IMG/VR virus record: IMGVR_UViG_3300030202_002773
Span: 17,846-81,845 of that record
Strand: one strand, 5' to 3'
DNA: 64,000 nucleotides
Origin: a virus
Shown: positions 1-64,000 of the stretch, one piece after another
Position numbering within the stretch: position 1 is the first letter of the stretch
Layout of the letters: every line of letters begins with the position of its first letter
Made by a program: the position numbers and the translations under genes
The notes under the pieces: model-generated
What the model was told of the DNA's origin: nothing
Database searches by the model: none
What the model saw: the letters and a program-made list of their open reading frames with translations, nothing else

Positions 1-864
1 TCAAGTAAAGCAATAATAAGAAAGATTTTTAGAGATCTTAAACCAGAAGATGATAACTGGATTGATGATGCAATTGAGTGGATAGGTGAGGCTTTAGAAC
101 ATATAGGGTCTGCACCACAACTTATACAAAAACAATGTGTTTTAACAGTTGCTAATCATAAAGTTTTATTACCTACGGATTTATATTATGTAAATCAAGT
201 AGCTATAAATAATTCTGTATCTCCTACATCATCTTCTGAATTAGACACTTTAACAACTAAAGTAAAAGAATTAAAAGATGCTATTGTAGATGCTCAAGCT
301 AATGATTTAGAATATTCTGATACTGCTTCAGTTTTACATGAAATAAATAGTAGGATAGTAATTATTGAAAATATTTATTTTTCAGATGGTAACAGATTAC
401 AGCCATTACAGTATGGAGCAAGTACATTTCACAAAAGTATGCATTGTACAAACTGTGTAAATGAAAATGCAAACTATGAAGATACTTATATTATTGATGA
501 TGGGTATATAAAAACATCATTTGAAAGTGGAAAGATCTGTTTAAGCTATATGGCTTTTCCAACTGATGAAGATTGTTATCCACTAGTACCTGACGAAATA
601 AGCTTTAAAGAAGCAATGTTTTGGTATATATACAAAAAGATTTTATTATTTAATCCTATGTTTAAAGTTAATGGAATTAAATATGATTTTGCAGAACAAC
701 AATGGAAATACTATTGTACACAAGCAAGAAATGCTGCTAATTATCCAGATATAGATAAATATGAGTCATTTATGAATCAGTGGGTTAGACTCATTCCTAA
801 TATAAATAGACATGATTTAGCATTTGAACAATTAAACACAAGAGAAGATTTATATAGAGGATAA
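1..864 (+). CDS. Probable head-tail connector/ring structural protein (5' end missing)
   Basis: The reading frame is open from the first base, so the gene begins before the window; 287 residues are visible. The visible N-terminal part is helical and acidic and contains 'DDAIEWIGEALEHIG'. The C-terminal part has a Cys pair (HCTNC), a segment rich in Tyr/Phe, and 'QWKYYCTQARNAA'. I do not recognise a catalytic motif. Its place directly before the tail hub, at the start of the large late block, fits the small adaptor or ring proteins that sit between portal and tail hub in crAss-like podoviruses. The stop codon TAATG overlaps the start of the next gene, so the two are translated as a pair. An internal Met at 439 is not the true start, because the upstream codons look fully coding. 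The structural role is likely; the exact position in the tail is inference. Confidence 0.6.
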   Translation, partial: SSKAIIRKIFRDLKPEDDNWIDDAIEWIGEALEHIGSAPQLIQKQCVLTVANHKVLLPTDLYYVNQVAINNSVSPTSSSELDTLTTKVKELKDAIVDAQANDLEYSDTASVLHEINSRIVIIENIYFSDGNRLQPLQYGASTFHKSMHCTNCVNENANYEDTYIIDDGYIKTSFESGKICLSYMAFPTDEDCYPLVPDEISFKEAMFWYIYKKILLFNPMFKVNGIKYDFAEQQWKYYCTQARNAANYPDIDKYESFMNQWVRLIPNINRHDLAFEQLNTREDLYRG

Positions 865-3800
865 TGGCACATAAAAGATTTTTAAAAGGACTATTCAAAG
901 ATACTGCGCATATTGACCAACCAGAAGGAACTTGGAGATATGCTAGAAATGCTATTGCTAATGATAAGAAAGGATCTATTTCTAATGAAGGAGGTAATGA
1001 AATACAAGGATCACTTCCTAATTCTGAATCTGTAGTTATAGGTATTATAGAAATTACTAATGATAAAGCAATTATATTTTATATAGATAAATTTTCACAT
1101 TCACGAATAGGTAAATGGGAATCAGGAGTTTTTCAAAACGTGTATGTTCCTAATATTACATTACATGGGGATAAGGTTGATTTAAAATTTAATGTAAATT
1201 TTCCTATTGAAGGAACTTTTAATATTAATCCTGAAGGAGATTTAATTGTATATTGGACTGACGATTTAAATCCTCCACGAGCTTTAAATGTTACTGAACA
1301 GTTAAGTGGAAATAATACTTTTATATATGGAATAAATCCTACTACTTCTCATGATAATCATATAGATTTATTAAATTTATTTCCAAACTCAGGTCCAGTT
1401 CCACATATAACTTTAGGAGAAATATCTATAGGCCCATCTACCTATCAGACTGCAGTAAAAGAAGGAGGAGGTTTATTAACAGGAGTATATTATTTATCTT
1501 TAGCTTATGTTGATGATTCTTATACTGCTACTAATTTTTTAACAATGTCTAATCCTATATCTATTGTAGATGAAGGAGATCATACTAGACCTACTACAAA
1601 AAAAGATGGATCTAAAGAAAGTAGTCAAACTTCTAAAGCTATTACTTGGCAAGTTGATAATATAAATAAAGATTATAAATTTATAAGACCTGTAATTATT
1701 AGAAAAATGGCAGATGCTGTTGATGCTTATAGATTAAATGACATAGAAATTACACCTGCATCTCAATTAGATGTAGTATTTAGTGGTATAGAAGGATTTA
1801 CTGCAACATCTTTAGAAGATGTTATTATTGATACAGTATCTTATGAAACAGCTAAAACAATTAATCAATTAGATGGTATATTATATGTAGGAAATACAAC
1901 TAGTGTAGAAGATTTAGGATATCAAAAATATGCTAATAATATAAAATTAAATGCTGTTACAAAAACATTTGAAAATTTTGATGAAAATGTATTATCAGTT
2001 GATAATTTAGAAACAGGTTTTAATTCATTTCCTGTTGATCAGATGGGTCCTCCTGGAGCTCTTGTAGATGTAGATGTTGATCATAGTAAATCTTATAGAT
2101 ATATTCCTAATATATTTAAATATAAAGGATATATGAGAGATGAAGTATATGCTTTTTATATTGCATTTATTCTTAATGACGGTAGTATGTCTTATGCTTA
2201 TCATATACCTGGGAGAACATCGGCTGGAACAGAAAATAATCCTTTAGAAAATGAAGGATGGTTTAAAAAGTTTGAAAAATTAAGCCCTTCAATTATAAAA
2301 CAATTCCATCTTCATGATTTTAGTAATATTGCTCAAGGTTCTAATTTAATCCCAGGAACAACAGATGCTAGAAATATGAACTATTGGCAGAATGCTACAG
2401 AACTTTATCCTGAAACAAGTAATTTTGAAATATGGGATGGGGCTTCTGGATATACTGGTTTTGATTTAAAAGGTAGAAATGTTAGACACCATCATTTTCC
2501 TTCAAATGGAAATCCAACACATAAAACTATTCATGATAATACATCAGAAGTTACGCATTCTCAAGGTGTTTTGTATGATGTAATAAACTGGGAGTCAGAT
2601 GATGGGAGTAGTGGTACTAAAGATTTTAGAGTAGAATATGTCGATCCAAATTCAGGTTCTAGTGGTACTCATAATTTACCCTGTGATGTTTGGAAAATAG
2701 CTAGATTTGGTCCAGGACAAGTTGGTACAGATATTGTTGCTACTACCCCTACAGCTCCTTCACAACCAGGTATGTATACGGCATTATGGAAAAATCAAAA
2801 ATATTTTGTAGCAGATCAACCAATGCAAGTTAGAGTTAAATGGGCGATTACAATAGAGAGATCCAGTAGCTCTGATAATAAAGACCACTTTGGAGAAGCA
2901 CAGCTATTAAAAGAAGAAGTTGGAGGACAACTGACAACTATTCAATCTGATACATGGGCATTAGATGTGAATGGTCTTACTACTACAATAGCTCAACCGG
3001 GGGTTTTTTGTGCTGTTCAACATTTAGATACTGGAGATAAATTATATTTAAGAGTAAGGCAAACAACTGATGAACCAAATGGTGGGTCTGGAAGTAGTGA
3101 ATGTGGATATTGGGTTAGGCAAATGGGAGGTCAAATAATGGGTGGTAATAGTATTAGGTTTGAAGTATTATGTGAACAAGGAAATTATCTAGATACTGAT
3201 TTACATGATGTTAAATTATCTCATACTGTAAAAGCGTTAGGATTTGAATTAGAAGATCTTAAAATACCTAGGTCAATAGCTAATAAAGTACAAGGATTTA
3301 GAATATATAGAGCTAAAAGAAAACATGAAGATAAAAGAATATTAGGACAAAGTGTTTTAACTCCTATGTTACCAGATACTACAGTCTTAGGGCAGTGTGC
3401 AGAAACTGCTGGAAATATGGACGCTTCTCAAATAATGTCTTCAGCTCTTAGTTTAAGAGAAATGATTCTTACTAAAGATCCTTGGGCACAAGGATATACG
3501 CTCTATCCTGAATATCCAATTATGTATAGATATAATTCTACTTTTGGGTGGTTAGCAAATTTAGTAGATCAAAAAGGATATAAGTATTTTTCTTTTCATG
3601 ATTTTAATTTACTTCATACACAAAATACTATAGCGGGAGCAACACATATAAAGCCAGAATATTACATAAGAAATTTTGTATGGAATGCACCTACTTTAAA
3701 TCAGCCTAGAAAAATGGTTTCTAAAATTGTTGAGGATGATGGAAATGATGCGTATAGTGAACCTATAAAAAGGATAGAACAATTTTGGGGGTGGGATACA

Positions 3801-6272
3801 GATTTTAATTGCTATAGTAAAGAAATAAAAGGTGCTATTTTTGCAGGATGTTCTTATACAGCTGTAAATTCTTTAGCTGCTTTTGATGAAAATACTAATG
3901 ATATAAGACATCACTATGCAGCTCCTAGACTTATTGGGCAAAAATCAAAATCATACCTTCCGGGAGATAGTATATTTCAAGCTTCATCTTTAGGATTTGG
4001 AGGTAAAATAGCTAATGAACTTGGAGAAAGTTGCTTAGTGTTAGGATTGTCAGATAATCATGAATTTTATACATCAGGTTTAATTTCAAATCGAGGAGGA
4101 ACATCAGTTAATAGTGGACTATCTACTAATATTTTATCAAATTACGGACAATATCATGCTAATAGTCCTTCTATATTAATAAATCCTAATTTACTAAATA
4201 GCGATCCTTATGTTAATTATCTTTTTAATGATGTTGAAGAAGTAAATAATAGAAGAAGTCAAGTTTTAATGGCTAATTTACATGCATTTAAAACTGATAT
4301 GTATAAGTCTATAGATAATCAAGAATTAGTATGGACAGGATTTGAGGTGTTAGGAGATGATTTAGATAACTTTATATTTGAAGAAGTTCTTGGTAGAGAG
4401 CCGGGTGGAAATGCAGATTTTAAAACTAGTAGTATTAATAGTGAAGGAATATTTGGAGGAGATATATATATATGTAGATATGGATTTAGATCTACTTTAA
4501 ATAATAATAGTATAGATAAAGAGTCTACCCCATTAAGATCAATTCATTATCAAATAGTAGAGAGTGTAGATAATATTAATTTTAGACATTCAGAAAACGA
4601 TGACAGTTTATACTTTCCAGGATCTATAGCAAAAAGAGTTTTAGGTACAGACGGAGGTATAGATTTTACACATCAAGATAATTTAAAATATGATGAAAGT
4701 TTTTCAGCGGTAAATGATTTAAGACCTGCTTTTCCATTACCTTTAAAAGAAATTGAACAAACTGAATTTCCTACAAGAGCACATAGAAGTGTTAAAAGAG
4801 ATACAACTAGTTTAACAGATAACTATAGAATATTCTTAGCAAATGAATTTAAAGATATACCTAAAAATAGAGGAGATCTTTGGAAGTTATCTACTTTTAA
4901 TAACTTATTATATTTTCATATGGAAGAAAGTTTATACGTTACAAAAGGTAAACAGCAAATGCAAATGAAAGATGGGACTGAAGCATTTGTAGGAAGTGGA
5001 GATATATTCCAACAAGAACCTGATGAAATAATGCAGGCAGATAAAGGTTATGGAGGAACACAATCTCAATGGGCAGCATTAACTACTAATTATGGATACT
5101 TCTTTGTAGATGTTAATTCTAGAAAAGTATTCTTAATGAAAGATAAATTAAACGAGATTAGTACTGCGGGATTAGAAAATTGGTTTAAAGATAATTTACC
5201 TTTTAGGTTAGAAGCATTTTCTTATAATTCTCCATGTATATCTAAAGTATTTGATAATCCTCTAATAGGTCTTGGACTTACTGCAGTATATGATCCTAAA
5301 TTTAAAAGAATTATATTAACTAAAAAAGATCTTGAACCTACAGCAGCTTTTATAAGAGGTTATAATTTATATTTAACAATGACAAGTGGAAGTGGGGTAT
5401 TTGAATATGATGAAGGAATGATATTTTTTGATTGCGAAAAAGGTCAATATGTAAGAGTAACTGTTAATGAAAATCCTGGAGGGCCTACTACATTTAGTTT
5501 TTTTGTAATAGACTGGGACAATTACGCATATTTTACAGCTAAAGATTGGACAATATCTTATTATCCAGAATTTAATATTTGGAGTTCATTTCATGATTAT
5601 ACACCATATATATATTTTAATACTTCAGAAACGTTTTATTCTATAAATAAAGGATATTCAGGTATATGGGAACACAATTCAGATACTAGAGGCTCTTTTT
5701 ATGGTTCAACATTTCCATTTGAAATAGAGTATATCCATAATGAAACTAGAGAAGAAGATGCGTTACTAGCAAGTTTTAACTATACTTTAGAAACTTTCAA
5801 TCCTCAAAATATAAGTGTATTAGAACATGGATTTACTTCTTTCTTTGTGTATAATACTTTACAAATATCTGCAGATAGCATAGGGCCTAAAGGAGCTGTA
5901 ATTCCAACACCTCTTGAATATTTAGTTAATGTAAGACGAGTAGGTAATAATTGGAAAATAAATAACTTTAGAGATATGGCAGACATAGCTTTAAATAATA
6001 CAGCAGGTGGATATTATATGTCTACAAATACTAACATAATAGGTGGAATTAATACAGGAACTATAACAACTTCTTCTATAGACAATATGTTTATTGTTGA
6101 TGGAATGAGTGAGATTATAAATCCAGATTATATAAATATAACTAAAGAATGGCAAGATAGAAGGAAATTTATAGATAAATGGGCAGGAATTCGTCTAATT
6201 TATAACAACATAAGCAATAATTTACTAAATTTGTACTCTGCACAAACAGCAGTACGTAAAACATATAAATAA
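864..6272 (+). CDS. Giant tail hub / stabilisation protein (P22 gp10-like N-terminus)
   Basis: This 1802-residue virion protein most likely forms the tail hub or nozzle below the portal. Residues about 19-47 (DQPEGTWRYARNAI, then SISNEGGNEI) match the opening of P22 gp10-like phage stabilisation proteins and of the enlarged crAss-like versions. The rest is rich in beta-forming, Gly/Asn/Tyr/Asp residues. It contains repeated short blade-like stretches such as 'LWKLSTFNNLLYFHMEESLYV' split over residues about 1330-1360, as expected of a beta-propeller with inserted domains. It is several times longer than P22 gp10, so extra domains must be present, perhaps for host contact. There are no membrane segments and no signal peptide. 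It starts inside the TAATG overlap with the preceding gene and ends 1 bp before the next one. I am fairly sure of the class and unsure of the domain boundaries. Confidence 0.7.
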   Translation: MAHKRFLKGLFKDTAHIDQPEGTWRYARNAIANDKKGSISNEGGNEIQGSLPNSESVVIGIIEITNDKAIIFYIDKFSHSRIGKWESGVFQNVYVPNITLHGDKVDLKFNVNFPIEGTFNINPEGDLIVYWTDDLNPPRALNVTEQLSGNNTFIYGINPTTSHDNHIDLLNLFPNSGPVPHITLGEISIGPSTYQTAVKEGGGLLTGVYYLSLAYVDDSYTATNFLTMSNPISIVDEGDHTRPTTKKDGSKESSQTSKAITWQVDNINKDYKFIRPVIIRKMADAVDAYRLNDIEITPASQLDVVFSGIEGFTATSLEDVIIDTVSYETAKTINQLDGILYVGNTTSVEDLGYQKYANNIKLNAVTKTFENFDENVLSVDNLETGFNSFPVDQMGPPGALVDVDVDHSKSYRYIPNIFKYKGYMRDEVYAFYIAFILNDGSMSYAYHIPGRTSAGTENNPLENEGWFKKFEKLSPSIIKQFHLHDFSNIAQGSNLIPGTTDARNMNYWQNATELYPETSNFEIWDGASGYTGFDLKGRNVRHHHFPSNGNPTHKTIHDNTSEVTHSQGVLYDVINWESDDGSSGTKDFRVEYVDPNSGSSGTHNLPCDVWKIARFGPGQVGTDIVATTPTAPSQPGMYTALWKNQKYFVADQPMQVRVKWAITIERSSSSDNKDHFGEAQLLKEEVGGQLTTIQSDTWALDVNGLTTTIAQPGVFCAVQHLDTGDKLYLRVRQTTDEPNGGSGSSECGYWVRQMGGQIMGGNSIRFEVLCEQGNYLDTDLHDVKLSHTVKALGFELEDLKIPRSIANKVQGFRIYRAKRKHEDKRILGQSVLTPMLPDTTVLGQCAETAGNMDASQIMSSALSLREMILTKDPWAQGYTLYPEYPIMYRYNSTFGWLANLVDQKGYKYFSFHDFNLLHTQNTIAGATHIKPEYYIRNFVWNAPTLNQPRKMVSKIVEDDGNDAYSEPIKRIEQFWGWDTDFNCYSKEIKGAIFAGCSYTAVNSLAAFDENTNDIRHHYAAPRLIGQKSKSYLPGDSIFQASSLGFGGKIANELGESCLVLGLSDNHEFYTSGLISNRGGTSVNSGLSTNILSNYGQYHANSPSILINPNLLNSDPYVNYLFNDVEEVNNRRSQVLMANLHAFKTDMYKSIDNQELVWTGFEVLGDDLDNFIFEEVLGREPGGNADFKTSSINSEGIFGGDIYICRYGFRSTLNNNSIDKESTPLRSIHYQIVESVDNINFRHSENDDSLYFPGSIAKRVLGTDGGIDFTHQDNLKYDESFSAVNDLRPAFPLPLKEIEQTEFPTRAHRSVKRDTTSLTDNYRIFLANEFKDIPKNRGDLWKLSTFNNLLYFHMEESLYVTKGKQQMQMKDGTEAFVGSGDIFQQEPDEIMQADKGYGGTQSQWAALTTNYGYFFVDVNSRKVFLMKDKLNEISTAGLENWFKDNLPFRLEAFSYNSPCISKVFDNPLIGLGLTAVYDPKFKRIILTKKDLEPTAAFIRGYNLYLTMTSGSGVFEYDEGMIFFDCEKGQYVRVTVNENPGGPTTFSFFVIDWDNYAYFTAKDWTISYYPEFNIWSSFHDYTPYIYFNTSETFYSINKGYSGIWEHNSDTRGSFYGSTFPFEIEYIHNETREEDALLASFNYTLETFNPQNISVLEHGFTSFFVYNTLQISADSIGPKGAVIPTPLEYLVNVRRVGNNWKINNFRDMADIALNNTAGGYYMSTNTNIIGGINTGTITTSSIDNMFIVDGMSEIINPDYINITKEWQDRRKFIDKWAGIRLIYNNISNNLLNLYSAQTAVRKTYK

Positions 6273-6273
6273 A

Positions 6274-8658
6274 ATGAACAAAAATATATATCAAACAGCC
6301 GGTCAAAAAGACGATGATTTCAGTAACCTAATAAACGTTACAAACGGAATACCAAAAAATTATAAACAAGTTGGTGGAAAATTAATGAATATTAATAAAA
6401 CAGGAACCGGAGAAAATAAAGTTTCAATAGGAGTATATCACGTAGTGAATGGAAAAAAAGTATTAGGATTCCCTCCTGTAAAAGGAACTGTTCCTAGAAA
6501 AGGAATGGGAGGAGCTAAATTATATAGGCAAGGAGGACTTAAATATTATCAAGAAGCTGGTATTAAAGAGGACACAAGGCCAATTGCAACTAGAAATATT
6601 AATACAGATTTTTTTGATCCTAATTTTAATCTTGGTGCTAGACCTTTTGGAGCATCAGGACTAAATGTTAATTTTAATCCAAGACTTGCTATAGGTCCAG
6701 ATAATAAATTTGCAAGTTTTTATTCTAAAGGTAGTGGATATAATACTGTACCTGGAGGAGATCAAGCTAGATTAACTATTGGTCCAAATCTTAGTAGCAG
6801 TATGCTTTATAAAAATTACAGTAATACATATCCTCACAAAAGTGTAGTTGAAGGAAGAAATACTCTTGGAGGAAGAATGAGTTTTAACGCTCCTATAGGA
6901 AATAGAGGTTTTATTGGTGGGATAAATGCAGAAGCTGGAACAGTATTAAGTGGTAGAAATGAAATTGATGATCAATCACAATCTCCATATCAAGGTCATG
7001 TAGTAAATCCTATTACAGGTAATGACAAAACTTATACACAAGTTGGAGCTGGATTAGGATATTATCCTAAAAATAAATATTTTGGAGGAAAGTTAAATAT
7101 TGGATATGGTAGTGAAGGGTCTGTAACACCTGGACTTAATTATGGAGCAACTGCAAATTGGGGTCCAGCTACATTTAATATAAATAAAGGTAGACATGGA
7201 ATAGGAGGAGGATTTGGAGTTAGTTTACCTATAGGTGGACCTTCTCGTAGAGGTAATCAAAATCCTTTAGAAAGACAAACAGGTGGAATGTATGGTTCAA
7301 ATACACTGTCAGCCGCAGGTCAGGGTGGGTCACCTCAAATAGGAACTACATCTACAATTGTAGGACGAGAAACAGATCCAGCTTTACAGGAAGCTAGAAT
7401 GCAAGGATTATTAGCATCTACTGAAGGATTAAATACACAATCACAAGGTCTTATAGATCAAACAAGACAACAAGAATCTCAAGATAAAATGATGGCTGAA
7501 CGAGCAGGAATGTCAGAATTACAAAATTTTCAAAGTGCTAGTAATGCAGGTATTGGTGCAGTTAGTAGAGGTGCTCAAATGATTGGAAATCAAGTAGATC
7601 CTGGACAAAATCCAAATACTTGGGCAGGAGCATATCAAGCTGGAAAAACTGCTTATGATTTATCACAGGCAGCTAATTTAGCAGGTCAAGGAACTCAAAT
7701 GATTGACGGTATGAATGTTATTACTGATGCAGCTAAAGCGGGTCAGGCAGCACAATTAGCAACAGATGCAGGAGGATTTATAGGTTCAAGTGCAGATGCA
7801 GCAAATACCGGTACAATAGTATTAGATGCAGCAGGAAATACAGTTAACGCAGGTAGTACTGCTGGAAATGTAGCATCTGCTGTTGGGTCAGCTATGCCTT
7901 GGGGTACGATAGCAAGTTATGCAGGAAAAGGACTATCAAATCTAGCAGATGATGATGATCCTACAAAATCTAATGTTGGAGAATATGCTGGAAAAATGGT
8001 AGAAAGAGCAGGACAAGGAGCTACAGTTGGGTCATTTTTTCCTGGTCCTGGTACAGCAATTGGTGCAGGTATAGGAGCAATAGTTGGAGGAGTTGAACAA
8101 GCAGTAGGAACAAAGAAAGCAAGAAGAGCAGAATCTGAGTATGAAGCAGAAGCAACAGCAAATAGAAATAAAGGAATATATGATCTTAATAAAAGAGTAG
8201 GTAGTTTATATGGATCACATTTGTCTAATATAGCGGCAGGTAATTTAGCACAAAAAACAATATCTGGTCAAAATCTTGGTAGAAATGTAATGTATCAACA
8301 AGGAGGTAAAAGAGCTCCTAAAAGCTTAGATCGTATGATGGATACAGCACAAAATTTTAGTGGAAGTAGAAACTTATCAGATAAAATGGATGTACCATTT
8401 TCTGTAGCAGGTCAAAGATTTCCATCTATACCTTCTGAAGAATATTCACAATTGATGCAGAACAGAATTACTTCTGGAGATATAAGTGATTATGGAGTTT
8501 TAAGATCAGATCATCCTGTTGCTATACAACAACAAGAAAATCAAGTAAGAAATAAAATGAACATGATTAGAGATTACCAAAAATCACAGTTAACTTATAA
8601 ACATGGAGGCAGAAAAGGAATGATGATGGGAATGCCAAGATATGGTTATAACTATTAA
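6274..8658 (+). CDS. Virion cargo/ejection protein with outer-membrane-barrel-like and glycine-zipper regions
   Basis: This 794-residue protein is modular. Residues 1-96 carry two motifs of the K/R-Y-Q-x-(A/G)-G type: IYQTAG at 5-10, and YRQGGLKYYQEAG at 84-96. Residues about 110-330 are Gly/Asn/aromatic-rich with alternating polar and apolar residues, e.g. 'GGKLNIGYGSEG' and 'GGGFGVSLPIGG'. This is the pattern of transmembrane beta-strands in an outer-membrane barrel. Residues 370-590 are Gln/Ala-rich and helical. Residues about 592-613 form a glycine zipper (GPGTAIGAGIGAIVGGVEQA) able to insert into a membrane. Further GG motifs follow at 673-679 (MYQQGGK) and near the C-terminus (YKHGGRKG). 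It has no signal peptide, so any barrel would be delivered from the virion. Position and composition fit an ejected internal protein. The barrel reading is by eye and needs structure prediction. Confidence 0.55.
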   Translation: MNKNIYQTAGQKDDDFSNLINVTNGIPKNYKQVGGKLMNINKTGTGENKVSIGVYHVVNGKKVLGFPPVKGTVPRKGMGGAKLYRQGGLKYYQEAGIKEDTRPIATRNINTDFFDPNFNLGARPFGASGLNVNFNPRLAIGPDNKFASFYSKGSGYNTVPGGDQARLTIGPNLSSSMLYKNYSNTYPHKSVVEGRNTLGGRMSFNAPIGNRGFIGGINAEAGTVLSGRNEIDDQSQSPYQGHVVNPITGNDKTYTQVGAGLGYYPKNKYFGGKLNIGYGSEGSVTPGLNYGATANWGPATFNINKGRHGIGGGFGVSLPIGGPSRRGNQNPLERQTGGMYGSNTLSAAGQGGSPQIGTTSTIVGRETDPALQEARMQGLLASTEGLNTQSQGLIDQTRQQESQDKMMAERAGMSELQNFQSASNAGIGAVSRGAQMIGNQVDPGQNPNTWAGAYQAGKTAYDLSQAANLAGQGTQMIDGMNVITDAAKAGQAAQLATDAGGFIGSSADAANTGTIVLDAAGNTVNAGSTAGNVASAVGSAMPWGTIASYAGKGLSNLADDDDPTKSNVGEYAGKMVERAGQGATVGSFFPGPGTAIGAGIGAIVGGVEQAVGTKKARRAESEYEAEATANRNKGIYDLNKRVGSLYGSHLSNIAAGNLAQKTISGQNLGRNVMYQQGGKRAPKSLDRMMDTAQNFSGSRNLSDKMDVPFSVAGQRFPSIPSEEYSQLMQNRITSGDISDYGVLRSDHPVAIQQQENQVRNKMNMIRDYQKSQLTYKHGGRKGMMMGMPRYGYNY

Positions 8659-8669
8659 AAATAAAAATT

Positions 8670-11600
8670 ATGTATAAAAAATATCAAAAAGCAGGACCTA
8701 ATGACCCTTCAACTAGTACGCCAACTAATTTAGCACCTGATCCTACAATAGGTAATCAAATGGGTGTTGGGATGGAAGTAGAATGTGATACATCAACAGG
8801 TGCGGGATGTTCAGATAGACTAGGTCGTATGTTTAGATTAGGACTTAAAGGTAGCTTATATGGCCAAAAAGGAGCATATGGACAACCAACAAATCTTGGA
8901 CCAGGGTGGGATCCTGCTAGTGGACAACAGGTAAATAATAGAATAGGTACAAATTACGACTATGACATCACCGGTAATTTAGGTGCTTATCTTAGAACAG
9001 ATTTACAGCCATTACTTTTTCCTAATGATGCAACTAAATTACGTGGTAAAAATTGGGAGCCATGGCACTTAGATCTAGGATACAATAGAAAACAAAACTT
9101 AACAGGAACTAACATGGGAACAGGTAGTAATAATATTACTGCTAAACTAGCTAAGACTAGAGATCAAAAATATGGATCACCAGGATATGGAGGACTTTTT
9201 GGTAATAAAGGTGGTTCTAGTAAATCTGGATATTCATATGGTCTTCAAGGTAATTATAATTACGATACAAAACAATTGGATAATATAGGAGTATTTGGAC
9301 GAACAGGAATGATGGGTCCATTAGGGTTTAGTGGATATGCAGGATTTAATCCTCAAACAGGCAAACCAAATTTTGGAGCTGGTATGAGTGTAAAATTTAA
9401 AAAGGGAGGATTTAGAAAATATCAAAATGGAGGCCAAAATAAAATAAGTGAAAAACAGTATTTTGCTAATTATTTAAAAGAGGCAGAAGCTACTGACGCT
9501 GTAATGAAAACAACACCATCATTAGTTTTAAGACCTGATGGTAAAACTTATTATAACGCATTAGAAAATGGTATATATTATCCATATAATGATTTAAGAG
9601 GTAATGCAACTATTGGTTATGGTAGACATAATGCAACTATTTTAGCTGATTACCCAGATGGTATTTCAGCAGATAAAGCGAATGAATTTTTATTAGAAGA
9701 TATAGATAATAATTTTAACTTAGCTAAAAGACAATTTAATAATGAATATGGAGCAGGTCAATGGGATAATTTAAGTGAAAGAGAACAGTATATGGTAACT
9801 AATCATACTTATAATCCTGGCTCTATATATAAAAAATTTAGTGGTGCTTTACTTAATAAAGATGCTAAAACAGCTGGAGAAGAATATAAGATATACACAT
9901 ATACAAATAAAGGAAAAGAAAATGAAACAAAACAAGAACTTGGAAGAAATAAACTATTCTATGATGCGTATATAAAAGATTATGTAAATAGTATAAATAA
10001 TGCTGAAACACAAGCTCCTCCAGTGCCACAAGATACTGAAGGAAAACTTTATATATCTGGAAATTTTTATAATTCTCTTGAAGATTATCAAAAAGTAGTT
10101 AGAGAATTACAAGATAATCCAAATTACCAAAACGTAGTAGATCAACAAACAGGAGGAATAAAAAAACAAATGGGAGGATCTACGATGAGTAATCCTAGCA
10201 TGTATGCAAGGATGCAACAATTACCTGGAGGAGTTATGCAGCAAATACCAGGATCAGATGCAGTAGAGTTTATAGGACAAACTCATGATCAAGGAGGTAT
10301 TTTAATGGATGCACAAACAGAGGTTGAAGATGGAGAAACAATGGACAAAGTAATTATGAAAAAAGGAGGGGAAAAAGATTATTTCTTTTCTTCGTATTTA
10401 AAAGAAGGTGGTCAGTCTTATGCTGATATGCATAAAGAAATACTTTCAAGAGGAGGAAATCAAGAAGAGATTAATTACTTAGCTTCTATGCAAGAAAAAG
10501 CTGCTAAAAGAAATCCTAATAAAATAGCTAAATTAGGAGGAGTAATGATGTATGCAGAAGGAGGTGCAAAAGATGATATATCTAAAAAAGAAAAGAAAGA
10601 ATTTCAAAAAGAAAAATATAAATATTATAATGGACCTCTTTCTTTTAGAAAATGGAATAAACAAAATCCATTTAATATAGAAGAATATATGGAATATATG
10701 AATCCTGTAGAAGAAATAACAGAAGAAGCGCCTGTAGAAACTATAGGACTTAGACAAGATCTTCCAGGAGCATATGGATATAGAGCAGATGCTGGAGATG
10801 GATATACTATTTGTCAATCTGGTAACTGTCAAGATGGAACAGGAGTTATGTATACATATTATAAAGAGAATCCAGATGAATTGGGTGGAGGAACAGATGG
10901 AACAGTAATTGGTATGTATGAAGGAGAATTTAAAGATGGTAAGCCTGTAGGTCAAGGAAAATTTACATGGAATGATATAGATCAATCTTTAGAAGATGGA
11001 GTGCCATTTGTAGCATGGCAGTATTCTAGCGAAGGGCAGTTTGCAGTAGATAATACAGGACATCCTGAATTACAAAATGGAGTTAAAGATTGGGGAGATC
11101 TTGGCGTGTCGTCAGGAATATTTACTGATGGTAAATTAACTTCTGGAATGTTAGTTAAAGGCGGTGAAACTACTAATTATGAAGATGGAGAAACAACTAA
11201 GAAATTTTCAAAAGAATTAAAAACTAATTTAACAGATTTAGGAATATTAGAAAAAGTTCCTTTTAAATATTCACAAGGAGATATTGGTACTGAATACAAA
11301 GAAATGAAAAATGCTAAGGGTTATACGCAGCCTACAAAAGACGAATTAAATGCGTTTGGGTATAATAGTTTTGATGAGTTTAGAGCAGATTATGAAAGAC
11401 TAGTAGATGATTCTTATGATTGGAAAAATATTACACACTGGGGTAAACAACATGAAGATGCTTTAGGAGAAATACAAAATGCAATAGAAAATAATTCATT
11501 TACTACAACAGGTACATTTATTCCAAAAGTTAAAAAGGACCTAAAACTTGATGAAAGTAAAACAATTATAGGAGATTATATAAATACTGATGGTACAATT

Positions 11601-12479
11601 AGACCAAAATGCCCTTGTGAACCTATGTTATTTGCAGATCAACCAGAATGTGATTGTGAAGATGCTGATGATAATAATACTAAAAAAAGTAGACTGTTTG
11701 GATTTGACAATAAAACAGTTCCAGGGCTAGCTATAGCTTCAGGATTAGCTCAAACAATTCCTGCTATATATGCAATGACACACAATCAACCAACTCCTGA
11801 TCAAGTTCCATTTGCATCTGGAGTTACAAGTCCTGTAGTACCAGGAAGATTAAGAGCTGAAAAATTAAGTCATGTTAATATGAATCTTGAAAGATCAATG
11901 AATGACGCACGACTTAGAGAAATGAATCAGTTTATAGATACTTCTGGAGGAGGCCCTGCTAATTTAATAAATAGAATGGCAGCCTGGGGTAAAAAACATC
12001 AAGGAGATATGGAAATTGCAAAAGCAGAAAAAGAAGCTAATATAAATATATCAAATCAAAATGCAATGATGCAGAATCAAACAAATCTTCATAATATAAG
12101 AAATGAGCAAGAAGCAGCTTTAGGTAATATGCAAATGCAAGCGTCTGAAGCACAAAGACTTAACGAAGTAATGGCTATTAATACTGCAGCTAAAAATAAG
12201 ATTAAAGATGATGAAGAATATATGAAATATGCAGGAATTATATCTGCATCACAAGGAGTAGGTAGTATATTTGGAGACATGTTAGATTATCAAGGAGATA
12301 TGTACAGAGCTGAAGGTTACGATATAGAGGGTACTACACAACGTATGTTATTAAGAAGACATTTAGGTAAAAATCTTAAAGATCCAAATACTGGAGCTTC
12401 ATTTTGTGAAGGATGTACACAAGAAGATATAGCTAAATATTATAATACTTTTTATCCAAAACAACAATCAATTATATAA
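8670..12479 (+). CDS. Multidomain virion protein: barrel-like region, GH24 lysozyme, GG-rich region, MORN repeat
   Basis: The protein has 1269 residues and opens with MYKKYQKAG. Residues about 40-245 are Gly/Tyr-rich and barrel-like, and finish with 'FGAGMSVKFKKGG'. The border motif FRKYQNGG lies at 248-255. Next is a phage lysozyme domain: E299-x8-D308-x5-T314 followed by IGYGRH is the complete GH24 (T4 lysozyme-type) catalytic triad, so it should cut peptidoglycan. Residues about 495-640 hold a chain of GG motifs (QTGGIKKQMGG, MKKGGEKD, LKEGGQSY, SRGGNQ, YAEGG) around a 'THDQGGILMDA...EVEDGET' segment. A MORN-type repeat (YEGEFKDGKPVGQGKF) lies near 749-765. A Cys cluster (CPCEPML...CDCEDADD) lies near 980-1005, and the C-terminus is a Met/Gln-rich helical region. 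The likely role is wall penetration during genome entry. The lysozyme call is strong; the rest is descriptive. Confidence 0.75.
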   Translation: MYKKYQKAGPNDPSTSTPTNLAPDPTIGNQMGVGMEVECDTSTGAGCSDRLGRMFRLGLKGSLYGQKGAYGQPTNLGPGWDPASGQQVNNRIGTNYDYDITGNLGAYLRTDLQPLLFPNDATKLRGKNWEPWHLDLGYNRKQNLTGTNMGTGSNNITAKLAKTRDQKYGSPGYGGLFGNKGGSSKSGYSYGLQGNYNYDTKQLDNIGVFGRTGMMGPLGFSGYAGFNPQTGKPNFGAGMSVKFKKGGFRKYQNGGQNKISEKQYFANYLKEAEATDAVMKTTPSLVLRPDGKTYYNALENGIYYPYNDLRGNATIGYGRHNATILADYPDGISADKANEFLLEDIDNNFNLAKRQFNNEYGAGQWDNLSEREQYMVTNHTYNPGSIYKKFSGALLNKDAKTAGEEYKIYTYTNKGKENETKQELGRNKLFYDAYIKDYVNSINNAETQAPPVPQDTEGKLYISGNFYNSLEDYQKVVRELQDNPNYQNVVDQQTGGIKKQMGGSTMSNPSMYARMQQLPGGVMQQIPGSDAVEFIGQTHDQGGILMDAQTEVEDGETMDKVIMKKGGEKDYFFSSYLKEGGQSYADMHKEILSRGGNQEEINYLASMQEKAAKRNPNKIAKLGGVMMYAEGGAKDDISKKEKKEFQKEKYKYYNGPLSFRKWNKQNPFNIEEYMEYMNPVEEITEEAPVETIGLRQDLPGAYGYRADAGDGYTICQSGNCQDGTGVMYTYYKENPDELGGGTDGTVIGMYEGEFKDGKPVGQGKFTWNDIDQSLEDGVPFVAWQYSSEGQFAVDNTGHPELQNGVKDWGDLGVSSGIFTDGKLTSGMLVKGGETTNYEDGETTKKFSKELKTNLTDLGILEKVPFKYSQGDIGTEYKEMKNAKGYTQPTKDELNAFGYNSFDEFRADYERLVDDSYDWKNITHWGKQHEDALGEIQNAIENNSFTTTGTFIPKVKKDLKLDESKTIIGDYINTDGTIRPKCPCEPMLFADQPECDCEDADDNNTKKSRLFGFDNKTVPGLAIASGLAQTIPAIYAMTHNQPTPDQVPFASGVTSPVVPGRLRAEKLSHVNMNLERSMNDARLREMNQFIDTSGGGPANLINRMAAWGKKHQGDMEIAKAEKEANINISNQNAMMQNQTNLHNIRNEQEAALGNMQMQASEAQRLNEVMAINTAAKNKIKDDEEYMKYAGIISASQGVGSIFGDMLDYQGDMYRAEGYDIEGTTQRMLLRRHLGKNLKDPNTGASFCEGCTQEDIAKYYNTFYPKQQSII

Positions 12480-12482
12480 AAC

Positions 12483-15257
12483 ATGGCAAGAATAAATATA
12501 CCAAAACCAATAAGTACATATAGAGATTTAGGAACAGTTGAATTAGCTAAATTAGCTAGAAATCAATATATAGAAGGATATTCTGCAGCTGATGAATTTT
12601 CAAACTCTGTACATAATATGCAATCTTTATCAAAAGATGATCATTTAAAAAATAAACTTTCTACTGAATATACACAAATGTTAGAAGGATGGTCTGACCG
12701 TGGAGATTACGAAACTTTAGGAATAGCTATAAATAAAGGAGCTAATCAATTTGTTAGAGATTATTCGCCTATAGAACAAAGTGTTAAAAGTAGAACTGAA
12801 TATCAGGAAAGATTACAAAAAGCATATGAAGATGGTAATATTAATTCAAGAACTTTAAGGGATAGATTAGCTCAATCAGATTATATGTATCAAGGTATTC
12901 AATATGGAGAAGATGGATCTTTAGATCAGCAGTCTGTTTATAGTGGTAAACAATTTTATAATGATGTAGATATTACAGAAAAAGTAATAGAGAGAATGAA
13001 AAGTATTAAGCCTTTTATTCGTGAAAATTTAGGTACTGAAGTTCCATATAATGAAAATATGGAAATTACTACTACTCAAGGATTACGAGGAGAACCTAAA
13101 TATTGGGTTACAACTAAAGGTAAAACATCACAAATTCCTGATAATATAATTCAAATGGTTGTTAATGATGTAATGTCAGATCCTGATGTTTCTGCTTCTT
13201 TAGCGCAACAGGTAGAATTAGATACATATCAACTTGGAGAAACAGATCCAACTACTGGAAATTCTCGTGCATTAGATTATATTACTAAATTAATAAATAA
13301 AGGAGATGTTAAACAAGAAGAAATAGCTCCTATAGTAGAACAGATGGGACCTCTAGTTGCTTTACAAAATTTATTATATCAAGATGCTGTTAATAGAGAA
13401 ACACAATTAGCATTAGGATCTTATGGTGGAGTTAGACAGCAGTCACATGGACAAACAATTGAAATAGATGATCTTTATAAATTAAACTATAAAGCTAAAA
13501 TAGATAAAGCTAAAAAAATAACAACAAGTGCAGATGATGAATTATCTTATAGTGCAACTGTTAGTACAAAAGCATTAACTACTACTTTTGAAGAAGGTGA
13601 AGAAATGTTAGAAACTGAAATAAAAAGTATGAAATCTAACTTATCTAAAGTTTCACAGCATTTAAATGTAAATCCAGATAATATTCAGTATGATGATCAA
13701 GGTAATGAAATTCCAAGTAAAGGAGAAGGTTTAGCTGTAGGTGATATGGATCCAAGACAAATTTATGAAAGTGCAAATCAGTTAGTAGATGCGTGGAGAA
13801 CTGCTTCTGCAAAAGCTAATATTATACCGTTAGATTATATGGGGTGGAGAAATTCAGGAAAAATACCTCCACAAGGAAAAGAAGAAGGTCAAGATGAATA
13901 TTTAGCACGTTTAGATGAAGCATACAATGGATATGTAAATAATCTTAAGACTCAATCACAAGCAGGACTTACATATTTACAAAATACTGCAGCAATTAAT
14001 GATTTAGATGTAGGTCAATTTAACAGTCTTATGGAAGTACTTTCTAGTAATACTACTACGTATGATGTAATTGATTCTAAACTGTATGGTAATATTGATG
14101 GTCTTAGTGTTCCTAATACTGAAGGATATGGTAATAATTTAAGTGTAGCTGAATTTAAAGATATTAGAGGTAATCAATTATTAGGAGCAGAAATGGGACA
14201 TGAGAATTCTGACTTAAAAATTTCAGGTCAAGACATTGTAGATGCATATAATTATATGGCTGCAAATGATATGTTAAAATTAGAAATGGAGGGTGAAAGA
14301 GATTTACCTAAATCAATATCTCATTTAGGAGAATTACCTGAAATGTTCTATGCAGGAAACATTTTTGAATCTTTTGCATTTGCCGGTAATTCAAATGAAA
14401 ATATTCATGGTTTAATTGGGGCCTTAGCTGAAATTAAACGAGGTCAAGGATACAAAGTTGCGGGAACTTACCAAAGAGGTACGGGAGAATATACATGGGC
14501 AGGAGTAGATAATGGGTATAGATTTGATGAAGGTAACCAGCAATATTCATTTAATTTAGGAATACAAGAATTTATTAATCAATTAAATGATGATACTAAG
14601 TTAACTAAAAATAAATTTAAAGAGCAGTATGCAAATTCAGAAGATGTTATGTTAGAGTCTTTTGTTATTACTAATTTTGGATCTAATTATGAAACATCTA
14701 GTATAGCTAAAAATGAGTTAGTAGATTTCTTTAAAGGTAATGCAATACCTCCTAACTTCTCAATAAGAGAAGCGCAAGGTCAAAGTCCTAATTTAGAATT
14801 TGAAGGAGGATTTATAAATTCTGAAAATGGCGAAAGTAATCATTTTGGATATAATGTAGAATATAATATTTTAGAAGATCAAATGGGTGTTTTAAATGTA
14901 CAATTAGGAGATGATGGAGTTAATGTGTATGTACCTATTAAAATTACAAACTCTCCACCATCAAACAGTAATGCTACTGACCATAAAGGTAAAGTATTTA
15001 ATATGTTAATTCCAACTAAAAACTTTAATCTTCCAGCTTTAAGTCAATATGTTAATAGTGCAGAAATGGAAATTAATACTTTATGGAATATGGGTGTAGC
15101 TAATAGAAATACTACATGGAGTCCTAAAAGATATTCAAATGTAACATTTAATTATAATAATGAAACTGTTGTTATTAATGGAGAAGAACACAGTAAACAA
15201 AAAGGATTATCAATTTTAGTACAAAATGAGCTTAATAGAAGAAATATTAAACAATAG
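12483..15257 (+). CDS. Large virion/ejection protein, unknown function
   Basis: This 924-residue protein matches no family I recognise. It is acidic, Asn/Gln/Tyr-rich and largely helical in its first 500 residues, with many charged heptad-like stretches, and more beta-rich and Gly/Asn-rich in the C-terminal 400. It has no signal peptide, no obvious membrane segment, no Cys cluster and no HExxH motif. It sits 3 bp after the lysozyme-containing protein and 5 bp before the next large protein, in the unbroken series ending with the RNA polymerase. In crAss-like phages, genes at this place encode internal cargo proteins carried in the head and tail and delivered with the DNA. It ends with TAG, followed after five bases by the next ATG, so coupled translation is likely. 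Confidence 0.5.
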   Translation: MARINIPKPISTYRDLGTVELAKLARNQYIEGYSAADEFSNSVHNMQSLSKDDHLKNKLSTEYTQMLEGWSDRGDYETLGIAINKGANQFVRDYSPIEQSVKSRTEYQERLQKAYEDGNINSRTLRDRLAQSDYMYQGIQYGEDGSLDQQSVYSGKQFYNDVDITEKVIERMKSIKPFIRENLGTEVPYNENMEITTTQGLRGEPKYWVTTKGKTSQIPDNIIQMVVNDVMSDPDVSASLAQQVELDTYQLGETDPTTGNSRALDYITKLINKGDVKQEEIAPIVEQMGPLVALQNLLYQDAVNRETQLALGSYGGVRQQSHGQTIEIDDLYKLNYKAKIDKAKKITTSADDELSYSATVSTKALTTTFEEGEEMLETEIKSMKSNLSKVSQHLNVNPDNIQYDDQGNEIPSKGEGLAVGDMDPRQIYESANQLVDAWRTASAKANIIPLDYMGWRNSGKIPPQGKEEGQDEYLARLDEAYNGYVNNLKTQSQAGLTYLQNTAAINDLDVGQFNSLMEVLSSNTTTYDVIDSKLYGNIDGLSVPNTEGYGNNLSVAEFKDIRGNQLLGAEMGHENSDLKISGQDIVDAYNYMAANDMLKLEMEGERDLPKSISHLGELPEMFYAGNIFESFAFAGNSNENIHGLIGALAEIKRGQGYKVAGTYQRGTGEYTWAGVDNGYRFDEGNQQYSFNLGIQEFINQLNDDTKLTKNKFKEQYANSEDVMLESFVITNFGSNYETSSIAKNELVDFFKGNAIPPNFSIREAQGQSPNLEFEGGFINSENGESNHFGYNVEYNILEDQMGVLNVQLGDDGVNVYVPIKITNSPPSNSNATDHKGKVFNMLIPTKNFNLPALSQYVNSAEMEINTLWNMGVANRNTTWSPKRYSNVTFNYNNETVVINGEEHSKQKGLSILVQNELNRRNIKQ

Positions 15258-15262
15258 CCAAT

Positions 15263-18200
15263 ATGCCAATAGAAATAGATCCAAATATACAGTTTCCTAC
15301 TACAAAGGTTCCTAGAAATAAAACAAATGATCCTAAATGGGTAGATCCTAATACTCCACTTGTATATGGTCCAAAGAGTGGAAGAATAACTTCTCCTGCA
15401 ATACACAGTCATAGAGACTTATCATGGAAATTATGGGATCCAAATTCTGGAGAATATGAAAACGTTTCAAAGTATAGTAAATATGGAGTTATGTTTAGTG
15501 CTTATGGGCCTTCTTGGCAAGAACAAAGAGCAAGAGGACAAAGCACTGGAGAAAAATGGAATCACGGACTTAAAAAAGCAGCTGTAACTACTGGAGGAGC
15601 TATTGTAGAAAATACTTTAGGTGTTATAGCTGGGGTAGGAGAATTACTAAGTGGTGGTCAATATCATGATAATTCTATTGGGCATATGGTAGATGGGTGG
15701 AATGATTGGGCTAGAAAAGAAATGCCTAATTATTATACTGAAAAAGAAAAAAATATGGGACTTTATGGTAGAATGGGAACTGCTAATTTTTGGGCTGATA
15801 AAGTTGCTAATGGTGCAGGATATACTATAGGGTCATTAGCTACTATGTACCTTACAGGAGGATATGGTCTTATAGGTTTAAGTTCTAAAGCATTAAACAT
15901 GAGTAGTAAAGCTGCTAATATAACAAAAGCACAAAAAATATATAAACTATATAAATCAGCTCAAGGTACTAAAAGAGGAGAGAAATTATTATCAATGTAT
16001 AGTAAAATGAATACAGGACAAAAGTTTAGAAATGGACTTTTAACATTAGAAGCTGGAGCAATGATGTCTTTAGCAGAATCTTCTGTAGAAGCTAGAGAAA
16101 CTCAAAAAAATATAAAATCTCAATTATTAGAAGAAGCAAAAGAAAAATATCCTAATGGAGTACCTGAAAATGTGTTAGCAGAAATTGAATCTTTATCTCA
16201 ATCGGCAGGTAATAGTTCTTTTGTAGGAAATATGACTATTTTATCTTTATCTAATATAGCTATGTTTAATAGATTTTTAGCTGGAGGAGTTACAAAACAA
16301 AGTTTAAAGAGTGGGGTTACAGGTGGAGGATTAACAAAAACTGGAACTAAAACTGTCGTAGATAAAGGATCTTCATCTTTTTTTGGAAGAGCTAGAAAAT
16401 GGACAAAACCTTTAAGAAGAGGTGCACTTATAGAAAGTCTTCAAGAAGGAGGTCAATACGCAACAAACATAGCTTCTACAGAATACTATTCATCTAGATT
16501 TGACAATAAAGGAGGTATAACTATGATGCAAGCTCTTAATGAAGGAGTATCTAGAACATTTGGAGAAACAGAAGGATTAGAGTCAATGATGATAGGAGCT
16601 ATAATTGGGGGAGTTTCAGGAGGTGTAACTGGAACAATAGGTCCAATAAAACAAAGAAATAAATTAGCAAAAAAAGTACAAGAAATTATTAATGATGATG
16701 CTTTTATGAATATTGTTGATAGAAGTCAAGCTAATGCACGTACTTCACATTTTTTAGACAAAGCTGATAAATATAGAGCTGAAGGGAAAGATAAGTTAGC
16801 AGATCAAGCTATGACTCAAGCTTTTATAAGTGAAATATCTACTTTAGATAATGCAGGAACATTAGAATTTTTTACAGAAAGATTAGAAGATTTTAAATCT
16901 CTTTCTGATACAGAATTTAAAAAATTATTTGGTATAGCTGAAGATACACAAATAGATAAAAATCAAGTTATTGATAATATGATAGAAGAAACTGAAAGCA
17001 TAGTTAAAAGAAAAGATGCTTTAGATTTAATGTTTCCAGCTGAAAAAACAAGAGGTTTACCAAGACGTATGATGAGTGAAGAAGCTAAGGCTGAAGAAGA
17101 CCAAAGAATTAAAGAAACAATGATTTTAAAAGATCATCTATTGCAAAATGCAGTATTTTTAGATCAAGTAGAAAATCAAAAAAGAGATAAAGCAAGAGAG
17201 ATAGATGAATTATATCCAGGCATAACATTAAGTACTTTAGAAGAGCAAGCAGATTTAGCTACAGAAGAATATGATTTATTAGTTGAACAGTATATTAGAA
17301 AAGCAGGGGCAGCTGAAGAAGTAGATGAAAGTGGTACTCCTATAACAAATGAAAGTCAAATTCCTGAAGCAGATTTATTAGCTATGCATCAACAAGCTTT
17401 TGGTAATTTTGTTACTAGTGTAGCAGAATCTGTTAAAAATATTAATTTAAATCACCCTTTAGATAAACAAGCTTTAATGGGTAGTCTTCAAGAATACTAT
17501 GGAATACATCGTAGTTTACAAGGTCTTATGGAGTCTTTTAATAGACTTCAAACTAATGAAGGTAAAAATAACTATATAAGAGCAGCTTTAATAGATGGAA
17601 AACAAAGTATAAAAGATGCTGGTAATAGAAGAGCTGATGAAATTTTAAATAATGAATCTGATCCTGACAATGCTATGGATAATATTCCTCCTAATGCTAG
17701 TAAAGCAAAAAAAGCTGAAATAGAAGAGGAAGTTAAAAGAATGAAAAAAGAAGAGCTAGCATTGTTAAATAAGTATGGAGATCCTGGAGTTTCTGTAGAA
17801 ACTATAGATAAAGAAATTGAAAGACTTAAAAAAAATCTACAAGATATTAAAGATAATCCTAAAGCTGCTAAAGATTTAAATTTTAAAATTAAAGTTTTAG
17901 AAACTGTTAAAACTGTAAAACTTAGTCCTGAAACTTCTATAGCTGAAAAAGACGCTAAGTCTGAAGTTGCTACTGAAGAAGAAGTTACCGAAGAAAATAA
18001 AGTTGAGCAGACAGGAAGAGGAAGAAGACAAATTGATAGAATAAAAAAGAAATATGAAAGTGCAAAACAGCCTCAAGAAAAATTAGGTTTAATACAAGAT
18101 TTTATTAATAATGTATATCAAGGTGCTGAGGCTACTCAAGAAGAAATAGATTTCTTTAATAATGAAATAGAAGCTCTTAAAAAAGAAGGGTTTGAACTAC

Positions 18201-19237
18201 AAATGGAGACACAACCTGGGAATAGATGGAATGAAGGTATGAATGTAGAAGTTATATGGCGTCTAGATGATACTTTACCAGAAGGTGTTACAGTAATAGA
18301 TAGAGTAGATGAGCCTGGCATTATGAAAGATGGGCAATTACAAAGAAGAGCAAAAATAACAGTAAAACGAGGAGAGAAAAAAGGAACTGAAAGACCTGCT
18401 TTAGTTGAAGCTAGAAATAAAGCTGAAGCTATACCAGGGACAGGGAAAAAGAAACTAGATACAATAAAAAAAGCTAGTCAAGCTCTTAGTGACTTTGATA
18501 ATCAATTTACTAATCCTTTTAATCTTGCTGATTTAGCAAGTGAAGAATCAATAGTTTCTACTGAAACTGAAGTTGCTCCTATAGATCAAAGAGAGTATGA
18601 AATTCATTTAGAAGGTAATTGGGGTGAATTAAAACCTGGTTGGGGAGTATGGGAAGAGTTATCTATAGATGGAATAAAAATAGGAGATCAACGATTTACA
18701 GAACAAAAAGATATTTCATTTCTAGAAACAGAAAATAAAGATTACAGAATATTTACAATTACAGATAGAACATCTAGAGATACTTCAGGTAGAAGTGGAG
18801 GTGTTAGTGTGTCTATGGTGTTTCCTAAAGATACGTCAAGAACTTTAGCCGATGTTAAAGAAAATTTATTAACTTTGAACGCTGAAATACAAGGAACTAG
18901 AGATCGTATACATTTTGACAGCAAAGCAATACAGGCTATTCAAAGAATGGATATGAAAGAAATAGCTACTCCTACTGTGAATGAAGAAATAGTTATAGAA
19001 GATAACACTTCTAAAGAAGAAATAATTATAAAAGAGGAATTAAGTGCGGTAGAAGAAGATAGATTAAAAAACGAGCTAGAAACAGATGTACAAACAGATA
19101 TATCAACTGAAATGGCTGAAGTAGATCAAATACCTATTACAGAAATGAATGGTTACTATCAAGATCTTTTAGTTGAAGAAGAAGAGCTTCGTAAAAGGTT
19201 AGAAGAAGAAGATGATAATTGTAAAACTAAAAAATAA
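15263..19237 (+). CDS. Large virion/ejection protein with membrane-active segments and acidic coiled coil
   Basis: The 1324 residues fall into two halves. The first has apolar segments that could enter a membrane: about 188-206 (IGSLATMYLTGGYGLIGL) and a glycine zipper at about 441-461 (MIGAIIGGVSGGVTGTIG). These are separated by basic helical stretches. The second half (about 480-1324) is very rich in Glu and Lys, with long predicted coiled coil and low-complexity acidic runs, such as EVATEEEVTEENKVEQ near 905-920 and the last 80 residues. No catalytic motif is visible. The pattern of an amphipathic or Gly-zipper front and a long helical tail resembles podovirus internal proteins that form a channel across the cell envelope. 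The gene ends immediately before the RNA polymerase gene, which starts at the next base. Function is inferred from context. Confidence 0.5.
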   Translation: MPIEIDPNIQFPTTKVPRNKTNDPKWVDPNTPLVYGPKSGRITSPAIHSHRDLSWKLWDPNSGEYENVSKYSKYGVMFSAYGPSWQEQRARGQSTGEKWNHGLKKAAVTTGGAIVENTLGVIAGVGELLSGGQYHDNSIGHMVDGWNDWARKEMPNYYTEKEKNMGLYGRMGTANFWADKVANGAGYTIGSLATMYLTGGYGLIGLSSKALNMSSKAANITKAQKIYKLYKSAQGTKRGEKLLSMYSKMNTGQKFRNGLLTLEAGAMMSLAESSVEARETQKNIKSQLLEEAKEKYPNGVPENVLAEIESLSQSAGNSSFVGNMTILSLSNIAMFNRFLAGGVTKQSLKSGVTGGGLTKTGTKTVVDKGSSSFFGRARKWTKPLRRGALIESLQEGGQYATNIASTEYYSSRFDNKGGITMMQALNEGVSRTFGETEGLESMMIGAIIGGVSGGVTGTIGPIKQRNKLAKKVQEIINDDAFMNIVDRSQANARTSHFLDKADKYRAEGKDKLADQAMTQAFISEISTLDNAGTLEFFTERLEDFKSLSDTEFKKLFGIAEDTQIDKNQVIDNMIEETESIVKRKDALDLMFPAEKTRGLPRRMMSEEAKAEEDQRIKETMILKDHLLQNAVFLDQVENQKRDKAREIDELYPGITLSTLEEQADLATEEYDLLVEQYIRKAGAAEEVDESGTPITNESQIPEADLLAMHQQAFGNFVTSVAESVKNINLNHPLDKQALMGSLQEYYGIHRSLQGLMESFNRLQTNEGKNNYIRAALIDGKQSIKDAGNRRADEILNNESDPDNAMDNIPPNASKAKKAEIEEEVKRMKKEELALLNKYGDPGVSVETIDKEIERLKKNLQDIKDNPKAAKDLNFKIKVLETVKTVKLSPETSIAEKDAKSEVATEEEVTEENKVEQTGRGRRQIDRIKKKYESAKQPQEKLGLIQDFINNVYQGAEATQEEIDFFNNEIEALKKEGFELQMETQPGNRWNEGMNVEVIWRLDDTLPEGVTVIDRVDEPGIMKDGQLQRRAKITVKRGEKKGTERPALVEARNKAEAIPGTGKKKLDTIKKASQALSDFDNQFTNPFNLADLASEESIVSTETEVAPIDQREYEIHLEGNWGELKPGWGVWEELSIDGIKIGDQRFTEQKDISFLETENKDYRIFTITDRTSRDTSGRSGGVSVSMVFPKDTSRTLADVKENLLTLNAEIQGTRDRIHFDSKAIQAIQRMDMKEIATPTVNEEIVIEDNTSKEEIIIKEELSAVEEDRLKNELETDVQTDISTEMAEVDQIPITEMNGYYQDLLVEEEELRKRLEEEDDNCKTKK

Positions 19238-22200
19238 ATGGGCTGTAATGAAAATAAAATAGGCAGTATAGAAGCTAGACTAGCTAAAATTGCTAGAATG
19301 AAAGCAGCTTTAGAAGAGCGTTTGCAAGAACAAACTCAAAAAGATAGTAGTACTATTACAATTGCTAATGCTAAATTTGATAATGAAATTCAAAATGTTG
19401 AGGGAACAATAAGGCGTAATGTAACTATAAAAAATGAGGAAATTGTACCTGTAAAACGAAATCCTAATACTATAAATAATCTTCCAGATGAAGTAGATAA
19501 TTCTAGATTAAATAGTCAACAAATTTTACCTGGAGATTTTGTAGATGTTGCGTTAATAGAAAATGACTATTGGGCAAACATTAAAAATGAAGTAGCAGAA
19601 CCATGGATGGAAGCTCCTTTATATATTATAGACAAAGAAGGTAATAAATTAGATTTACTTGAAGCTTATAAAGAACATAATTTAAATACACACGCAAGAA
19701 AAGCAATATACGAAGCTTTACAAGAAGATAAAAAAGTTGAATTAAAAGTAGAATCTAAAATACCTAATTTTAATAATATTAGAATTGGGGGTATGCCAGT
19801 ATTTTTTGATATTTCAGAACAGTTAAAAATGCATACTTTTAGAGATACTGATGGTAATTTTGTTACTGCTGTTAATGAAAATACAAAACCTATATTACTT
19901 GTTGCTACTGGTATAGGAAAAAATCCAAAATGGAATACTGGAGACTTAAGTTACTTAGAAACAAAAATACAAGAAGCTATTTATGGAGATTTAGGAGAAC
20001 CTAAAAGATTACCTAAATCAGAACACATGGGTAATGTATTTGCTTTAAGTCTTACTCCAGAAGGTAAATACTCATACGTTAAATTAAGTACAAGAAGTTT
20101 ATCTAATAAAGCATATGAATATGTTTTAAATGAGTTAAAAAATAATAGAAGTGAAAATATTAATCAAATTGTAGGTAATAATACATTAAAAGAAGTTTCT
20201 CATAAAGATCCTAATTTTTTATCTATTGAAACTATAAATATTGAAGAAAATAAAGATCTTACATTTATTAATTTTTATAGTCCTAAACATGATAAAGCTA
20301 TAAGAATAACTTCTGAAGAATTTAATAAAGGTCTTAACAAAGAAGTATTTAGTTTTAATACTGGTAAATTTATTATAACTAATCCAGAAAAACTAGTACC
20401 AGATTTTAAATGGCAGACATCTAAAACTATAAAAGTATCTAAATCTGATAATGTTAATCCAGTAATAAATGAATTTTTAGAAGTTCTTAAAAATAAAAAG
20501 CATCAAATAGATATAGATTTATTAACTAGTACAGAAAATTTTTCTATTCCTGGATTTACTAAACCTTCAGGATATAATTCATATCAAGAATATCTTTTTG
20601 ATGAAAATGCGCACGGAGATCCGTATGCTTATAATATACCTGTTAAAAATAATAAAGCAATTTTAAATACAGATATAAAAAATATAGAAGGTTCTATTTA
20701 TTACAATACTCATGTAGTATTTAATGATGTACTAATAGATGGAAAATCGATATTAAGTGATCCTACATTAATGCCAGAAGGAGGACTAAATCCTGCTATA
20801 GCTCCTAAATTAACAGGAGCCCCAAAAGGTCAATCTGTAGGTCCTAAATTAAATAAAGGTCCTAAATTAGGTCCTTCTGAATTAGAAGATTTATCTGCTT
20901 TTAGTGTTACTGTAGGGAATAAAAAAGCACCACCATTAAATCCTGAAAGAGCAAAAGCATGGTTAGAAGAAAGATTTGGAAAAGGGTCTACTACAATATT
21001 ACAAGGAGTTAATAAAATAGGTAATATAACTAGGCATGGATATTTTGAGAATATGGCTTTTTATTTATATCAAAATGCTAGAATAGGTGTAGAATATCAT
21101 GAAGGATATCATGGAATGTTTAGAATGTGGCTTACTGACAAGCAAAGAGAAGCTTTATATAATGAAGCTAGAAAAAAATATGGTATACCTACAGATAAAG
21201 AAATAAAAGAATTAAATGATACTAGAGAAAAATTTGGACTAGGAAGATTACCTATAAAAGAAGCTGAAGAATTAGTTTTAGAAGAAAAAATGGCTGAAGA
21301 TTTTAGAGAATACATGCTTACTGATGGAAACTCTTCCCCAGGAGGTAAAATAGCTAAATTTTTTAAAAGTATATGGAATTTTATTAAATCTATGTTTACT
21401 GATAGTATGAGTATTAGACAGTCTTATGAAATGCTTGAGTCTAATGTAGTTCCTGTAACATTTAAAAGGAATATTCAAAGATTTTCAGGGGATACAGCTA
21501 ATTCTATAGAAGGATATACAGATAAAAATATAAAAGAAGTACTAGATTATTTAACAGCTAGATATAGAAAAACTATAAATGATTATCAAGCAAAAGGTAA
21601 AAAAGTTCCTTATAAAAGTTTAAACACTAGAATAAAAAATTCTGTATTAAGAGAAGCTTTTTCTACTACGGAAGGTTTACCTATAGAAGGACCTCAAGAT
21701 TTAGAAGTATTGAGACAATGGTATGATTCAAGATTTGACGGATTATTAAAAGATAATAATATTGTTAAAGCTTCTCCTCAACCTATAATAGGAGAGCCAA
21801 AAACTCAAGGATATCCTGCACAAAATAATCATGATTATTTAATAAGTATTTATGAAAATTGGAACGATATAATTGATAATTCTAATACTGAAAATTTAAG
21901 ACGTATAGGATTTGAAAATTTAATGCAAGATACACTAAGAGCAAGAGGTTTAAATTTAAAATTAGGAGAAGTTATATTAGAAGAAATAGAAGAAGGCTCA
22001 GCCTATGAAAGAATATATTCTAGATCTAGAGTAGAAGAAGATATGAGAAGTAAAATAGGATCTAAAGTAAAAGAATTCTTATCTACTATTCCTACAGGAG
22101 AAGCTTCATATTTAGGGTATGAAGTATATATGGAATTTGACAAAGTATATAAAGATATACAAAATCTTTTAGCAGATTCTGCCTCTTTCCCTGTAATGCT

Positions 22201-25200
22201 TAAAAGGTTAGAAGATGCAGGACCATTAAAACCACATTTAGCTGAAGTACATAAAAGATTAAAAGAAACAAAAGATAATAATTTAAGAGCAGCTTTTGCA
22301 TTTACTTTTAAACAAAGTAAAAATAATTTCTTTTTAGTTAAAGAAACTGTAGAAGGATTACAATTTATAAATTCTGATCGTAATGCTGTTGAATCTAGAC
22401 TGTTAGACCAATGGAGAACTAATTCAGTACAGTATGAAGGATTTCCAAATGAAAGACATTTATATAAAATAAGACAAGTAAGAGATAATTTAATTTATAC
22501 TCCTAATAAAAATAGAGTTAAAAAAATAAATTCTACTTTTGACTCAATGAATAAAATATATGATGCTAATCCTACATTACCTGTTTCTGAAGAAAGGATT
22601 GAAGATTTAATTAATTTTTTATATATGCTTGGAATAGATATAGGAACTTCACCTGAAATATCTAAAAACCTATTAAGTACTTATTTTAGAGAAGGATCAA
22701 GAGATTTTTCTAAAACAGGAGAAAAATTAAAAGAAGTAGCTTTATATAAAGCAATGTTAGATAATAATACATCTACAGAAATATCAAGACTTGTAAAAGG
22801 TCTTAATGCTAATGAAAATATTTATAATAATTATAGAGGAGTATTATCTAGATTTGTTAACATAGCAATGAAAAGTGATGTAGATATTTTTACATCCTTT
22901 ATGAATGTTAAAAATAATTCTATGTTTCCTATAAATATGCCAACTGTATTTGATGATTTAATTTTAAATTTAAAAGGAAATAATAGAAACTTTTTTACAC
23001 CTTATTTAGAAGATAGTTTTTATAACCCTTCAGAGTATAATACTGCTGCAAGATCTTTATGGTTAACAATATATGGAGGACTTGCAGGTAATTTTTCTAC
23101 GGAAGCTAGACAAAATTTAAAAGCTGAAACTTTAGATGGATATAAAAAATTTAGCGGTAGAGGTTTTGATTTTGGTGAAATGAATGAATTACAATCTGCT
23201 TATATAAGACTTGGATTATTTATGGATAGATCTGGTAAAAGAGGATATGTTAATATAGTTGCTCCTAATTTTTCTGATAGATCTAAATTAAAAAAATATT
23301 CAGTTCCCTCTATAGATACTATAACAAAAAAATTAAATATATCTGAAAAAGATATAATAAAAGGTATTATAATTCAAGATTTAATGAGGTATCAACAAGC
23401 AGAATTAGATACTCAAACTGAAGAAGAAGGAGGATTACCAGTCAATCAATTGATACCTGGATTTCATTATTTAGAAACTCCTGGAGATGGTTTAGGTAGA
23501 GCTTTTCAATTAATGCAATTTACTGCAGTTGAAAATTCTGAAATATTTGGAACAAAAGTAGAAAAATATTTAAGTGATGTAAATTGGGAAGATTATCTTA
23601 GTGGAAATCTAATGTCTATAAATAGAGAAGCTGTAGATCAAGCTTTAAATACTCAAGTAGAAAATGTTATTGAGTCTATGAATAATAATATTGAAAAAAA
23701 TATGAAATATTATACTGATCAGGGACTAATGGCTAAACTTAATAAGTCTTCAACTAATCCATATACAAGTAAAAGAGAATTATTTAGACAATATGAATTA
23801 AATAATATGATTCATAAAATAGAACTTCAAAAATTTACTAGAGGTGGAATAGCATTTAATAAAAGTTACACAGATTTTTCTAAAAGATTTGGTAACATGG
23901 AAACTCCTGGATATAAATTATTAATAAAAGGAGAGTTAAAAGATGAAAGTTTTGGATTTTATAAAGAATTTAATGAAGGTTTAATAGAAGACTTTTTTAC
24001 TACACCTTTAATTTATGATGAAATTGGAGAATCTATTACAGCTACATTACAACAACAAGGGGATCCTGAAGCTGAAAGTCTAGGTAATTTATATAAAGGA
24101 GGACAGTCTAATAAATCAGATGCTTTTGGAGTTGTGTCTATAGATTTTTATAAAGCATTTCAGCAAGGAAAAGGAGAATGGCAAAAAGAAGATGAAGAAG
24201 CATTTCAAAATTATAAAAATGGAAAACCAGGAAGTAGATTTTTTAGAGACAATAGTGGCAGGCGTAGAAGAGTAGCTCCTATTAAAACATATTTTGATGC
24301 TATGATTGTTAAAAATGGTAGTATGATTCCTAGTAATACTAAAAATTCATATATGGTATTATTAGAAGAGTTTACACTAAGTAATCCTACTACAGAAATG
24401 ATAAGACAAAGACTAGAAAAAGAAAGTAATTTCTATCATTTACCTGAAATGCATGTATTAAATACTGTTAGTACTAAAAAATTAGCCTATAGTGGCGTAG
24501 AAGACCTTAATAATAAAGATAATGTATTAGAAAAATTAACTAATATGGCAGTAACATCTCATCCAGGTTCTTCTTTAAGAATTCCTCAAATAATTCCAGA
24601 AAAAAATAAAAATTCTGGAATATTTGCTAGGCAATTTATGATAAATATTATAGCTAATATGGATTTAAATAATCCTTCTCTTGATTATAATGTAAATGAA
24701 AATAGATCTAATTCTCTTTCACTAAATGCAAAACAAGTTTTTGATTTATATCAAAATTCTATTGTAAATATGATAGATAATAGCTTTAATGATTTTATTA
24801 CTAAAATAGGTTATAAAGGTTTAATAAATGCAACAGGACATGAAAATAGAATAGAATCACAATTAAATTTATTTAAAAGTTTAAGAGAAAGAATAAGTGA
24901 AGAATTAAAAGAAAGAGAATTATCTAATAATTATACAAATGCTTTAAATATAGAAAAAACAGAAAAAGGAAATTATAGATTTAAAACACCACTAGCTTTT
25001 CCTTTTATAAAGCGTAAAACAGAAAGTCTTGTTATGGGAATGCTTAAAAAAGATATTGCTAAGCAGACTATTAATGGAGGAAGCGCTAAGCAAATTGCAG
25101 AATTGGGAGGACATATAACTTATGAACAATCTACAGGTCTACCAAGTAATTGGACAGAATTAAAATTTATTAGAAATAAAGATGGAAGTATAAAACATGC

Positions 25201-27604
25201 AGAAGTAGCTATACGTGCAGATGTTGCTGCTCGATATGGTCTTAAACCAGGTCAAAATTTAAACTCTATACCTGAAAGTTTAAGAACTTTAGTAGCATAT
25301 CGTATTCCTAATCAAGGTAAAAATTCTATGCTTCCTATGATTATTAAGTATGTATTACCTGAAAATTATGACCAAGCAATTGTTGTTCCTGGGGGAATTA
25401 CAACTCAACAAGGAGGTGATTTTGATATTGATACATTATATTTAATGATGCCTAACACTAGAAGAAATTCTCAAACGAATAAAATAGAAAAAATAAATGT
25501 AGATTATAATAAATTATTTCTAGATGGTCAATTAAATTATATAGAATTAGAAAAATTAAATAGACAAGAATTAGAAAATATAATAATAGATTTATCAGAA
25601 GCTATTCTTAGATCTAAAAAACACTTTAAAGAAGTTGTACAGCCTTTAGATTCTCCGGATCTTAAAAATATTGCAGAAAATATAAAAGAGGTATTAAATT
25701 TAGAACAAACATTTGACCATAATGATTCATTTTCAGAAATACAATTAGAAAGAATGAATAAAGACGGTAATAATGGAATTGGTATTTATGCAAATGCGCT
25801 ATCCGGTAAAAATATTGCTGTTTATTCTGAATTACATTTAAAAGCAGGATTAGCTCCTATTATTGATAATAAAGAATATAATAATTTACAAGTATTTAAA
25901 GATGATAAAAGTACTTCTAAACGTACTCCAGACAGAGAAAGTGAGCTTATAGAGTATAATATATCTAAAAAATTAAGTTCTGCAGTAGATAATGCAAAAG
26001 CTCCTGATATGTTTTTTAGAAATGATAATCTTTTAACATCTCCTATAAATACTTTATTTGATTCTTTAGGAATTAATGAATTTACTACACATGATTATTT
26101 AAATCAGCCTATTATTAAAATGTTAACTAAAGTGTATCAAGATGGTGAGTATACACCTAATATGTTATATGAAGCTGCAAGTGCAACTTGGGATCAATAT
26201 ATAGATAAATATGATACAGGCGCATCTTTGAATATGCCATTCTCAGAACTTACAGATTTTGGATTTTCAGATATGTTTACTGAAAAGTTACAAAATATAT
26301 CAGAAGAAAATATAGATCATGAAGATCAACTTGGATATCTTAATAATTTTTTATCATTTCATAAAACAGGTAGAGAATTAACAAGTGCTTATGTAGTTCT
26401 TAATCAAGATAAAGGTGCAGATCAAGCTAGCTTTGGAGGATTACTTTCTTTTAAAGGAAGGAGAAATGTTTTATTACAGAATGATACTGTAAAAGGTTTT
26501 GATTCTGTATTAGATGGAACTTCATACCCTTTACAAGCTGCTTATAAGACATTAATTGACCAAATGTTAAATTTTGGATCCGAGTTTTTTATACACAATA
26601 AAAGATCTGTAGTTAAAACTAAAGCTACAATAGCAACTTTATTAAATAAAGAAAATTTAACAGATGTAGATCATAGAACTATTGAAGATGCTATGCTATT
26701 ATACATGATGTCTAAAAATGATAGCCCACTAAGTTCTATATTTACAGATTCAAAAATAAATGAATTATTAAGAGGTAATAAAACTAATTTATTTGCTAAA
26801 TTGCAAAAATTAAAATTAGAATTTCCAGAATTGAATGAAAATGCATTTATAAAAAACGTAGTAGAGCACCCAGAAAATATAAAAGAAGGTTCTCTTTTAA
26901 CAAGAGTTAAATTTCAAAATATATATTCATTTACTAAATCTGAAGTAGATTCTTTTATTAGAAGTTTTGGTAATTTAATGGTTCATGAAAATCCTCAAAT
27001 AAGAGAAATAGCTAATGATTTTATAAGTGTTTCTTTATTAACTAATGGTTTTACACCTAGCCATGATAGTTTTATAGATATAATACCTGTAGAAGCATTA
27101 AAAAGATCTTCTAATTATTTTTATGATCAATTCGATCTGTTAGACAATATAGAGTATTTTGATAATGATTTTGCACATGATTTTGTACGTAATTTTTATT
27201 ATACAGATATAGTAAATAATATTAGAGTTTCAAAAAACGTTGTAAATTCTAATGTAATCAAACTTAATTGGAAAGATAGTAGAATTTATTCTAAAAATTT
27301 AAATAAAACAGTAGATTATTTTACTGTATCTAATAATCAAGGAACTAAATTATTTGTTAAAAATGCAGAAGTTGGAAATGATGTATTTTATGAAAGATCT
27401 ACTACAAAAGGTATACCACATGGATTAAAAGAAATAAATATAAAAAATTCTGAAGGTATAAAAATAGAAAAATCAGTTATTCAATCAAATTATATAAATA
27501 AAAGTAATACAAAACCTGGACTAGCTCGAATACATGAAAATAAAGTTAATGAAGCAGTTGCAGATAATGAAGACGCAATTAAAAGATGTATAAATATAAC
27601 ATAA
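19238..27604 (+). CDS. Giant virion-type RNA polymerase with N-terminal HExxH metallopeptidase-like region
   Basis: The protein has 2788 residues. The active site of a single-chain, two-barrel RNA polymerase is visible at residues about 2030-2070. An Arg-Pro containing strand (YRIPNQGKNS) is followed by VVPGGITTQQ and then the metal-binding motif D2061-F-D2063-I-D2065 and LYLMM. This parallels the cellular beta' pattern NRxPTLH...NADFDGD and is the motif reported for crAss-like phage polymerases. Upstream, H621-E622-G-Y-H625, with a later 'EEKMAEDFREYM' supplying a possible third ligand, looks like a zinc metallopeptidase (gluzincin) core. No signal peptide is seen. The gene is the second-last of the late block among cargo genes, as expected for a polymerase packaged in the particle that transcribes early genes after ejection. 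The first 550 residues are Lys/Asn-rich and unassigned. Polymerase identity is strong; peptidase activity is inference. Confidence 0.88.
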   Translation: MGCNENKIGSIEARLAKIARMKAALEERLQEQTQKDSSTITIANAKFDNEIQNVEGTIRRNVTIKNEEIVPVKRNPNTINNLPDEVDNSRLNSQQILPGDFVDVALIENDYWANIKNEVAEPWMEAPLYIIDKEGNKLDLLEAYKEHNLNTHARKAIYEALQEDKKVELKVESKIPNFNNIRIGGMPVFFDISEQLKMHTFRDTDGNFVTAVNENTKPILLVATGIGKNPKWNTGDLSYLETKIQEAIYGDLGEPKRLPKSEHMGNVFALSLTPEGKYSYVKLSTRSLSNKAYEYVLNELKNNRSENINQIVGNNTLKEVSHKDPNFLSIETINIEENKDLTFINFYSPKHDKAIRITSEEFNKGLNKEVFSFNTGKFIITNPEKLVPDFKWQTSKTIKVSKSDNVNPVINEFLEVLKNKKHQIDIDLLTSTENFSIPGFTKPSGYNSYQEYLFDENAHGDPYAYNIPVKNNKAILNTDIKNIEGSIYYNTHVVFNDVLIDGKSILSDPTLMPEGGLNPAIAPKLTGAPKGQSVGPKLNKGPKLGPSELEDLSAFSVTVGNKKAPPLNPERAKAWLEERFGKGSTTILQGVNKIGNITRHGYFENMAFYLYQNARIGVEYHEGYHGMFRMWLTDKQREALYNEARKKYGIPTDKEIKELNDTREKFGLGRLPIKEAEELVLEEKMAEDFREYMLTDGNSSPGGKIAKFFKSIWNFIKSMFTDSMSIRQSYEMLESNVVPVTFKRNIQRFSGDTANSIEGYTDKNIKEVLDYLTARYRKTINDYQAKGKKVPYKSLNTRIKNSVLREAFSTTEGLPIEGPQDLEVLRQWYDSRFDGLLKDNNIVKASPQPIIGEPKTQGYPAQNNHDYLISIYENWNDIIDNSNTENLRRIGFENLMQDTLRARGLNLKLGEVILEEIEEGSAYERIYSRSRVEEDMRSKIGSKVKEFLSTIPTGEASYLGYEVYMEFDKVYKDIQNLLADSASFPVMLKRLEDAGPLKPHLAEVHKRLKETKDNNLRAAFAFTFKQSKNNFFLVKETVEGLQFINSDRNAVESRLLDQWRTNSVQYEGFPNERHLYKIRQVRDNLIYTPNKNRVKKINSTFDSMNKIYDANPTLPVSEERIEDLINFLYMLGIDIGTSPEISKNLLSTYFREGSRDFSKTGEKLKEVALYKAMLDNNTSTEISRLVKGLNANENIYNNYRGVLSRFVNIAMKSDVDIFTSFMNVKNNSMFPINMPTVFDDLILNLKGNNRNFFTPYLEDSFYNPSEYNTAARSLWLTIYGGLAGNFSTEARQNLKAETLDGYKKFSGRGFDFGEMNELQSAYIRLGLFMDRSGKRGYVNIVAPNFSDRSKLKKYSVPSIDTITKKLNISEKDIIKGIIIQDLMRYQQAELDTQTEEEGGLPVNQLIPGFHYLETPGDGLGRAFQLMQFTAVENSEIFGTKVEKYLSDVNWEDYLSGNLMSINREAVDQALNTQVENVIESMNNNIEKNMKYYTDQGLMAKLNKSSTNPYTSKRELFRQYELNNMIHKIELQKFTRGGIAFNKSYTDFSKRFGNMETPGYKLLIKGELKDESFGFYKEFNEGLIEDFFTTPLIYDEIGESITATLQQQGDPEAESLGNLYKGGQSNKSDAFGVVSIDFYKAFQQGKGEWQKEDEEAFQNYKNGKPGSRFFRDNSGRRRRVAPIKTYFDAMIVKNGSMIPSNTKNSYMVLLEEFTLSNPTTEMIRQRLEKESNFYHLPEMHVLNTVSTKKLAYSGVEDLNNKDNVLEKLTNMAVTSHPGSSLRIPQIIPEKNKNSGIFARQFMINIIANMDLNNPSLDYNVNENRSNSLSLNAKQVFDLYQNSIVNMIDNSFNDFITKIGYKGLINATGHENRIESQLNLFKSLRERISEELKERELSNNYTNALNIEKTEKGNYRFKTPLAFPFIKRKTESLVMGMLKKDIAKQTINGGSAKQIAELGGHITYEQSTGLPSNWTELKFIRNKDGSIKHAEVAIRADVAARYGLKPGQNLNSIPESLRTLVAYRIPNQGKNSMLPMIIKYVLPENYDQAIVVPGGITTQQGGDFDIDTLYLMMPNTRRNSQTNKIEKINVDYNKLFLDGQLNYIELEKLNRQELENIIIDLSEAILRSKKHFKEVVQPLDSPDLKNIAENIKEVLNLEQTFDHNDSFSEIQLERMNKDGNNGIGIYANALSGKNIAVYSELHLKAGLAPIIDNKEYNNLQVFKDDKSTSKRTPDRESELIEYNISKKLSSAVDNAKAPDMFFRNDNLLTSPINTLFDSLGINEFTTHDYLNQPIIKMLTKVYQDGEYTPNMLYEAASATWDQYIDKYDTGASLNMPFSELTDFGFSDMFTEKLQNISEENIDHEDQLGYLNNFLSFHKTGRELTSAYVVLNQDKGADQASFGGLLSFKGRRNVLLQNDTVKGFDSVLDGTSYPLQAAYKTLIDQMLNFGSEFFIHNKRSVVKTKATIATLLNKENLTDVDHRTIEDAMLLYMMSKNDSPLSSIFTDSKINELLRGNKTNLFAKLQKLKLEFPELNENAFIKNVVEHPENIKEGSLLTRVKFQNIYSFTKSEVDSFIRSFGNLMVHENPQIREIANDFISVSLLTNGFTPSHDSFIDIIPVEALKRSSNYFYDQFDLLDNIEYFDNDFAHDFVRNFYYTDIVNNIRVSKNVVNSNVIKLNWKDSRIYSKNLNKTVDYFTVSNNQGTKLFVKNAEVGNDVFYERSTTKGIPHGLKEINIKNSEGIKIEKSVIQSNYINKSNTKPGLARIHENKVNEAVADNEDAIKRCINIT

Positions 27605-27608
27605 TACT

Positions 27609-30600
27609 ATGAGATGTAGATTTTATTTACACGGGAAACCTAGCCAATTTTTAACAGATTTATATAATGCTGTAGAAGAAATAAATCCTAATTTAGGTAT
27701 GATACATGATATACTTAAACATTATAAAGTTATACAACAAAGATACGGTAAGATGTTTATTTACCAAGGAGAAGATTCTAGTATAGCTTTAAATCATGTT
27801 CGAAGAATAAATAGAAGATATCCTAATTTAATAGCTTATGAATATAAAGGTCAAACTAGTAATAGGTTTGGACGGGAAAATAATGAAAAATATACATTTG
27901 AGATAAATACAGCTGTTCTTAATAATGTAAAAAATATGAGTTTTCCTGAAGACGCTATAGAAATAGAAAAGGAAGAACGATTAGCTGCTCAAGCTAGAGA
28001 GGAAAGGGATATGAAACTTGCTGAACAATCATTATCAGAACAAGTTAGGAGAGAAAATACATCAGAGAATAAAAGTTTATTTGGAAAAGAAGAAGAAAAA
28101 AGTGAATCTGTAAAAAAAGCAGATAAATTAAAACATCATTTTAAAGGAGTTGGAGTAGATATTAATGTAAATTTTACTAATGATTTAGCACCTAATGTTT
28201 CAGCAGATATTACAGGCACCGGCCCTAGATCTGCAGATGTAAGATTAAATAATACATATCTACAAGATGATGGTGTATATCATGAATTTGGACATGCTTA
28301 TATAGATCTTCTTGGTATAGATAATACTTTAGTTAAACAGGCTTTTAAACAGCTTAAAGGGTCTGAATTAGAAAAAACAGTACTTAATTCTTATCCTGGG
28401 TTAGAAGGTGTAAAATTACAAAAAGAAGTATTAGCAACAGCTATAGGATTAGAAGGAGCTAAGGTAGAAAAAAAGAATCCATCTAAAATACAAATTTTAT
28501 TAAATAAAATATTTAGAAGTATTGGAAAATTATTAGGTATAAATCAAAATGCTGCTGCTATATTAGCTGAGCAAATGTTTGCTGGAGAAATAAGATCTAA
28601 ATATCTTATTGGAGAAATAAGTGGATTTACACAAGAATCTAAAGATAGAAATTCTTTACAAAAGAAAATTGATGATGTTAGAATATATACGAGAAAACTT
28701 AAACGAATAGCAGAACAACGTAATGATGCAGCTAGTCAGGCAAGAGCTGAGGCACTAGAACAAACTTTAGAAAATATAAAATCACTAGAAGATTTTATAT
28801 CTTTTATAGATATGTCTGCTAAAATAACTTCTAATATTGCAAATAAATATCAGTTATTACAAAATAAAATAAAAGCAGGTGAAAAAATTGAAACTTCAGA
28901 TCAAGCTACTTTAGCTGAATTAAATCAATATATACAGGGTTTTGATATTCTAGAAGGATTAGAAGTACTTTTTACGGAAGAAAAGCAAAATAGAGTAAAA
29001 CAAACAACAGCTTTTAATACAGCATATGATAAACTTGGAGCTGTTGTTAGACAAAGAAAATATTTAGAACAGCAATATATAGATATTGCAATTCCAATAC
29101 AAGCAGAGTTTTTATCTCCATATATATCTCAAGAAGTTAATGAAAATTTAGATAGTTTAATACAAAATATTGATGAGCAAGAAGGTATTGATAATAAAGT
29201 ATTAGCTGCAAAAAGACATTTAGATAAAAAAGATAATAATTGGATTCAATTAAATAAAGATCTAAAACAAAAAAGAATTTCTGAAGAGGAGTATAAAAAT
29301 AATCTTATATCTTTAGTTAAAGAGCAGTTAGAAAATAAGAAAATGCATAAAAAAACATTAATTCAAATTTTAACAAGAGCTCATAAAGATGGAAGTACTT
29401 TTTCTTATTGGATGGATCCATTAGTTTGGTCTAACGATAATGCTATACAATTATTTGCATTAGCAGTTAAAGATGCATTATATGAAGGAGATGAAAAAAG
29501 TAGAGAAACTCAATATAAAATTCAAGAATTATATAATAATTTCACTGAAGGAGTTACAGGAATAAACAATGTTCAAAAGTTATATGAAGATTTAACAGAA
29601 GATATTAAAACTTGGGTAAGAGATGAAGATGGAAGTTATAAACAGATAGATAGAGCTGGATGGGTACAAGAATTAGATATGCCTAGATATCAAAAGAATA
29701 AACAACAAGCAGTCGAGCAAGCAAAAAACAAAACTTATTTTAGGGAAAGAAAGGATTTTGAAAGCGATGAGCTATTTGAAGACTATAAAAATAGTATAGT
29801 GGATTATAAAGTTAATGGTAAAGTTGTATATAAAGCTCAAACTAAAGAAGAAGCTTATAGATTAGTTAGAAGAGCATTTGGAGAGGCAATGGGGAAATGG
29901 AGACAAGAAAATACAGTACCTAAAAGAGATGCTCAAGAAATTATGAGAAAGCATGAAGATAAAATAGCTTATGTTTATAAAGAAATGAGACCTCTTCAAA
30001 AAAAGCTTGACGATAATACAATAACATCTATAGAAATAGAAAAATTAAATTCTTTAGAAATAGAATTAAGTATTTTAGACAATTGGAGACAAACTAATTA
30101 TTATGTTAACCCAAGATATCCAGATAGCTTAACTCCTAAAGGATCGTTAGTACAACCTTCACAAGGAGAAAAATTAGCAGGTGGTAAAAATAGAGTAGAT
30201 TATACTAATTCTAAATATAAAGCTATTATGGCTGATCCTAGGAAGAGAAAGTTTTATGAGGGAATGATATCTATATATAAAGAACATCAAGATAAATTAG
30301 GATCTGCAGGACATCAGTTAGGAAAAGATAGTTTTAGTGATATGGCCTATGCTTTACCGTCAATAAGAAAAGTAGATAAAGATAGAGCTATAGAACAAGG
30401 AGTACTTAAAACAATGAAAGAATGGTGGGTAGATGGAACAGATATAACTGATACTGATTATCATATATACGGACAAAGATGGGAAACTATTGGAGGTAAA
30501 CAGCGTAAAGTAGTACCTGCTTTTTTTACTAATGCTGTAGATAAAAATGAAATAAGTTTAGATTTAACTTCTAGCCTGTTAGCATTTGTAGGTATGGCTA

Positions 30601-32144
30601 ATACATATGAAGCTAAAGCAGGAATTCAAGCTCAAGTACAAATAATGTCAGATTTAATTGAACATAGAGAAACAGATTTAACATCTCCTTCAGGAATAAA
30701 AATTATAAATGATTTAGCAAAAGGACTTGGAATTGAACAAGCTAGATCTAAAGAAGGGCGTGAGAGTAATAACTTTAAACATTTAACATCTTTTTTAGAT
30801 CAAAATGTATTTGGTGAAAAAGCAATTTTAAAACAATTCTCATTTTTTGGAAAGCAATTTGAAGCTAATAAACTATCTGGTAAATTAGCTGGATATACAG
30901 CTATGAATGCTTTATCTTTCAATTTATTACAAGGAGTTAATCAAAATGTACTTGATAATATAATTGGATATAGTGAAGCCTCTGCAGGTCAATTTATAGA
31001 TAAAAAATCTTTACTTAAAGGTAAAAATACTTATTGGAGTAAAGGTGGAGCAATTGGAGATTTAGGTAAAATAGCTCCTACTACTTTTGTAGGACAAATA
31101 GCTGAAATGTATGATATGATTCAAGGAGAATTTAGAGATAATTTAGGTAAAAATGTAACAGGAACTAATGCTAAAAAATTATTTTCAAGTGATGCTATGT
31201 TCTTTTTACAGCACGGTGCAGAACATGAAGTTCAAGTAAGTAGAGGTTTAGGAATGTTGGCATTTATGAAAGCTAAAGATAAAAAAGGTAAGCAGCTTAA
31301 AAATCCAGATGGTTCTGATATGACAATGTTAGATGCACATAGTCAAGATAGCAAGGGTAGAGTAAAAGTTGATGAAAGAGTTGCTAATTTTGATAGAATG
31401 AGATTTATGAATAGAATACATGGTATAAATAAACGTACTAATGGTGTCTATAATGACTTTGATGCTGCACATTTAAAAAGACATTGGTATGGTAAATTAG
31501 CAATGTTATTCAGAGGATGGATGGTTCCAGGTTATAGAAGAAGATTTGGACACGGAGAGCCTTGGCATTCAGATCATGAATTAGGAGCAATAACTCAAGG
31601 AACTTATATGACTTTTTATAAAATGCTTAGAGACAGTATTAAAACTCAGAGTAATCAATATAAAAATATGTCTGAGCTAGAAAAACAAAATGTAAGAAGA
31701 GTATCAACAGAAATATACGCTTTAGCTACTACATTTGCAATTGCTTCTGCTGCAGCATTATTAATAGATCCTGACGATGAAGAGCCTAATAGCTGGGCTG
31801 TTAATTTCTTATTATATCAAAATAGAAGATTACGTTCTGAACTTTTCTTTTATGTAAATCCACATGAAACATGGAGATTAACTAAATCGCCTACAGCAAC
31901 AATTAGACCATTAGAAAATATTGGAGCATTTGCTTTATCTACTTTAGAAAATATGTATTATTTTGGACTTGGAAATTTAGGGGGATTAATACCTGAAAAA
32001 AATATTTATTACCAAAGAAAGTCTGGAGCTAATAAAAAAGGTGAACTTAAATGGGATAATAAACTTGAAAAAGCTATTCCTATATTAAAAGGTGTTGGAA
32101 CTAGTAAAACTCCTGGAGAAGCTATTAAGTGGTTTAATATGTAG
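27609..32144 (+). CDS. Large virion protein with HExxH metallopeptidase motif and membrane segment
   Basis: This is the last late gene of the block, 1511 residues. Residues about 215-235 read 'DDGVYHEFGHAYIDLLG': H225-E226-F-G-H229 is a zincin motif. A downstream 'LQKEVLATAIG' could give the third ligand, so residues about 175-320 may be a small zinc protease. The middle is long, charged and helical. The C-terminal third has several apolar helices, including about 1368-1386 (YALATTFAIASAAALLID) just before a DPDDEEPN acidic patch, and aromatic/basic clusters such as 'WYGKLAMLFRGWMVPGYRRR'. This suggests contact with or insertion into the host membrane. It follows the RNA polymerase by 4 bp and is probably co-packaged with it. 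A TAG stop is followed by a strong terminator, which also argues that TAG is a true stop here. Confidence 0.6.
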   Translation: MRCRFYLHGKPSQFLTDLYNAVEEINPNLGMIHDILKHYKVIQQRYGKMFIYQGEDSSIALNHVRRINRRYPNLIAYEYKGQTSNRFGRENNEKYTFEINTAVLNNVKNMSFPEDAIEIEKEERLAAQAREERDMKLAEQSLSEQVRRENTSENKSLFGKEEEKSESVKKADKLKHHFKGVGVDINVNFTNDLAPNVSADITGTGPRSADVRLNNTYLQDDGVYHEFGHAYIDLLGIDNTLVKQAFKQLKGSELEKTVLNSYPGLEGVKLQKEVLATAIGLEGAKVEKKNPSKIQILLNKIFRSIGKLLGINQNAAAILAEQMFAGEIRSKYLIGEISGFTQESKDRNSLQKKIDDVRIYTRKLKRIAEQRNDAASQARAEALEQTLENIKSLEDFISFIDMSAKITSNIANKYQLLQNKIKAGEKIETSDQATLAELNQYIQGFDILEGLEVLFTEEKQNRVKQTTAFNTAYDKLGAVVRQRKYLEQQYIDIAIPIQAEFLSPYISQEVNENLDSLIQNIDEQEGIDNKVLAAKRHLDKKDNNWIQLNKDLKQKRISEEEYKNNLISLVKEQLENKKMHKKTLIQILTRAHKDGSTFSYWMDPLVWSNDNAIQLFALAVKDALYEGDEKSRETQYKIQELYNNFTEGVTGINNVQKLYEDLTEDIKTWVRDEDGSYKQIDRAGWVQELDMPRYQKNKQQAVEQAKNKTYFRERKDFESDELFEDYKNSIVDYKVNGKVVYKAQTKEEAYRLVRRAFGEAMGKWRQENTVPKRDAQEIMRKHEDKIAYVYKEMRPLQKKLDDNTITSIEIEKLNSLEIELSILDNWRQTNYYVNPRYPDSLTPKGSLVQPSQGEKLAGGKNRVDYTNSKYKAIMADPRKRKFYEGMISIYKEHQDKLGSAGHQLGKDSFSDMAYALPSIRKVDKDRAIEQGVLKTMKEWWVDGTDITDTDYHIYGQRWETIGGKQRKVVPAFFTNAVDKNEISLDLTSSLLAFVGMANTYEAKAGIQAQVQIMSDLIEHRETDLTSPSGIKIINDLAKGLGIEQARSKEGRESNNFKHLTSFLDQNVFGEKAILKQFSFFGKQFEANKLSGKLAGYTAMNALSFNLLQGVNQNVLDNIIGYSEASAGQFIDKKSLLKGKNTYWSKGGAIGDLGKIAPTTFVGQIAEMYDMIQGEFRDNLGKNVTGTNAKKLFSSDAMFFLQHGAEHEVQVSRGLGMLAFMKAKDKKGKQLKNPDGSDMTMLDAHSQDSKGRVKVDERVANFDRMRFMNRIHGINKRTNGVYNDFDAAHLKRHWYGKLAMLFRGWMVPGYRRRFGHGEPWHSDHELGAITQGTYMTFYKMLRDSIKTQSNQYKNMSELEKQNVRRVSTEIYALATTFAIASAAALLIDPDDEEPNSWAVNFLLYQNRRLRSELFFYVNPHETWRLTKSPTATIRPLENIGAFALSTLENMYYFGLGNLGGLIPEKNIYYQRKSGANKKGELKWDNKLEKAIPILKGVGTSKTPGEAIKWFNM

Positions 32145-32155
32145 GAAATTAACGG

Positions 32156-32188
32156 AAAAAGGGGGGTAAACAACCCCCTCTTTTTTTT
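32156..32188. terminator. Bidirectional rho-independent terminator between late and early blocks
   Basis: A run of A (32156-32160), G-run 32161-32166, loop TAAACAA, C-run 32174-32178 and a T-run 32181-32188 form a GC stem flanked by A on one side and T on the other. It therefore works on both strands. It lies 12 bp after the stop of the last plus-strand gene and touches the stop codon of the last minus-strand gene, exactly where convergent transcription must end. Confidence 0.9.
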
Positions 32189-32582
32189 ACATAGACATTT
32201 TTAACAATAATAAATAACCAATTAAATCATCAACTGTATCCTCAGTTTCATCATTAATTCCTTTATTTTTTATCCTCATTATTTTATCATCAATTCTTGC
32301 ACATAAAGCTTCAGTAGCATTAAGCTTACTAAATATACCAGCAGGATTTAATGCACTATTTCCATATGATTTATTTTTTGATTTTAATAAATCTGTAACA
32401 GATTTTGCAATAATATCTAATTTTTCATCAAATGGAATATGTGCTCCTTTATTTCTATCAGGTTGATAGTAGTATTTACTATGTCCAAGTGTATTATTCA
32501 TAGAATAAGGAGTATTAAATTCCATTCCTTTTGGTGTAGACATTTGTACTTTGCCTTTACACCCGCAATCTTTATCTTTCAT
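32187..32582 (-). CDS. DUF1599/Nmad1-like nucleotide-associated protein
   Basis: The protein has 131 residues. The C-terminal two-thirds contain 'KNKSYGNS', 'ALCARIDDKIMRI' and 'ETEDTVDDLIGYLLLL'. This is the signature of the DUF1599 family (nucleotide modification associated domain 1), an all-helical family related in style to MazG-like nucleotide hydrolases and often found in phages. The acidic/Arg pattern RIDDK...EDTvDDLiGY is where metal and nucleotide would bind. The N-terminus has a CGC motif (residues 6-8) followed by a Pro/Asn-rich linker, which is not part of the core domain. It is the last gene of the early block and overlaps the preceding gene by 4 bp (ATGA type). The role in nucleotide pool control or base modification is inferred from family membership only. 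Confidence 0.65.
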   Translation of the reverse strand: MKDKDCGCKGKVQMSTPKGMEFNTPYSMNNTLGHSKYYYQPDRNKGAHIPFDEKLDIIAKSVTDLLKSKNKSYGNSALNPAGIFSKLNATEALCARIDDKIMRIKNKGINDETEDTVDDLIGYLLLLKMSM

Positions 32583-33346
32583 ATTTTTAATTGTTTTTTA
32601 ATTTCATAAGTTTCTAAATCATAAAGCTCATTATCAAAATCTATAGCAGTTAAAAGTTCAGAATTTAAGTCTATTTTAGCATCTAGTTTCTTTTCCATAG
32701 CTTTTCTTCTTTTTTCTGATTTCCATAATACATGCGCAACTTGATCATTCATTTCTAATCCGTGAAATTCTAATATATGAAATTTATAATTTTCATCCAT
32801 TTCTGAATATTTACCTTGTTTTAATTTTTTATAGTTTTTAACATGCTCTTTTGGAATATCAAATATAAATAATACATGATATGGATCTATATCTATTTTT
32901 TCTGAAAAAGATCTAAAAGTTTTTAATGCTTTTTCAAACTTAAGGAATAAAGGATCTATTGAAAATTTATACAGTAATACTATACAATTTTTTTTATCTT
33001 CTATTCCAGTAAATGCATTCATAAATAATTTATTCCAGAAAAATAATCTTCTTTCTCCTCCTAGCATTGGTAAAATAAATGTAGAACTTTTTGTCCTTGT
33101 AGCAGTTAATAAATCATAATACATTACATTATTTTTTACAACTTTTTTAATAGTATTTATTTTATATTTGAATTTTTTAACTTCTGTAATACTATCAACT
33201 GTTACACATATACCATGTTCAGGACTTTCTAAAGATATTATTCTATCATCTATTTTGTGAGGTATTAAAGATGTTGTTCCCCCAGATACTCTGATAGCCA
33301 AAGCATTTATAGGAGTGTAAGTAAGTTCTGTACATTTTATTGCCAT
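32579..33346 (-). CDS. Early-block protein of unknown function, 255 aa
   Basis: I do not recognise this protein. The N-terminal half is beta-rich with a conserved-looking segment 'TFILPMLGGERRLFFWN' and a possible OB- or SH3-like barrel. The second half is helical and charged, with 'HVLFIFDIPKEHVKNYKKLKQGKYS' (residues about 158-182, read in pieces) and a Lys-rich stretch 'KSEKRRKAMEKKLDAKID'. There is no Cys motif and no membrane segment. It overlaps the FEN-like exonuclease gene by 10 bp upstream and the DUF1599-like gene by 4 bp downstream, so it is co-translated with replication functions. A role as a replication or recombination accessory factor is possible but not shown by any motif. 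Confidence 0.5.
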   Translation of the reverse strand: MAIKCTELTYTPINALAIRVSGGTTSLIPHKIDDRIISLESPEHGICVTVDSITEVKKFKYKINTIKKVVKNNVMYYDLLTATRTKSSTFILPMLGGERRLFFWNKLFMNAFTGIEDKKNCIVLLYKFSIDPLFLKFEKALKTFRSFSEKIDIDPYHVLFIFDIPKEHVKNYKKLKQGKYSEMDENYKFHILEFHGLEMNDQVAHVLWKSEKRRKAMEKKLDAKIDLNSELLTAIDFDNELYDLETYEIKKQLKI

Positions 33347-34083
33347 AGATCATCAGAATTTATAGGTTCAATTTCATAAATTGTAGAAGGATTAAGTTCC
33401 ATATCTAGCTCTCTACGGACATCCGCTCTATCTTTTAGTATGTAAATAAGCTTAAAAGTTTCAGCAAATTTACTAATTCCTGCAGCATATTCAAACTTTT
33501 CTATATATTTATTTAAAACAAATTTTGGCATTTCATCAGTAGGTACATCTTTTAACCATGTGTCAGCTGTTTTTGGACCTACTTTTGGTATACCTTGAAT
33601 ACCATCAGTACTGTCACCCATAAGCATTTGTTTCCATAAAAATGTTAAAGCTCCTTTTGTGTCTTGTACTACCATTTCTGCTTTTCCATAATTATAATGT
33701 GTTCCTGCATTTTGATACAATACATCTTTATCAGGGCTACATATAACTGTATTGTCACCGTGATATATAGATACTAAATCATCTGCTTCTAATTCAGGAA
33801 TAGATGTAAAATGCCATTTTTGTCTTAAATATTCTTTAATAGCAGGAAAGATAATAGGTTTATCTCCATATTTTCTATTTCCTTTATAAGGTTTAGTTTT
33901 AGCTGCAGCATATCTAAAACATTTACCAGATGTAAGAAATCCTGCATAATGTGTAGCTCCTACCTGCTCAAACATTTGATGTAATCTTCCGTCTAAACTT
34001 TCTAAGGCCTCTTCTAGGGTAGGCTTGCCCATTTCATAATAGATTAAACTATCGCCATCTATTAAAGCTGTTTTTTGTGTCAT
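33337..34083 (-). CDS. 5'-3' exonuclease (FEN/T4 RNase H-like)
   Basis: The protein has 248 residues, a normal length for phage flap endonucleases. The acidic metal-binding series is easy to follow: 'ALIDGDSLIYY' near residue 6-16, 'ELEADDLVSIY' near 100-110 and 'VICSPDKDVLYQ' near 116-127. Then comes 'QMLMGDSTDGIQGIPKVGPKTA' (in two pieces, about 157-178), where GDSTDGIxGIPxVGPKTA is the classic helix-hairpin-helix DNA-binding signature. It should remove RNA primers and process flaps during phage replication, working with the family A polymerase encoded at 47.4-49.3 kb, which has no such domain of its own. The gene is separated from the upstream gene by a 151-bp structured gap and starts after an A/T-rich leader. 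Confidence 0.9.
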   Translation of the reverse strand: MTQKTALIDGDSLIYYEMGKPTLEEALESLDGRLHQMFEQVGATHYAGFLTSGKCFRYAAAKTKPYKGNRKYGDKPIIFPAIKEYLRQKWHFTSIPELEADDLVSIYHGDNTVICSPDKDVLYQNAGTHYNYGKAEMVVQDTKGALTFLWKQMLMGDSTDGIQGIPKVGPKTADTWLKDVPTDEMPKFVLNKYIEKFEYAAGISKFAETFKLIYILKDRADVRRELDMELNPSTIYEIEPINSDDLWQ

Positions 34084-34112
34084 ATTTTAATTTTTATTAG
34101 GTTAAACATATC

Positions 34113-34227
34113 AGGGGAGGAATTGTAATTACACACAAAGTATAACAGCAATTATAAATTATTTGTATTACTAACCTCCCCCTCTATGCATCAATTAAAC
34201 ACGAGTTGGAAAATCACTAAACAACTC
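34113..34227 (-). other. Structured intergenic element (two stems) in a 151-bp gap
   Basis: The gap 34084-34234 holds no credible gene. It contains a long-range stem GGGGAGG (34114-34120) / CCTCCCC (34175-34181). Nested inside it are GTAAT/ATTAC (34125-34129 with 34167-34171) and a possible CAAA/TTTG. Next to it, a separate hairpin GAGTTG/CAACTC (34203-34208 with 34222-34227) follows the stop of the upstream minus-strand gene. The GC stem is unusual in this AT-rich region. It could be a weak terminator plus a structured leader of the exonuclease mRNA. Confidence 0.5.
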
Positions 34228-34234
34228 TTCTCAG

Positions 34235-35266
34235 TTATTTCATGTATTTTCTATACTCGGGTTTAACTTGAACTTTAAATGTATACAATTCCCTATTATG
34301 GATTTGTATTTCTTGTCTACATTGTACTTCTAATGCTCTAAAACATCTTGAATCTAGCATACCTTTATCTTCAAAATATTTAATAGCTCGTTCAGCATTA
34401 AAATTAGATAATGCATGTACATCATGTTTATCTAGCCAGTACTGAACATCTTTATTTCTATTATAGTGATATGATTTCTCATCTAAAAGACAAGAATATG
34501 TATATAATAAATACGGCTCACCAGTAGGATCAATAGTTGGGATAATTTTACCAGCCATTTCTAATTCTTCCGCAGAAACATTATACCCATCTATCATCTT
34601 TTTAAGATCTTCCATTAACTCTTCAGTCATAGGAATTCTATTAGCAGATTGATTAAGAATAGTATCAGTTTCAATTACTTGTAGTTCACCATCTTCAATC
34701 ATACTAGCTAATATAATAGACATTTTACTAAAGCAATAGCTGTCATAAGGAGCACTAGTATAATCTATGTTCCACTGCCCTTGATCAGCTAAAGCTCTTT
34801 TATCTAATAAAACATTATTACCAGTATCATTATGATAATCTTGAACTGCTTGTCTATGCTCATTAGAAAAATATCCATTATATATTTTAAACATTAGTTT
34901 ATTTTGTGGAATATTATCTACTTGAGTATATGTGTCATAGAAATTAGTATGAGGTATAATAAAATCAGCTTTTTCATAATCATTAGTAACACTAATCTTA
35001 TGTTCTTTAAGCGCTGCTTTTAATCTCTCAGTTGATACATTATGCATTGGTAATATAAAAGCTCTTTTAACTTGAGTTAAATCAGATGTTGTTTCTGTTT
35101 CTAAAAGCTCTATTATTTTATCATATTGAGCTAATGATTCTGATAAATATACTTCTTCTATTAACGTATTATTTACCATAAATCCAACTTGGTTACCGTC
35201 TTCGAATCCCAGATCAAGCAATGCCTGATCCGGAAATCCACCTGCGTGTATATTTTTACTTGCCAT
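34235..35266 (-). CDS. Unknown protein, 343 aa, coupled to the MoxR/VWA genes
   Basis: I recognise no family. The protein is acidic and probably a mixed alpha/beta fold. Segments such as 'QVKRAFILPMHNVSTERLKAAL', 'NKLMFKIYNGYFSNEHRQAV' and 'PTGEPYLLYTYSCLLDEKSYHYN' (each read in pieces) look like ordered core elements. No nucleotide-binding, zinc or membrane motifs are visible. The first residues (MASKNIHAGGFPDQ) are not a signal peptide. Its start lies 2 bp after the stop of the MoxR-like ATPase, so it belongs to the same transcript. It could be a substrate or adaptor of that ATPase. Some lines of this gene are as GC-rich as the cassette upstream. Confidence 0.5.
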   Translation of the reverse strand: MASKNIHAGGFPDQALLDLGFEDGNQVGFMVNNTLIEEVYLSESLAQYDKIIELLETETTSDLTQVKRAFILPMHNVSTERLKAALKEHKISVTNDYEKADFIIPHTNFYDTYTQVDNIPQNKLMFKIYNGYFSNEHRQAVQDYHNDTGNNVLLDKRALADQGQWNIDYTSAPYDSYCFSKMSIILASMIEDGELQVIETDTILNQSANRIPMTEELMEDLKKMIDGYNVSAEELEMAGKIIPTIDPTGEPYLLYTYSCLLDEKSYHYNRNKDVQYWLDKHDVHALSNFNAERAIKYFEDKGMLDSRCFRALEVQCRQEIQIHNRELYTFKVQVKPEYRKYMK

Positions 35267-35268
35267 AA

Positions 35269-36444
35269 TTATTTAATTGTCATTTTGACGATAGCTGGAT
35301 TCATCATCATTTTGTTAAACTTCTGCTTATTTCCAGTAAATATAGTTCTAACTACTAAATACTTTAAATCATTAGTAAAATAGTCTTTTGTGCACAGATT
35401 AATAAGACGCTCTTGCATTTTTGGCGTTACAGTGTCTGTTTTTGAAAAAGCAACAGAGAAATTAGCTATTCTTGTAGCTAAAAGACTAGCTATATCAGCT
35501 CTATAGTTATCGTCTTTACCTATACACTCAGTTACTTGAGCCAATACTTCTTCTGGTCCAGTTACTATTTCTTTAGGAGTTATTAGCTTATCTAATTTAT
35601 TATTGATAAATGTGGTAAACATAGATGCAAACTCATTACCTACGCTACCTTCACCAATCATTTGAATTAATGGCAACTGTTCCTCAAACTTTTTAATACT
35701 TGATATACTGTTAAAGAACGTTGAAATAGAACGGGCATTAGTCTCTTGCGTTACTAGCTCAGGGTGCATAAGCAAGAAATTAATACATCTAGTGTCTATT
35801 TCATTTTCTTCTGCCCATCTAGCCCATACATCTATATCAAATTTAAGATTAGCTGTGATGTAACGAGTTTTCTGCGCAGAATCTACAGAGTTAACCATAT
35901 AATCACCGTTGTCAGGATTAGCAGTCAATATAATATGCCAGTCTTTAGGTAAGGTCCACGAGATATAAGTCTGCCTGTCTACTAATTCCATGCATGCTTG
36001 GATAAATCTTGTGTCTGCACGATTCCAGTCGTCAAGTAGTAATACACCACCAGCTTTCTTATCAGCAATCCATTCCGGAGCTGAGTAAGACATTCTACTT
36101 TTACCTGTAGTTTGAAAACCTAGTTTAGAATGGTCGTTAACAGCTACCTCATCTACCCATTTACCTATTTTCTTACCATCTTTACTAGTCCACATTTGAA
36201 ATTGTTTAATAGGAAAACCTACTAAGTCACCTAATTCTTCTATCTGAGCTAGGTTAAGTTTAACAAAGTCTAAACCATGTTTAGCTGTCATGTCCATAAT
36301 ACTAGTAGTTTTACCAATACCGGACTCACCTACCACTTCTATTGCTACAGGCTTCTTACCGCCTGCCTGTAAGTGACGGTTGTTTGTTATGATGTGTCCT
36401 ACAAAATCTTGTAGTTCATCAATGTTTAAATTTACTTCATTCAT
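35269..36444 (-). CDS. MoxR-family AAA+ ATPase
   Basis: The protein has 391 residues. Walker A is GESGIGKTT (residues 39-47) and Walker B is 'VLLLDDWNRA' (about 134-143). Sensor 1 is 'HIILTANPDNGDY' and an Arg-finger-like stretch 'QKTRYITANL' follows. The 'LAQIEELGDLVGFPI' insert after Walker A is typical of MoxR/RavA-like proteins that act as chaperones for metal-cofactor insertion or complex assembly. Members are usually paired with a von Willebrand A protein, and such a gene lies 11 bp upstream here. The start is preceded by the leader AATTAAAACAATTAAAC, as for other genes of this block. Base composition is clearly more GC-rich than the polymerase or virion genes. Family assignment is firm; substrate unknown. 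Confidence 0.88.
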   Translation of the reverse strand: MNEVNLNIDELQDFVGHIITNNRHLQAGGKKPVAIEVVGESGIGKTTSIMDMTAKHGLDFVKLNLAQIEELGDLVGFPIKQFQMWTSKDGKKIGKWVDEVAVNDHSKLGFQTTGKSRMSYSAPEWIADKKAGGVLLLDDWNRADTRFIQACMELVDRQTYISWTLPKDWHIILTANPDNGDYMVNSVDSAQKTRYITANLKFDIDVWARWAEENEIDTRCINFLLMHPELVTQETNARSISTFFNSISSIKKFEEQLPLIQMIGEGSVGNEFASMFTTFINNKLDKLITPKEIVTGPEEVLAQVTECIGKDDNYRADIASLLATRIANFSVAFSKTDTVTPKMQERLINLCTKDYFTNDLKYLVVRTIFTGNKQKFNKMMMNPAIVKMTIK

Positions 36445-36455
36445 GTTTAATTGTT

Positions 36456-37637
36456 TTAATTTAATTGTATTTTTATTCCAGTTAATTCCTCATTTATTTC
36501 ATAAGCTTTAGAGCTATGTACCCATAAAGCGTTTTTAGGGCAATTTTCAGGATTGCTTGCTTCACCATCTGTAAGACATATAAATCCTGAGTACTTATTT
36601 TTAGGATCATTGTAATGATCTACAACATCCTGAAAATCTGTACCACCTCTACCTTTAATTTCCCAATTTTTCTTAGGATCAAAATCAGATACATCTGTAA
36701 TCTCTGTGTCAAATTGTGCAACAGTAATTTGGTTACCAGTTTTATGCATATGTGCTAACTCGTGCATAAACTCTACTAACTCTTCACTGCTAACAGATCC
36801 TGATGTGTCAACGCCTACTAGTACGTGATTCTTATGCTTAATCTTAAGACCTGGATTAGCTGCGTAACGTTTGTTATCTTTACGTCTAAGCTTTTTAGTA
36901 TAGACTTTAGATGCATTGTTAACATAGCGTTTAAGAAAGGATTTCCAATTGAACTTAGGAGGCTCTATATGAAATAATCTTTCGATTATCTCTGCAAGTT
37001 CTCCAGGGATGGATCCACACTTCTTTTGGATCTCTTCTGCAGTCTGCTTCATCTGATGCTCATATTGCTTTTGTACTAACTTTTTCTCAGCTTCAGGTAA
37101 ATCACCAATTTCTTTCCATTCTTTATGACAGTATTGGCTATTACCATCCATTTGATCTAAGATTTTCTGAAGAGCTTCATTACATGATCCACCTTTACCG
37201 TCACAGGTATCATTAAGTATATCATAATACACTTTAGTACCTGCTTTTGGGTGTTTATGTATCTCAGTGCCTGGAAAAGAATGTAAAGTTAATCCGCCTT
37301 CTGGTAACATATGCTTATCAATATATTGGTTGATTTCTATATCTGCCGCAATATTAAAAAGCTTTTTATTAGGATATTTGTCTGCTAGTATAATGTGTCC
37401 AAAAGCTATATGTAGTAGCTCATGTTTTAGCAAACCGTGCTGATGGTCCTCACTTAGATCTCCAAAGAAATCTGGATTAATAACTAGTCTCATCCCAATG
37501 CCGTGTTTTCCTACACCTGCGGTAGCGCAACTCTTAGTGAACTCTTTTTGTAGTCCAATAAGAAAGATACCGTAGAAAGGCTCTGAAAATATCAATGTCT
37601 TAGATATTCTAGAGAGTTGATCTTGAACTGTTCTCAT
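36456..37637 (-). CDS. VWA-like metallopeptidase-type protein (partner of MoxR ATPase)
   Basis: The protein has 393 residues in two parts. The N-terminal part carries H72-E-L-L-H76-IAFGH81, an HExxHxxxxH zinc site, followed by 'NIAADIEINQYI'. This is the arrangement of the 'putative metallopeptidase domain' (DUF2201 N-terminal type) family. The C-terminal part is a VWA domain: D277-T-S-G-S281 is the metal-ion-dependent adhesion site, with 'AQFDTEITDV' and 'GRGGTDF' completing it. Such proteins form a unit with MoxR ATPases, and the MoxR gene follows by 11 bp. Whether it cuts protein is unknown; the zinc site looks intact. The start at 37637 follows an AACAATTAAAT leader. It is part of a GC-richer cassette that may have been acquired as a block. 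Confidence 0.88.
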   Translation of the reverse strand: MRTVQDQLSRISKTLIFSEPFYGIFLIGLQKEFTKSCATAGVGKHGIGMRLVINPDFFGDLSEDHQHGLLKHELLHIAFGHIILADKYPNKKLFNIAADIEINQYIDKHMLPEGGLTLHSFPGTEIHKHPKAGTKVYYDILNDTCDGKGGSCNEALQKILDQMDGNSQYCHKEWKEIGDLPEAEKKLVQKQYEHQMKQTAEEIQKKCGSIPGELAEIIERLFHIEPPKFNWKSFLKRYVNNASKVYTKKLRRKDNKRYAANPGLKIKHKNHVLVGVDTSGSVSSEELVEFMHELAHMHKTGNQITVAQFDTEITDVSDFDPKKNWEIKGRGGTDFQDVVDHYNDPKNKYSGFICLTDGEASNPENCPKNALWVHSSKAYEINEELTGIKIQLN

Positions 37638-37648
37638 ATTTAATTGTT

Positions 37649-38503
37649 TTAAAATATATACCTAATTGTGTTCCAAGGTATAATTTGATTATGTAGTTGT
37701 TTGAATTCTCGTATATACTCAGCTTTCATACCAAGTTTGTATCGTATATTTTCTCCTCCATACTGAGAGCGTTTAATTTCTTGCTTATCTAAAACCCACA
37801 AGTCTATTTCTGTTTCAGGGTGTTTCCCTAAGTTAACTGTGTGCTTCTTAAAGTTATGTGTGAGAAAAATACATTCTGATAATACTTTATCTTTGTTTTT
37901 TACATAAGTATTTACCAGATTAAATAAATCTTTATAATCTTCTAACCACCCATCATACACTATAATAGGGCTGTAATTAACGTGTACATCGTAACCAGCA
38001 TCAATAAATCTATCAATAGCTTTTAATCTATCTAATATTTTAGAAGTTTTAGGCTCATGTAAATCTGATTTATGCTGTGGCATTAAACTGAATCTAATGC
38101 GTATCTTACTTTGAGGGTTAAATGAAAGAAGGTTATTGTTGACATATTTAGTTGCAAAGCTGCCCATAGCCATGGGGTGATCTCTAAAGAACTCAAAGAT
38201 CTTTTCCCATTGATGGTGTTTAGCGTGCAATGCAAAGTCTTCGTTACAACTAATATCATATGTTGTAAAGTCTGCGTGTGTTTGATTAGGTTTATCTACA
38301 GGTGTGAAGAAAGCATGGTTATTTATAGCTGTTAATATATCTCCTGTATTAGTTGCTACATCAAGACCACTATCTTTATGTCTTTTCATGTAGCAATAAG
38401 AACAGTTATATAAACAACCATAGCCAAAACTTGGACTAATAAAATCTGTAGATCTACCTGAAGGCCTAATAAGCATAGACTTTCTAGTGATCTTTTTTAT
38501 CAT
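37649..38503 (-). CDS. Radical SAM protein of the spore photoproduct lyase type
   Basis: The protein has 284 residues. C30-x3-C34-x2-C37 in 'YGCLYNCSYCYMKR' binds the [4Fe-4S] cluster that cleaves S-adenosylmethionine. Downstream, 'IRIRFSLMPQHKSDLHEPKTS' (read in pieces), 'RLKAIDRFIDAGYDVHVNYSPII' and 'GWLEDYKDLF' follow the pattern of the SplB-like family (Arg/Ser strand, E-P-T/S, RL.A...l..aGY.V....PI). SplB repairs the spore photoproduct thymine dimer. A phage member may repair or modify thymine-containing DNA, but family members with other functions exist. It overlaps the zinc-ribbon gene by 4 bp and is followed by the VWA gene after 11 bp. The radical SAM call is firm; the lyase subfamily is likely. 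Confidence 0.8.
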   Translation of the reverse strand: MIKKITRKSMLIRPSGRSTDFISPSFGYGCLYNCSYCYMKRHKDSGLDVATNTGDILTAINNHAFFTPVDKPNQTHADFTTYDISCNEDFALHAKHHQWEKIFEFFRDHPMAMGSFATKYVNNNLLSFNPQSKIRIRFSLMPQHKSDLHEPKTSKILDRLKAIDRFIDAGYDVHVNYSPIIVYDGWLEDYKDLFNLVNTYVKNKDKVLSECIFLTHNFKKHTVNLGKHPETEIDLWVLDKQEIKRSQYGGENIRYKLGMKAEYIREFKQLHNQIIPWNTIRYIF

Positions 38504-38718
38504 AAGCCTTCGTCTCTTTTTCCGTCTGCCATCATTTCAGCATGTGATTCTTTTTGCAATTCTTCATATTCATAATCTTCCATAGGTTCACAATGATCTT
38601 TGCATTGATAACAAAGACCTCTGTCTTCATCCATTTTTGCTCCGCAACAATCGCTTACCATGTCAGATCCGTAACCATCATCTATAGGGTTACTTAATTT
38701 CCAGTTATCATAGTTCAT
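38500..38718 (-). CDS. Small zinc-ribbon protein
   Basis: The protein has 72 residues. 'SDCCGAKMDEDRGLCYQCKDH' (read in pieces) gives a CC-x12-C-x2-C arrangement that should bind one zinc. The rest is very acidic, with 'EPMEDYEYEELQKE' toward the C-terminus. The zinc ribbon style 'VSDCCGA' is common in small phage proteins and in metal- or nucleic-acid-binding accessory factors. Its stop overlaps the start of the radical SAM gene by 4 bp, suggesting a functional partnership. It starts after the leader ATTAATCAATTAAAC, downstream of the structured RNA-like element at 38.75-38.92 kb. Confidence 0.7.
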   Translation of the reverse strand: MNYDNWKLSNPIDDGYGSDMVSDCCGAKMDEDRGLCYQCKDHCEPMEDYEYEELQKESHAEMMADGKRDEGL

Positions 38719-38742
38719 AATTTTTGTTTAATTGATTAATAA

Positions 38743-38927
38743 AAAAGAAAAGATAGTATAGGCTTGCCGTTGATTCACACTTATCTTAAACTGCTCTCCA
38801 TGTTCGCAGTAAAGTACTTACGCGCTTTCCTTCAATAAGTGCATCCGTTTTATCTGGACCTTCTATAGTGGCATCTTCTAACCACACGTAATGGGGCGGT
38901 ACTCATGTTCGCACTATACTTTCTAAT
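38743..38927 (-). ncRNA. Candidate structured RNA in a 209-bp gene-free gap
   Basis: No credible gene lies between the nuclease gene and the zinc-ribbon gene. The stretch is about 42-45% GC by hand count, far above its surroundings. Its ends pair: AGTATAG (38755-38761) with CTATACT (38914-38920). Inside are CACTTAT/ATAAGTG (38778-38784 with 38835-38841) enclosing the hairpin ACTGC/GCAGT (38790-38794 with 38806-38810). A GTGG/CCAC pair lies near 38868-38885. The 10-mer CATGTTCGCA occurs twice, at 38799-38808 in a hairpin loop and at 38904-38913 next to the closing stem. This is a compact fold with a closing stem, as in riboregulators. No T-loop or acceptor stem of a tRNA is present. After the closing stem the minus strand is T-rich, so it may end in termination. 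Confidence 0.5.
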
Positions 38928-39359
38928 CTATAATTGTGTTATAAGTTCAACAACTTCATCTACTTGCTTTTTGTTTCTTGGCATAAAAAGCACATATTGT
39001 TTGTTGTTGTCTTTAAGATGTTTTTTAAATAGCTTCCACCTTAAAGGAAAAGACTCATTTGCATAGCCTTTTGTTTCGATAATAAATTTACCGTTGGGAT
39101 CTACAAAATCAGGTGTATATGTTATAGGTCTGATTTTAGATCCTTTGTTATAAAGCTTTTTAGTTGTCCCTTCATAACAAGCCAATGGATAAACCATTGC
39201 AGGAAATATAGTAAATGTTTCCTCTTCGTATTTAACTTTAATTTTAGCTTCTTCTAATTTTTTATAACAATGTAACTCTAAATTAGATTTAAATTCGAGT
39301 CCTTTATACGTAGATTTTTTAGCATTCTTTACTTTAGATCTAGAGTACTTCCTCCTCAT
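38928..39359 (-). CDS. PD-(D/E)XK nuclease, T7 endonuclease I-like
   Basis: The protein has 143 residues, close to T7 endonuclease I (149). The catalytic set is E28 in 'KSNLELHCYKKL', D84 in 'YTPDFVDPNGK' and E95-x-K97 in 'FIIETKGY'. The spacing D84-E95-K97 and the early Glu match Holliday-junction resolvases of this type. It probably resolves branched replication or recombination intermediates before packaging. The N-terminus is very basic (MRRKYSRSKVKNAKKS), as expected for junction binding. It overlaps the metallophosphatase gene by 20 bp. A PD-(D/E)XK nuclease beside a metallophosphatase and primase is usual in crAss-like replication blocks. Confidence 0.85.
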   Translation of the reverse strand: MRRKYSRSKVKNAKKSTYKGLEFKSNLELHCYKKLEEAKIKVKYEEETFTIFPAMVYPLACYEGTTKKLYNKGSKIRPITYTPDFVDPNGKFIIETKGYANESFPLRWKLFKKHLKDNNKQYVLFMPRNKKQVDEVVELITQL

Positions 39360-40506
39360 AATTCATTACATTAGTTTGAAGGTACCCTTCCAGACCTCTA
39401 TTCTTATTCCAAATATACGCTTGACCACATCTAAGCGTTCCAACATATCCTTGTGTTTTATGCCATAAATCATTACCACAAATAGATGGGATAAATCTAA
39501 CTTTAGTTCCCATATATTCATTAAGCATTTCTTTATGTCTATGTCCACAGTGTACTTCTCTTACTTTAGCTCTACTCCACATAGCTGGTTGCTCTGTAGC
39601 TATAAGTAAAGGTAATTCTTGAGTTTTTTCTTTATCACCGTGTGTAAACATAATCATATTAATTCCATATTCATAGTATTTACGAGCATCTAAGCTATTA
39701 TCTACTGTTACATTCTTATTGTTTTTATATATAGCATCTAAAACTTCTCCTGCATAAAACATACGTTCGAAGTCATGGTTACCTTGTACAACAACAACAT
39801 CAACTGGCGCAAACTGAGCTAAGTAATCAATTGCTTTACTTACTAGGTGCCAGTATCCTCTAAAAGATTCACGCCATCGCATATTATCTTGCTGAGGTGT
39901 ACCTTTAGTAGTAGCTCGACTCATACCTTCTGAATTAAGTCCATCATTACCTACAGGTAATAAAAATCTATCTATTTCTAAACCGTCGGCTTTTTTATGT
40001 AGATCCATAATAGCTTGTATATAATGTTTTTCTATTATATTCATAGGCTCATCAGTTATCTTACCATAATGTATATCTGGGAGAGAAATCTCATAACAAA
40101 TAGGATCCTTATGTTTTTTGTACTTAACTTTAGGAACTTTAACACTCCTAGTTTTAATATAATCTAATAAATCTGCTTTAATGTTAGGCATTTCATGCCA
40201 CGAATTATGTGTAACAATACTAAATCTTTGTTCACCCATCATATTCTGCCAAAACTTTACAGATTTAACATCTGCTTGAGTTAAGCCATTTTCTTTAAGA
40301 TGGTCTAAATATTTAGTACTGCCTTTTAATTCATTTCCATTATCGTTATTCATTCTATCCTGAATACATTCTGCGGAAGTAACAGTTTTTTTACACTCTT
40401 GAATTAATACAGGATCTACGTCCCAATGTTCTGCTAACCAATCAACTCCTTTTTTCTGATAACTTTTTTTTGTTTGTAGTTTCTCAATAATTTCATCTTT
40501 TGTCAT
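39340..40506 (-). CDS. Calcineurin-like metallophosphoesterase
   Basis: The protein has 388 residues. The first about 135 are a helical N-terminal extension with a Lys-rich part. The phosphoesterase core then shows all blocks: 'LPDIHYGK' (D-x-H), 'PVGNDGLN' (GND), 'VQGNHDFERM' (GNHD), 'MFTHGDKEK' and 'VHCGHRHKE' (GHxH). Together these bind two metal ions. Related phage proteins are predicted nucleases or phosphatases acting on DNA ends. It lies between primase (14 bp overlap) and the resolvase-like nuclease (20 bp overlap), so it belongs to the replication/repair unit. Substrate is not clear from sequence. Confidence 0.85.
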   Translation of the reverse strand: MTKDEIIEKLQTKKSYQKKGVDWLAEHWDVDPVLIQECKKTVTSAECIQDRMNNDNGNELKGSTKYLDHLKENGLTQADVKSVKFWQNMMGEQRFSIVTHNSWHEMPNIKADLLDYIKTRSVKVPKVKYKKHKDPICYEISLPDIHYGKITDEPMNIIEKHYIQAIMDLHKKADGLEIDRFLLPVGNDGLNSEGMSRATTKGTPQQDNMRWRESFRGYWHLVSKAIDYLAQFAPVDVVVVQGNHDFERMFYAGEVLDAIYKNNKNVTVDNSLDARKYYEYGINMIMFTHGDKEKTQELPLLIATEQPAMWSRAKVREVHCGHRHKEMLNEYMGTKVRFIPSICGNDLWHKTQGYVGTLRCGQAYIWNKNRGLEGYLQTNVMNYEEEVL

Positions 40507-41488
40507 TTATTATATTTTTAAGTTCATTAAAACTACCTACTTTGCTAACCAAATCAGAAGGATCTTTAGATTTGAATTTGTCAGGCAGGCAGATATTTTC
40601 GAAACCATATAAATCACAAATTTTATTAGCCATTATTTGGCCTGGATTATTTTCTTTGTTAAAATCGTTGTCATATAAAATTTCTATTGTATTGAATCTT
40701 GTTTTTAACTCACTTATTAAATTTTTATCAGGTATTTGCATTTCACTTTGCATAGCTATAGAATTATAGCCTGCGGCATATAAACACATAATATCTTTGA
40801 GGGAAGAAGTAATAATAAGTCGCTCCCCTTTATCTGGGAGTTGGTCATAGCCTTGTATATCTGTTTTCTTTGTATTGCTTAACCACTTATTTTTTTCTTC
40901 ATAAGGAGAATAGATTTTATATCGATTTTTAAATTTAAAAGCATAACTGATTGATTTACACGTAAATCTATTGTTATTTATCCAAAAATGACTTATCGGT
41001 TCCACGGCAAAAGTATTAAGTATTTTTTTACTAACCAAATATTTTCGCCAAAAGTTCGCATCTTGTTTATTCCAAGGTCTTGCTTTCTTTTGAATTATTG
41101 TAAGTTTTTCAACAAGTTTGGGTTGATTTCTTCTATAGCCGAGATATCCCATTGTAAATAAGGATTCTTCTTTTTTATTACTTAAATTAAGATTAAAGTC
41201 GCAATCAATTATTTTAAGAGCGTCTATAAATGTACAATTATATTTAAATTGTACATAGCCAAAGCAGTTAAAAGTATGATCAGGATGTCCAAAATCTTTA
41301 TAAAGTAAATTTCCATTCCACATGATAATAGATGCAGTTGGTGTTCTATCTTCACGTAAATCACTACAAAATTTTTTACTTAATTCTTTAAAACTAGGAC
41401 AGTAATACATAAAAATGTCATACTCAGAAATTTTTCCAAGTATGACATCCGTATGTAAATGATCTTGACTGCTTCTTGATCTAATCAT
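40493..41488 (-). CDS. DnaG-type primase (Toprim)
   Basis: The protein has 331 residues. A degenerate zinc-binding-like front ('FCSDLREDRTPTASIIMWNG', then 'HTFNCFGYVQF') resembles the CHC2 module of phage primases, but only some Cys/His remain. The Toprim core is visible as 'GERLIITSSLKDIMCLYAAGYNSIAM' (in pieces), with the acidic residue of the first strand replaced by Ser at 'TSSLKD'. It continues with 'EILYDNDFNKENNPGQ', the DxD-like metal site (DNDFN). It would synthesise RNA primers for the phage replisome with the DnaB-like helicase at 44.4-45.3 kb. Its start overlaps the last base of the SSB-like gene. The changed first acidic residue should be checked by alignment. Confidence 0.78.
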   Translation of the reverse strand: MIRSRSSQDHLHTDVILGKISEYDIFMYYCPSFKELSKKFCSDLREDRTPTASIIMWNGNLLYKDFGHPDHTFNCFGYVQFKYNCTFIDALKIIDCDFNLNLSNKKEESLFTMGYLGYRRNQPKLVEKLTIIQKKARPWNKQDANFWRKYLVSKKILNTFAVEPISHFWINNNRFTCKSISYAFKFKNRYKIYSPYEEKNKWLSNTKKTDIQGYDQLPDKGERLIITSSLKDIMCLYAAGYNSIAMQSEMQIPDKNLISELKTRFNTIEILYDNDFNKENNPGQIMANKICDLYGFENICLPDKFKSKDPSDLVSKVGSFNELKNIINDKR

Positions 41489-42309
41489 TAAAATGGAAGA
41501 TCCTCTTCAACTGTTACTTTTTGTCCATTGTCTTTATTAATAACCCAGTCTTCATTTTCATCAACAGTATCAGGAGTTACCAATGTAGCTGTAGAAACAT
41601 AAGGTCCCCAAGTTAACTCTGGACAAGCTCCAACATCAGCATTAAATGCACCATAATCATCATTAAGTTTCTCTATAAATAAATCATCACGCTGAGGTTT
41701 TACTCTACCAAAGTATTTAGTATATACTTTTTGATATTTACCATCTTTAACACCTATAAGAACTCTAACTTCATTAGTAGATAAAGCTTCAACTAAATGT
41801 TTAATTTCTGTTATAACTCCATTAGATATTGCAGGCATAGAATCAAAAGATACTTCATCTCCTGATGCTACATTAGCCCAAGCTTTAGTAAAATTAATTA
41901 ACGTTTCTTCACCAGTATAAGCTTTTCTTTCACCTTCAGATTTCCACCATGGATATTTAAGTTCTCCTTCTTCATTTAATTCTTTACTAGGTTCAGTATT
42001 AGACCATGTAGATTGTCCAATAGCATTCATCCATTGATATTTACCTGCTTGAGAAACTCTAGGTTTATTTTGCATTAGTATTTCTAATTTAAAATTACCA
42101 TCTGAATTAGCTAGCCAAAATACAATTTTATTGTATTCTTCTCCACTAAATTCTACTTTGTAGTTTGGTTCTTGTTTTACATTAATGTCCATTGCATGTA
42201 ATTCCTCCATTGTTGGATTTACTGCTCTAACTTTTACATTAGTTAAACCTGAGTAAGTTTTAACACCACCCATTACTTCTTCTGTACTTGCATTACTTTG
42301 TATTGCCAT
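41488..42309 (-). CDS. ssb: Probable single-stranded DNA-binding protein
   Basis: The protein has 273 residues, longer than bacterial SSB. The clearest sign is the acidic tail ending in EEDLPF, nearly the DDDIPF tip by which SSB proteins recruit replication and repair enzymes. The body is beta-rich with many aromatics ('YNKIVFWLANSDGNFKLEILMQ', 'YTKYFGRVKPQRDD', each read in pieces), as expected for OB folds. It lies directly before the primase gene. An alternative is another replication protein with an SSB-like tip. The leader AACAATAAAAA precedes the start. Confidence 0.68.
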   Translation of the reverse strand: MAIQSNASTEEVMGGVKTYSGLTNVKVRAVNPTMEELHAMDINVKQEPNYKVEFSGEEYNKIVFWLANSDGNFKLEILMQNKPRVSQAGKYQWMNAIGQSTWSNTEPSKELNEEGELKYPWWKSEGERKAYTGEETLINFTKAWANVASGDEVSFDSMPAISNGVITEIKHLVEALSTNEVRVLIGVKDGKYQKVYTKYFGRVKPQRDDLFIEKLNDDYGAFNADVGACPELTWGPYVSTATLVTPDTVDENEDWVINKDNGQKVTVEEDLPF

Positions 42310-42337
42310 TTTTTATTGTTTTTGATTATTAATTAAT

Positions 42338-42940
42338 TTATAATTCGAACGTATCATCGTCCATTTCTAGTTCTTCTTCTTGCTGCTCTTTTACTACATT
42401 TAAAGTATCTTGAAAAGATGGAGGTTCTCCTAACTCATTTTCTAACTCTTCGTCAAAAGTTTCTTTTAATGTTTTACCATCTTCATTTACCATAGTTGTA
42501 AAAGCATCATTAAGAGCATCTTGAGCATCTTGATCAAGTTCTATTGGTTTTCCAGTTTCTGAATCTTCGGCTCTCCATTGAAGATCTTCATCAGGATCTG
42601 TAGGGCTAAGCAAATTTACAATATCTTTTTCAGTTTTTTCCATATTTTCTTGAATATCTTTAACTTCGTCTATAGTATCTTGTATAGCATCTTCTAAAGT
42701 CATTTGATTAGGATCTATAGCATCAGTCATATCATCTTCGAATGTAAAAGATAAAGGTTTCTTTTTACTAGGTCTTCTACCTTTAAGAAATGGATGCTTA
42801 AACATCTCATCTACTTCCCATGGTTTAATACCATACTTAATAGCCATCTCTGGTTTACTAATACCGTTTTTAAGATCTTGATCGATCATAGAAACAGTAA
42901 TTTTTTCAGGAGTTTCTCCTGGTGTTACAGTTGTTTTCAT
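42338..42940 (-). CDS. Acidic protein with N-terminal helix-turn-helix-like segment
   Basis: The start at 42940 (MKTTVTPGETPE) is preferred to upstream in-frame Mets because it avoids a long overlap with the ATPase gene and has an A/T-rich leader. It gives 200 residues. Residues about 10-55 read 'SMIDQDLKNGISKPEMAIKYG' and 'KPWEVDEMFKHPFLKGRRPSKKK', which looks like a phage HTH (cf. 'ISKPEMAIKYGI' as turn and recognition helix) followed by a basic patch. The remainder is extremely acidic and helical. It might be a DNA-binding regulator or a DNA-mimic-like accessory of recombination, given its place between the Sak4-like ATPase and SSB. I do not recognise an established family. Confidence 0.5.
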   Translation of the reverse strand: MKTTVTPGETPEKITVSMIDQDLKNGISKPEMAIKYGIKPWEVDEMFKHPFLKGRRPSKKKPLSFTFEDDMTDAIDPNQMTLEDAIQDTIDEVKDIQENMEKTEKDIVNLLSPTDPDEDLQWRAEDSETGKPIELDQDAQDALNDAFTTMVNEDGKTLKETFDEELENELGEPPSFQDTLNVVKEQQEEELEMDDDTFEL

Positions 42941-42963
42941 TTTAATCATTTTTTTATGTTTAA

Positions 42964-43662
42964 TTAATCTATAAATATATCTGACCAATTCATAGGCATG
43001 GTCTTACCTTTTAAATGTGCACATCGAGATCCTGCAGTTATATCATCCATAGAGTCAAATGAAACCATAGTTTCTTCTCCCTCTCTAAATATATAGCCAA
43101 CAGCATCTGCATTAGCGCAGGTAATTTGCTTGATCTTACCAGTTAAATCAAGGTCTTTAACAGCAACCTCTTTACCTTTCTTTTCAAGCATCTTATCTTT
43201 TAAATGTCCAACTAAGATAATATGATCCGCTAGTTTATTCAGTTTATCTATCCATTCTTTGTAGGCCATTCTTAAATATAAATAGCCAGCACCGTTAGGC
43301 AGTGATAGTACTGATGCACCAGGGTTCTTAGTATCAAAGTTTTTACCCATAGGAGTTTTCATATAAATTTTTTTAGCATAAGCTTCACACATTTCTTCTA
43401 GTTTAGATATAGTGTCAATAGCTATATATTTATATGGTCTTCCTTCTTTCATAATTGCTGAACCAATAGTTTGTAAATCTTTTAAACTATGAGCTTTTAC
43501 TTTTAAAGCATCAATCATATCTGATCCGTCTTCTAAGTCAATAATTAAACAATCATCAAGCTGTGATAATATAGTAGTCTTACCTATTTTAGGTGGACCA
43601 TATATTATCATGTTTTTAGGCGATTTACGGCTAGCCTTTACCTTCTCTTTTGGTAATTCCAT
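42964..43662 (-). CDS. Sak4-like RecA-fold ATPase
   Basis: With the start at 43662 (MELPKEKVKASRK) the protein has 232 residues. Walker A is 'IIYGPPKIGKTT' (about 19-30), followed by 'CLIIDLEDGSD'. A Walker B-like strand is 'YKYIAIDTISKLEEM', with further strands 'HIILVGHLKDK' and 'DADAVGYIFREG'. This is the single-domain RecA-like ATPase family (AAA_24/Sak4) common in phages, which supports strand annealing with SSB. An SSB-like gene lies two genes downstream, consistent with that partnership. The upstream extension to 43722 is unlikely: its codons overlap the small HTH gene and have no leader. Confidence 0.8.
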   Translation of the reverse strand: MELPKEKVKASRKSPKNMIIYGPPKIGKTTILSQLDDCLIIDLEDGSDMIDALKVKAHSLKDLQTIGSAIMKEGRPYKYIAIDTISKLEEMCEAYAKKIYMKTPMGKNFDTKNPGASVLSLPNGAGYLYLRMAYKEWIDKLNKLADHIILVGHLKDKMLEKKGKEVAVKDLDLTGKIKQITCANADAVGYIFREGEETMVSFDSMDDITAGSRCAHLKGKTMPMNWSDIFID

Positions 43663-43663
43663 A

Positions 43664-43834
43664 TTATTTAGTTTTAAGATATTCTCTAATTCTACTTTCA
43701 CTTCTATCAAGAACTTCCGCAATATTTTTTATAGACATGCGTTTAGTCTTTAATTTTCTAGCAATTGTAGCCATTTTAATCACTGCTACAGATTTTAAAT
43801 CTGTCCATTGTTTTGTCTTACTGTTCCAATTCAT
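43664..43834 (-). CDS. Small helix-turn-helix protein
   Basis: From the start at 43834 (MNWNSKTKQWTDLK) this is a 56-residue basic protein. Residues about 27-56 ('RMSIKNIAEVLDRSESRIREYLK') form a clear helix-turn-helix of the Myb/sigma-70 region 4 or resolvase C-terminal type. The motif I-x-x-I-A-x-x-L-x-R-S-x-x-x-I is DNA-binding. The longer form starting at 43891 would overlap a separate small gene. It ends 1 bp before the Sak4-like start. It may regulate the early block or act with a DNA enzyme. Confidence 0.65.
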   Translation of the reverse strand: MNWNSKTKQWTDLKSVAVIKMATIARKLKTKRMSIKNIAEVLDRSESRIREYLKTK

Positions 43835-43835
43835 A

Positions 43836-43973
43836 TTATGCTTGTTTTTTATACCAGACTCCCCTACCTTTAGCTTTACCGGTAAGTTCAACTGTTTTAA
43901 TTACTATTAATTCTTCTTCTTTAGAAGGATTATACTTTGGATTTTTGCTGTTCAGCTTTCTTTTTTTTGTCAT
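43836..43973 (-). CDS. Tiny basic protein, 45 aa
   Basis: This short open frame begins MTKKRKLNSKNPKYNPSK and ends GRGVWYKKQA. It is very basic at both ends with an acidic middle (EEELIVIKTVEL). It overlaps the 3' end of the upstream membrane-protein gene by 44 bp and ends 1 bp before the preferred start of the HTH gene, fitting the tight packing of this region. No family is recognised. Support comes from position and codon pattern only. Confidence 0.4.
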   Translation of the reverse strand: MTKKRKLNSKNPKYNPSKEEELIVIKTVELTGKAKGRGVWYKKQA

Positions 43974-44085
43974 ATTTTATTATATTATCCATTAATTTAT
44001 TTATTCCTTGTCTTTTTACATTATAAGCATACAAACTAGTGCATATAGCAAATATTCCTATTACTATTGTTATTATATATACCAT
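43930..44085 (-). CDS. Small single-pass membrane protein, 51 aa
   Basis: The protein starts MVYIITIVIGIFAICTSLYA, a clean transmembrane helix over residues 2-20. It is followed by a charged cytoplasmic tail rich in Lys and Gln (DKKKKAEQQKSK). Its start codon overlaps the stop of the preceding gene in a TAATG arrangement, a strong sign of coupled translation. It could be a holin-like, superinfection-exclusion or other membrane effector; nothing in the sequence decides. Confidence 0.55.
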   Translation of the reverse strand: MVYIITIVIGIFAICTSLYAYNVKRQGINKLMDNIIKYDKKKKAEQQKSKV

Positions 44086-44198
44086 TATTTCTTTGTTCTT
44101 TTATCTATATGCTTATCTATTTGGGAAGAAAAGTACATTCCTGTTACTAATCCTGCGCCCCAAGCTATTAAATGAGTGATTATCCAAGTTATTTCCAT
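44085..44198 (-). CDS. Small single-pass membrane protein, 37 aa
   Basis: Residues 3-23 (ITWIITHLIAWGAGLVTGMY) form an apolar helix with a GxxxG spacing, and the tail is short and charged (SSQIDKHIDKRTKK). It overlaps the upstream gene end by 10 bp, and its stop shares bases with the next start (TAATG). Two consecutive coupled membrane peptides suggest they work together in the envelope. Confidence 0.5.
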   Translation of the reverse strand: MEITWIITHLIAWGAGLVTGMYFSSQIDKHIDKRTKK

Positions 44199-44377
44199 TT
44201 GATATCATATTTTGTTATTAATTCATTTCTTTTTCTAATTAATTGTGATCTAGAAGCAGTTGGAGCTGAAAACATATCAGTTCTTTGTATATATCCAACA
44301 GCAGATTGCTTGCCTTCTAGGTTATTAATACTTTGAGTTAAGTTTTTTATTATTTCTTTTGCTTTTTGTTTTGACAT
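44189..44377 (-). CDS. Small early protein, 62 aa
   Basis: The start at 44377 (MSKQKAKEIIKNLTQS) is preferred over 44425, which lies inside the helicase gene; an A/T-rich leader precedes the chosen start. The protein is basic and helical at the N-terminus, with a possible 'ASRSQLIRKRNELITKY' helix at the C-terminus. No family is recognised. Confidence 0.45.
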   Translation of the reverse strand: MSKQKAKEIIKNLTQSINNLEGKQSAVGYIQRTDMFSAPTASRSQLIRKRNELITKYDIKWK

Positions 44378-44381
44378 AATT

Positions 44382-45338
44382 TTAATTTCTTTCGTTAATA
44401 GTAAATGTAGCCATTTCTGCTTCAAAGGGTATCATTCCAAGTAAACCATCTCTGTTCTTTTCTACATGAACAGCTAATAGTCCTACAGGATCCTCATTAC
44501 AGTATGTTTCTGTTATACCATACAAATCATATGGTCGTTGTAACATCATAACAACATGCGCATCTTGGCCAATACTATCACCACCAAACAAATCTGTTAG
44601 TAATGGTTGGTATTGCGCTTTAGCACGGTGTTCTTGCTCTATGTTACGATTAAGCTGTGATAGGAGTATATTTATAACTCCCATTTTAGCTTGCATCCAC
44701 ATACATCCTTTAGATAGCTCGTTAAGTCGTTGTAATTCTGACTCTGCTCTACCTACAACAAGACGTGAGTGGTCAAAGATATTTATAATTCTAGCATTAG
44801 GGTTTCTATTAGTTATTTCTACATTAGCTTCTTTAATATATTCTATATTTCTAGGAATATTATTAAAATAAATAGGATATTTTTTATATTTAGATACTTT
44901 ATCTTTATATAATTGATAGTCCTGTTCACTTAATTTTTCTTCTACAGATAATAGATCTAACACTTCTTTTTTAACATCTTTAGAGCCTGCACGTAATATT
45001 TGTTGATGACCAGGCATCTCAAAACTCCAGTATAATACTACAACTTTCTCTTTAAGTTCATTATCCAACAAGTCAAATATCATTTGATTACTAAATGCTG
45101 ATTTACCTACACCAGGTCTACCAGCAATTACGTACATTTTACCAGGCTGTAATCCACCTAATAAATTTTTATTTAGTCTTTTCCATTTAGTTGGGAAGAC
45201 AGGTCGTTTACCAAGCATACCAGTTCTAACTTCATTAATAGAAGTTGTTACAGACTGTTCTATGCTTTTAAATCCTCTACTCTTATAGGGATCTTGTGAT
45301 TCTTGGTTTAAGGGGGTCTTTTTGTATTGCATTTTCAT
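44382..45338 (-). CDS. DnaB-type replicative helicase (RecA fold)
   Basis: The protein has 318 residues, corresponding to the C-terminal motor domain of DnaB-like helicases without the usual N-terminal primase-binding domain. Walker A is 'IAGRPGVGKSAFSNQM' (about 71-86). 'VLYWSFEMPGHQQILR' matches helicase motif H1a (y.SLEM). A Walker B-like strand and 'INILLSQLNRNIEQEHR' with 'LTDLFGGDSIGQDAHVVMMLQRP' (in pieces) match the DnaB H3/H4 pattern S-QLxR...L.dLrgSg.IeQdADvV. It should unwind the phage fork with the primase and PolA. Either M1 or M3 could be the start. It overlaps the upstream gene by about 50 bp. Confidence 0.85.
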   Translation of the reverse strand: MKMQYKKTPLNQESQDPYKSRGFKSIEQSVTTSINEVRTGMLGKRPVFPTKWKRLNKNLLGGLQPGKMYVIAGRPGVGKSAFSNQMIFDLLDNELKEKVVVLYWSFEMPGHQQILRAGSKDVKKEVLDLLSVEEKLSEQDYQLYKDKVSKYKKYPIYFNNIPRNIEYIKEANVEITNRNPNARIINIFDHSRLVVGRAESELQRLNELSKGCMWMQAKMGVINILLSQLNRNIEQEHRAKAQYQPLLTDLFGGDSIGQDAHVVMMLQRPYDLYGITETYCNEDPVGLLAVHVEKNRDGLLGMIPFEAEMATFTINERN

Positions 45339-45840
45339 CTAAGTTTTCATACTTTTCCCAAGTATGGTTATTAATCCAGGTTTCTAAGTTTTGTAGATAT
45401 TCAAGACTATTTCTTTCAATTGCTAATTGTTTATCTAAACATTTCATTATATATTTATGTTTATATAATTTATTATTTACAATTTTTTTATACCTATCCC
45501 TAGCCTTTTTATTGGCCATAGCATCTGGATCTTTAGCATGCAACACCCTAACACCTCGTGAAGAAGAATTTACTTTCATAGGATACGTACTCACTAATTC
45601 AGCAAACATTGAATCAAAATCAGAAACAAAAAGATCGATGAATTCCTGTCTAATAACGTGAGTATCAACAGTTTCACCGATCTTTATGTATCCATTTTTT
45701 TGTAATTCTTCTAAATTTGGCTTTAAATTAAGATTGTTTAAATGGTTAAATCCTTTTCGATAGATGATAAATAAATATGTGAAATCATCAGCACTCATCT
45801 GTGTTTGAGTTAGTATTTCAAAATCTATATTTATCTTCAT
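45283..45840 (-). CDS. Probable replication accessory protein with winged-helix-like N-terminus
   Basis: The start at 45840 (MKINIDFEILTQTQM) is chosen over 45888, giving 185 residues; the upstream codons look non-coding. Residues about 8-60 ('LTQTQMSADDFTYLFIIYRKG', then 'LEELQKNGYIKIG') look like a helix-turn-helix or winged helix seen in phage replication initiators and helicase loaders. The rest is Lys-rich and helical. It ends about 50 bp inside the DnaB-like helicase gene, and this overlap suggests that they act together. A helicase-loader role is inference. Confidence 0.5.
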   Translation of the reverse strand: MKINIDFEILTQTQMSADDFTYLFIIYRKGFNHLNNLNLKPNLEELQKNGYIKIGETVDTHVIRQEFIDLFVSDFDSMFAELVSTYPMKVNSSSRGVRVLHAKDPDAMANKKARDRYKKIVNNKLYKHKYIMKCLDKQLAIERNSLEYLQNLETWINNHTWEKYENLDENAIQKDPLKPRITRSL

Positions 45841-45926
45841 ATCAAAAATTCTTTTATAGTTAAACGGAACATGGGTACAAATATACAAATCTTTTTCATA
45901 TTATAAAACTTTTATTTAATTATTTT

Positions 45927-47117
45927 TTACATCCAATTTACATTGTCTAAATTCTTTGTAGAATTTTTTAGCCATTTTTCTTCTTGACTATCTTTAACAT
46001 ATAATATTATGATCTCACCAGTTTTACCTTCTTGAAATCTAACTAGTCGTCCTACTCTTTGTATCATAGGAAGAGATTTACTAGTAATACCGCATATTAT
46101 ACCCATATTAGCATCAGGAACATCTAATCCTTGATTTAATGCTTTTGTAGAACATAATATTTTTACTACATCATTTTTAAATGCTGTTAAAGCAAACTCT
46201 CTTTGTTTTTTTGTTTTTCCAGAATGATAAGACATAGCTAATGGAGATATTGATTCAGATAATCTATCTGTAAAAACATTAGCACCACTAAATGCAAGAA
46301 TCTTTTTATCTAAGTTATTCATTACTAATGATTTAAACTTAGACACTTTATTCTCTGCTAAATCTATAATAGCTTTTCTTTCTCTAATAGCTTGATAGAA
46401 TTTTGCTGCAGCTTTTTTATCTTCTGGATGAGAGTTTGGAGTACTCATAATAAATTTAGCTCTATTAAAAGCATCAAATTCACCTAACATATATTTGTAT
46501 CTAACAAATTGATTGTTTATACTTTTATATCTAGATCTTTCATCTGCTGTTAATTCTACAGGTATACATTGTATTTTATAAGGACTTATTAATCCTAATG
46601 CAACACATTCATCTAATGTAATATTATAAACTGTAGGTGCTAATTTACTTAAATATTCTGCATATTCTTCTTCTTCTGGTATTGTAGCAGTCATACATAA
46701 TAATTTATCATATGTATTATTATCAAAGAATTTTTTATACTCTTTACTTAATCCTAAATGTATTTCATCACATACTACTATATCATAATGCTCATCTTGA
46801 AGTTTATAAGCACTTTGATAACATAGAATATCTACATGATCTAGAAGGTCTTCTACCTCCCATTTGTGAAATTCATCACGAAATTGATCTTGAAGTTGTA
46901 TGGTAGGGACTAGTATGAGGGCTTTAGTTCCATATTTATCTAAATTATATCTATGTTCAAATACATGTTTTATTGCTAATATTCCACATCTAGATTTACC
47001 AAAACCTGTTCCTGCTATTATACTACCTGTATAATCAGCTTTAAACCAAGCATTTAATGCTCGTCTTTGTTCTATATCTTTTATCTGATCCATGTCAAAT
47101 AGTGTTAATGTTTTCAT
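45927..47117 (-). CDS. SF2 DNA helicase (UvsW/XPB-like)
   Basis: The protein has 396 residues. Motif I is 'IIAGTGFGKSRCG' (about 33-45), motif Ia is 'ALILVPTIQLQDQF', motif II is DEIH (117-120) and motif III is 'LCMTATIPEEE'. Motifs V-VI are 'ALNQGLDVPDANMG' and 'QRVGRLVRF', with an Arg finger in the last. This is the complete set of a superfamily 2 helicase of the UvsW/Rad25 kind, used for branch migration, fork regression and replication restart. It lies between PolA and the DnaB-like helicase. Its start overlaps the small upstream gene by 23 bp. Confidence 0.9.
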   Translation of the reverse strand: MKTLTLFDMDQIKDIEQRRALNAWFKADYTGSIIAGTGFGKSRCGILAIKHVFEHRYNLDKYGTKALILVPTIQLQDQFRDEFHKWEVEDLLDHVDILCYQSAYKLQDEHYDIVVCDEIHLGLSKEYKKFFDNNTYDKLLCMTATIPEEEEYAEYLSKLAPTVYNITLDECVALGLISPYKIQCIPVELTADERSRYKSINNQFVRYKYMLGEFDAFNRAKFIMSTPNSHPEDKKAAAKFYQAIRERKAIIDLAENKVSKFKSLVMNNLDKKILAFSGANVFTDRLSESISPLAMSYHSGKTKKQREFALTAFKNDVVKILCSTKALNQGLDVPDANMGIICGITSKSLPMIQRVGRLVRFQEGKTGEIIILYVKDSQEEKWLKNSTKNLDNVNWM

Positions 47118-47355
47118 TTTCTTTCTCTTTTTTTCTTATTCTTATTTCATGTAATGTATGACATTTACCGTTAGTATCATAAACAAATTTAAGAGCTTTT
47201 TGTGATTCAAATTGATAAATAGGTTTATCTTTCTCAACCTCTCCACTATATTTAAACCAGTCATCCATGTCTATATGATTTGCTTCCCAACGTTCGTACC
47301 ATTCTTTATCTTCTTTGCATTCCTCAATGAAATGTCTAACTAAGTCTTTATCCAT
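47095..47355 (-). CDS. Small acidic protein between PolA and SF2 helicase, 86 aa
   Basis: No family is recognised. The N-terminal half is acidic and Trp-rich (KEWYERWEANHIDMDDWFKYS). The C-terminal end is charged and may be unstructured (RIRKKEKENENINTI). Its start follows an ATTAAAATAAATAAT leader downstream of a strong stem-loop element, and it overlaps the helicase start. The aromatic-acidic pattern is typical of small protein-binding early proteins, but no function can be given. Confidence 0.5.
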   Translation of the reverse strand: MDKDLVRHFIEECKEDKEWYERWEANHIDMDDWFKYSGEVEKDKPIYQFESQKALKFVYDTNGKCHTLHEIRIRKKEKENENINTI

Positions 47356-47381
47356 ATTATTTATTTTAATTTAAATACTCC

Positions 47382-47433
47382 AGGGTGAACAAGAGTATTA
47401 ACCGTTATTGGCAAAATTGCCTTTATGTTCACC
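47382..47433 (-). other. Stem-closed intergenic element between PolA and the next gene
   Basis: A perfect 9-bp stem GGGTGAACA with TGTTCACCC (about 47386-47394 and 47418-47427) closes a loop. The loop contains a second hairpin, GGCAA/TTGCC with a 2-base turn. Flanking AGTATTA and TAATACT copies add further pairing. The 90-bp gap has no gene. On the transcribed strand this lies after the PolA stop and before the leader of the 86-aa gene, so it can cap the PolA message or modulate passage into the helicase gene. Confidence 0.6.
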
Positions 47434-47445
47434 CCTTCGTAATAC

Positions 47446-49338
47446 TTATTTTTCCCAACACTCACTAACTGTTACTTCAGCTTTTAGTAAGCCATTTGTT
47501 ACTATTTCTAATGCAGCTTCTTCCATTAATCTTTGCATGTTATGTGTCCAATCAGGTAAATAATCATTTCTACATATTGTATCTATCTGATCATGAACAG
47601 TCATAACTAATTTAATAGGTAAATCAAACTCTTTGATATGATCACGCATTAATATTAAAGCTTTTTTAGTCATATCTGCACTAGCTCCTTGAATAGGTGT
47701 ATTTTTAGATGCTCGTTCAATACTACCTAATTGCATACTAGCTGATTTGTTATCCCATATTCTAGGATACCAACTAGTAAACCATCTCTTCCTATTATAA
47801 GGAGGAAATGTTTTAATGTAACCATATTTTTTACCAAAATTACCTAGTTTATCTAAGAATCCTTTGATTGCTGGGAACGCTTTGAAGTATTTTTTGATGA
47901 GTTCTTCAGCTCTATCCATACTGATGTTAAGAGTATCAGCAAGCTTATTAGGCCCCATCCCATAAGCAAGACCGAAATTAATTGTTTTGACATTATTTCT
48001 AAGTTTTTTATGTTGTTTACATTTACATTTTAATTTTTTAGTCATATATACACAATTATCTTCAGCTGCATCTATCCATTGATCACCATACACCAACTCA
48101 GCACAAGTAGAGTGTAAGTCCTGTCCTTCTTCTAAAGCTTCCAACCATACCGGATCCTTAGATCCAAAGGCAATTACATTTAACTCTTGGCTTGAGTAAT
48201 CTGCACTTACAAATGACCATCCCTCGGGAGCAACAAAACAATTTCTAAATCTATTATCTGCCGGTATCTGTTGCATATTAGGTTTAGATGAGCTTACTCT
48301 ACCTGTGTCTAAAATTTGGTGAAAATTAGTATGAATTTTATTATCTGAAGATAAGTTTTTAAAGAATTTATTACCATAAGATGTACATAATTTCATTGAT
48401 TCTTTATATTTCACATAAGTATCTATAATATTATGTTTAAATCTATATTTATACATTTCTCTACCATTTACATTTTCAAGTTTAGGTACAAGAACTTGGA
48501 ATACTTCTAACACTTGTTTAGGCGATGTCCATTTAATATCTACTTTCCTTAAATTTTCTATTGCTGTAAACATATCTGTTTGAATATATGTAGATACAAA
48601 TTTATTTAATTCATCAGTTTCTATTATTTCTTGATCTAAATTAAAAGCTAAAATATCAGCTTCATTAGTATTTATAATTTCTAATGTTTTCCATTGTTCT
48701 GTATCTAAATCTAAACCATTGTATTCTATATCAGCAAATGATAATACAGCTTCATTTTCTAAATCAACTACATTATTTAATTTATATTTATCTATTAGTG
48801 GTAATTGATGTTGTCTTACTCCTATTAAATATTCTACATCTTTAGCACCATAAACTATTTGATCATCTTTATAAGGTTGACCTGTTAAACCAATAAATTG
48901 ATTTCTTACATCTTTATTTAATTCTACATTTAAATATTTACTACATACATCTTTGAGTCCATATTTCATTCCATCCTTACCACAATTTAATATTCTTTCA
49001 GTAAGGAAGGTGTCATAGACACACTCAACTTCGATATTTGATGTTGCTTTTATAAATTTATAATCAAACTTGGCGTTATGAAATATTTTTATAATATCTT
49101 TAGACTCTAAGATGTTTCTTAAGGGTTCAATTGATACAAACCTTGTATCAACTATGTATTGATTTATCTCATCACCTATTTGAAACATAATCATTTTCTT
49201 ACAAGTGAAATCAAATCCTTCTGTTTCTGTATCTACTCCTAATACTTTCTTATCTTTACAATAATTTACTACATCATCTATTGTAGCAGACTGAAAACTA
49301 GAACTTAAACTTTGTGTTTTACTGATTAAATATATCAT
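47446..49338 (-). CDS. polA: DNA polymerase, family A
   Basis: The protein has 630 residues. The N-terminal proofreading 3'-5' exonuclease shows 'VLGVDTETEGFDF' (D36, E38), 'IFHNAKFDYKF' and 'YGAKDVEYLIG'. The polymerase domain shows 'DTGRVSSSKPNMQQIP', motif A 'FVSADYSSQELNVIA' (near 375), motif B 'VKTINFGLAYGMGPNKLA' (near 450) and motif C 'VMTVHDQID' (near 580). All catalytic Asp residues are present. There is no 5'-nuclease domain; the separate FEN-like gene at 33.3-34.1 kb supplies that activity. It starts 1 bp after the upstream small gene. This is the replicative polymerase of the phage. Confidence 0.95.
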   Translation of the reverse strand: MIYLISKTQSLSSSFQSATIDDVVNYCKDKKVLGVDTETEGFDFTCKKMIMFQIGDEINQYIVDTRFVSIEPLRNILESKDIIKIFHNAKFDYKFIKATSNIEVECVYDTFLTERILNCGKDGMKYGLKDVCSKYLNVELNKDVRNQFIGLTGQPYKDDQIVYGAKDVEYLIGVRQHQLPLIDKYKLNNVVDLENEAVLSFADIEYNGLDLDTEQWKTLEIINTNEADILAFNLDQEIIETDELNKFVSTYIQTDMFTAIENLRKVDIKWTSPKQVLEVFQVLVPKLENVNGREMYKYRFKHNIIDTYVKYKESMKLCTSYGNKFFKNLSSDNKIHTNFHQILDTGRVSSSKPNMQQIPADNRFRNCFVAPEGWSFVSADYSSQELNVIAFGSKDPVWLEALEEGQDLHSTCAELVYGDQWIDAAEDNCVYMTKKLKCKCKQHKKLRNNVKTINFGLAYGMGPNKLADTLNISMDRAEELIKKYFKAFPAIKGFLDKLGNFGKKYGYIKTFPPYNRKRWFTSWYPRIWDNKSASMQLGSIERASKNTPIQGASADMTKKALILMRDHIKEFDLPIKLVMTVHDQIDTICRNDYLPDWTHNMQRLMEEAALEIVTNGLLKAEVTVSECWEK

Positions 49339-49339
49339 T

Positions 49340-49567
49340 TTAAAATCCTTTAGTTATTAATTCTTCATATTCTTTAGCTAATTTATGTTGTTTTATTAAA
49401 TAATCATCTACAAACTTACATATATGTTTACCTAATGTTATATCACAATTTGCTCCTTCAAATTTAAAGAATTTATTATTATTTTTTAATGAATTTTCAT
49501 ATGATTGTTTAAAATGTTCATAACTACCATCTTCAATCATTTGTGCTATCCATCCCATTTTTGACAT
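49340..49567 (-). CDS. Small early protein upstream of PolA, 75 aa
   Basis: The start at 49567 (MSKMGWIAQMIEDGSYEHF) is preferred over 49633, because the extension crosses a hairpin and has no leader. The protein is helical with two Cys and 'FEGANCDITLGKHICKFVDDYL' in the middle (in pieces). No family is recognised. It ends 1 bp before the polymerase start, so translation of both is probably coupled. Confidence 0.5.
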   Translation of the reverse strand: MSKMGWIAQMIEDGSYEHFKQSYENSLKNNNKFFKFEGANCDITLGKHICKFVDDYLIKQHKLAKEYEELITKGF

Positions 49568-49603
49568 AATTTTACATTTTAAGTTAATAATTAAAATATA
49601 AGA

Positions 49604-49620
49604 GGGAGCTATTAACTCCC
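49604..49620 (-). terminator. Weak terminator-like hairpin
   Basis: GGGAG (49604-49608) pairs with CTCCC (49616-49620) around a 7-base loop. On the minus strand it follows the stop of the 212-aa gene and is followed by a T-rich stretch (TCTTATATTTTAA). The stem is short and the T-run is broken, so it may only slow transcription before the PolA unit. Confidence 0.5.
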
Positions 49621-49639
49621 CCTTAATATTCATGATAAT

Positions 49640-50278
49640 TTACAGTCCAATATCATTAGACTCTAACTCACCAACCATGCTTTCTGTTGTTATTTCTACT
49701 TGTTCTTCAAGTTTAGATCCAACTGGATCAGATTCTAACAATGTATGTTTAACAGGTGATCCAATACTTAATACACCTACAGCAGCTGTATTTCTCCAAA
49801 CATAGTCACCTTTATATGTAATTGGTTCTCCACCTTGACCTCTAGTTTTACAAGTTGTTTCAACATTTTGTTCTTGATAAGAAGTAGGAACTGTAGTTTC
49901 AATAATTTGTACTCTAAAGTATCTTTTTAATATTAAACTATATGGATCTAAAATATTTAAATCCATTTGTAATCCCTTGTCTCCATCATACCAGCCTTCA
50001 CTCATTTCTCCAAAATCTATTCCAAAATCTTCAGTTGCAGCTTCTGCAGTAGTAAGTAACCATTTTCTTTGTGCTCCACTTGAGAAACTTTCATCATATC
50101 TCATAGTATGTGATAACATGTCTACTTGATCTGCATCTTGTTTAGGTTGTGCTGACGTATTAATTCTTTCTGCAAAATGTAGTTGTATTTTACCATCTTT
50201 AACTATTCTTGCGTCGATTAATAGACAATGTCCTTCTGTTAATGTTTGTAAACTTCCTGTGTTTAATTCGTTGTTCAT
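49640..50278 (-). CDS. Early protein of unknown function, 212 aa
   Basis: The sequence is acidic and beta-rich, e.g. 'HCLLIDARIVKDGKIQLHFAERI' (in pieces), 'RYFRVQIIETTVP' and 'YKGDYVWRNTAAVGVLSIG', suggesting an OB-like or jelly-roll fold. No catalytic motif is visible. It sits upstream of PolA with a good A/T-rich leader (ATCAATTAAACAAATAAATT). It might bind single-stranded DNA as a second SSB-type protein, but it lacks the acidic tip seen on the 273-aa SSB-like protein. Confidence 0.5.
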   Translation of the reverse strand: MNNELNTGSLQTLTEGHCLLIDARIVKDGKIQLHFAERINTSAQPKQDADQVDMLSHTMRYDESFSSGAQRKWLLTTAEAATEDFGIDFGEMSEGWYDGDKGLQMDLNILDPYSLILKRYFRVQIIETTVPTSYQEQNVETTCKTRGQGGEPITYKGDYVWRNTAAVGVLSIGSPVKHTLLESDPVGSKLEEQVEITTESMVGELESNDIGL

Positions 50279-50339
50279 AATTTATTTGTTTAATTGATTA
50301 TTTTGATGATTTCATAAAGGTATATCATCAACCTTGTTA

Positions 50340-50462
50340 TTAAATTGTTATTTCAAGACTTATAAATGGTATTAATATTACTAATACTTTATTATTTAGT
50401 CTTGAACCAACACCAATTCCTATTCCTAGGAACGGTGTGAATTCTACATGTATTCTATTCAT
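50340..50462 (-). CDS. Tiny hydrophobic protein, 40 aa
   Basis: This frame encodes MNRIHVEFTPFLGIGIGVGS followed by RLNNKVLVILIPFISLEITI, with an apolar Gly-rich N-terminal part and an apolar C-terminal segment. It starts inside the end of the upstream 73-aa gene (8-bp overlap). The same DNA holds an inverted repeat (50353-50405), so the signal may instead be a structured RNA. Uncertain. Confidence 0.35.
   Translation of the reverse strand: MNRIHVEFTPFLGIGIGVGSRLNNKVLVILIPFISLEITI
50353..50405 (-). repeat. Long inverted repeat, nested hairpin
   Basis: TCAAGACT (50353-50360) pairs with AGTCTTGA (50398-50405). Inside, GTATTA (50369-50374) pairs with TAATAC (50382-50387). The result is a coaxial hairpin with an internal loop, in the gap before the 212-aa gene. 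Confidence 0.5.
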
Positions 50463-50676
50463 ATAATACTGTATTTATTTCATTAGCATATGCTAAATCA
50501 TAAGAGATATCAGTGATTCTCTTGTTAACTATTCCTAGTGATAAATCTAGTAGTTGTCCTCTGACCTTACGATCATTTAGTTTAATTTCTTGAATTATTA
50601 TTTTTTGTAATCTTGTTAATTCTTCTAAACTGTTCTTTTTAATGTCTACACATTGTCCTTTTAATTTGATTTTCAT
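50455..50676 (-). CDS. Small early protein, 73 aa
   Basis: The protein is basic and helical: 'MKIKLKGQCVDIKKNSLEEL' then 'TRLQKIIIQEIKLNDRKVRG'. It may form a short coiled coil. No family is recognised. It has a leader (TTAAACAACAAATATT) and lies among other small early genes. Confidence 0.5.
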   Translation of the reverse strand: MKIKLKGQCVDIKKNSLEELTRLQKIIIQEIKLNDRKVRGQLLDLSLGIVNKRITDISYDLAYANEINTVLYE

Positions 50677-50706
50677 AATATTTGTTGTTTAAATGTTTAT
50701 AATTAG

Positions 50707-50750
50707 TTAGTTATTTGTCGTAATAAATGTTTAATTATAATAGTAACTAA
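50707..50750 (-). repeat. Inverted repeat in a 78-bp gap
   Basis: TTAGTTA (50707-50713) pairs with TAACTAA (50744-50750). It consists mostly of A/T pairs, so it is weaker than the other elements. It lies between the coiled-coil gene and the 73-aa gene. Confidence 0.35.
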
Positions 50751-50754
50751 ATCC

Positions 50755-51108
50755 CTATTTTTCAAGGAATTTAATTACTTCTCTTAAATCTTGTGTTAAA
50801 CCTGATGATTTTACTTGTAAATGTCCTTTTACATCATCTTGAAGACTAAGTTTCTTTACAAGTTTAATGAAATCATAACATTTCTCCAATGTGTTTAACA
50901 TATGCATTGGAGTTTGTTCTCTTTGATTGTCTAATACTTTATGTAAATCAACGATATTGTTTAGATGTTCTCTTTCTTTGAGTAGGTTTTGTTTAAACTC
51001 TTCTTTTAATGCAACATAATCTGATGTTAAATCATCAAGTTGTTTAGTTATTCTAGTTATTTCTAAGTTTTTGTTTAAGATCTTAGTATCTAATTCAATT
51101 GTTTTCAT
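50755..51108 (-). CDS. Coiled-coil early protein, 117 aa
   Basis: Residues about 10-65 ('KILNKNLEITRITKQLDDLT', 'SDYVALKEEFKQNLLKEREH') carry regular heptads and few Gly/Pro, so a long coiled coil is likely. The C-terminal part is helical. No enzyme motif is visible. It is the first gene after the structured region 51.14-51.36 kb and has an A/T-rich leader. Confidence 0.5.
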   Translation of the reverse strand: MKTIELDTKILNKNLEITRITKQLDDLTSDYVALKEEFKQNLLKEREHLNNIVDLHKVLDNQREQTPMHMLNTLEKCYDFIKLVKKLSLQDDVKGHLQVKSSGLTQDLREVIKFLEK

Positions 51109-51143
51109 CTCTTTATTTATTTAGTTAATGTTTAAGTTAAATA

Positions 51144-51231
51144 AAAGAATGAACATCCTCCACTACTTGTCAATGACAGTTACTATAGCCTCCATTGAGT
51201 TTTATAAGCTTCAAAGGTTAGTTCATTCTTT
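51144..51231 (-). ncRNA. Structured element A closed by an 11-bp perfect stem
   Basis: AAAGAATGAAC (51144-51154) is the exact reverse complement of GTTCATTCTTT (51221-51231). The 66-base interior contains the near-palindrome TTGTCAATGACA, which can make a small hairpin. No gene overlaps it. It lies immediately beside element B, with 9 bases between them, in a 256-bp gap. On the minus strand the closing stem is followed by TTATTTAACTTAAAC and the start of the coiled-coil gene. Confidence 0.55.
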
Positions 51232-51240
51232 ATGTTAAAT

Positions 51241-51357
51241 AACAACAGTAAGTTTACTACAGTCTTTTTATGTTTTAAATGTGGTTCATATACCACTCAA
51301 CCGATACTCTTTCAACCGATACTTTTGAGAAGACCTCCACTTTACCTTACTGTTGTT
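51241..51357 (-). ncRNA. Structured element B closed by a 12-bp perfect stem, with internal direct repeats
   Basis: AACAACAGTAAG (51241-51252) pairs perfectly with CTTACTGTTGTT (51346-51357). Inside are a hairpin GTGGT/ACCAC (51281-51285 with 51292-51296) and two direct copies of TCAACCGATACT (51297-51308 and 51312-51323). A CTCAA/TTGAG pair brackets the repeats. Plus-strand frames here give no sensible protein. The architecture suggests an RNA with a purpose, such as a small regulatory or decoy RNA, or a processing signal between early messages. Confidence 0.55.
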
Positions 51358-51364
51358 ATTATTA

Positions 51365-51481
51365 TTATGGACAAGTTGTTGGATTATTACAACTGTACAT
51401 CATACATAACCAAAACAGGATACCTAATGATAGTCCTGTTGTGATTAGTATGTATTGTATTGATTTTATTATTGTTTTCAT
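51365..51481 (-). CDS. Small membrane peptide, 38 aa
   Basis: The sequence is MKTIIKSIQYILITTGLSLG followed by ILFWLCMMYSCNNPTTCP. One transmembrane helix spans about residues 8-28, followed by a Cys-containing tail of about 10 residues. Its ATG overlaps the TGA of the upstream 26-aa frame (ATGA), suggesting coupled translation. It may be an early envelope effector. Short length limits certainty. Confidence 0.45.
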   Translation of the reverse strand: MKTIIKSIQYILITTGLSLGILFWLCMMYSCNNPTTCP

Positions 51482-51558
51482 CTTGTATATGTATAAGTTG
51501 TATCAGTTTCTGTTTCACTTATCCATATTAACTTATCAAATCTAGTTTCTTTTTTCAT
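51478..51558 (-). CDS. Tiny leader-like peptide, 26 aa
   Basis: The frame runs MKKETRFDKLIWISETETDT then TYTYTR, with a good A/T leader (ATACAAAAAATT) upstream and an ATGA overlap with the membrane peptide downstream. It may be a real micro-protein or a translational lead-in for that peptide. Confidence 0.35.
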   Translation of the reverse strand: MKKETRFDKLIWISETETDTTYTYTR

Positions 51559-51581
51559 AATTTTTTGTATTAATTTAATTA

Positions 51582-51824
51582 TTATTGTTCTAATGACGCT
51601 ACATATCTATCATATTGTTCTTCTCCCATGTCTAGACTATTAAGCATATCTTCTTTAAAGTTACGATCAATATTTGTCATTTTATCTTCAACTTGTTCTG
51701 ATATTGACTCAGGAAATGTTGATTTAATAAGTTCTTCTTTTAAGAATTCAAAATTTTCTTCATTAAAAGGTAACATATTAATAGTGTTGATTAGATTTCT
51801 TTTCATTCTATCTGTATATTCCAT
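51582..51824 (-). CDS. Small acidic helical protein, 80 aa
   Basis: The protein is helical and acidic, e.g. 'MLPFNEENFEFLKEELIKST' and 'SISEQVEDKMTNIDRNFKED'. No family is recognised. The start follows TTAATTAAACACAAACAATC, one of the clearest examples of the early leader consensus. Confidence 0.5.
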   Translation of the reverse strand: MEYTDRMKRNLINTINMLPFNEENFEFLKEELIKSTFPESISEQVEDKMTNIDRNFKEDMLNSLDMGEEQYDRYVASLEQ

Positions 51825-51866
51825 GATTGTTTGTGTTTAATTAATAAATAATATTAAAGAACAGTT

Positions 51867-52046
51867 TTACACTTGTTCAGGTGTTTTAAGAGTTGTAAAA
51901 GCTCTTATGAAGTCTGCAAAAAATATGCATCTGTGTTGTCTAACATTATCTACATCAAACCAACAGTTAACTCCATTAGTTCCAATTTGTGACTTTGCTA
52001 GTTTACTACCTGGTTTAAGGTAATATTTTTCTATGATTTTATCCAT
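51867..52046 (-). CDS. Small early protein, 59 aa
   Basis: The sequence begins MDKIIEKYYLKPGSKLAKSQ and ends AFTTLKTPEQV. Two Cys lie in the middle (NCWFDVDNVRQHRC). It is probably a compact beta/alpha protein. It lies between two other small early genes with fitting spacing, and I see no competing frame. Confidence 0.5.
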   Translation of the reverse strand: MDKIIEKYYLKPGSKLAKSQIGTNGVNCWFDVDNVRQHRCIFFADFIRAFTTLKTPEQV

Positions 52047-52104
52047 TGTGTTATATTGTATTATATTAGTATTCTAGTTGATTGTCAAATTGTGGGAGAA
52101 TGTA

Positions 52105-52132
52105 GTGAATGTGACTTGGTTGTCACACTCAC
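52105..52132 (-). other. 11-bp hairpin consistent with minus-strand RNA
   Basis: On the minus strand GTGAGTGTGAC pairs with GTCACATTCAC through eleven positions with a single G-U wobble and a 6-base loop. On the plus strand the same site would be an A-C mismatch, so the structure is selected, if at all, at the level of minus-strand RNA. It lies in the 197-bp gap between the first two early genes. Confidence 0.55.
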
Positions 52133-52194
52133 ACACTCAAACTTCCAACAAGTATTATGAAATAATCTCGAGACTTACGTTTCAAAGACTATAA

Positions 52195-52232
52195 CAAAAA
52201 AAACACACACACTATCTATGATGATAATGTGT
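52195..52232 (-). terminator. Rho-independent terminator after the first early gene
   Basis: On the minus strand ACACATTATC pairs with GATAGTGTGT (52223-52232 with 52207-52216), with one U-G wobble and a 6-base loop, and is followed by GTGT and eight Ts. It stands 11 bp after the stop of the 74-aa gene. Either the first early gene is a separate transcript or this is a control point that must be read through. Confidence 0.75.
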
Positions 52233-52243
52233 ATGTTATGAGA

Positions 52244-52468
52244 TTAATCTCTTGGTGTTGTGTTCATAAGAACATTAGTACCTTTACCAATTAATTTCTC
52301 GTACTTCTCTTTATTAGATTTGGTAATTAGTCTAGTGTTGAACTGTGTTACATGTAGTTCATTACCTACTTCTACCTCAGTATCCTCGAAGGTTACGATG
52401 AAGTAGTTAGTGTTTTTTGTTCCGATGAACTCAGATACCTGTACCATTTGTGAATTAGATTTGTCCAT
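52244..52468 (-). CDS. First early gene, small protein, 74 aa
   Basis: The protein has a beta-rich SH3/OB-like look: 'FIGTKNTNYFIVTFEDTEVE' then 'VGNELHVTQFNTRLITKSNK'. No family is recognised. It is the gene nearest the divergent control region and has its own terminator, so it should be the earliest and most abundant minus-strand product. Its start follows TAAAAATTTAAACAATC. Confidence 0.5.
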   Translation of the reverse strand: MDKSNSQMVQVSEFIGTKNTNYFIVTFEDTEVEVGNELHVTQFNTRLITKSNKEKYEKLIGKGTNVLMNTTPRD

Positions 52469-52514
52469 GATTGTTTAAATTTTTAGGTTGGGTGATAAAA
52501 TTATCGGAACTAAG

Positions 52515-52557
52515 TAGGGGTCTTTGATGATAGTGGTCCACACGTTCACAACCCCTA
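52515..52557 (-). promoter_or_regulatory. Stem element upstream of the early block
   Basis: TAGGGGT (52515-52521) pairs with ACCCCTA (52551-52557) around a 29-base loop holding GTGGTCCAC. It lies 47 bp upstream of the first early start, in the position of its 5' leader or promoter. No host-type TAnnTTTG box for the minus strand is found in 52,470-52,900, so early transcription probably uses another signal. Confidence 0.4.
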
Positions 52558-52603
52558 TGAAAAAAAATTTTTTAGATTTTATTTTTTTTTAACAAAGTTT
52601 TTA

Positions 52604-52611
52604 TATCTTTG
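52604..52611 (+). promoter_or_regulatory. Bacteroidota-type -7 box before the gene-free structured segment
   Basis: TATCTTTG matches the TAnnTTTG -7 consensus of Bacteroidota. No TTTG -33 box lies at the usual spacing, only T-rich sequence. It would start a transcript about 6-8 bases later, at the beginning of the hairpin-rich segment. Confidence 0.45.
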
Positions 52612-52860
52612 CAGCGCAATAGCATTCATCCCCCAGTAACCAAAAACGGGATTAGACATCGGATTGTAGTCCTAAATAAGGATAGAGTTTTCTCCGGTAA
52701 TTGCAAAAGAACGAGCGTATAAGTTCTAGTTGGGATACATTTCACACAGGTATGTGAGGTGAATTAACACTAATTTTAGTATCCCTGGGTCCCTTGAAAA
52801 ATAGGAGCACTGCTAGATACGAAATCCAAGTTTGAAAAAGAAAATCAAGGGGGGAAGTTA
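52612..52860 (+). ncRNA. Candidate structured RNA in the divergent control region
   Basis: About 250 bases with no open frame of note, near 39% GC by hand count in an AT-rich genome. Visible pairings are AGAAC/GTTCT (52708-52712 with 52723-52727) and GGGATAC/GTATCCC (52732-52738 with 52779-52785). The latter encloses TTCAC/GTGAA (52741-52745 with 52759-52763) and an inner CACA/TGTG. Alternative GGA/TCC and TCCT/AGGA pairs occur near 52661-52682. It follows a -7 box and precedes the late promoter. It may be an independent RNA, a long leader of the late transcript, or an origin-type element. The 3' end is not defined. Confidence 0.45.
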
Positions 52861-52888
52861 TATCCTATTGAAAAAAATATAAAAAATA

Positions 52889-52921
52889 TTTGGATTTATA
52901 AAAAAATAGTTTATATATTTG
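52889..52921 (+). promoter_or_regulatory. Near-consensus Bacteroidota promoter for the late block
   Basis: TTTG (52889-52892) and TATATTTG (52914-52921) match the -33 TTTG and -7 TAnnTTTG boxes with 21 bases between them, the normal spacing for the Bacteroidota housekeeping sigma factor. Transcription would begin about 10 bases before the GroES-like start codon. It drives the late block starting with that gene, apparently with host polymerase. Confidence 0.75.
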
Positions 52922-52939
52922 TAAAAAAATATATAGACT

Positions 52940-53209
52940 ATGAAATTTAAACCAAGCGGATCGTGGGTTGTCCTTCCAGACCCAGTAATTACAGAAACAG
53001 AATCAGGAATTATACTAGATGAAAAAACTGCTTTAGAAAACTCTAAGAGATCTAATGTATTAGAGGCATTAGCAGTTGGCCCTACTTGTCACTTTGTAGA
53101 AAAAGGAGATACTGTTATGGTAGATCCCAGATCAGAAGCTGCAAGAACAGAAATTGACGGACAAACTTATCTAATTATTTCAGAACATCAAATACTAGGA
53201 AAGTGGTAA
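52940..53209 (+). CDS. GroES-like co-chaperonin
   Basis: The protein has 89 residues, close to bacterial GroES (about 95). The order of elements fits: 'GSWVVLPDPVITETESGIIL' (the V-L-P-D-P strand and the mobile-loop S-G-I-I-L motif that binds GroEL), 'VLEALAVGPTCHFVEKGDTV' (xVxAVGPG...VxxGDxV), 'TYLIISEHQILG' (Y.ii.E.dIlG). It would cap host GroEL and alter its chamber to fold phage proteins, as T4 gp31 does. No GroEL gene is in the window. It is the first gene after the late promoter, so it is made before or with capsid proteins. Confidence 0.85.
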   Translation: MKFKPSGSWVVLPDPVITETESGIILDEKTALENSKRSNVLEALAVGPTCHFVEKGDTVMVDPRSEAARTEIDGQTYLIISEHQILGKW

Positions 53210-53448
53210 ACGGATCTGTAACTATATCTATTGAAGATTTTCAAAGTTTATTAGATGCTAAAGTTAAAGCTGAAGAAGTAAAAGAAGCAACTAAATTAGC
53301 AGCTAAAGAACTTCAAGTATTTTTATCGTATTTATGCGATAAGGGAGATATATCTAACTATATTGAAGAATTTAATAGACAATCTAAAACATCTACTATT
53401 GTTATAACTAGTGGTAGAGCTCAAATAAAATTTAATGATGCTAAATAA
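53203..53448 (+). CDS. Small late-block protein, 81 aa (GTG start)
   Basis: It starts with GTG inside the last codons of the GroES-like gene (7-bp overlap). It begins 'VNGSVTISIEDFQSLLDAKV' and has an Ala/Lys-rich helix in the middle and a beta end (TIVITSGRAQIKF). No family is recognised. Confidence 0.5.
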   Translation: MVNGSVTISIEDFQSLLDAKVKAEEVKEATKLAAKELQVFLSYLCDKGDISNYIEEFNRQSKTSTIVITSGRAQIKFNDAK

Positions 53449-53602
53449 ACTATTAAGAAAATATAAGTTTTTACATTATTTAGGGATACATAACAAAGAA
53501 TGTAAAAGAAGACTATTTACAACTAAAAGTAAATATATATGTCTGCGGACAGGAACCAAAATAAAAATATTAGACAATGAAAAAAAAGAAAATAACAGTT
53601 AA
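53438..53602 (+). CDS. Small basic protein, 54 aa
   Basis: The sequence opens MLNKLLRKYKFLHYLGIHNK, with CKRRLFTTKSKYICLRTGTK in the middle. It is very basic and may bind nucleic acid. It overlaps its neighbours by 11 and 26 bp, as other small genes here do. Support is from position only. Confidence 0.4.
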   Translation: MLNKLLRKYKFLHYLGIHNKECKRRLFTTKSKYICLRTGTKIKILDNEKKENNS

Positions 53603-53909
53603 TATAAGTTCTACATATAAGTATATTCAACTGTGGAATGGAATATTTAAATTAACAGAAAAAGAATTAAGTATTTTATCTGCATTTATAGATGTAAATG
53701 ATATTACAAAAGAAGTAAATTTATGTAGTGTTAAAAATAAAAAAGAAGTATCAAGGATAGTAGGAATAAAAGATTATAATACTTTAAATAATTATGTTAA
53801 AAATTTTAAAGATAAAGGAGTAATGTTAAAAAAGAATAACACTTATAAATTAAATCCTTTTTTATATCCAGATACAGACATGGTAGAAATAACTATAAAT
53901 AAAAAGTAA
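53577..53909 (+). CDS. Winged-helix-like DNA-binding protein, 110 aa
   Basis: Residues about 22-95 read like a winged helix: 'KLTEKELSILSAFIDV', then 'KKEVSRIVGIKDYNTLNNYV' (helix-turn-recognition helix) and 'NFKDKGVMLKKNNTYKLNPF' (wing). It lies early in the late block, where a regulator is plausible. Which target it binds is unknown. Confidence 0.6.
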   Translation: MKKKKITVNISSTYKYIQLWNGIFKLTEKELSILSAFIDVNDITKEVNLCSVKNKKEVSRIVGIKDYNTLNNYVKNFKDKGVMLKKNNTYKLNPFLYPDTDMVEITINKK

Positions 53910-54040
53910 TGTTTTTTGGACTAGTCATGACTTTTTTTGAAGCAGATCCTTACGTTATAATTATAATTCAAGATAAAAACGGTAAATTAGTAAATATAAA
54001 AGTAGAAAACAATGAGCAAGATATATCCATCAGTATTTAA
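53909..54040 (+). CDS. Tiny protein, 43 aa
   Basis: It begins MFFGLVMTFFEADPYVIIII and ends in a charged tail. It starts in a TAATG overlap with the winged-helix gene and ends 29 bp inside the next one. A start at the second Met is possible. It may be membrane-associated. Confidence 0.35.
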   Translation: MFFGLVMTFFEADPYVIIIIQDKNGKLVNIKVENNEQDISISI

Positions 54041-54269
54041 AATGATAAGTAATTTTTCTAAAGAGTTAGGAACACACTTACTTAATGGTGCAGAAAATGT
54101 ATCAGAAAAAGATTACAAAGAAAGATTAGAAACATGTTTAATTTGCCCATCTTTAAAAAGAGATGCTATGAGATGTACTACGTGTGGGTGTAAACTAGAA
54201 CAAAAAGCAAAATGGAAAACTTCTGACTGTCCTGAAAAAAAATGGAAGCCTCAGTATGAAAAAAAATAA
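54012..54269 (+). CDS. Small zinc-binding protein, 85 aa
   Basis: The Cys pattern is 'CLICPSLKRD...CTTCGCKLEQKAKW...CPEKKW' over residues about 38-80. This is the CxxC...CxxCGC...CP..kW zinc module common in small proteins of many large phages. The first 35 residues are helical. Its function is unknown; it may bind protein or nucleic acid. Confidence 0.7.
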   Translation: MSKIYPSVFKMISNFSKELGTHLLNGAENVSEKDYKERLETCLICPSLKRDAMRCTTCGCKLEQKAKWKTSDCPEKKWKPQYEKK

Positions 54270-54477
54270 AAAAGAGATTATATATAGTTTAGCTAATAAA
54301 TATGATTTACCTTTGAAAAAAATAGAAGAAATTGTTAACTATCAATTTAAATATACAGCTAAAGTTATGAAAGAGGGTAAATTTGAAATTATACGTCTCC
54401 CATATTTTGGTAAATTCTCTGTAAATTCTAGTAGAGTAAAACATATAAACAAATTAAAAGATGAGTCTAAAGGATGA
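54256..54477 (+). CDS. IHF/HU-like DNA-bending protein, short form
   Basis: The protein has 73 residues (family about 90-100). 'MKKNKKEIIYSLANKYDLPL' and 'IVNYQFKYTAKVMKEGKFEI' match the helix-turn-helix dimer body of HU/IHF, and 'IRLPYFGKFSV' matches the I.GFG.F strand that begins the DNA arms. The arm itself looks shortened. A gene for an IHF-like subunit beside the structural genes is typical of crAss-like phages. It may organise DNA for packaging or late transcription. Confidence 0.75.
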   Translation: MKKNKKEIIYSLANKYDLPLKKIEEIVNYQFKYTAKVMKEGKFEIIRLPYFGKFSVNSSRVKHINKLKDESKG

Positions 54478-54982
54478 TTTAATATATATAGATGATGATA
54501 AAGCTATACCTAGTGTATATGCACTATCTATACCAGAATTTAAAAAATTAAATACAGATGAACTTTCATTTGTATATTTTATGATAGATCATAGATCTCC
54601 TTTTTCAGTTTATGAATTAAATCAGCGTCAAATTGAAGTAAAAAATAATATATTTGGAGAAAAAAAGAAATGGACTCCTTCTGCAGAAGTATTAGGGGCA
54701 TGTGATAAATATGAAAAATTAATAGAAACTTCAGCAGTAAGATTATTAAAGGCTGCTAGAGAATCTATAATAAAATTAGAAAAATATTTTAGAGATATAG
54801 ATTTACATTTAATGGATGATAATGGTAAGCCTATATTTCATGCAAAAGATTTAATAGCTAATCTATCTAATATGGGTAAAGTTGTAGATGGATTAACTAG
54901 GTTAGAAGATATAGTTAAAAAAGAAGAACAGGCCGCTAATTCAAATAGAGGTGGAGTTGAAGTAAATAAATACAGTATGTAA
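54461..54982 (+). CDS. Probable small terminase subunit
   Basis: The protein has 173 residues and is helical. Segments 'HRSPFSVYELNQRQIEVKNN', 'AVRLLKAARESIIKLEKYFR', 'AKDLIANLSNMGKVVDGLTR' and 'EDIVKKEEQAANSNRGG' match the style of small terminase-like proteins that precede the large terminase in Bacteroidota podoviruses. It lies one gene before the large terminase. An HTH is not obvious, so the call rests on context and pattern. Confidence 0.5.
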   Translation: MSLKDDLIYIDDDKAIPSVYALSIPEFKKLNTDELSFVYFMIDHRSPFSVYELNQRQIEVKNNIFGEKKKWTPSAEVLGACDKYEKLIETSAVRLLKAARESIIKLEKYFRDIDLHLMDDNGKPIFHAKDLIANLSNMGKVVDGLTRLEDIVKKEEQAANSNRGGVEVNKYSM

Positions 54983-55257
54983 TGGATTTTTTAGAAGATT
55001 ATCAAATATATGATGAAGCAATGCAAAATGCTTATGCTATTATTACTAGGAGAAAAACTTTAGATGACATTTATAATGATTTTGAAAAAGAAGGTAAATT
55101 TGATAAATTTTATTTACCTTTTGATCCTATTAATGAGGATGGAAGATCTGCAGATATAATAGATATGGTAATAGACTATTATACAGGAACAGAAGAATAT
55201 GAAAAATGTGCAGAACTTTTAAAAATTAAAGATAAATGTCAAAGTTTAGAGATATAA
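54982..55257 (+). CDS. Small late protein, 91 aa
   Basis: The protein is acidic and Tyr-rich, e.g. 'MDFLEDYQIYDEAMQNAYAI' and 'DIIDMVIDYYTGTEEYEKCA', with a helical repeat look. It starts in a TAATG overlap with the preceding gene and ends 22 bp inside the terminase gene. No family is recognised. Confidence 0.5.
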   Translation: MDFLEDYQIYDEAMQNAYAIITRRKTLDDIYNDFEKEGKFDKFYLPFDPINEDGRSADIIDMVIDYYTGTEEYEKCAELLKIKDKCQSLEI

Positions 55258-57206
55258 ATAGAATAAGACCAGCAGCACTTTCATTTTTAGAGCACGGATA
55301 CTATACAAGAGCACTTCCTGGAACTAAAGAATATTATGATTTTTGGGATGAAGAAAAAAAACGATGCCTTTATGGATATACAATAGATGAATTACATGTT
55401 ACTGGATTTCATTATTTTTATTTAAATTATTGTCCTATTGATAGGGCTATAGATGAAATATTACCAGATGGTACTACCCAATCTAGACGTGAAAGGTCTT
55501 TTCCAAGATTTTATGATGGAGATTGGGATTATTTTCAAGAAATAGACAAAGCTAGAGCAGATAATAAACATATGATTGTTCTTAAAGCGCGGAGAAAAGG
55601 ATATTCATACAAAGCAGGATCAATGCTTGCTCGTAACTACTTTTTTGTAAAAAATTCTAAAAACTTTGTATTTGCATCACAAAAAGAATACTTAATTGGA
55701 GATGGACTATTATCTAAAGCGTGGGAATTTCTATCTTTTATAGATGATCATACTGCATGGGCTCAACCTAGATTAAAAGATAGAGAAATGCATAAAATGT
55801 CTGGATATAAGAAAAAAGTAAATGGATTAGAGATAGAAATGGGTATGAAATCTCAAATTATGGGAGTAAGTCTTAAAGATGCGCCTGATAAAGTAAGGGG
55901 TAAGGCAGGAGAGTTAGTATTCTTTGAAGAAGCAGGTTCTTTCCCAGGATTATTAAAAGCTTGGGAGGTAACAATGCCAACAATGAGGCAAGGAGCAAAA
56001 ACATTAGGAATGATGATTGCATTTGGGACTGGAGGTACAGAAGGTGCTGATTTTGAAGCAATGGAAGAGATATTTTATAATCCTGCAGCATATGATTGTA
56101 TGGATTATGAAAATGTATGGGATGAAGGAGCTTTTGGTACTAGATGTGGGTATTTTATTCCTATACAAACTAATTTAGATGGGTTTATAGACGATCAAGG
56201 TAATTCTATAAAAGAAAAAGCTACAGAATACGAAAAAGAAATGAGAGAAAAGAAAAAAGGTGCTGCAGATGCTAAATCTTTAGATCAATATATAGCAGAG
56301 CATCCTTTTTCTCCTCAAGAAGCTACTTTACAAGTAACAGCTAATCTATTTGATGTAGCTTCTTTGCAAGAACAGTATAATATTGTTAAAGCTAGGGGTC
56401 TTCAGTCTATTGGTACAGTTGGAAGATTATATCACAACTCTAAAGGTGAAATAAAATTTACAATAGATGGAGATTTAAAACAGATAACAAAATTTCCTCA
56501 TAGAAAAGATGATGATAAAACAGGAGCTGTAGTTATATATGAAGCACCTTATAAAAATCAAAAACAACAAATTCCTTTAAATATGTATGTAATATGCCAT
56601 GACCCTTATGGACAAAATCAATCTGCAGATTCTACATCTTTAGGAGCAGCTTATGTACTAAAACGACCTAATAATTTATCTCATCCAGATGATATTATTG
56701 TAGCATCTTATGTAGGAAGACCTAAAACACAAGATGATTATAATAGAAATCTATTTTTACTAGCAGATTATTATGGATGTAAGATAGGATTTGAGAATGA
56801 TCGTGGTGAAGTTATAGCATACGCTAAAAGATATAGAAAGTTAAATAAATTACAGGAAGAGTTTGAAATGCTAGATAAAAGAGAACTTAGAAGTAAAACT
56901 GTAAAACGTCAATATGGTATGCATATGACAGATGCAAGAAAGCGTCAAGGTGAAATATATATAAGAGATTGGTTAAATACTGTTAGAAATACTGATGAAA
57001 ATGGAAAACAATTACTAAATTTGCATAAAATATATGATCCTGCATTATTAACAGAGTTAATTAAATTTAATCATACAGGTAACTTTGATAGAGTTATGGC
57101 GTTTATGATTGGAATGTACCACACAAGAGAATTATACAATGCAGAAGTTAAAGATATATTAGAAGACAGAGCTACAGATAAATGGTTCGATCAAAATTAT
57201 TATTAA
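55236..57206 (+). CDS. terL: Large terminase subunit
   Basis: The protein has 656 residues. The ATPase domain has a Walker A-like 'IVLKARRKGYSYKAGSM' (about 113-129) and Walker B with catalytic Glu 'LVFFEEAGSFPG' (about 225-236). The nuclease domain shows 'YVICHDPYGQNQSADSTSLG' (first Asp near 456) and 'GCKIGFENDRGEVIAYAKRY', the second acidic site. It packages concatemeric DNA through the portal and cuts it. Its start overlaps the preceding gene by 22 bp. Confidence 0.9.
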   Translation: MSKFRDINRIRPAALSFLEHGYYTRALPGTKEYYDFWDEEKKRCLYGYTIDELHVTGFHYFYLNYCPIDRAIDEILPDGTTQSRRERSFPRFYDGDWDYFQEIDKARADNKHMIVLKARRKGYSYKAGSMLARNYFFVKNSKNFVFASQKEYLIGDGLLSKAWEFLSFIDDHTAWAQPRLKDREMHKMSGYKKKVNGLEIEMGMKSQIMGVSLKDAPDKVRGKAGELVFFEEAGSFPGLLKAWEVTMPTMRQGAKTLGMMIAFGTGGTEGADFEAMEEIFYNPAAYDCMDYENVWDEGAFGTRCGYFIPIQTNLDGFIDDQGNSIKEKATEYEKEMREKKKGAADAKSLDQYIAEHPFSPQEATLQVTANLFDVASLQEQYNIVKARGLQSIGTVGRLYHNSKGEIKFTIDGDLKQITKFPHRKDDDKTGAVVIYEAPYKNQKQQIPLNMYVICHDPYGQNQSADSTSLGAAYVLKRPNNLSHPDDIIVASYVGRPKTQDDYNRNLFLLADYYGCKIGFENDRGEVIAYAKRYRKLNKLQEEFEMLDKRELRSKTVKRQYGMHMTDARKRQGEIYIRDWLNTVRNTDENGKQLLNLHKIYDPALLTELIKFNHTGNFDRVMAFMIGMYHTRELYNAEVKDILEDRATDKWFDQNYY

Positions 57207-57545
57207 ATGGAAAAATGTAAAGATAAAGAACCTTATAACCCTCTGCCGGAGTACTTAGCAATAGGACCATCAGACATTCATGGAGCAGGGATCCTAGCAC
57301 AAGAAGATATTCCGGGAGAGGTAGTTATAGGTATAACACATGTATATGATCCAAATTTTCAACATAATTATATTAGAACACCTTTAGGAGGATTTATAAA
57401 TCATTCTGATGTACCTAATTGTGAATTAATAGAAGACGAAGGAGATGATGATTATAAAAGATTAAAAACATTGAAAAAAATAGAGCAGGGAGAAGAATTA
57501 ACATTAAAGTATAGTTTATATGATATATGCGATTATCTTGAATGA
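57207..57545 (+). CDS. SET-domain protein (putative lysine methyltransferase)
   Basis: The protein has 112 residues, a minimal SET domain. The three hallmark blocks are present in order: 'SDIHGAGILAQEDIPGEVVI' (residues 22-41; the G-x-G strand and 'I..GE.V'), N65-H66-S67-x-x-P70-N71-C72 (the NHSCxPN-type S-adenosylmethionine site), and 'KIEQGEELTLKYSLYD' (91-106; GEELt.dY). There is no Cys-rich post-SET part. It starts directly after the large terminase stop and precedes the portal promoter. It may methylate a virion protein or a host protein. The fold assignment is firm; activity is not proven. Confidence 0.82.
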   Translation: MEKCKDKEPYNPLPEYLAIGPSDIHGAGILAQEDIPGEVVIGITHVYDPNFQHNYIRTPLGGFINHSDVPNCELIEDEGDDDYKRLKTLKKIEQGEELTLKYSLYDICDYLE

Positions 57546-57605
57546 TATATTTATAATGTATATCTATAAATATTTTAATGTAGAGTAAAGTAATAAAAAT
57601 TTAAT

Positions 57606-57613
57606 TAAATTTG
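57606..57613 (+). promoter_or_regulatory. -7 box TAAATTTG before the portal gene
   Basis: TAAATTTG matches TAnnTTTG and stands 7 bp before the portal ATG, so the message would have almost no leader if this start codon is used. A good -33 TTTG is missing. The 75-bp gap 57546-57620 holds no gene. Confidence 0.5.
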
Positions 57614-57620
57614 TCAGATT

Positions 57621-60050
57621 ATGGGGTATGATAAAATTCCTAGGCAGAAAATGCCTATTAGCAAAAAAACAAAAAAATGGGGAGAAGAATGTGTTGAAGC
57701 ATTTATAGATCTCTCTGATTCTGGTTCAGGATATTCACAAAGAAAAGATGAACTTAAGATATTATATGATTACTATAATGGTATAATTGATGAGGCGGAT
57801 TATAAATACGTATTGAAACCTTACGGGAAATCTCGTAAGAACTTTCCTTCAGAAATGCGTAATTACCCCATTATCAAACCCATAATTGATCTTCTTCTAG
57901 GGGAAAAATCTAAAAGACCTCTCAATTATACCGTTACAGTACAAAATTCAGATACAACATCTGTAAAAGAACAAGCTAAAAGTGAAGCAATCTTTATGAA
58001 TCTTCAAATGCATTTTATGCAAGCTATTCAAAATCAAGGTCAAGATATGGGGATGAGTCCAGAGCAGCAACAACAAGAAAACCCAATGCCTAAGCATATA
58101 GCGGAAATGTTTGAGACTAGTTATGTAGATCAAAGAGCTATTTTAGGACAAAAAGCTTTAAATTTTATTTTTCAAGATCAAGAAATATATGATAAAGTAC
58201 AAAAAGCATGGTTTCATTATTTAGTTAGTGGAGAAGCTTATACACATAGAGGAGTTAGAAATGGTGAACCTTTTTATGAAGTACTTAATCCAATAGATGT
58301 AGATTATGATTTAGATCCAGATTTAGAGTTTGTAGAAGATGGAGACTGGGCTTTAACTAGAAAATATGTACATGCATCTACTGTTATAGATCATTATTAT
58401 GATTCTTTATCTGAACAACAGGTGCTAGAACTTGAAGAACCTAGACATTCTGAAGCAGATGTTTCTTTTTTATATGCGCATTCGTCTAATAAAGATGCTA
58501 ATGCTTTTAGAAATAGATTAGTAGAAGTCATAAACGTTTATTGGAAATCTAGAAAAAGAATAGGATTTTTAACTTATTTAGATCCTCAAACTGGATCTAT
58601 AGAAGAACAAGAAGTTGCAGATGGATTTAGATTACCTAAAGAATTAAAAGAACAAGGAGCTACTCTTGAGTGGAAATGGGTTAATGAAGTGTGGGAAGGA
58701 ACAAGAATAGATGGTAGAGTATATATAAATATAAATCCTATATCAAATCAAAGACTATCTTTAGATAATCCTTCTAAATGTAAACTTCCTATTAATGGTA
58801 GAAGATACTCAGATATTAATTCTTCTAATATTTCACTAGTTAAACTTGGTATACCGTATCAATTAAATTACAATATTTATAAATATAGATTAGAATTATC
58901 TATTGCAAAATCAAAAGATATTATTGCTCAATTTGATATTAACATGATTCCTAAAAAATGGGATATGGATAAATTTATGCATTATGTTGAAGGAACAGGA
59001 ATTGCTTGGGTAGATTATAATAAAGAAGGTATTCAATTAAATCCTCAACATCAAGCTGTAATGGATATGTCTATTAAAACTATTCAACAATATGTTGCTT
59101 TATTAGAATCTATTTTAGTAGAATGGGAAAAGATATCAGGAGTAAGTAGACAAAGACAAGGTGAAATTGGAGCTTACGAAGGTAAAGCATCTTCTCAACA
59201 AGCTATCTTACAATCATCACATATTACTGAAGATTTGTTTAGAAAATTTGAAAGAATGGAACAAAGAGACTTTCAAGCATTATTAGATTATTCTAAAGAA
59301 GCATGGTTAACTGGTAAAAGAGGAACATATGTAATGCCTGACGGTACAACTGATTTTTTAGATATAGATAGTATGGGACATATGGAAACTAACTATGGAA
59401 TATTTGTTTCTGATGCTGGTAAAGATGCAGAAAAACTACAAAATATTAAAGGATTAACTCAAGCTATGATGCAAAACGGTGCTAAACCTGGAGACATAGC
59501 AGAAATGTTAGATTCAGATAGTTTTACAGAAATTAAAAAGAATCTTAAAAAAGCTGATAAAGCTTCTGCTGAATTAGAACAAGCTCAACAACAAGCTCAA
59601 GCTGAAGCTCAACAACAAATGCAACAGATGGAAGCTATGAAATTAGAAGCACAAAATATTGAAAATGAAAAAGAAAGACAAAAAGATATTGAAATAGCTT
59701 TAATTAATGCTGAATCTAAACAGCAAGCATCAACAGGTACTGAATCTTTACAACTACAAAAAATGATTCAAGATTTTGAACTTAAAGATAAAGAGTTAGA
59801 ACTTAAGGAAAGAGAATTAATAGAAAGATCTAGAGGTGATCAATCTAAAGAGCAAATAAGTAGAGAGGCAAACGAAATATCTAGAGAAGCAAATGAAATG
59901 AAAAGAGCTAGTGATATAGAAAGTAATGCATCTAAAAGAGAAGGTGAATATATTAAAAGGGATACAGCAAATAGGGATATTAGAGCAAAAAAAGATATAG
60001 CAGATAAACAAGCAAAAGCAAAATCTAAAGATGCCAACAAATCAAATTAG
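57621..60050 (+). CDS. Portal protein
   Basis: The protein has 809 residues. The portal-type core includes 'NYPIIKPIIDLLLGEKSKRP', 'YLVSGEAYTHRGVRNGEPFY' (in pieces), 'NPIDVDYDLDPDLEFVEDGD' and 'LYKYRLELS'-like helices. 'VSRQRQGEIGAYEGKASSQQ' resembles the loop before the tunnel helix. The last about 180 residues are a Gln/Glu/Lys-rich coiled coil. Twelve copies should form the DNA gate. Start alternatives: Met at 57651 if the box at 57606 is a real -7 element. It overlaps the next gene by 20 bp. Confidence 0.85.
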   Translation: MGYDKIPRQKMPISKKTKKWGEECVEAFIDLSDSGSGYSQRKDELKILYDYYNGIIDEADYKYVLKPYGKSRKNFPSEMRNYPIIKPIIDLLLGEKSKRPLNYTVTVQNSDTTSVKEQAKSEAIFMNLQMHFMQAIQNQGQDMGMSPEQQQQENPMPKHIAEMFETSYVDQRAILGQKALNFIFQDQEIYDKVQKAWFHYLVSGEAYTHRGVRNGEPFYEVLNPIDVDYDLDPDLEFVEDGDWALTRKYVHASTVIDHYYDSLSEQQVLELEEPRHSEADVSFLYAHSSNKDANAFRNRLVEVINVYWKSRKRIGFLTYLDPQTGSIEEQEVADGFRLPKELKEQGATLEWKWVNEVWEGTRIDGRVYININPISNQRLSLDNPSKCKLPINGRRYSDINSSNISLVKLGIPYQLNYNIYKYRLELSIAKSKDIIAQFDINMIPKKWDMDKFMHYVEGTGIAWVDYNKEGIQLNPQHQAVMDMSIKTIQQYVALLESILVEWEKISGVSRQRQGEIGAYEGKASSQQAILQSSHITEDLFRKFERMEQRDFQALLDYSKEAWLTGKRGTYVMPDGTTDFLDIDSMGHMETNYGIFVSDAGKDAEKLQNIKGLTQAMMQNGAKPGDIAEMLDSDSFTEIKKNLKKADKASAELEQAQQQAQAEAQQQMQQMEAMKLEAQNIENEKERQKDIEIALINAESKQQASTGTESLQLQKMIQDFELKDKELELKERELIERSRGDQSKEQISREANEISREANEMKRASDIESNASKREGEYIKRDTANRDIRAKKDIADKQAKAKSKDANKSN

Positions 60051-62325
60051 AAGAGAATTATTAGATAGAGTTAAAACTTCAAATTTTCCAGGAAGTATAA
60101 TTGATGTGTTCAATGCGGCAGATCAAGGTATAGATCTTATATCTCAATTTGAACAAGAGCAACAGCAAGAGCAAGCAATGCAACAACAACAACAAGGTAT
60201 GCAAGTTGCTAATACTCCAGAAGAACAAGAAATAGGTTTAAGAGAACAACATGCTATGGGAAACACTGGAGCATCTATGGCTTTTCCTAATGTAGAGCCT
60301 AATCAATCTTTTAATACGGTTGGTATGAAAGCTCCTATTAATATTGAAAAAGTAAATGATCAAGGACATTTAGTAGAAAGTTATAAGAATGTACCCCCAG
60401 GAATACAAGATTTACCAACTGGTCCTTATAAAGGAACTATAATAGAATCACCAGCTGGGTATCAAACAGGTGGAGTTAAAAAATATCATGCTGGAGGTTT
60501 ATATCATAATATAAATCACAAAAAAAAGTCAGGAACTTCTAGAAGTAAATCTAATAGTACAATATCTAAGAAAGCATATGCTAATATGAAGTCTGGATTT
60601 AAAAAACAAAAAGGTGGAGAATATGAATATGAGAATTTAATCCCTGAAATAGAAGTATCTGGATTAACAAAAAAATCATATAATAAATTAAGTGCTGCAC
60701 AAAAACAAGTTTATGATGCCTATACAAATCCTTATACTGGGGATTTTCAACAATATTCACCTTTTACATTATCTGACGGCTCAGAAGGATACATACATTG
60801 GAAAGATGCTATGGATATGGTAAAAGGATCTAAAGTGGGTAATATATATAACAACCCAGGGAGTACTAATTTTAAGGTGGATGAAGATGGTTACTTTAGA
60901 GCTCATGCTAAAGTAAATATGTATAGGCCAATTACAACTTCATTGGCAAACGCTCAACCTTGGGCAGGCTATCTTCTTAGTCAAATGAGTGACCATAACC
61001 CTTATAGTAGTGGCGATATTTACATACCTAAAATAGACGCTTCTGGAAAAGGAGGCGATCATCTTGGTTTGTACTTTAGAAATTCTAAAAATCCTGAGTA
61101 TGATACAAGTTGGAAGATAGAACAAGCACAGTATATGAATAAACTAATAGCAGAACTAGGACATTTAGATCCTGAAGAAGCACCTTTTTGGTCCTATTTT
61201 TCTATGCCTTTTAGTAGAATGAAAAGATGGGTTCAAGAAGGTAGTAACCCAGACGCGTCAAACTATGGAACCAAGTATGATATTGAATACCACACTCATT
61301 ATGGACCAAATAGTTCTGAACGTGGGTTACTTAAAAGATATTCTAAACAACCGTATACAGGAATAGATACTGAAGGAACTTATGGACACCTTAAGAAAAA
61401 AGGTGGTTTAAGAAAAAAATATCAAACTGCAGGGCTACCTGTGTCTAAAAAATTTGATTACGAAGAATTTATGAAAGAGTCTTATCATGAGCAATTAAAT
61501 CCTGGACCTAGGAAAAATTGGACAAGTGGAGGAAATCAGAAAGCAAGAAATTTATGGGACGAAGCTATGCAGTTTAATATAAACTGGTTAAATTCTCCTA
61601 TGGCTGAAAAGATGATGAAAAAAGAAGATCCTTATAATTGGAAGGAGTTAAAAAGAACAAGGATAAACAACATATATGATACTCCAGTTTTTCTTCATAA
61701 TAGGAATGAAAAAGGTACATTAGCACAATTTGGCCCTAATCTAGGGAATCTAACTAAACCTAATATAGATGGATTTGCGAAGGCATTTTATAGGAGATCT
61801 ACAGCAATACATGAAGGTTCTCATGCTGCAGATTACAATCGAAATAGTCAGTGGTCACTTAAGGATTTGAATCCGTTTCTTGAAAAAAGTAGCTTTGATA
61901 AAGCATATCCTGGTCGTCTAATTCCTAAAACTAGTCTAAACGTAATAGATACTATAGTATCTAATTTAAATAATACTGAGTATAAGCGAGAACTAAAGAA
62001 TATGTCAGGAAAAGAAAAAGAAGAAAGACTCAGGAAAATTAAATATTACGGCAAATTTACAGAATTAAGAGCAAGACTTAATGCGATAAGAGGATTGGCT
62101 AAACATAGAAAGATTTATGATCCTTTTACTCAACGAGTTACTGATGAAATTATGGATGAAATAATAGATAATTTAAAAACCAATGAAAAAACAAGATATA
62201 AAGGTAGTAATCCTGTAGAACAATTATTAAATCTAATGACTAAAAAAGAGCTTAAACGTTTATTAAATACAGTTTCAGACGCATCTGATGAAATAGGAGA
62301 TGTGCAAACTGGCACATCAGTTTAA
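60031..62325 (+). CDS. Modular virion protein with HExxH metallopeptidase-like C-terminal domain
   Basis: The 764 residues form three parts split by GG motifs. Residues 1-143 are Gln-rich ('QQEQAMQQQQQGMQ') with a portal-adjacent look. The border YQTGGVKKYHAGG lies at 144-156. A domain of about 300 residues follows, with no recognised motif and many Tyr/Trp/His. The border GGLRKKYQTAG lies at about 458-468. The last domain has H594-E595-G-S-H598 in 'STAIHEGSHAADYNRNS', a zinc-peptidase motif. The borders resemble those of the cargo proteins at 6.3 and 8.7 kb. It may be a head protein that is cut during maturation, or itself the maturation protease. Confidence 0.55.
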   Translation: MPTNQIRRELLDRVKTSNFPGSIIDVFNAADQGIDLISQFEQEQQQEQAMQQQQQGMQVANTPEEQEIGLREQHAMGNTGASMAFPNVEPNQSFNTVGMKAPINIEKVNDQGHLVESYKNVPPGIQDLPTGPYKGTIIESPAGYQTGGVKKYHAGGLYHNINHKKKSGTSRSKSNSTISKKAYANMKSGFKKQKGGEYEYENLIPEIEVSGLTKKSYNKLSAAQKQVYDAYTNPYTGDFQQYSPFTLSDGSEGYIHWKDAMDMVKGSKVGNIYNNPGSTNFKVDEDGYFRAHAKVNMYRPITTSLANAQPWAGYLLSQMSDHNPYSSGDIYIPKIDASGKGGDHLGLYFRNSKNPEYDTSWKIEQAQYMNKLIAELGHLDPEEAPFWSYFSMPFSRMKRWVQEGSNPDASNYGTKYDIEYHTHYGPNSSERGLLKRYSKQPYTGIDTEGTYGHLKKKGGLRKKYQTAGLPVSKKFDYEEFMKESYHEQLNPGPRKNWTSGGNQKARNLWDEAMQFNINWLNSPMAEKMMKKEDPYNWKELKRTRINNIYDTPVFLHNRNEKGTLAQFGPNLGNLTKPNIDGFAKAFYRRSTAIHEGSHAADYNRNSQWSLKDLNPFLEKSSFDKAYPGRLIPKTSLNVIDTIVSNLNNTEYKRELKNMSGKEKEERLRKIKYYGKFTELRARLNAIRGLAKHRKIYDPFTQRVTDEIMDEIIDNLKTNEKTRYKGSNPVEQLLNLMTKKELKRLLNTVSDASDEIGDVQTGTSV

Positions 62326-62394
62326 TTTAAGAGTGTTATATAATAATATAAAAACTGAAAATAAAAAAAGTATAAAAAATATCAATATAATTAG

Positions 62395-62402
62395 TAAATT
62401 TG
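62395..62402 (+). promoter_or_regulatory. -7 box TAAATTTG before the scaffold gene
   Basis: The same octamer as before the portal gene, 23 bp upstream of the start codon, inside a 100-bp gap (62326-62425) that is almost entirely A/T. A -33 TTTG is not seen at normal spacing. The identical octamer at two late gene starts suggests late promoters of a common type. Confidence 0.5.
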
Positions 62403-62425
62403 TAACTTAATAAAACAATAAATAT

Positions 62426-63505
62426 ATGGACAATAATGAACAAATACAATTAGATGACATCACATTTGATGATGTTATTGCTGGCGATGGAGTGGCCACA
62501 GAAGAAATTGCTCCAGCTCAAGAAGATGAAAAAACAATAGAAGATCCTCAAGAAGTTGTTGAGGAAGAAGAGCAAGAAGAAATTGAAAAAGAAAATGAAG
62601 TTCAAGAACCTGTACAGGAACCTGACGAAGAAGAGGATGAAGAAGTAACTGAAAATGAAGAAGATAGTACAGTTGTTTCAGAAATATTAAGTGCTTTTGG
62701 ATATGAATCAGATAATAAATATGAGGATACATCAGAAGGATTAATTAATATGACTAAAGACATAGCAAACCAGGTAGCTGAAGAAAGAGTTGATGAAGTT
62801 ATGAATAAATTTCCTTTAGTAAGACAACATTTAGAATATGTCTTAAACGGAGGAGAGTCTCAACAATTTATGCAGGCATATGATCCTAATTTAGATTATA
62901 ATAAAATGTCATTAGAACAAGATGATGCTAGAAGTCAAAAAGCAATTTTGTCAGAATATTTTAATCTAAAAGGTCATGATAGAGAGTTTACATCAGAAAT
63001 GATTAATGATTATGCAGATTCAGGTAAACTTCATGCTAAAGCGGAAGCAGCAAGAAAAGCATTAGGAAAAGTTCAAGAACAACAACAAGCACAAATGGTA
63101 GAACAACAAAAACAAGTAAGAGCTCAACAATATCAAGAACAACAAAACTTTTGGAAAGGTGTAGCAGATACTCTTGAAAATTCTCAAGAATTTGCAGGAT
63201 TAACGGTTCCAGAAAGAGAAAAAAGTAAATTTTTTAATTATCTTTCTAAACCTGTAACTCAAGAAGGTTATACTCAAAGAGATGTTGATCATTCAAATGC
63301 AGAAATGGATAAGAAATTAGCCATAGATTATTTGATGTTTAAAGGGTTCAATTTAGACCAAATTATAAATACAAAAGCTAGAACAAAAAGTACAAAGTCT
63401 TTAAGATCTAAAATTGCTAAAAATGAAGAAACTGTAAAAAGTGCTCGTAAAGCAGGAAAGAGATCAAAAAACTTTGATATTGATGATTTAGATCTTAGTA
63501 TTTAA
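62426..63505 (+). CDS. Probable capsid scaffolding protein
   Basis: The protein has 359 residues. The N-terminal 80 are strongly acidic (EEEEQEEIEKENEVQEPVQE). The middle is a Gln-rich coiled coil ('KVQEQQQAQMVEQQKQVRAQ'). The C-terminus is basic then acidic (SARKAGKRSKNFDIDDLDLS). Acidic/coiled-coil composition and position directly before the major capsid gene are typical of scaffolding proteins, whose basic end binds the capsid protein. Confidence 0.7.
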   Translation: MDNNEQIQLDDITFDDVIAGDGVATEEIAPAQEDEKTIEDPQEVVEEEEQEEIEKENEVQEPVQEPDEEEDEEVTENEEDSTVVSEILSAFGYESDNKYEDTSEGLINMTKDIANQVAEERVDEVMNKFPLVRQHLEYVLNGGESQQFMQAYDPNLDYNKMSLEQDDARSQKAILSEYFNLKGHDREFTSEMINDYADSGKLHAKAEAARKALGKVQEQQQAQMVEQQKQVRAQQYQEQQNFWKGVADTLENSQEFAGLTVPEREKSKFFNYLSKPVTQEGYTQRDVDHSNAEMDKKLAIDYLMFKGFNLDQIINTKARTKSTKSLRSKIAKNEETVKSARKAGKRSKNFDIDDLDLSI

Positions 63506-63525
63506 AAATATACCTGAACAGGGAA

Positions 63526-63538
63526 ATAGGTACCCTAT
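63526..63538 (+). promoter_or_regulatory. Small hairpin in the capsid leader
   Basis: ATAGG, loop TAC, CCTAT, followed by AAAATTTTAATT and the capsid ATG at 63554. It may tune capsid translation or stabilise its message, which must be abundant. The T-run after it is too broken for a terminator. Confidence 0.4.
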
Positions 63539-63553
63539 AAAATTTTAATTAAA

Positions 63554-64000
63554 ATGGCAGTAAACGGAACAAATATAAGCGTCCAAAAGACGTTTTACAA
63601 TGACTCGCAAATGACAGATATGAACAGTCTATCAAATGCGTTATTGGCAAAACCTACTGAACTGTCTCCGATTATAACTCATTTAGCAGGAAAAGATGAT
63701 AAAAGATTTCCTTTATCCTTTTTAACAGAAGGTGTTGGTAACACAAAGTCTATTGACAGGTTAGAATATGAGTATCGTGTGGCAACACATAGAATGAGAA
63801 CGAGACCAGTATCAGCAGCAGGGCCAACAGGTGGAAGTATAGGATTAGGAGGTGCAACTTTTGAGTTGGAATTTCCTGATAAACATTTTGTATTCCCATA
63901 CGTATTAGTATCTCAATCAGGGGCACAAGCACGTATTATGAAAGCTCCAGAACAAGTAGCAGGAGGATCTTCATGGAAATACACTTTACAATTAATTAAT
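63554..64000 (+). CDS. Major capsid protein (3' end outside the window)
   Basis: 149 residues are visible. The N-terminal arm 'MAVNGTNISVQKTFYNDSQM' is followed by 'RFPLSFLTEGVGNTKSIDRL', 'GGATFELEFPDKHFVFPYVL' and 'SQSGAQARIMKAPEQ', matching the start of HK97-fold capsid proteins of crAss-like phages as far as can be judged. The position after scaffold and the AATTAAA leader support this. The gene runs off the window. Confidence 0.75.
   Translation, partial: MAVNGTNISVQKTFYNDSQMTDMNSLSNALLAKPTELSPIITHLAGKDDKRFPLSFLTEGVGNTKSIDRLEYEYRVATHRMRTRPVSAAGPTGGSIGLGGATFELEFPDKHFVFPYVLVSQSGAQARIMKAPEQVAGGSSWKYTLQLIN

Follow-up and report, generated by a model that had tools for sequence, protein, structure and literature searches.

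Two adjacent domains, each closed by a long perfect stem, fill a gap between early genes of a phage genome and raise the question of whether they are products of chance, sites in DNA or structured RNAs and, in the latter case, of what such RNAs would do. They are located in a 64,000-nt stretch of DNA that was analyzed as a whole (the window) and that comes from an IMG/VR virus record of 81.8 kb. Classified from its sequence, the source is an uncultured crAss-like phage, its terminase being ~41% identical to terminases of gut crAss-like phages; the identity of this terminase rests on tblastn, and Pfam gave no match for it.

The array and its genomic setting

The early and replication genes lie on the minus strand, from ~52.5 kb down to 44 kb, in a leftward operon that encodes a family A DNA polymerase (PolA, 47446-49338, minus strand), a DEAD-type helicase and DnaB. 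Both domains, element A (123 nt, 51238-51360) and element B (88 nt, 51144-51231), sit on the coding (minus) strand of this operon. Their array fills the gap from the stop codon of a 38-aa lipoprotein-like ORF read from the sequence (51365-51481, minus strand), located 4 nt before element A, to the leader of a 117-aa ORF (50755-51108, minus strand) that has no match in Pfam or PHROGs. This leader, TTAACTTAAACATTAACTAAA (51120-51140, minus strand), separates the array from the next start codon (ATG at 51108), and its form TTAACNTAAACATTAACTAAAC is found in 16 other IMG/VR stretches, ahead of unrelated genes. The leader TTAACNTAAACATTAACTAAA also stands ahead of early genes of various kinds in two phage groups that are distant from each other, and it may be a translation start or promoter-like signal that they share.

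Upstream of the array, a candidate early promoter, TTGACA-N17-TATAAT (52060-52088, minus strand), matches the consensus at 12/12 positions, is near-identical in the relative L038 and lies behind a terminator-like hairpin (52237-52202); it may open the transcription unit that contains the array. It is a perfect E. coli-type consensus, which differs from the usual Bacteroidota promoter, and the block recurs in relatives, where it is preceded by CCCACA and followed by TATAACA. Where it was detected (relatives and window), the consensus promoter is 10-818 nt upstream of the elements. A TCCTG hairpin upstream of element A was also considered as a terminator and was rejected because it falls within the 38-aa ORF. 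A GroES (Cpn10) homologue (52940-53209), conserved beside the region of the array, starts a divergent plus-strand (rightward) unit, in which a small protein with a DUF6171 match (54012-54269) is followed by an HU/IHF-like protein (54256-54477). On the other side, the next intergenic gap contains a strong stem-closed fold (50346-50412, minus strand, z -3.7) upstream of a 212-aa gene, which is possibly a third cassette; L001, L018 and L098 likewise carry elements beside the 212-aa gene.

A preliminary description of this locus reported closing stems of 11 and 12 bp that would not be expected by chance. Both stems are present and exact. The 11-bp stem AAAGAATGAAC/GTTCATTCTTT (51144-51154/51221-51231) closes element B; the second one, AACAACAGTAAG/CTTACTGTTGTT, is found at the place noted but extends to 15 bp (51238-51252/51346-51360). 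The argument from rarity holds for this 15-bp stem, of which ~0.1 would be expected per 64 kb and which arose in 1/3000 shuffles of the gap, but not for the 11-bp stem, which is unremarkable by itself (64 kb should contain about 7, and 161/3000 shuffles of the gap yielded a stem of at least 11 bp). The folding is better than that of shuffled sequences on both strands (z -2.9 for minus, z -3.7 for plus). Element B has one relative, L049, whose closing stem is 18 bp long, and is a predicted cassette with a putative interior fold.

Pseudoknot and covariation in element A

Six distinct members of the type represented by element A (type A) were found among related IMG/VR phages: the window, L015, L038, L039, L084 and L087. 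Their core follows the order P1, GGTAAAGTGGAG, P3 5′ arm, loop, ACCACATYTAAAAC, spacer, P3 3′ arm, TGTAGTAAAC and P1′. On the minus strand of the window, P1 is the 15-bp closing stem (51360-51346 with 51252-51238), P2 pairs GTGG (51337-51340) with CCAC (51281-51284) and is invariant in 6/6 members, and P3 pairs GTCTT (51330-51334) with AAGAC (51262-51266) and crosses P2. The sequence of P3 varies among members (GTCTT/AAGAC, TGTTCT/AGAACA, TATCC/GGATA, TGTCT/AGACA and TGATC/GATCA), and 5/5 of its pairs have changed on both sides yet remain paired across relatives. Altogether, 24 pairs are 100% paired (141/141 cells), compared to 30-53% of the cells in slid control versions, eight pairs show double-sided change, and the covariation score was reached by 0/500 shuffles. 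These comparisons argue that type A is an H-type pseudoknot in which P3 crosses GTGG/CCAC, with strong support for P3 and silence for P2, because there are six sequences only and P2 is invariant among them. A covariance model of this type (R1) gave 83-105 bits to type A members and 20.8 bits to the next match; its scan of 1.16 Mb of relatives revealed no confident match beyond these members.

The two features that had first drawn attention inside element A have a more limited scope. The two copies of TCAACCGATACT (51297-51308 and 51312-51323, plus-strand reading of the minus-strand element) are exact, but this doubled 12-mer is an insert in a variable loop, confined to the window and L015, and not a feature of the core. 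Similarly, the local GTGGT/ACCAC hairpin exists but is absent from most members; the conserved partner of CCAC is the upstream GTGG that forms the pseudoknot. The hairpin and the doubled 12-mer were therefore rejected as a functional core, most members having neither. Finally, the sequence CCTCCACT is common to elements A and B, which hold two of its four copies in the window, and shows no wider pattern.

The variable slot and exchange of its elements

To extend the comparison beyond type A, 80 loci encoding PolA relatives were fetched from IMG/VR and stems were read wherever upstream sequence sufficed. Long perfect stems spanning ~60-200 nt recur in these loci, mostly 1.5-2.8 kb upstream of the polymerase, and their sequences differ. 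When stems of at least 11 bp were counted against first-order shuffles, this slot showed a 5.5-fold enrichment (24 observed, 4.3 expected), which is the decisive evidence that the elements are real. Outside the slot, the enrichment is 0.6-1.5-fold: four stems compared to 6.2 expected just downstream, 15 compared to 10.2 further upstream and 34 compared to 28.8 over the polymerase and helicases. The comparison shows that this early-operon region is a hypervariable slot. One to several putative RNAs occupy it; they belong to no fewer than seven families (A-G), which are unrelated to each other and all have a long closing stem. Covariation was detected in four of these families (A, C, D and G). 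Type C (13 aligned sequences) displays three double-sided covarying pairs in one helix and two in P1, and carries a GGTTA-GTGA-TAACC hairpin with a GNRA-like loop; types D and G show independent covariation, and types E and F were recognized via shared cores. Failure of pairing to be conserved across relatives had been named beforehand as a possible refutation; once tested, pairing proved to be conserved, with covariation that includes the pseudoknot.

Several observations bear on the strand. The RNAalifold energy is lower on the coding strand in 5/5 aligned families (A, C, D, F and G), and the downstream genes share the orientation of the elements; a few rows of the comparison list a short opposite-strand ORF (72-73 aa) first, which was taken as spurious. 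Hand-picked helices contain 15 G-U pairs vs 0 A-C pairs, a count that reflects a biased choice, and an unbiased scan of closing helices in the slot found no excess of G-U over A-C pairs (9 vs 9). Taken as a whole, covariation, coding-strand folds, orientation and the consensus promoter upstream support the initial proposal of independent structured domains that are explained by no gene and are probably early RNA. The other initial proposal, binding sites for a protein, is a poor fit with covarying pseudoknots if these sites are taken as DNA.

The elements are combined differently from phage to phage: A-B in the window, G-A with two further elements in L038, E-F in L111, D-C in L050 and L051, and A in L015. 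Within type C elements, conservation stays near 1.0 as far as the border of P1 and drops immediately upstream. Furthermore, elements are shared with a second phage group (L103, L110, L112, L114 and L116); the terminases of L103 and L110 are 88% identical to each other and 27-29% identical to those of the clade of the window. The type C element of L103 is 97.8% identical to that of L032/L033, and the 300 nt upstream of it show no detectable similarity between these phages. The presence of near-identical type C elements in distant clades, preceded by dissimilar sequences, indicates that the stem-closed domain moves as a unit and is the unit of inheritance and exchange, even between distant phages. 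The second group, despite terminases only 27-29% identical, also has the leader together with stem-closed elements; this sharing suggests that the two groups probably share hosts.

Rfam 15 gave 0 matches at the gathering threshold in the window and 12 relatives, and nothing above chance at permissive thresholds; ARAGORN detected no tRNA or tmRNA in the window. Against reference phages, blastn of the window region returned only a 46-nt A+T-rich match, mostly to holin genes of Escherichia phages, which was judged to be due to chance, and no match for the elements of L051 and L038. The core patterns of types A and D are absent from GTDB genomes; therefore, no mimicked host RNA was found. No report of these elements was found in open-licence PMC papers.

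Possible roles and comparison with known systems

The structure of the cassettes is well supported; their function, including an anti-defence or regulatory role, we infer. We give an even chance to the reading that A and B are RNA cassettes of the early operon that are cut out of its transcript and whose targets in trans are host or defence factors. The cassettes would be transcribed within the early operon from the upstream promoter, and the closing stem would fix their ends and shield them from the host RNases that trim the transcript of the operon, each domain being released as a stable small RNA. The released RNAs would then act as decoys or inhibitors of host factors, each family having its own target, most likely defence or RNA-metabolism proteins. 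Trans-acting RNAs with separate targets would explain why the elements turn over rapidly, are stacked in tandem, lie early and are exchanged horizontally. More tentatively, as a possibility that falls short of probable, the array would consist of exchangeable stem-closed RNA cassettes, each family of which inhibits a different host defence or RNA-processing protein.

The main rival explanation, which we consider rather unlikely, is that these RNAs act in cis in the early operon, either by antitermination similar to that of HK022 put or as intercistronic barriers that stabilize the early mRNA. The array is indeed close behind a strong early promoter and near the transcript start (in L014, it begins 10 nt past the conserved promoter block), the elements are placed between genes of a single operon, and in early phage transcription put RNA can suppress termination by itself (PMC9378689). 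However, the stacking and swapping of unrelated families would be unexpected for one conserved contact with RNA polymerase, and the conserved complex cores in their interiors would be superfluous for a mere barrier. In L012, L020, L032 and L111, a terminator-like hairpin, GCTGTGATACAGC-CTTTT or a close form, is conserved directly before the array and could be relevant to antitermination.

If the stem is instead a terminal inverted repeat, the elements could be small mobile DNA elements, or DNA sites for replication or recombination, which would fit their exchange at the borders of the stem, the inverted repeats at either end and the horizontal spread. We regard this as improbable, since these inverted repeats differ and covary between members rather than being conserved, covariation extends to an internal pseudoknot, orientation and slot are fixed, consensus folds favour the coding strand and the flanks, judged by eye, have no consistent target-site duplication. 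Regulation in cis that is specific to the next gene, for example by a riboswitch, is more doubtful still. The elements often end ~20-50 nt before a start codon and have conserved unpaired cores, but, apart from the window and L015, the proteins encoded after type A are unrelated, those encoded after type C are many and unrelated, and members of one protein family are found behind different types, all of which makes a gene-specific switch unlikely. Self-cleaving ribozymes or other catalytic RNAs, evoked by the compact, stem-closed pseudoknot and its conserved core, are the least probable; neither the window nor 12 relatives gave a match to an Rfam ribozyme.

To our knowledge, few cases of RNA-based counter-defence are known. 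If the elements are trans-acting inhibitors, the array would parallel, in RNA, an anti-defence gene island and would be a new class of phage counter-host weapon, and a slot of crAss-like phages that stacks unrelated RNAs and exchanges them even with distant phages would show that phages share a pool of RNA effectors, akin to anti-defence proteins. Should their role prove to be in cis, a single phage operon with seven structured RNA families that had not been reported would still be an arrangement of a new kind. Overall, the swapping of RNAs as cassettes within the slot of related phages suggests a class of early phage RNAs, possibly host-acting, and the families defined here provide concrete sequences for expression and pull-down.

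As ornate phage-associated structured RNAs of unknown function, the elements recall GOLLD, which is however a much larger RNA; they have no Rfam match above chance. By analogy, the nearest systems in manner of action would be HK022 put, Racr and the pseudo-ToxI of phage PhiTE. Like the elements, put is a structured RNA of early phage transcription located near a promoter (PMC9378689), and the elements likewise lie early in the early transcript, behind a promoter-like block. However, put acts in cis on RNA polymerase, whereas here many families occur in tandem and are exchanged between phages; at least seven unrelated families in the slot do not amount to one conserved fold contacting RNA polymerase. 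RNA anti-CRISPRs (Racrs) are a precedent for RNA counter-defence and are small phage RNAs with many different forms (PMC10651486); they mimic a CRISPR repeat, whereas the folds found here are larger, have several helices and include a pseudoknot. ToxI consists of 36-nt direct repeats of one sequence, whereas the elements are single domains of 60-190 nt that belong to different families and have long closing stems. No tandem repeats of one pseudoknot unit were found in the array: A and B are unrelated and single-copy, and the 12-mer pair in the variable loop of element A, whose copies are 15 nt apart, is the sole direct repeat. No adjacent toxin gene was found either, the small early-operon neighbours having no match in Pfam or PHROGs and the downstream gene varying among phages. 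The H-type pseudoknot typical of ToxI was found in element A only. Pseudo-ToxI, a precedent for RNA counter-defence against the type III toxin-antitoxin system ToxIN, resembles the elements in being a phage-encoded non-coding pseudoknot RNA that can be spread by recombination (PMC3475682).

Follow-up and report, generated by a model that had tools for sequence, protein, structure and literature searches.

Why would a bacteriophage keep a gene for a SET-domain protein between the genes for its terminase and its portal protein? The question arises from a 64,000-nucleotide stretch (the window) that forms a portion of an 81,845-base virus record in IMG/VR. The phage is a member of a marine crAss-like clade; the nearest match of its large terminase subunit (TerL) is to gut crAss-like phages, at about 41%. 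An original prediction, made from the nucleotide sequence, recognized a SET-domain methyltransferase gene and took its position to mean that a capsid, portal or terminase lysine, or else a host DNA-binding protein, could be the substrate. Here we ask what the protein is, how firmly its gene is tied to the packaging genes and which substrate is then likely.

The gene, its predicted fold and its active site

The open reading frame (57207..57545, + strand) encodes a compact SET-domain protein of 112 aa, a putative protein-lysine methyltransferase. It is complete, with an ATG that abuts the TerL stop codon (TAAATG) and a TGA stop of its own. The protein matches the Pfam SET family (PF00856; E = 5.2e-9, 36.9 bits against a curated cut-off of 22.4), as do all 18 members of a homologue alignment (A1). 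It also matches essentially the whole of PHROG 28741 (E = 5.2e-23; protein residues 10-109 on profile positions 3-100 of 100), a family labelled "unknown function"; its SET assignment and its distribution are added by the present analysis. An NCBIfam model of a Legionella SET effector gave a weak, sub-threshold match, which is no evidence of kinship beyond the SET domain.

The predicted location was borne out: TerL lies directly upstream (55236..57206, +; phrog_6681, 2e-136), and the portal gene lies downstream (57621..60050, +; phrog_6547, 6e-124). SET closes a run of genes opened by a GroES-like co-chaperonin (52940..53209, +; PF00166, 5e-6; phrog_3188, 1e-11). Between GroES and TerL, all on the + strand, are a DUF6171 protein found by profile search (54012..54269), an HU/IHF-like DNA-binding protein that is a candidate substrate (54256..54477; PF00216, 1.5e-6), a 173-aa gene (54461..54982; synteny and a weak phrog_16390 profile match) and a 91-aa gene placed by synteny (54982..55257). 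Median dN/dS (Nei-Gojobori) is 0.158 for SET, compared with 0.086 for TerL, 0.197 for the portal gene and a range of 0.17-0.39 for the rest of the run. SET is thus under purifying selection and maintained for its protein. Elsewhere in the window, on the opposite strand, a spore photoproduct lyase-like protein (37649-38503, -; PF20903, 3.8e-26) is encoded next to a metallopeptidase and VWA-like protein (DUF2201_N / DUF2201; 36456-37637, -).

A promoter-like site of Bacteroidota type, TTTG-N21-TATATTTG, precedes GroES (motif match, 52889..52921, +); the window holds seven matches to such promoters against 3.45 expected, a count that is only suggestive. Downstream of SET lies an intergenic portal leader (57546..57620, +), which, in a comparison of junctions, persists whether or not SET is present. 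Shortly before the portal start codon it carries TAAATTTG, which we infer to be a Bacteroidota-type -7 box. This promoter-like box (TAnnTTTG) ends a few bases 5' of the ATG, and a portal mRNA started from it might have almost no leader. Given its fixed slot ahead of this leader, SET would probably be the last gene of a GroES-HU-TerL transcript.

An AlphaFold2 model built on an alignment of 73 compact SET family members, drawn from viral and bacterial contigs, has the SET (beta-clip) fold (mean pLDDT 87.2, pTM 0.75); a single-sequence model was unusable (pLDDT 35). The PDB matches listed for the model (Foldseek, VIA-align) are all SET or PR/SET domains. The best by Z score is 3kma (Z = 11.7, rmsd 2.4 Å, 90 residues), the structure of vSET. 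vSET is protein A612L of Paramecium bursaria chlorella virus 1 (PBCV-1), an H3K27 methyltransferase.

The GxG, NHxxxxN and ExL motifs and the catalytic Tyr, which we tested as marks of an active SET lysine methyltransferase, are all present. They fall in the AdoMet-binding motif G26-A27-G28 (57282..57290, +), in the family signature RTPLGGFxNHSxxPNC (R57-C72; 57375..57422, +) and in GEELTLKY (G95-Y102; 57489..57512, +), which holds E97 and the catalytic Tyr102. Eight residues (G28, H45, R57, N65, H66, N71, E97 and Y102) are invariant in the 73 sequences, as are G61 and F63 of the signature; G26 is kept in 71. The original prediction had made itself dependent on conservation of the active-site Tyr and Asn, and Tyr102 and N65 are kept in every member (73/73). 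Homologues were collected by a scan in which either of two patterns sufficed (TPLGGF[IVM]N or [GT]EEL[TF]L[KN]Y), and the stretches that these patterns cover are conserved partly by construction. Since the first pattern does not contain Tyr102, its occurrence in loci found by that pattern is independent evidence.

The original prediction also held that all SET blocks are present in 112 residues. That is right for GAG (26-28), NHSxxPNC (65-72) and GEELTLKY (95-102), but a SET-I-like region is largely absent. The spacing from GxG to NH is 34-41 residues across the compact family, versus 57 in an alternative phage SET described below, a shortness that leaves almost no room for SET-I; in its place the model shows just one short helix (59-63). 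The post-SET Cys cluster is absent as well. In most SET domains a SET-I insert of variable length is present, helps to form the substrate groove and shapes substrate choice. Because the AdoMet-site and catalytic residues are conserved, lysine methylation is the best guess for the activity of this predicted enzyme. Action on a protein lysine is not assured, since in the model SET-I is nearly missing. Judged by its length, the protein may be one of the smallest functional SET domains.

Turnover at the TerL-portal junction and the likely substrate

Were SET indispensable for packaging or for virion maturation, it should be present in every close relative with the same packaging genes, and some of them lack it. 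We surveyed fetched loci with a complete TerL and a visible portal gene. The order TerL-SET-portal occurs in 116 locus records and SET is absent from the junction in 13, where these counts refer to locus records rather than independent phages, some contigs having been fetched repeatedly. In this survey, which the original prediction had called for, most members keep the gene in its slot, yet its presence is facultative. The 13 SET-less records have TerLs that are 86-88% identical, and their junctions are clean: the 80-90 nt portal leader that elsewhere comes after SET begins right behind TerL. Mapping SET presence onto a tree of 89 distinct TerL sequences takes a minimum of five changes, and the SET-less lineages are nested within SET-bearing groups. 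The tree counts do not separate gain from loss, although five losses would explain them most simply. Two SET-less contigs, of 30 and 21 kb, have no SET in any part that is visible; metagenomic contigs are fragments, and in most SET-less genomes a SET gene could lie elsewhere.

In one lineage, compact SET has been replaced by a second type. Three SET-less contigs that show both TerL and portal (L232, L240 and L243) carry a different SET of 117 aa directly upstream of the GroES-like gene, and its nearest PDB match is vSET (3.5e-6). None of the 50 SET-bearing locus records with the region upstream of GroES in view has this alternative SET, and four other SET-less contigs (L218, L230, L244 and L246) show neither type. 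Because the three contigs belong to one clade or its near relatives, the replacement probably happened only once. Locus L249:1084-1434, like L251-L256, shows this arrangement, a vSET-like SET immediately ahead of the phage GroES in a subclade without the compact SET.

We also searched for the trace that a methylated lysine might leave in the phage's own proteins. Between SET-bearing and SET-less relatives, no conserved lysine is lost in gp110, the DUF6171 protein, HU, the 173-aa and 91-aa proteins or portal. TerL Lys5 gave the sole SET-tracking signal among the seven neighbour proteins compared, and a weak one.

These data bear on the possibility that the substrate of SET is one of the phage's own virion or packaging proteins (portal, capsid, terminase, HU-like or GroES-like), whose methylation would tune assembly or DNA condensation. 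The fixed slot in 116 locus records and the strong purifying selection speak for such a target, the run also includes HU-like and GroES-like genes, and the fact that most clade members keep SET beside packaging genes could reflect a packaging role. There is also a precedent in archaea, where Go1-SET methylates the chromatin protein MC1-alpha (PMC3980110). Against it stand the five or more changes in presence, in which SET is cleanly missing while its neighbours are intact, the lack of a SET-tracking Lys column in portal, HU and four other genes, and the homologues of P-SSM7 and other phages, which lie apart from the packaging genes. We regard a phage-protein substrate as rather unlikely, though it is the strongest of the alternatives. 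The repeated absence of SET and the lack of clear lysine tracking make an essential packaging role unlikely, and the virion or packaging substrate that the original prediction had read from gene position is not supported by these observations.

We favor the reading, at a probability of about 60%, that this is a mobile accessory SET-fold protein-lysine methyltransferase whose substrate is a host protein or a general intracellular one. The product would be a minimal AdoMet-dependent enzyme encoded by a moron-like gene, held in the crAss-like clade in a fixed slot between the TerL stop codon and the portal leader. Its likely target would be a lysine in a protein of the host, or in some general intracellular protein common to many hosts, such as a DNA-binding or translation protein, and methylation there would favor infection or blunt a host response. 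It is the turnover of the gene that leads us, with moderate confidence, to such a target rather than to the packaging machinery.

Spread of the family and alternative chemistries

The compact family extends well beyond this clade. At least 585 candidate loci were confirmed in IMG/VR, and some cultivated phages contain annotated SETs, so describing SET enzymes as known mainly from eukaryotes and a few bacteria undersells phages. Phages whose TerL is just 27-29% identical to that of the window (L067, L099, L101, L103 and L104) have SETs 66-75% identical to the window SET, which indicates that the gene moved horizontally between distant phages. None of eight annotated phage records with a SET homologue is crAss-like. 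The homologue lies between nrdB and talC in P-SSM7, beside a gp25-like gene in P-RSM6 and next to an "AAA protein" gene in Kolga. In Rhodoferax phage P26218, a protein annotated as tail fibre-like has a C-terminal SET-like part (L079:3476-4351; 29% identity over 101 residues, E = 6e-3).

Bacteria have copies too. Of 299 Flavobacteriaceae genomes sampled, 14 (~5%) have a homologue, as do 5 of 98 genomes from the family of a Porticoccaceae genome, several of the latter hits reading through a stop codon in the search frame. A marine Flavobacteriaceae copy sits within an apparent arginine-biosynthesis operon, argC-SET-proC-argD-argF (L158, L161 and L163; the proC neighbor being proC-like). Other copies adjoin fabB in Porticoccaceae and a thiolase or acyl-CoA thioesterase gene in Flavobacteriaceae. 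We found no common functional partner among the neighbors of the bacterial copies, and the SET-family tree, at 112 columns, is too poorly resolved to tell a phage-first from a bacteria-first history.

Such metabolic surroundings would suit a SET-fold AdoMet enzyme that modifies a small molecule or another residue, with its short GxG-to-NH segment and invariant His45 and Arg57 adapted to that end. The family-wide reduction of SET-I and the family-specific H45 and RTPLGGF point the same way. All canonical catalytic residues are kept, however, and in one subclade a more conventional, vSET-like SET stands in for the compact one, which would be odd if the two are functional equivalents; we consider non-lysine chemistry improbable. 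A catalytically dead or structural SET-like protein that binds AdoMet or a peptide, for which the SET-like stretch of the Rhodoferax phage protein might be cited, is very improbable, as Tyr102, E97 and N65/H66 would not be expected to stay invariant in 73 divergent sequences, with Tyr102 part of just one of the two search patterns.

Relation to known SET proteins

The closest structural counterpart, vSET, is likewise a minimal viral SET without flanking domains, with the same layout of GxG, NH and catalytic Tyr. The two are about 21% identical; the compact family differs in its RTPLGGF and shortened GxG-to-NH segment, its host is a bacterium and its enzyme class is read, with good support, from sequence and predicted fold. 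Phage SETs have been annotated before, in uncultured Caudovirales entries and in Stenotrophomonas phages Moby and Ps15. The small SET proteins of Moby and Ps15 matched the alternative SET query, at about 30% identity, rather than the compact SET of the window, and they come from other phages and another genomic position. Prokaryotic SET methyltransferases are also known from Go1-SET and from bacterial effectors (RomA/LegAS4, BaSET and chlamydial SET). These were characterized on histones or MC1-alpha and several are larger or secreted, whereas the phage protein consists of the SET domain alone and shows no sign of secretion.

In a literature search with most subscription journals outside its reach, we found no functional study of a phage SET (crAss-like, cyanophage or capsid lysine methylation) and, in the literature covered, no account of a phage enzyme that methylates protein lysines. 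A "set" match in the crAss-like literature referred to "C2-set" immunoglobulin domains. We appear to be the first to describe the compact RTPLGGFxNHS family, its abundance in viruses, its comings and goings between TerL and portal and its substitution by a different type of SET.

Bacteria lack histones. The spread of the compact family, its purifying selection, its distant transfer and its one replacement suggest that protein lysine methylation benefits a phage that infects them all the same. More tentatively, marine phages might share a widespread, exchangeable protein-methylation weapon, in which a minimal SET methylates a conserved host protein lysine and thereby overcomes defence or gains control of the cell; one lineage would have swapped its SET subtype, and the bacterial copies could be native or protective. 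Compact SET is a small, easily tested enzyme, and close phage relatives provide natural pairs with and without it. It looks like a useful accessory tool of these phages, not like a part of the machinery that assembles the virus particle.
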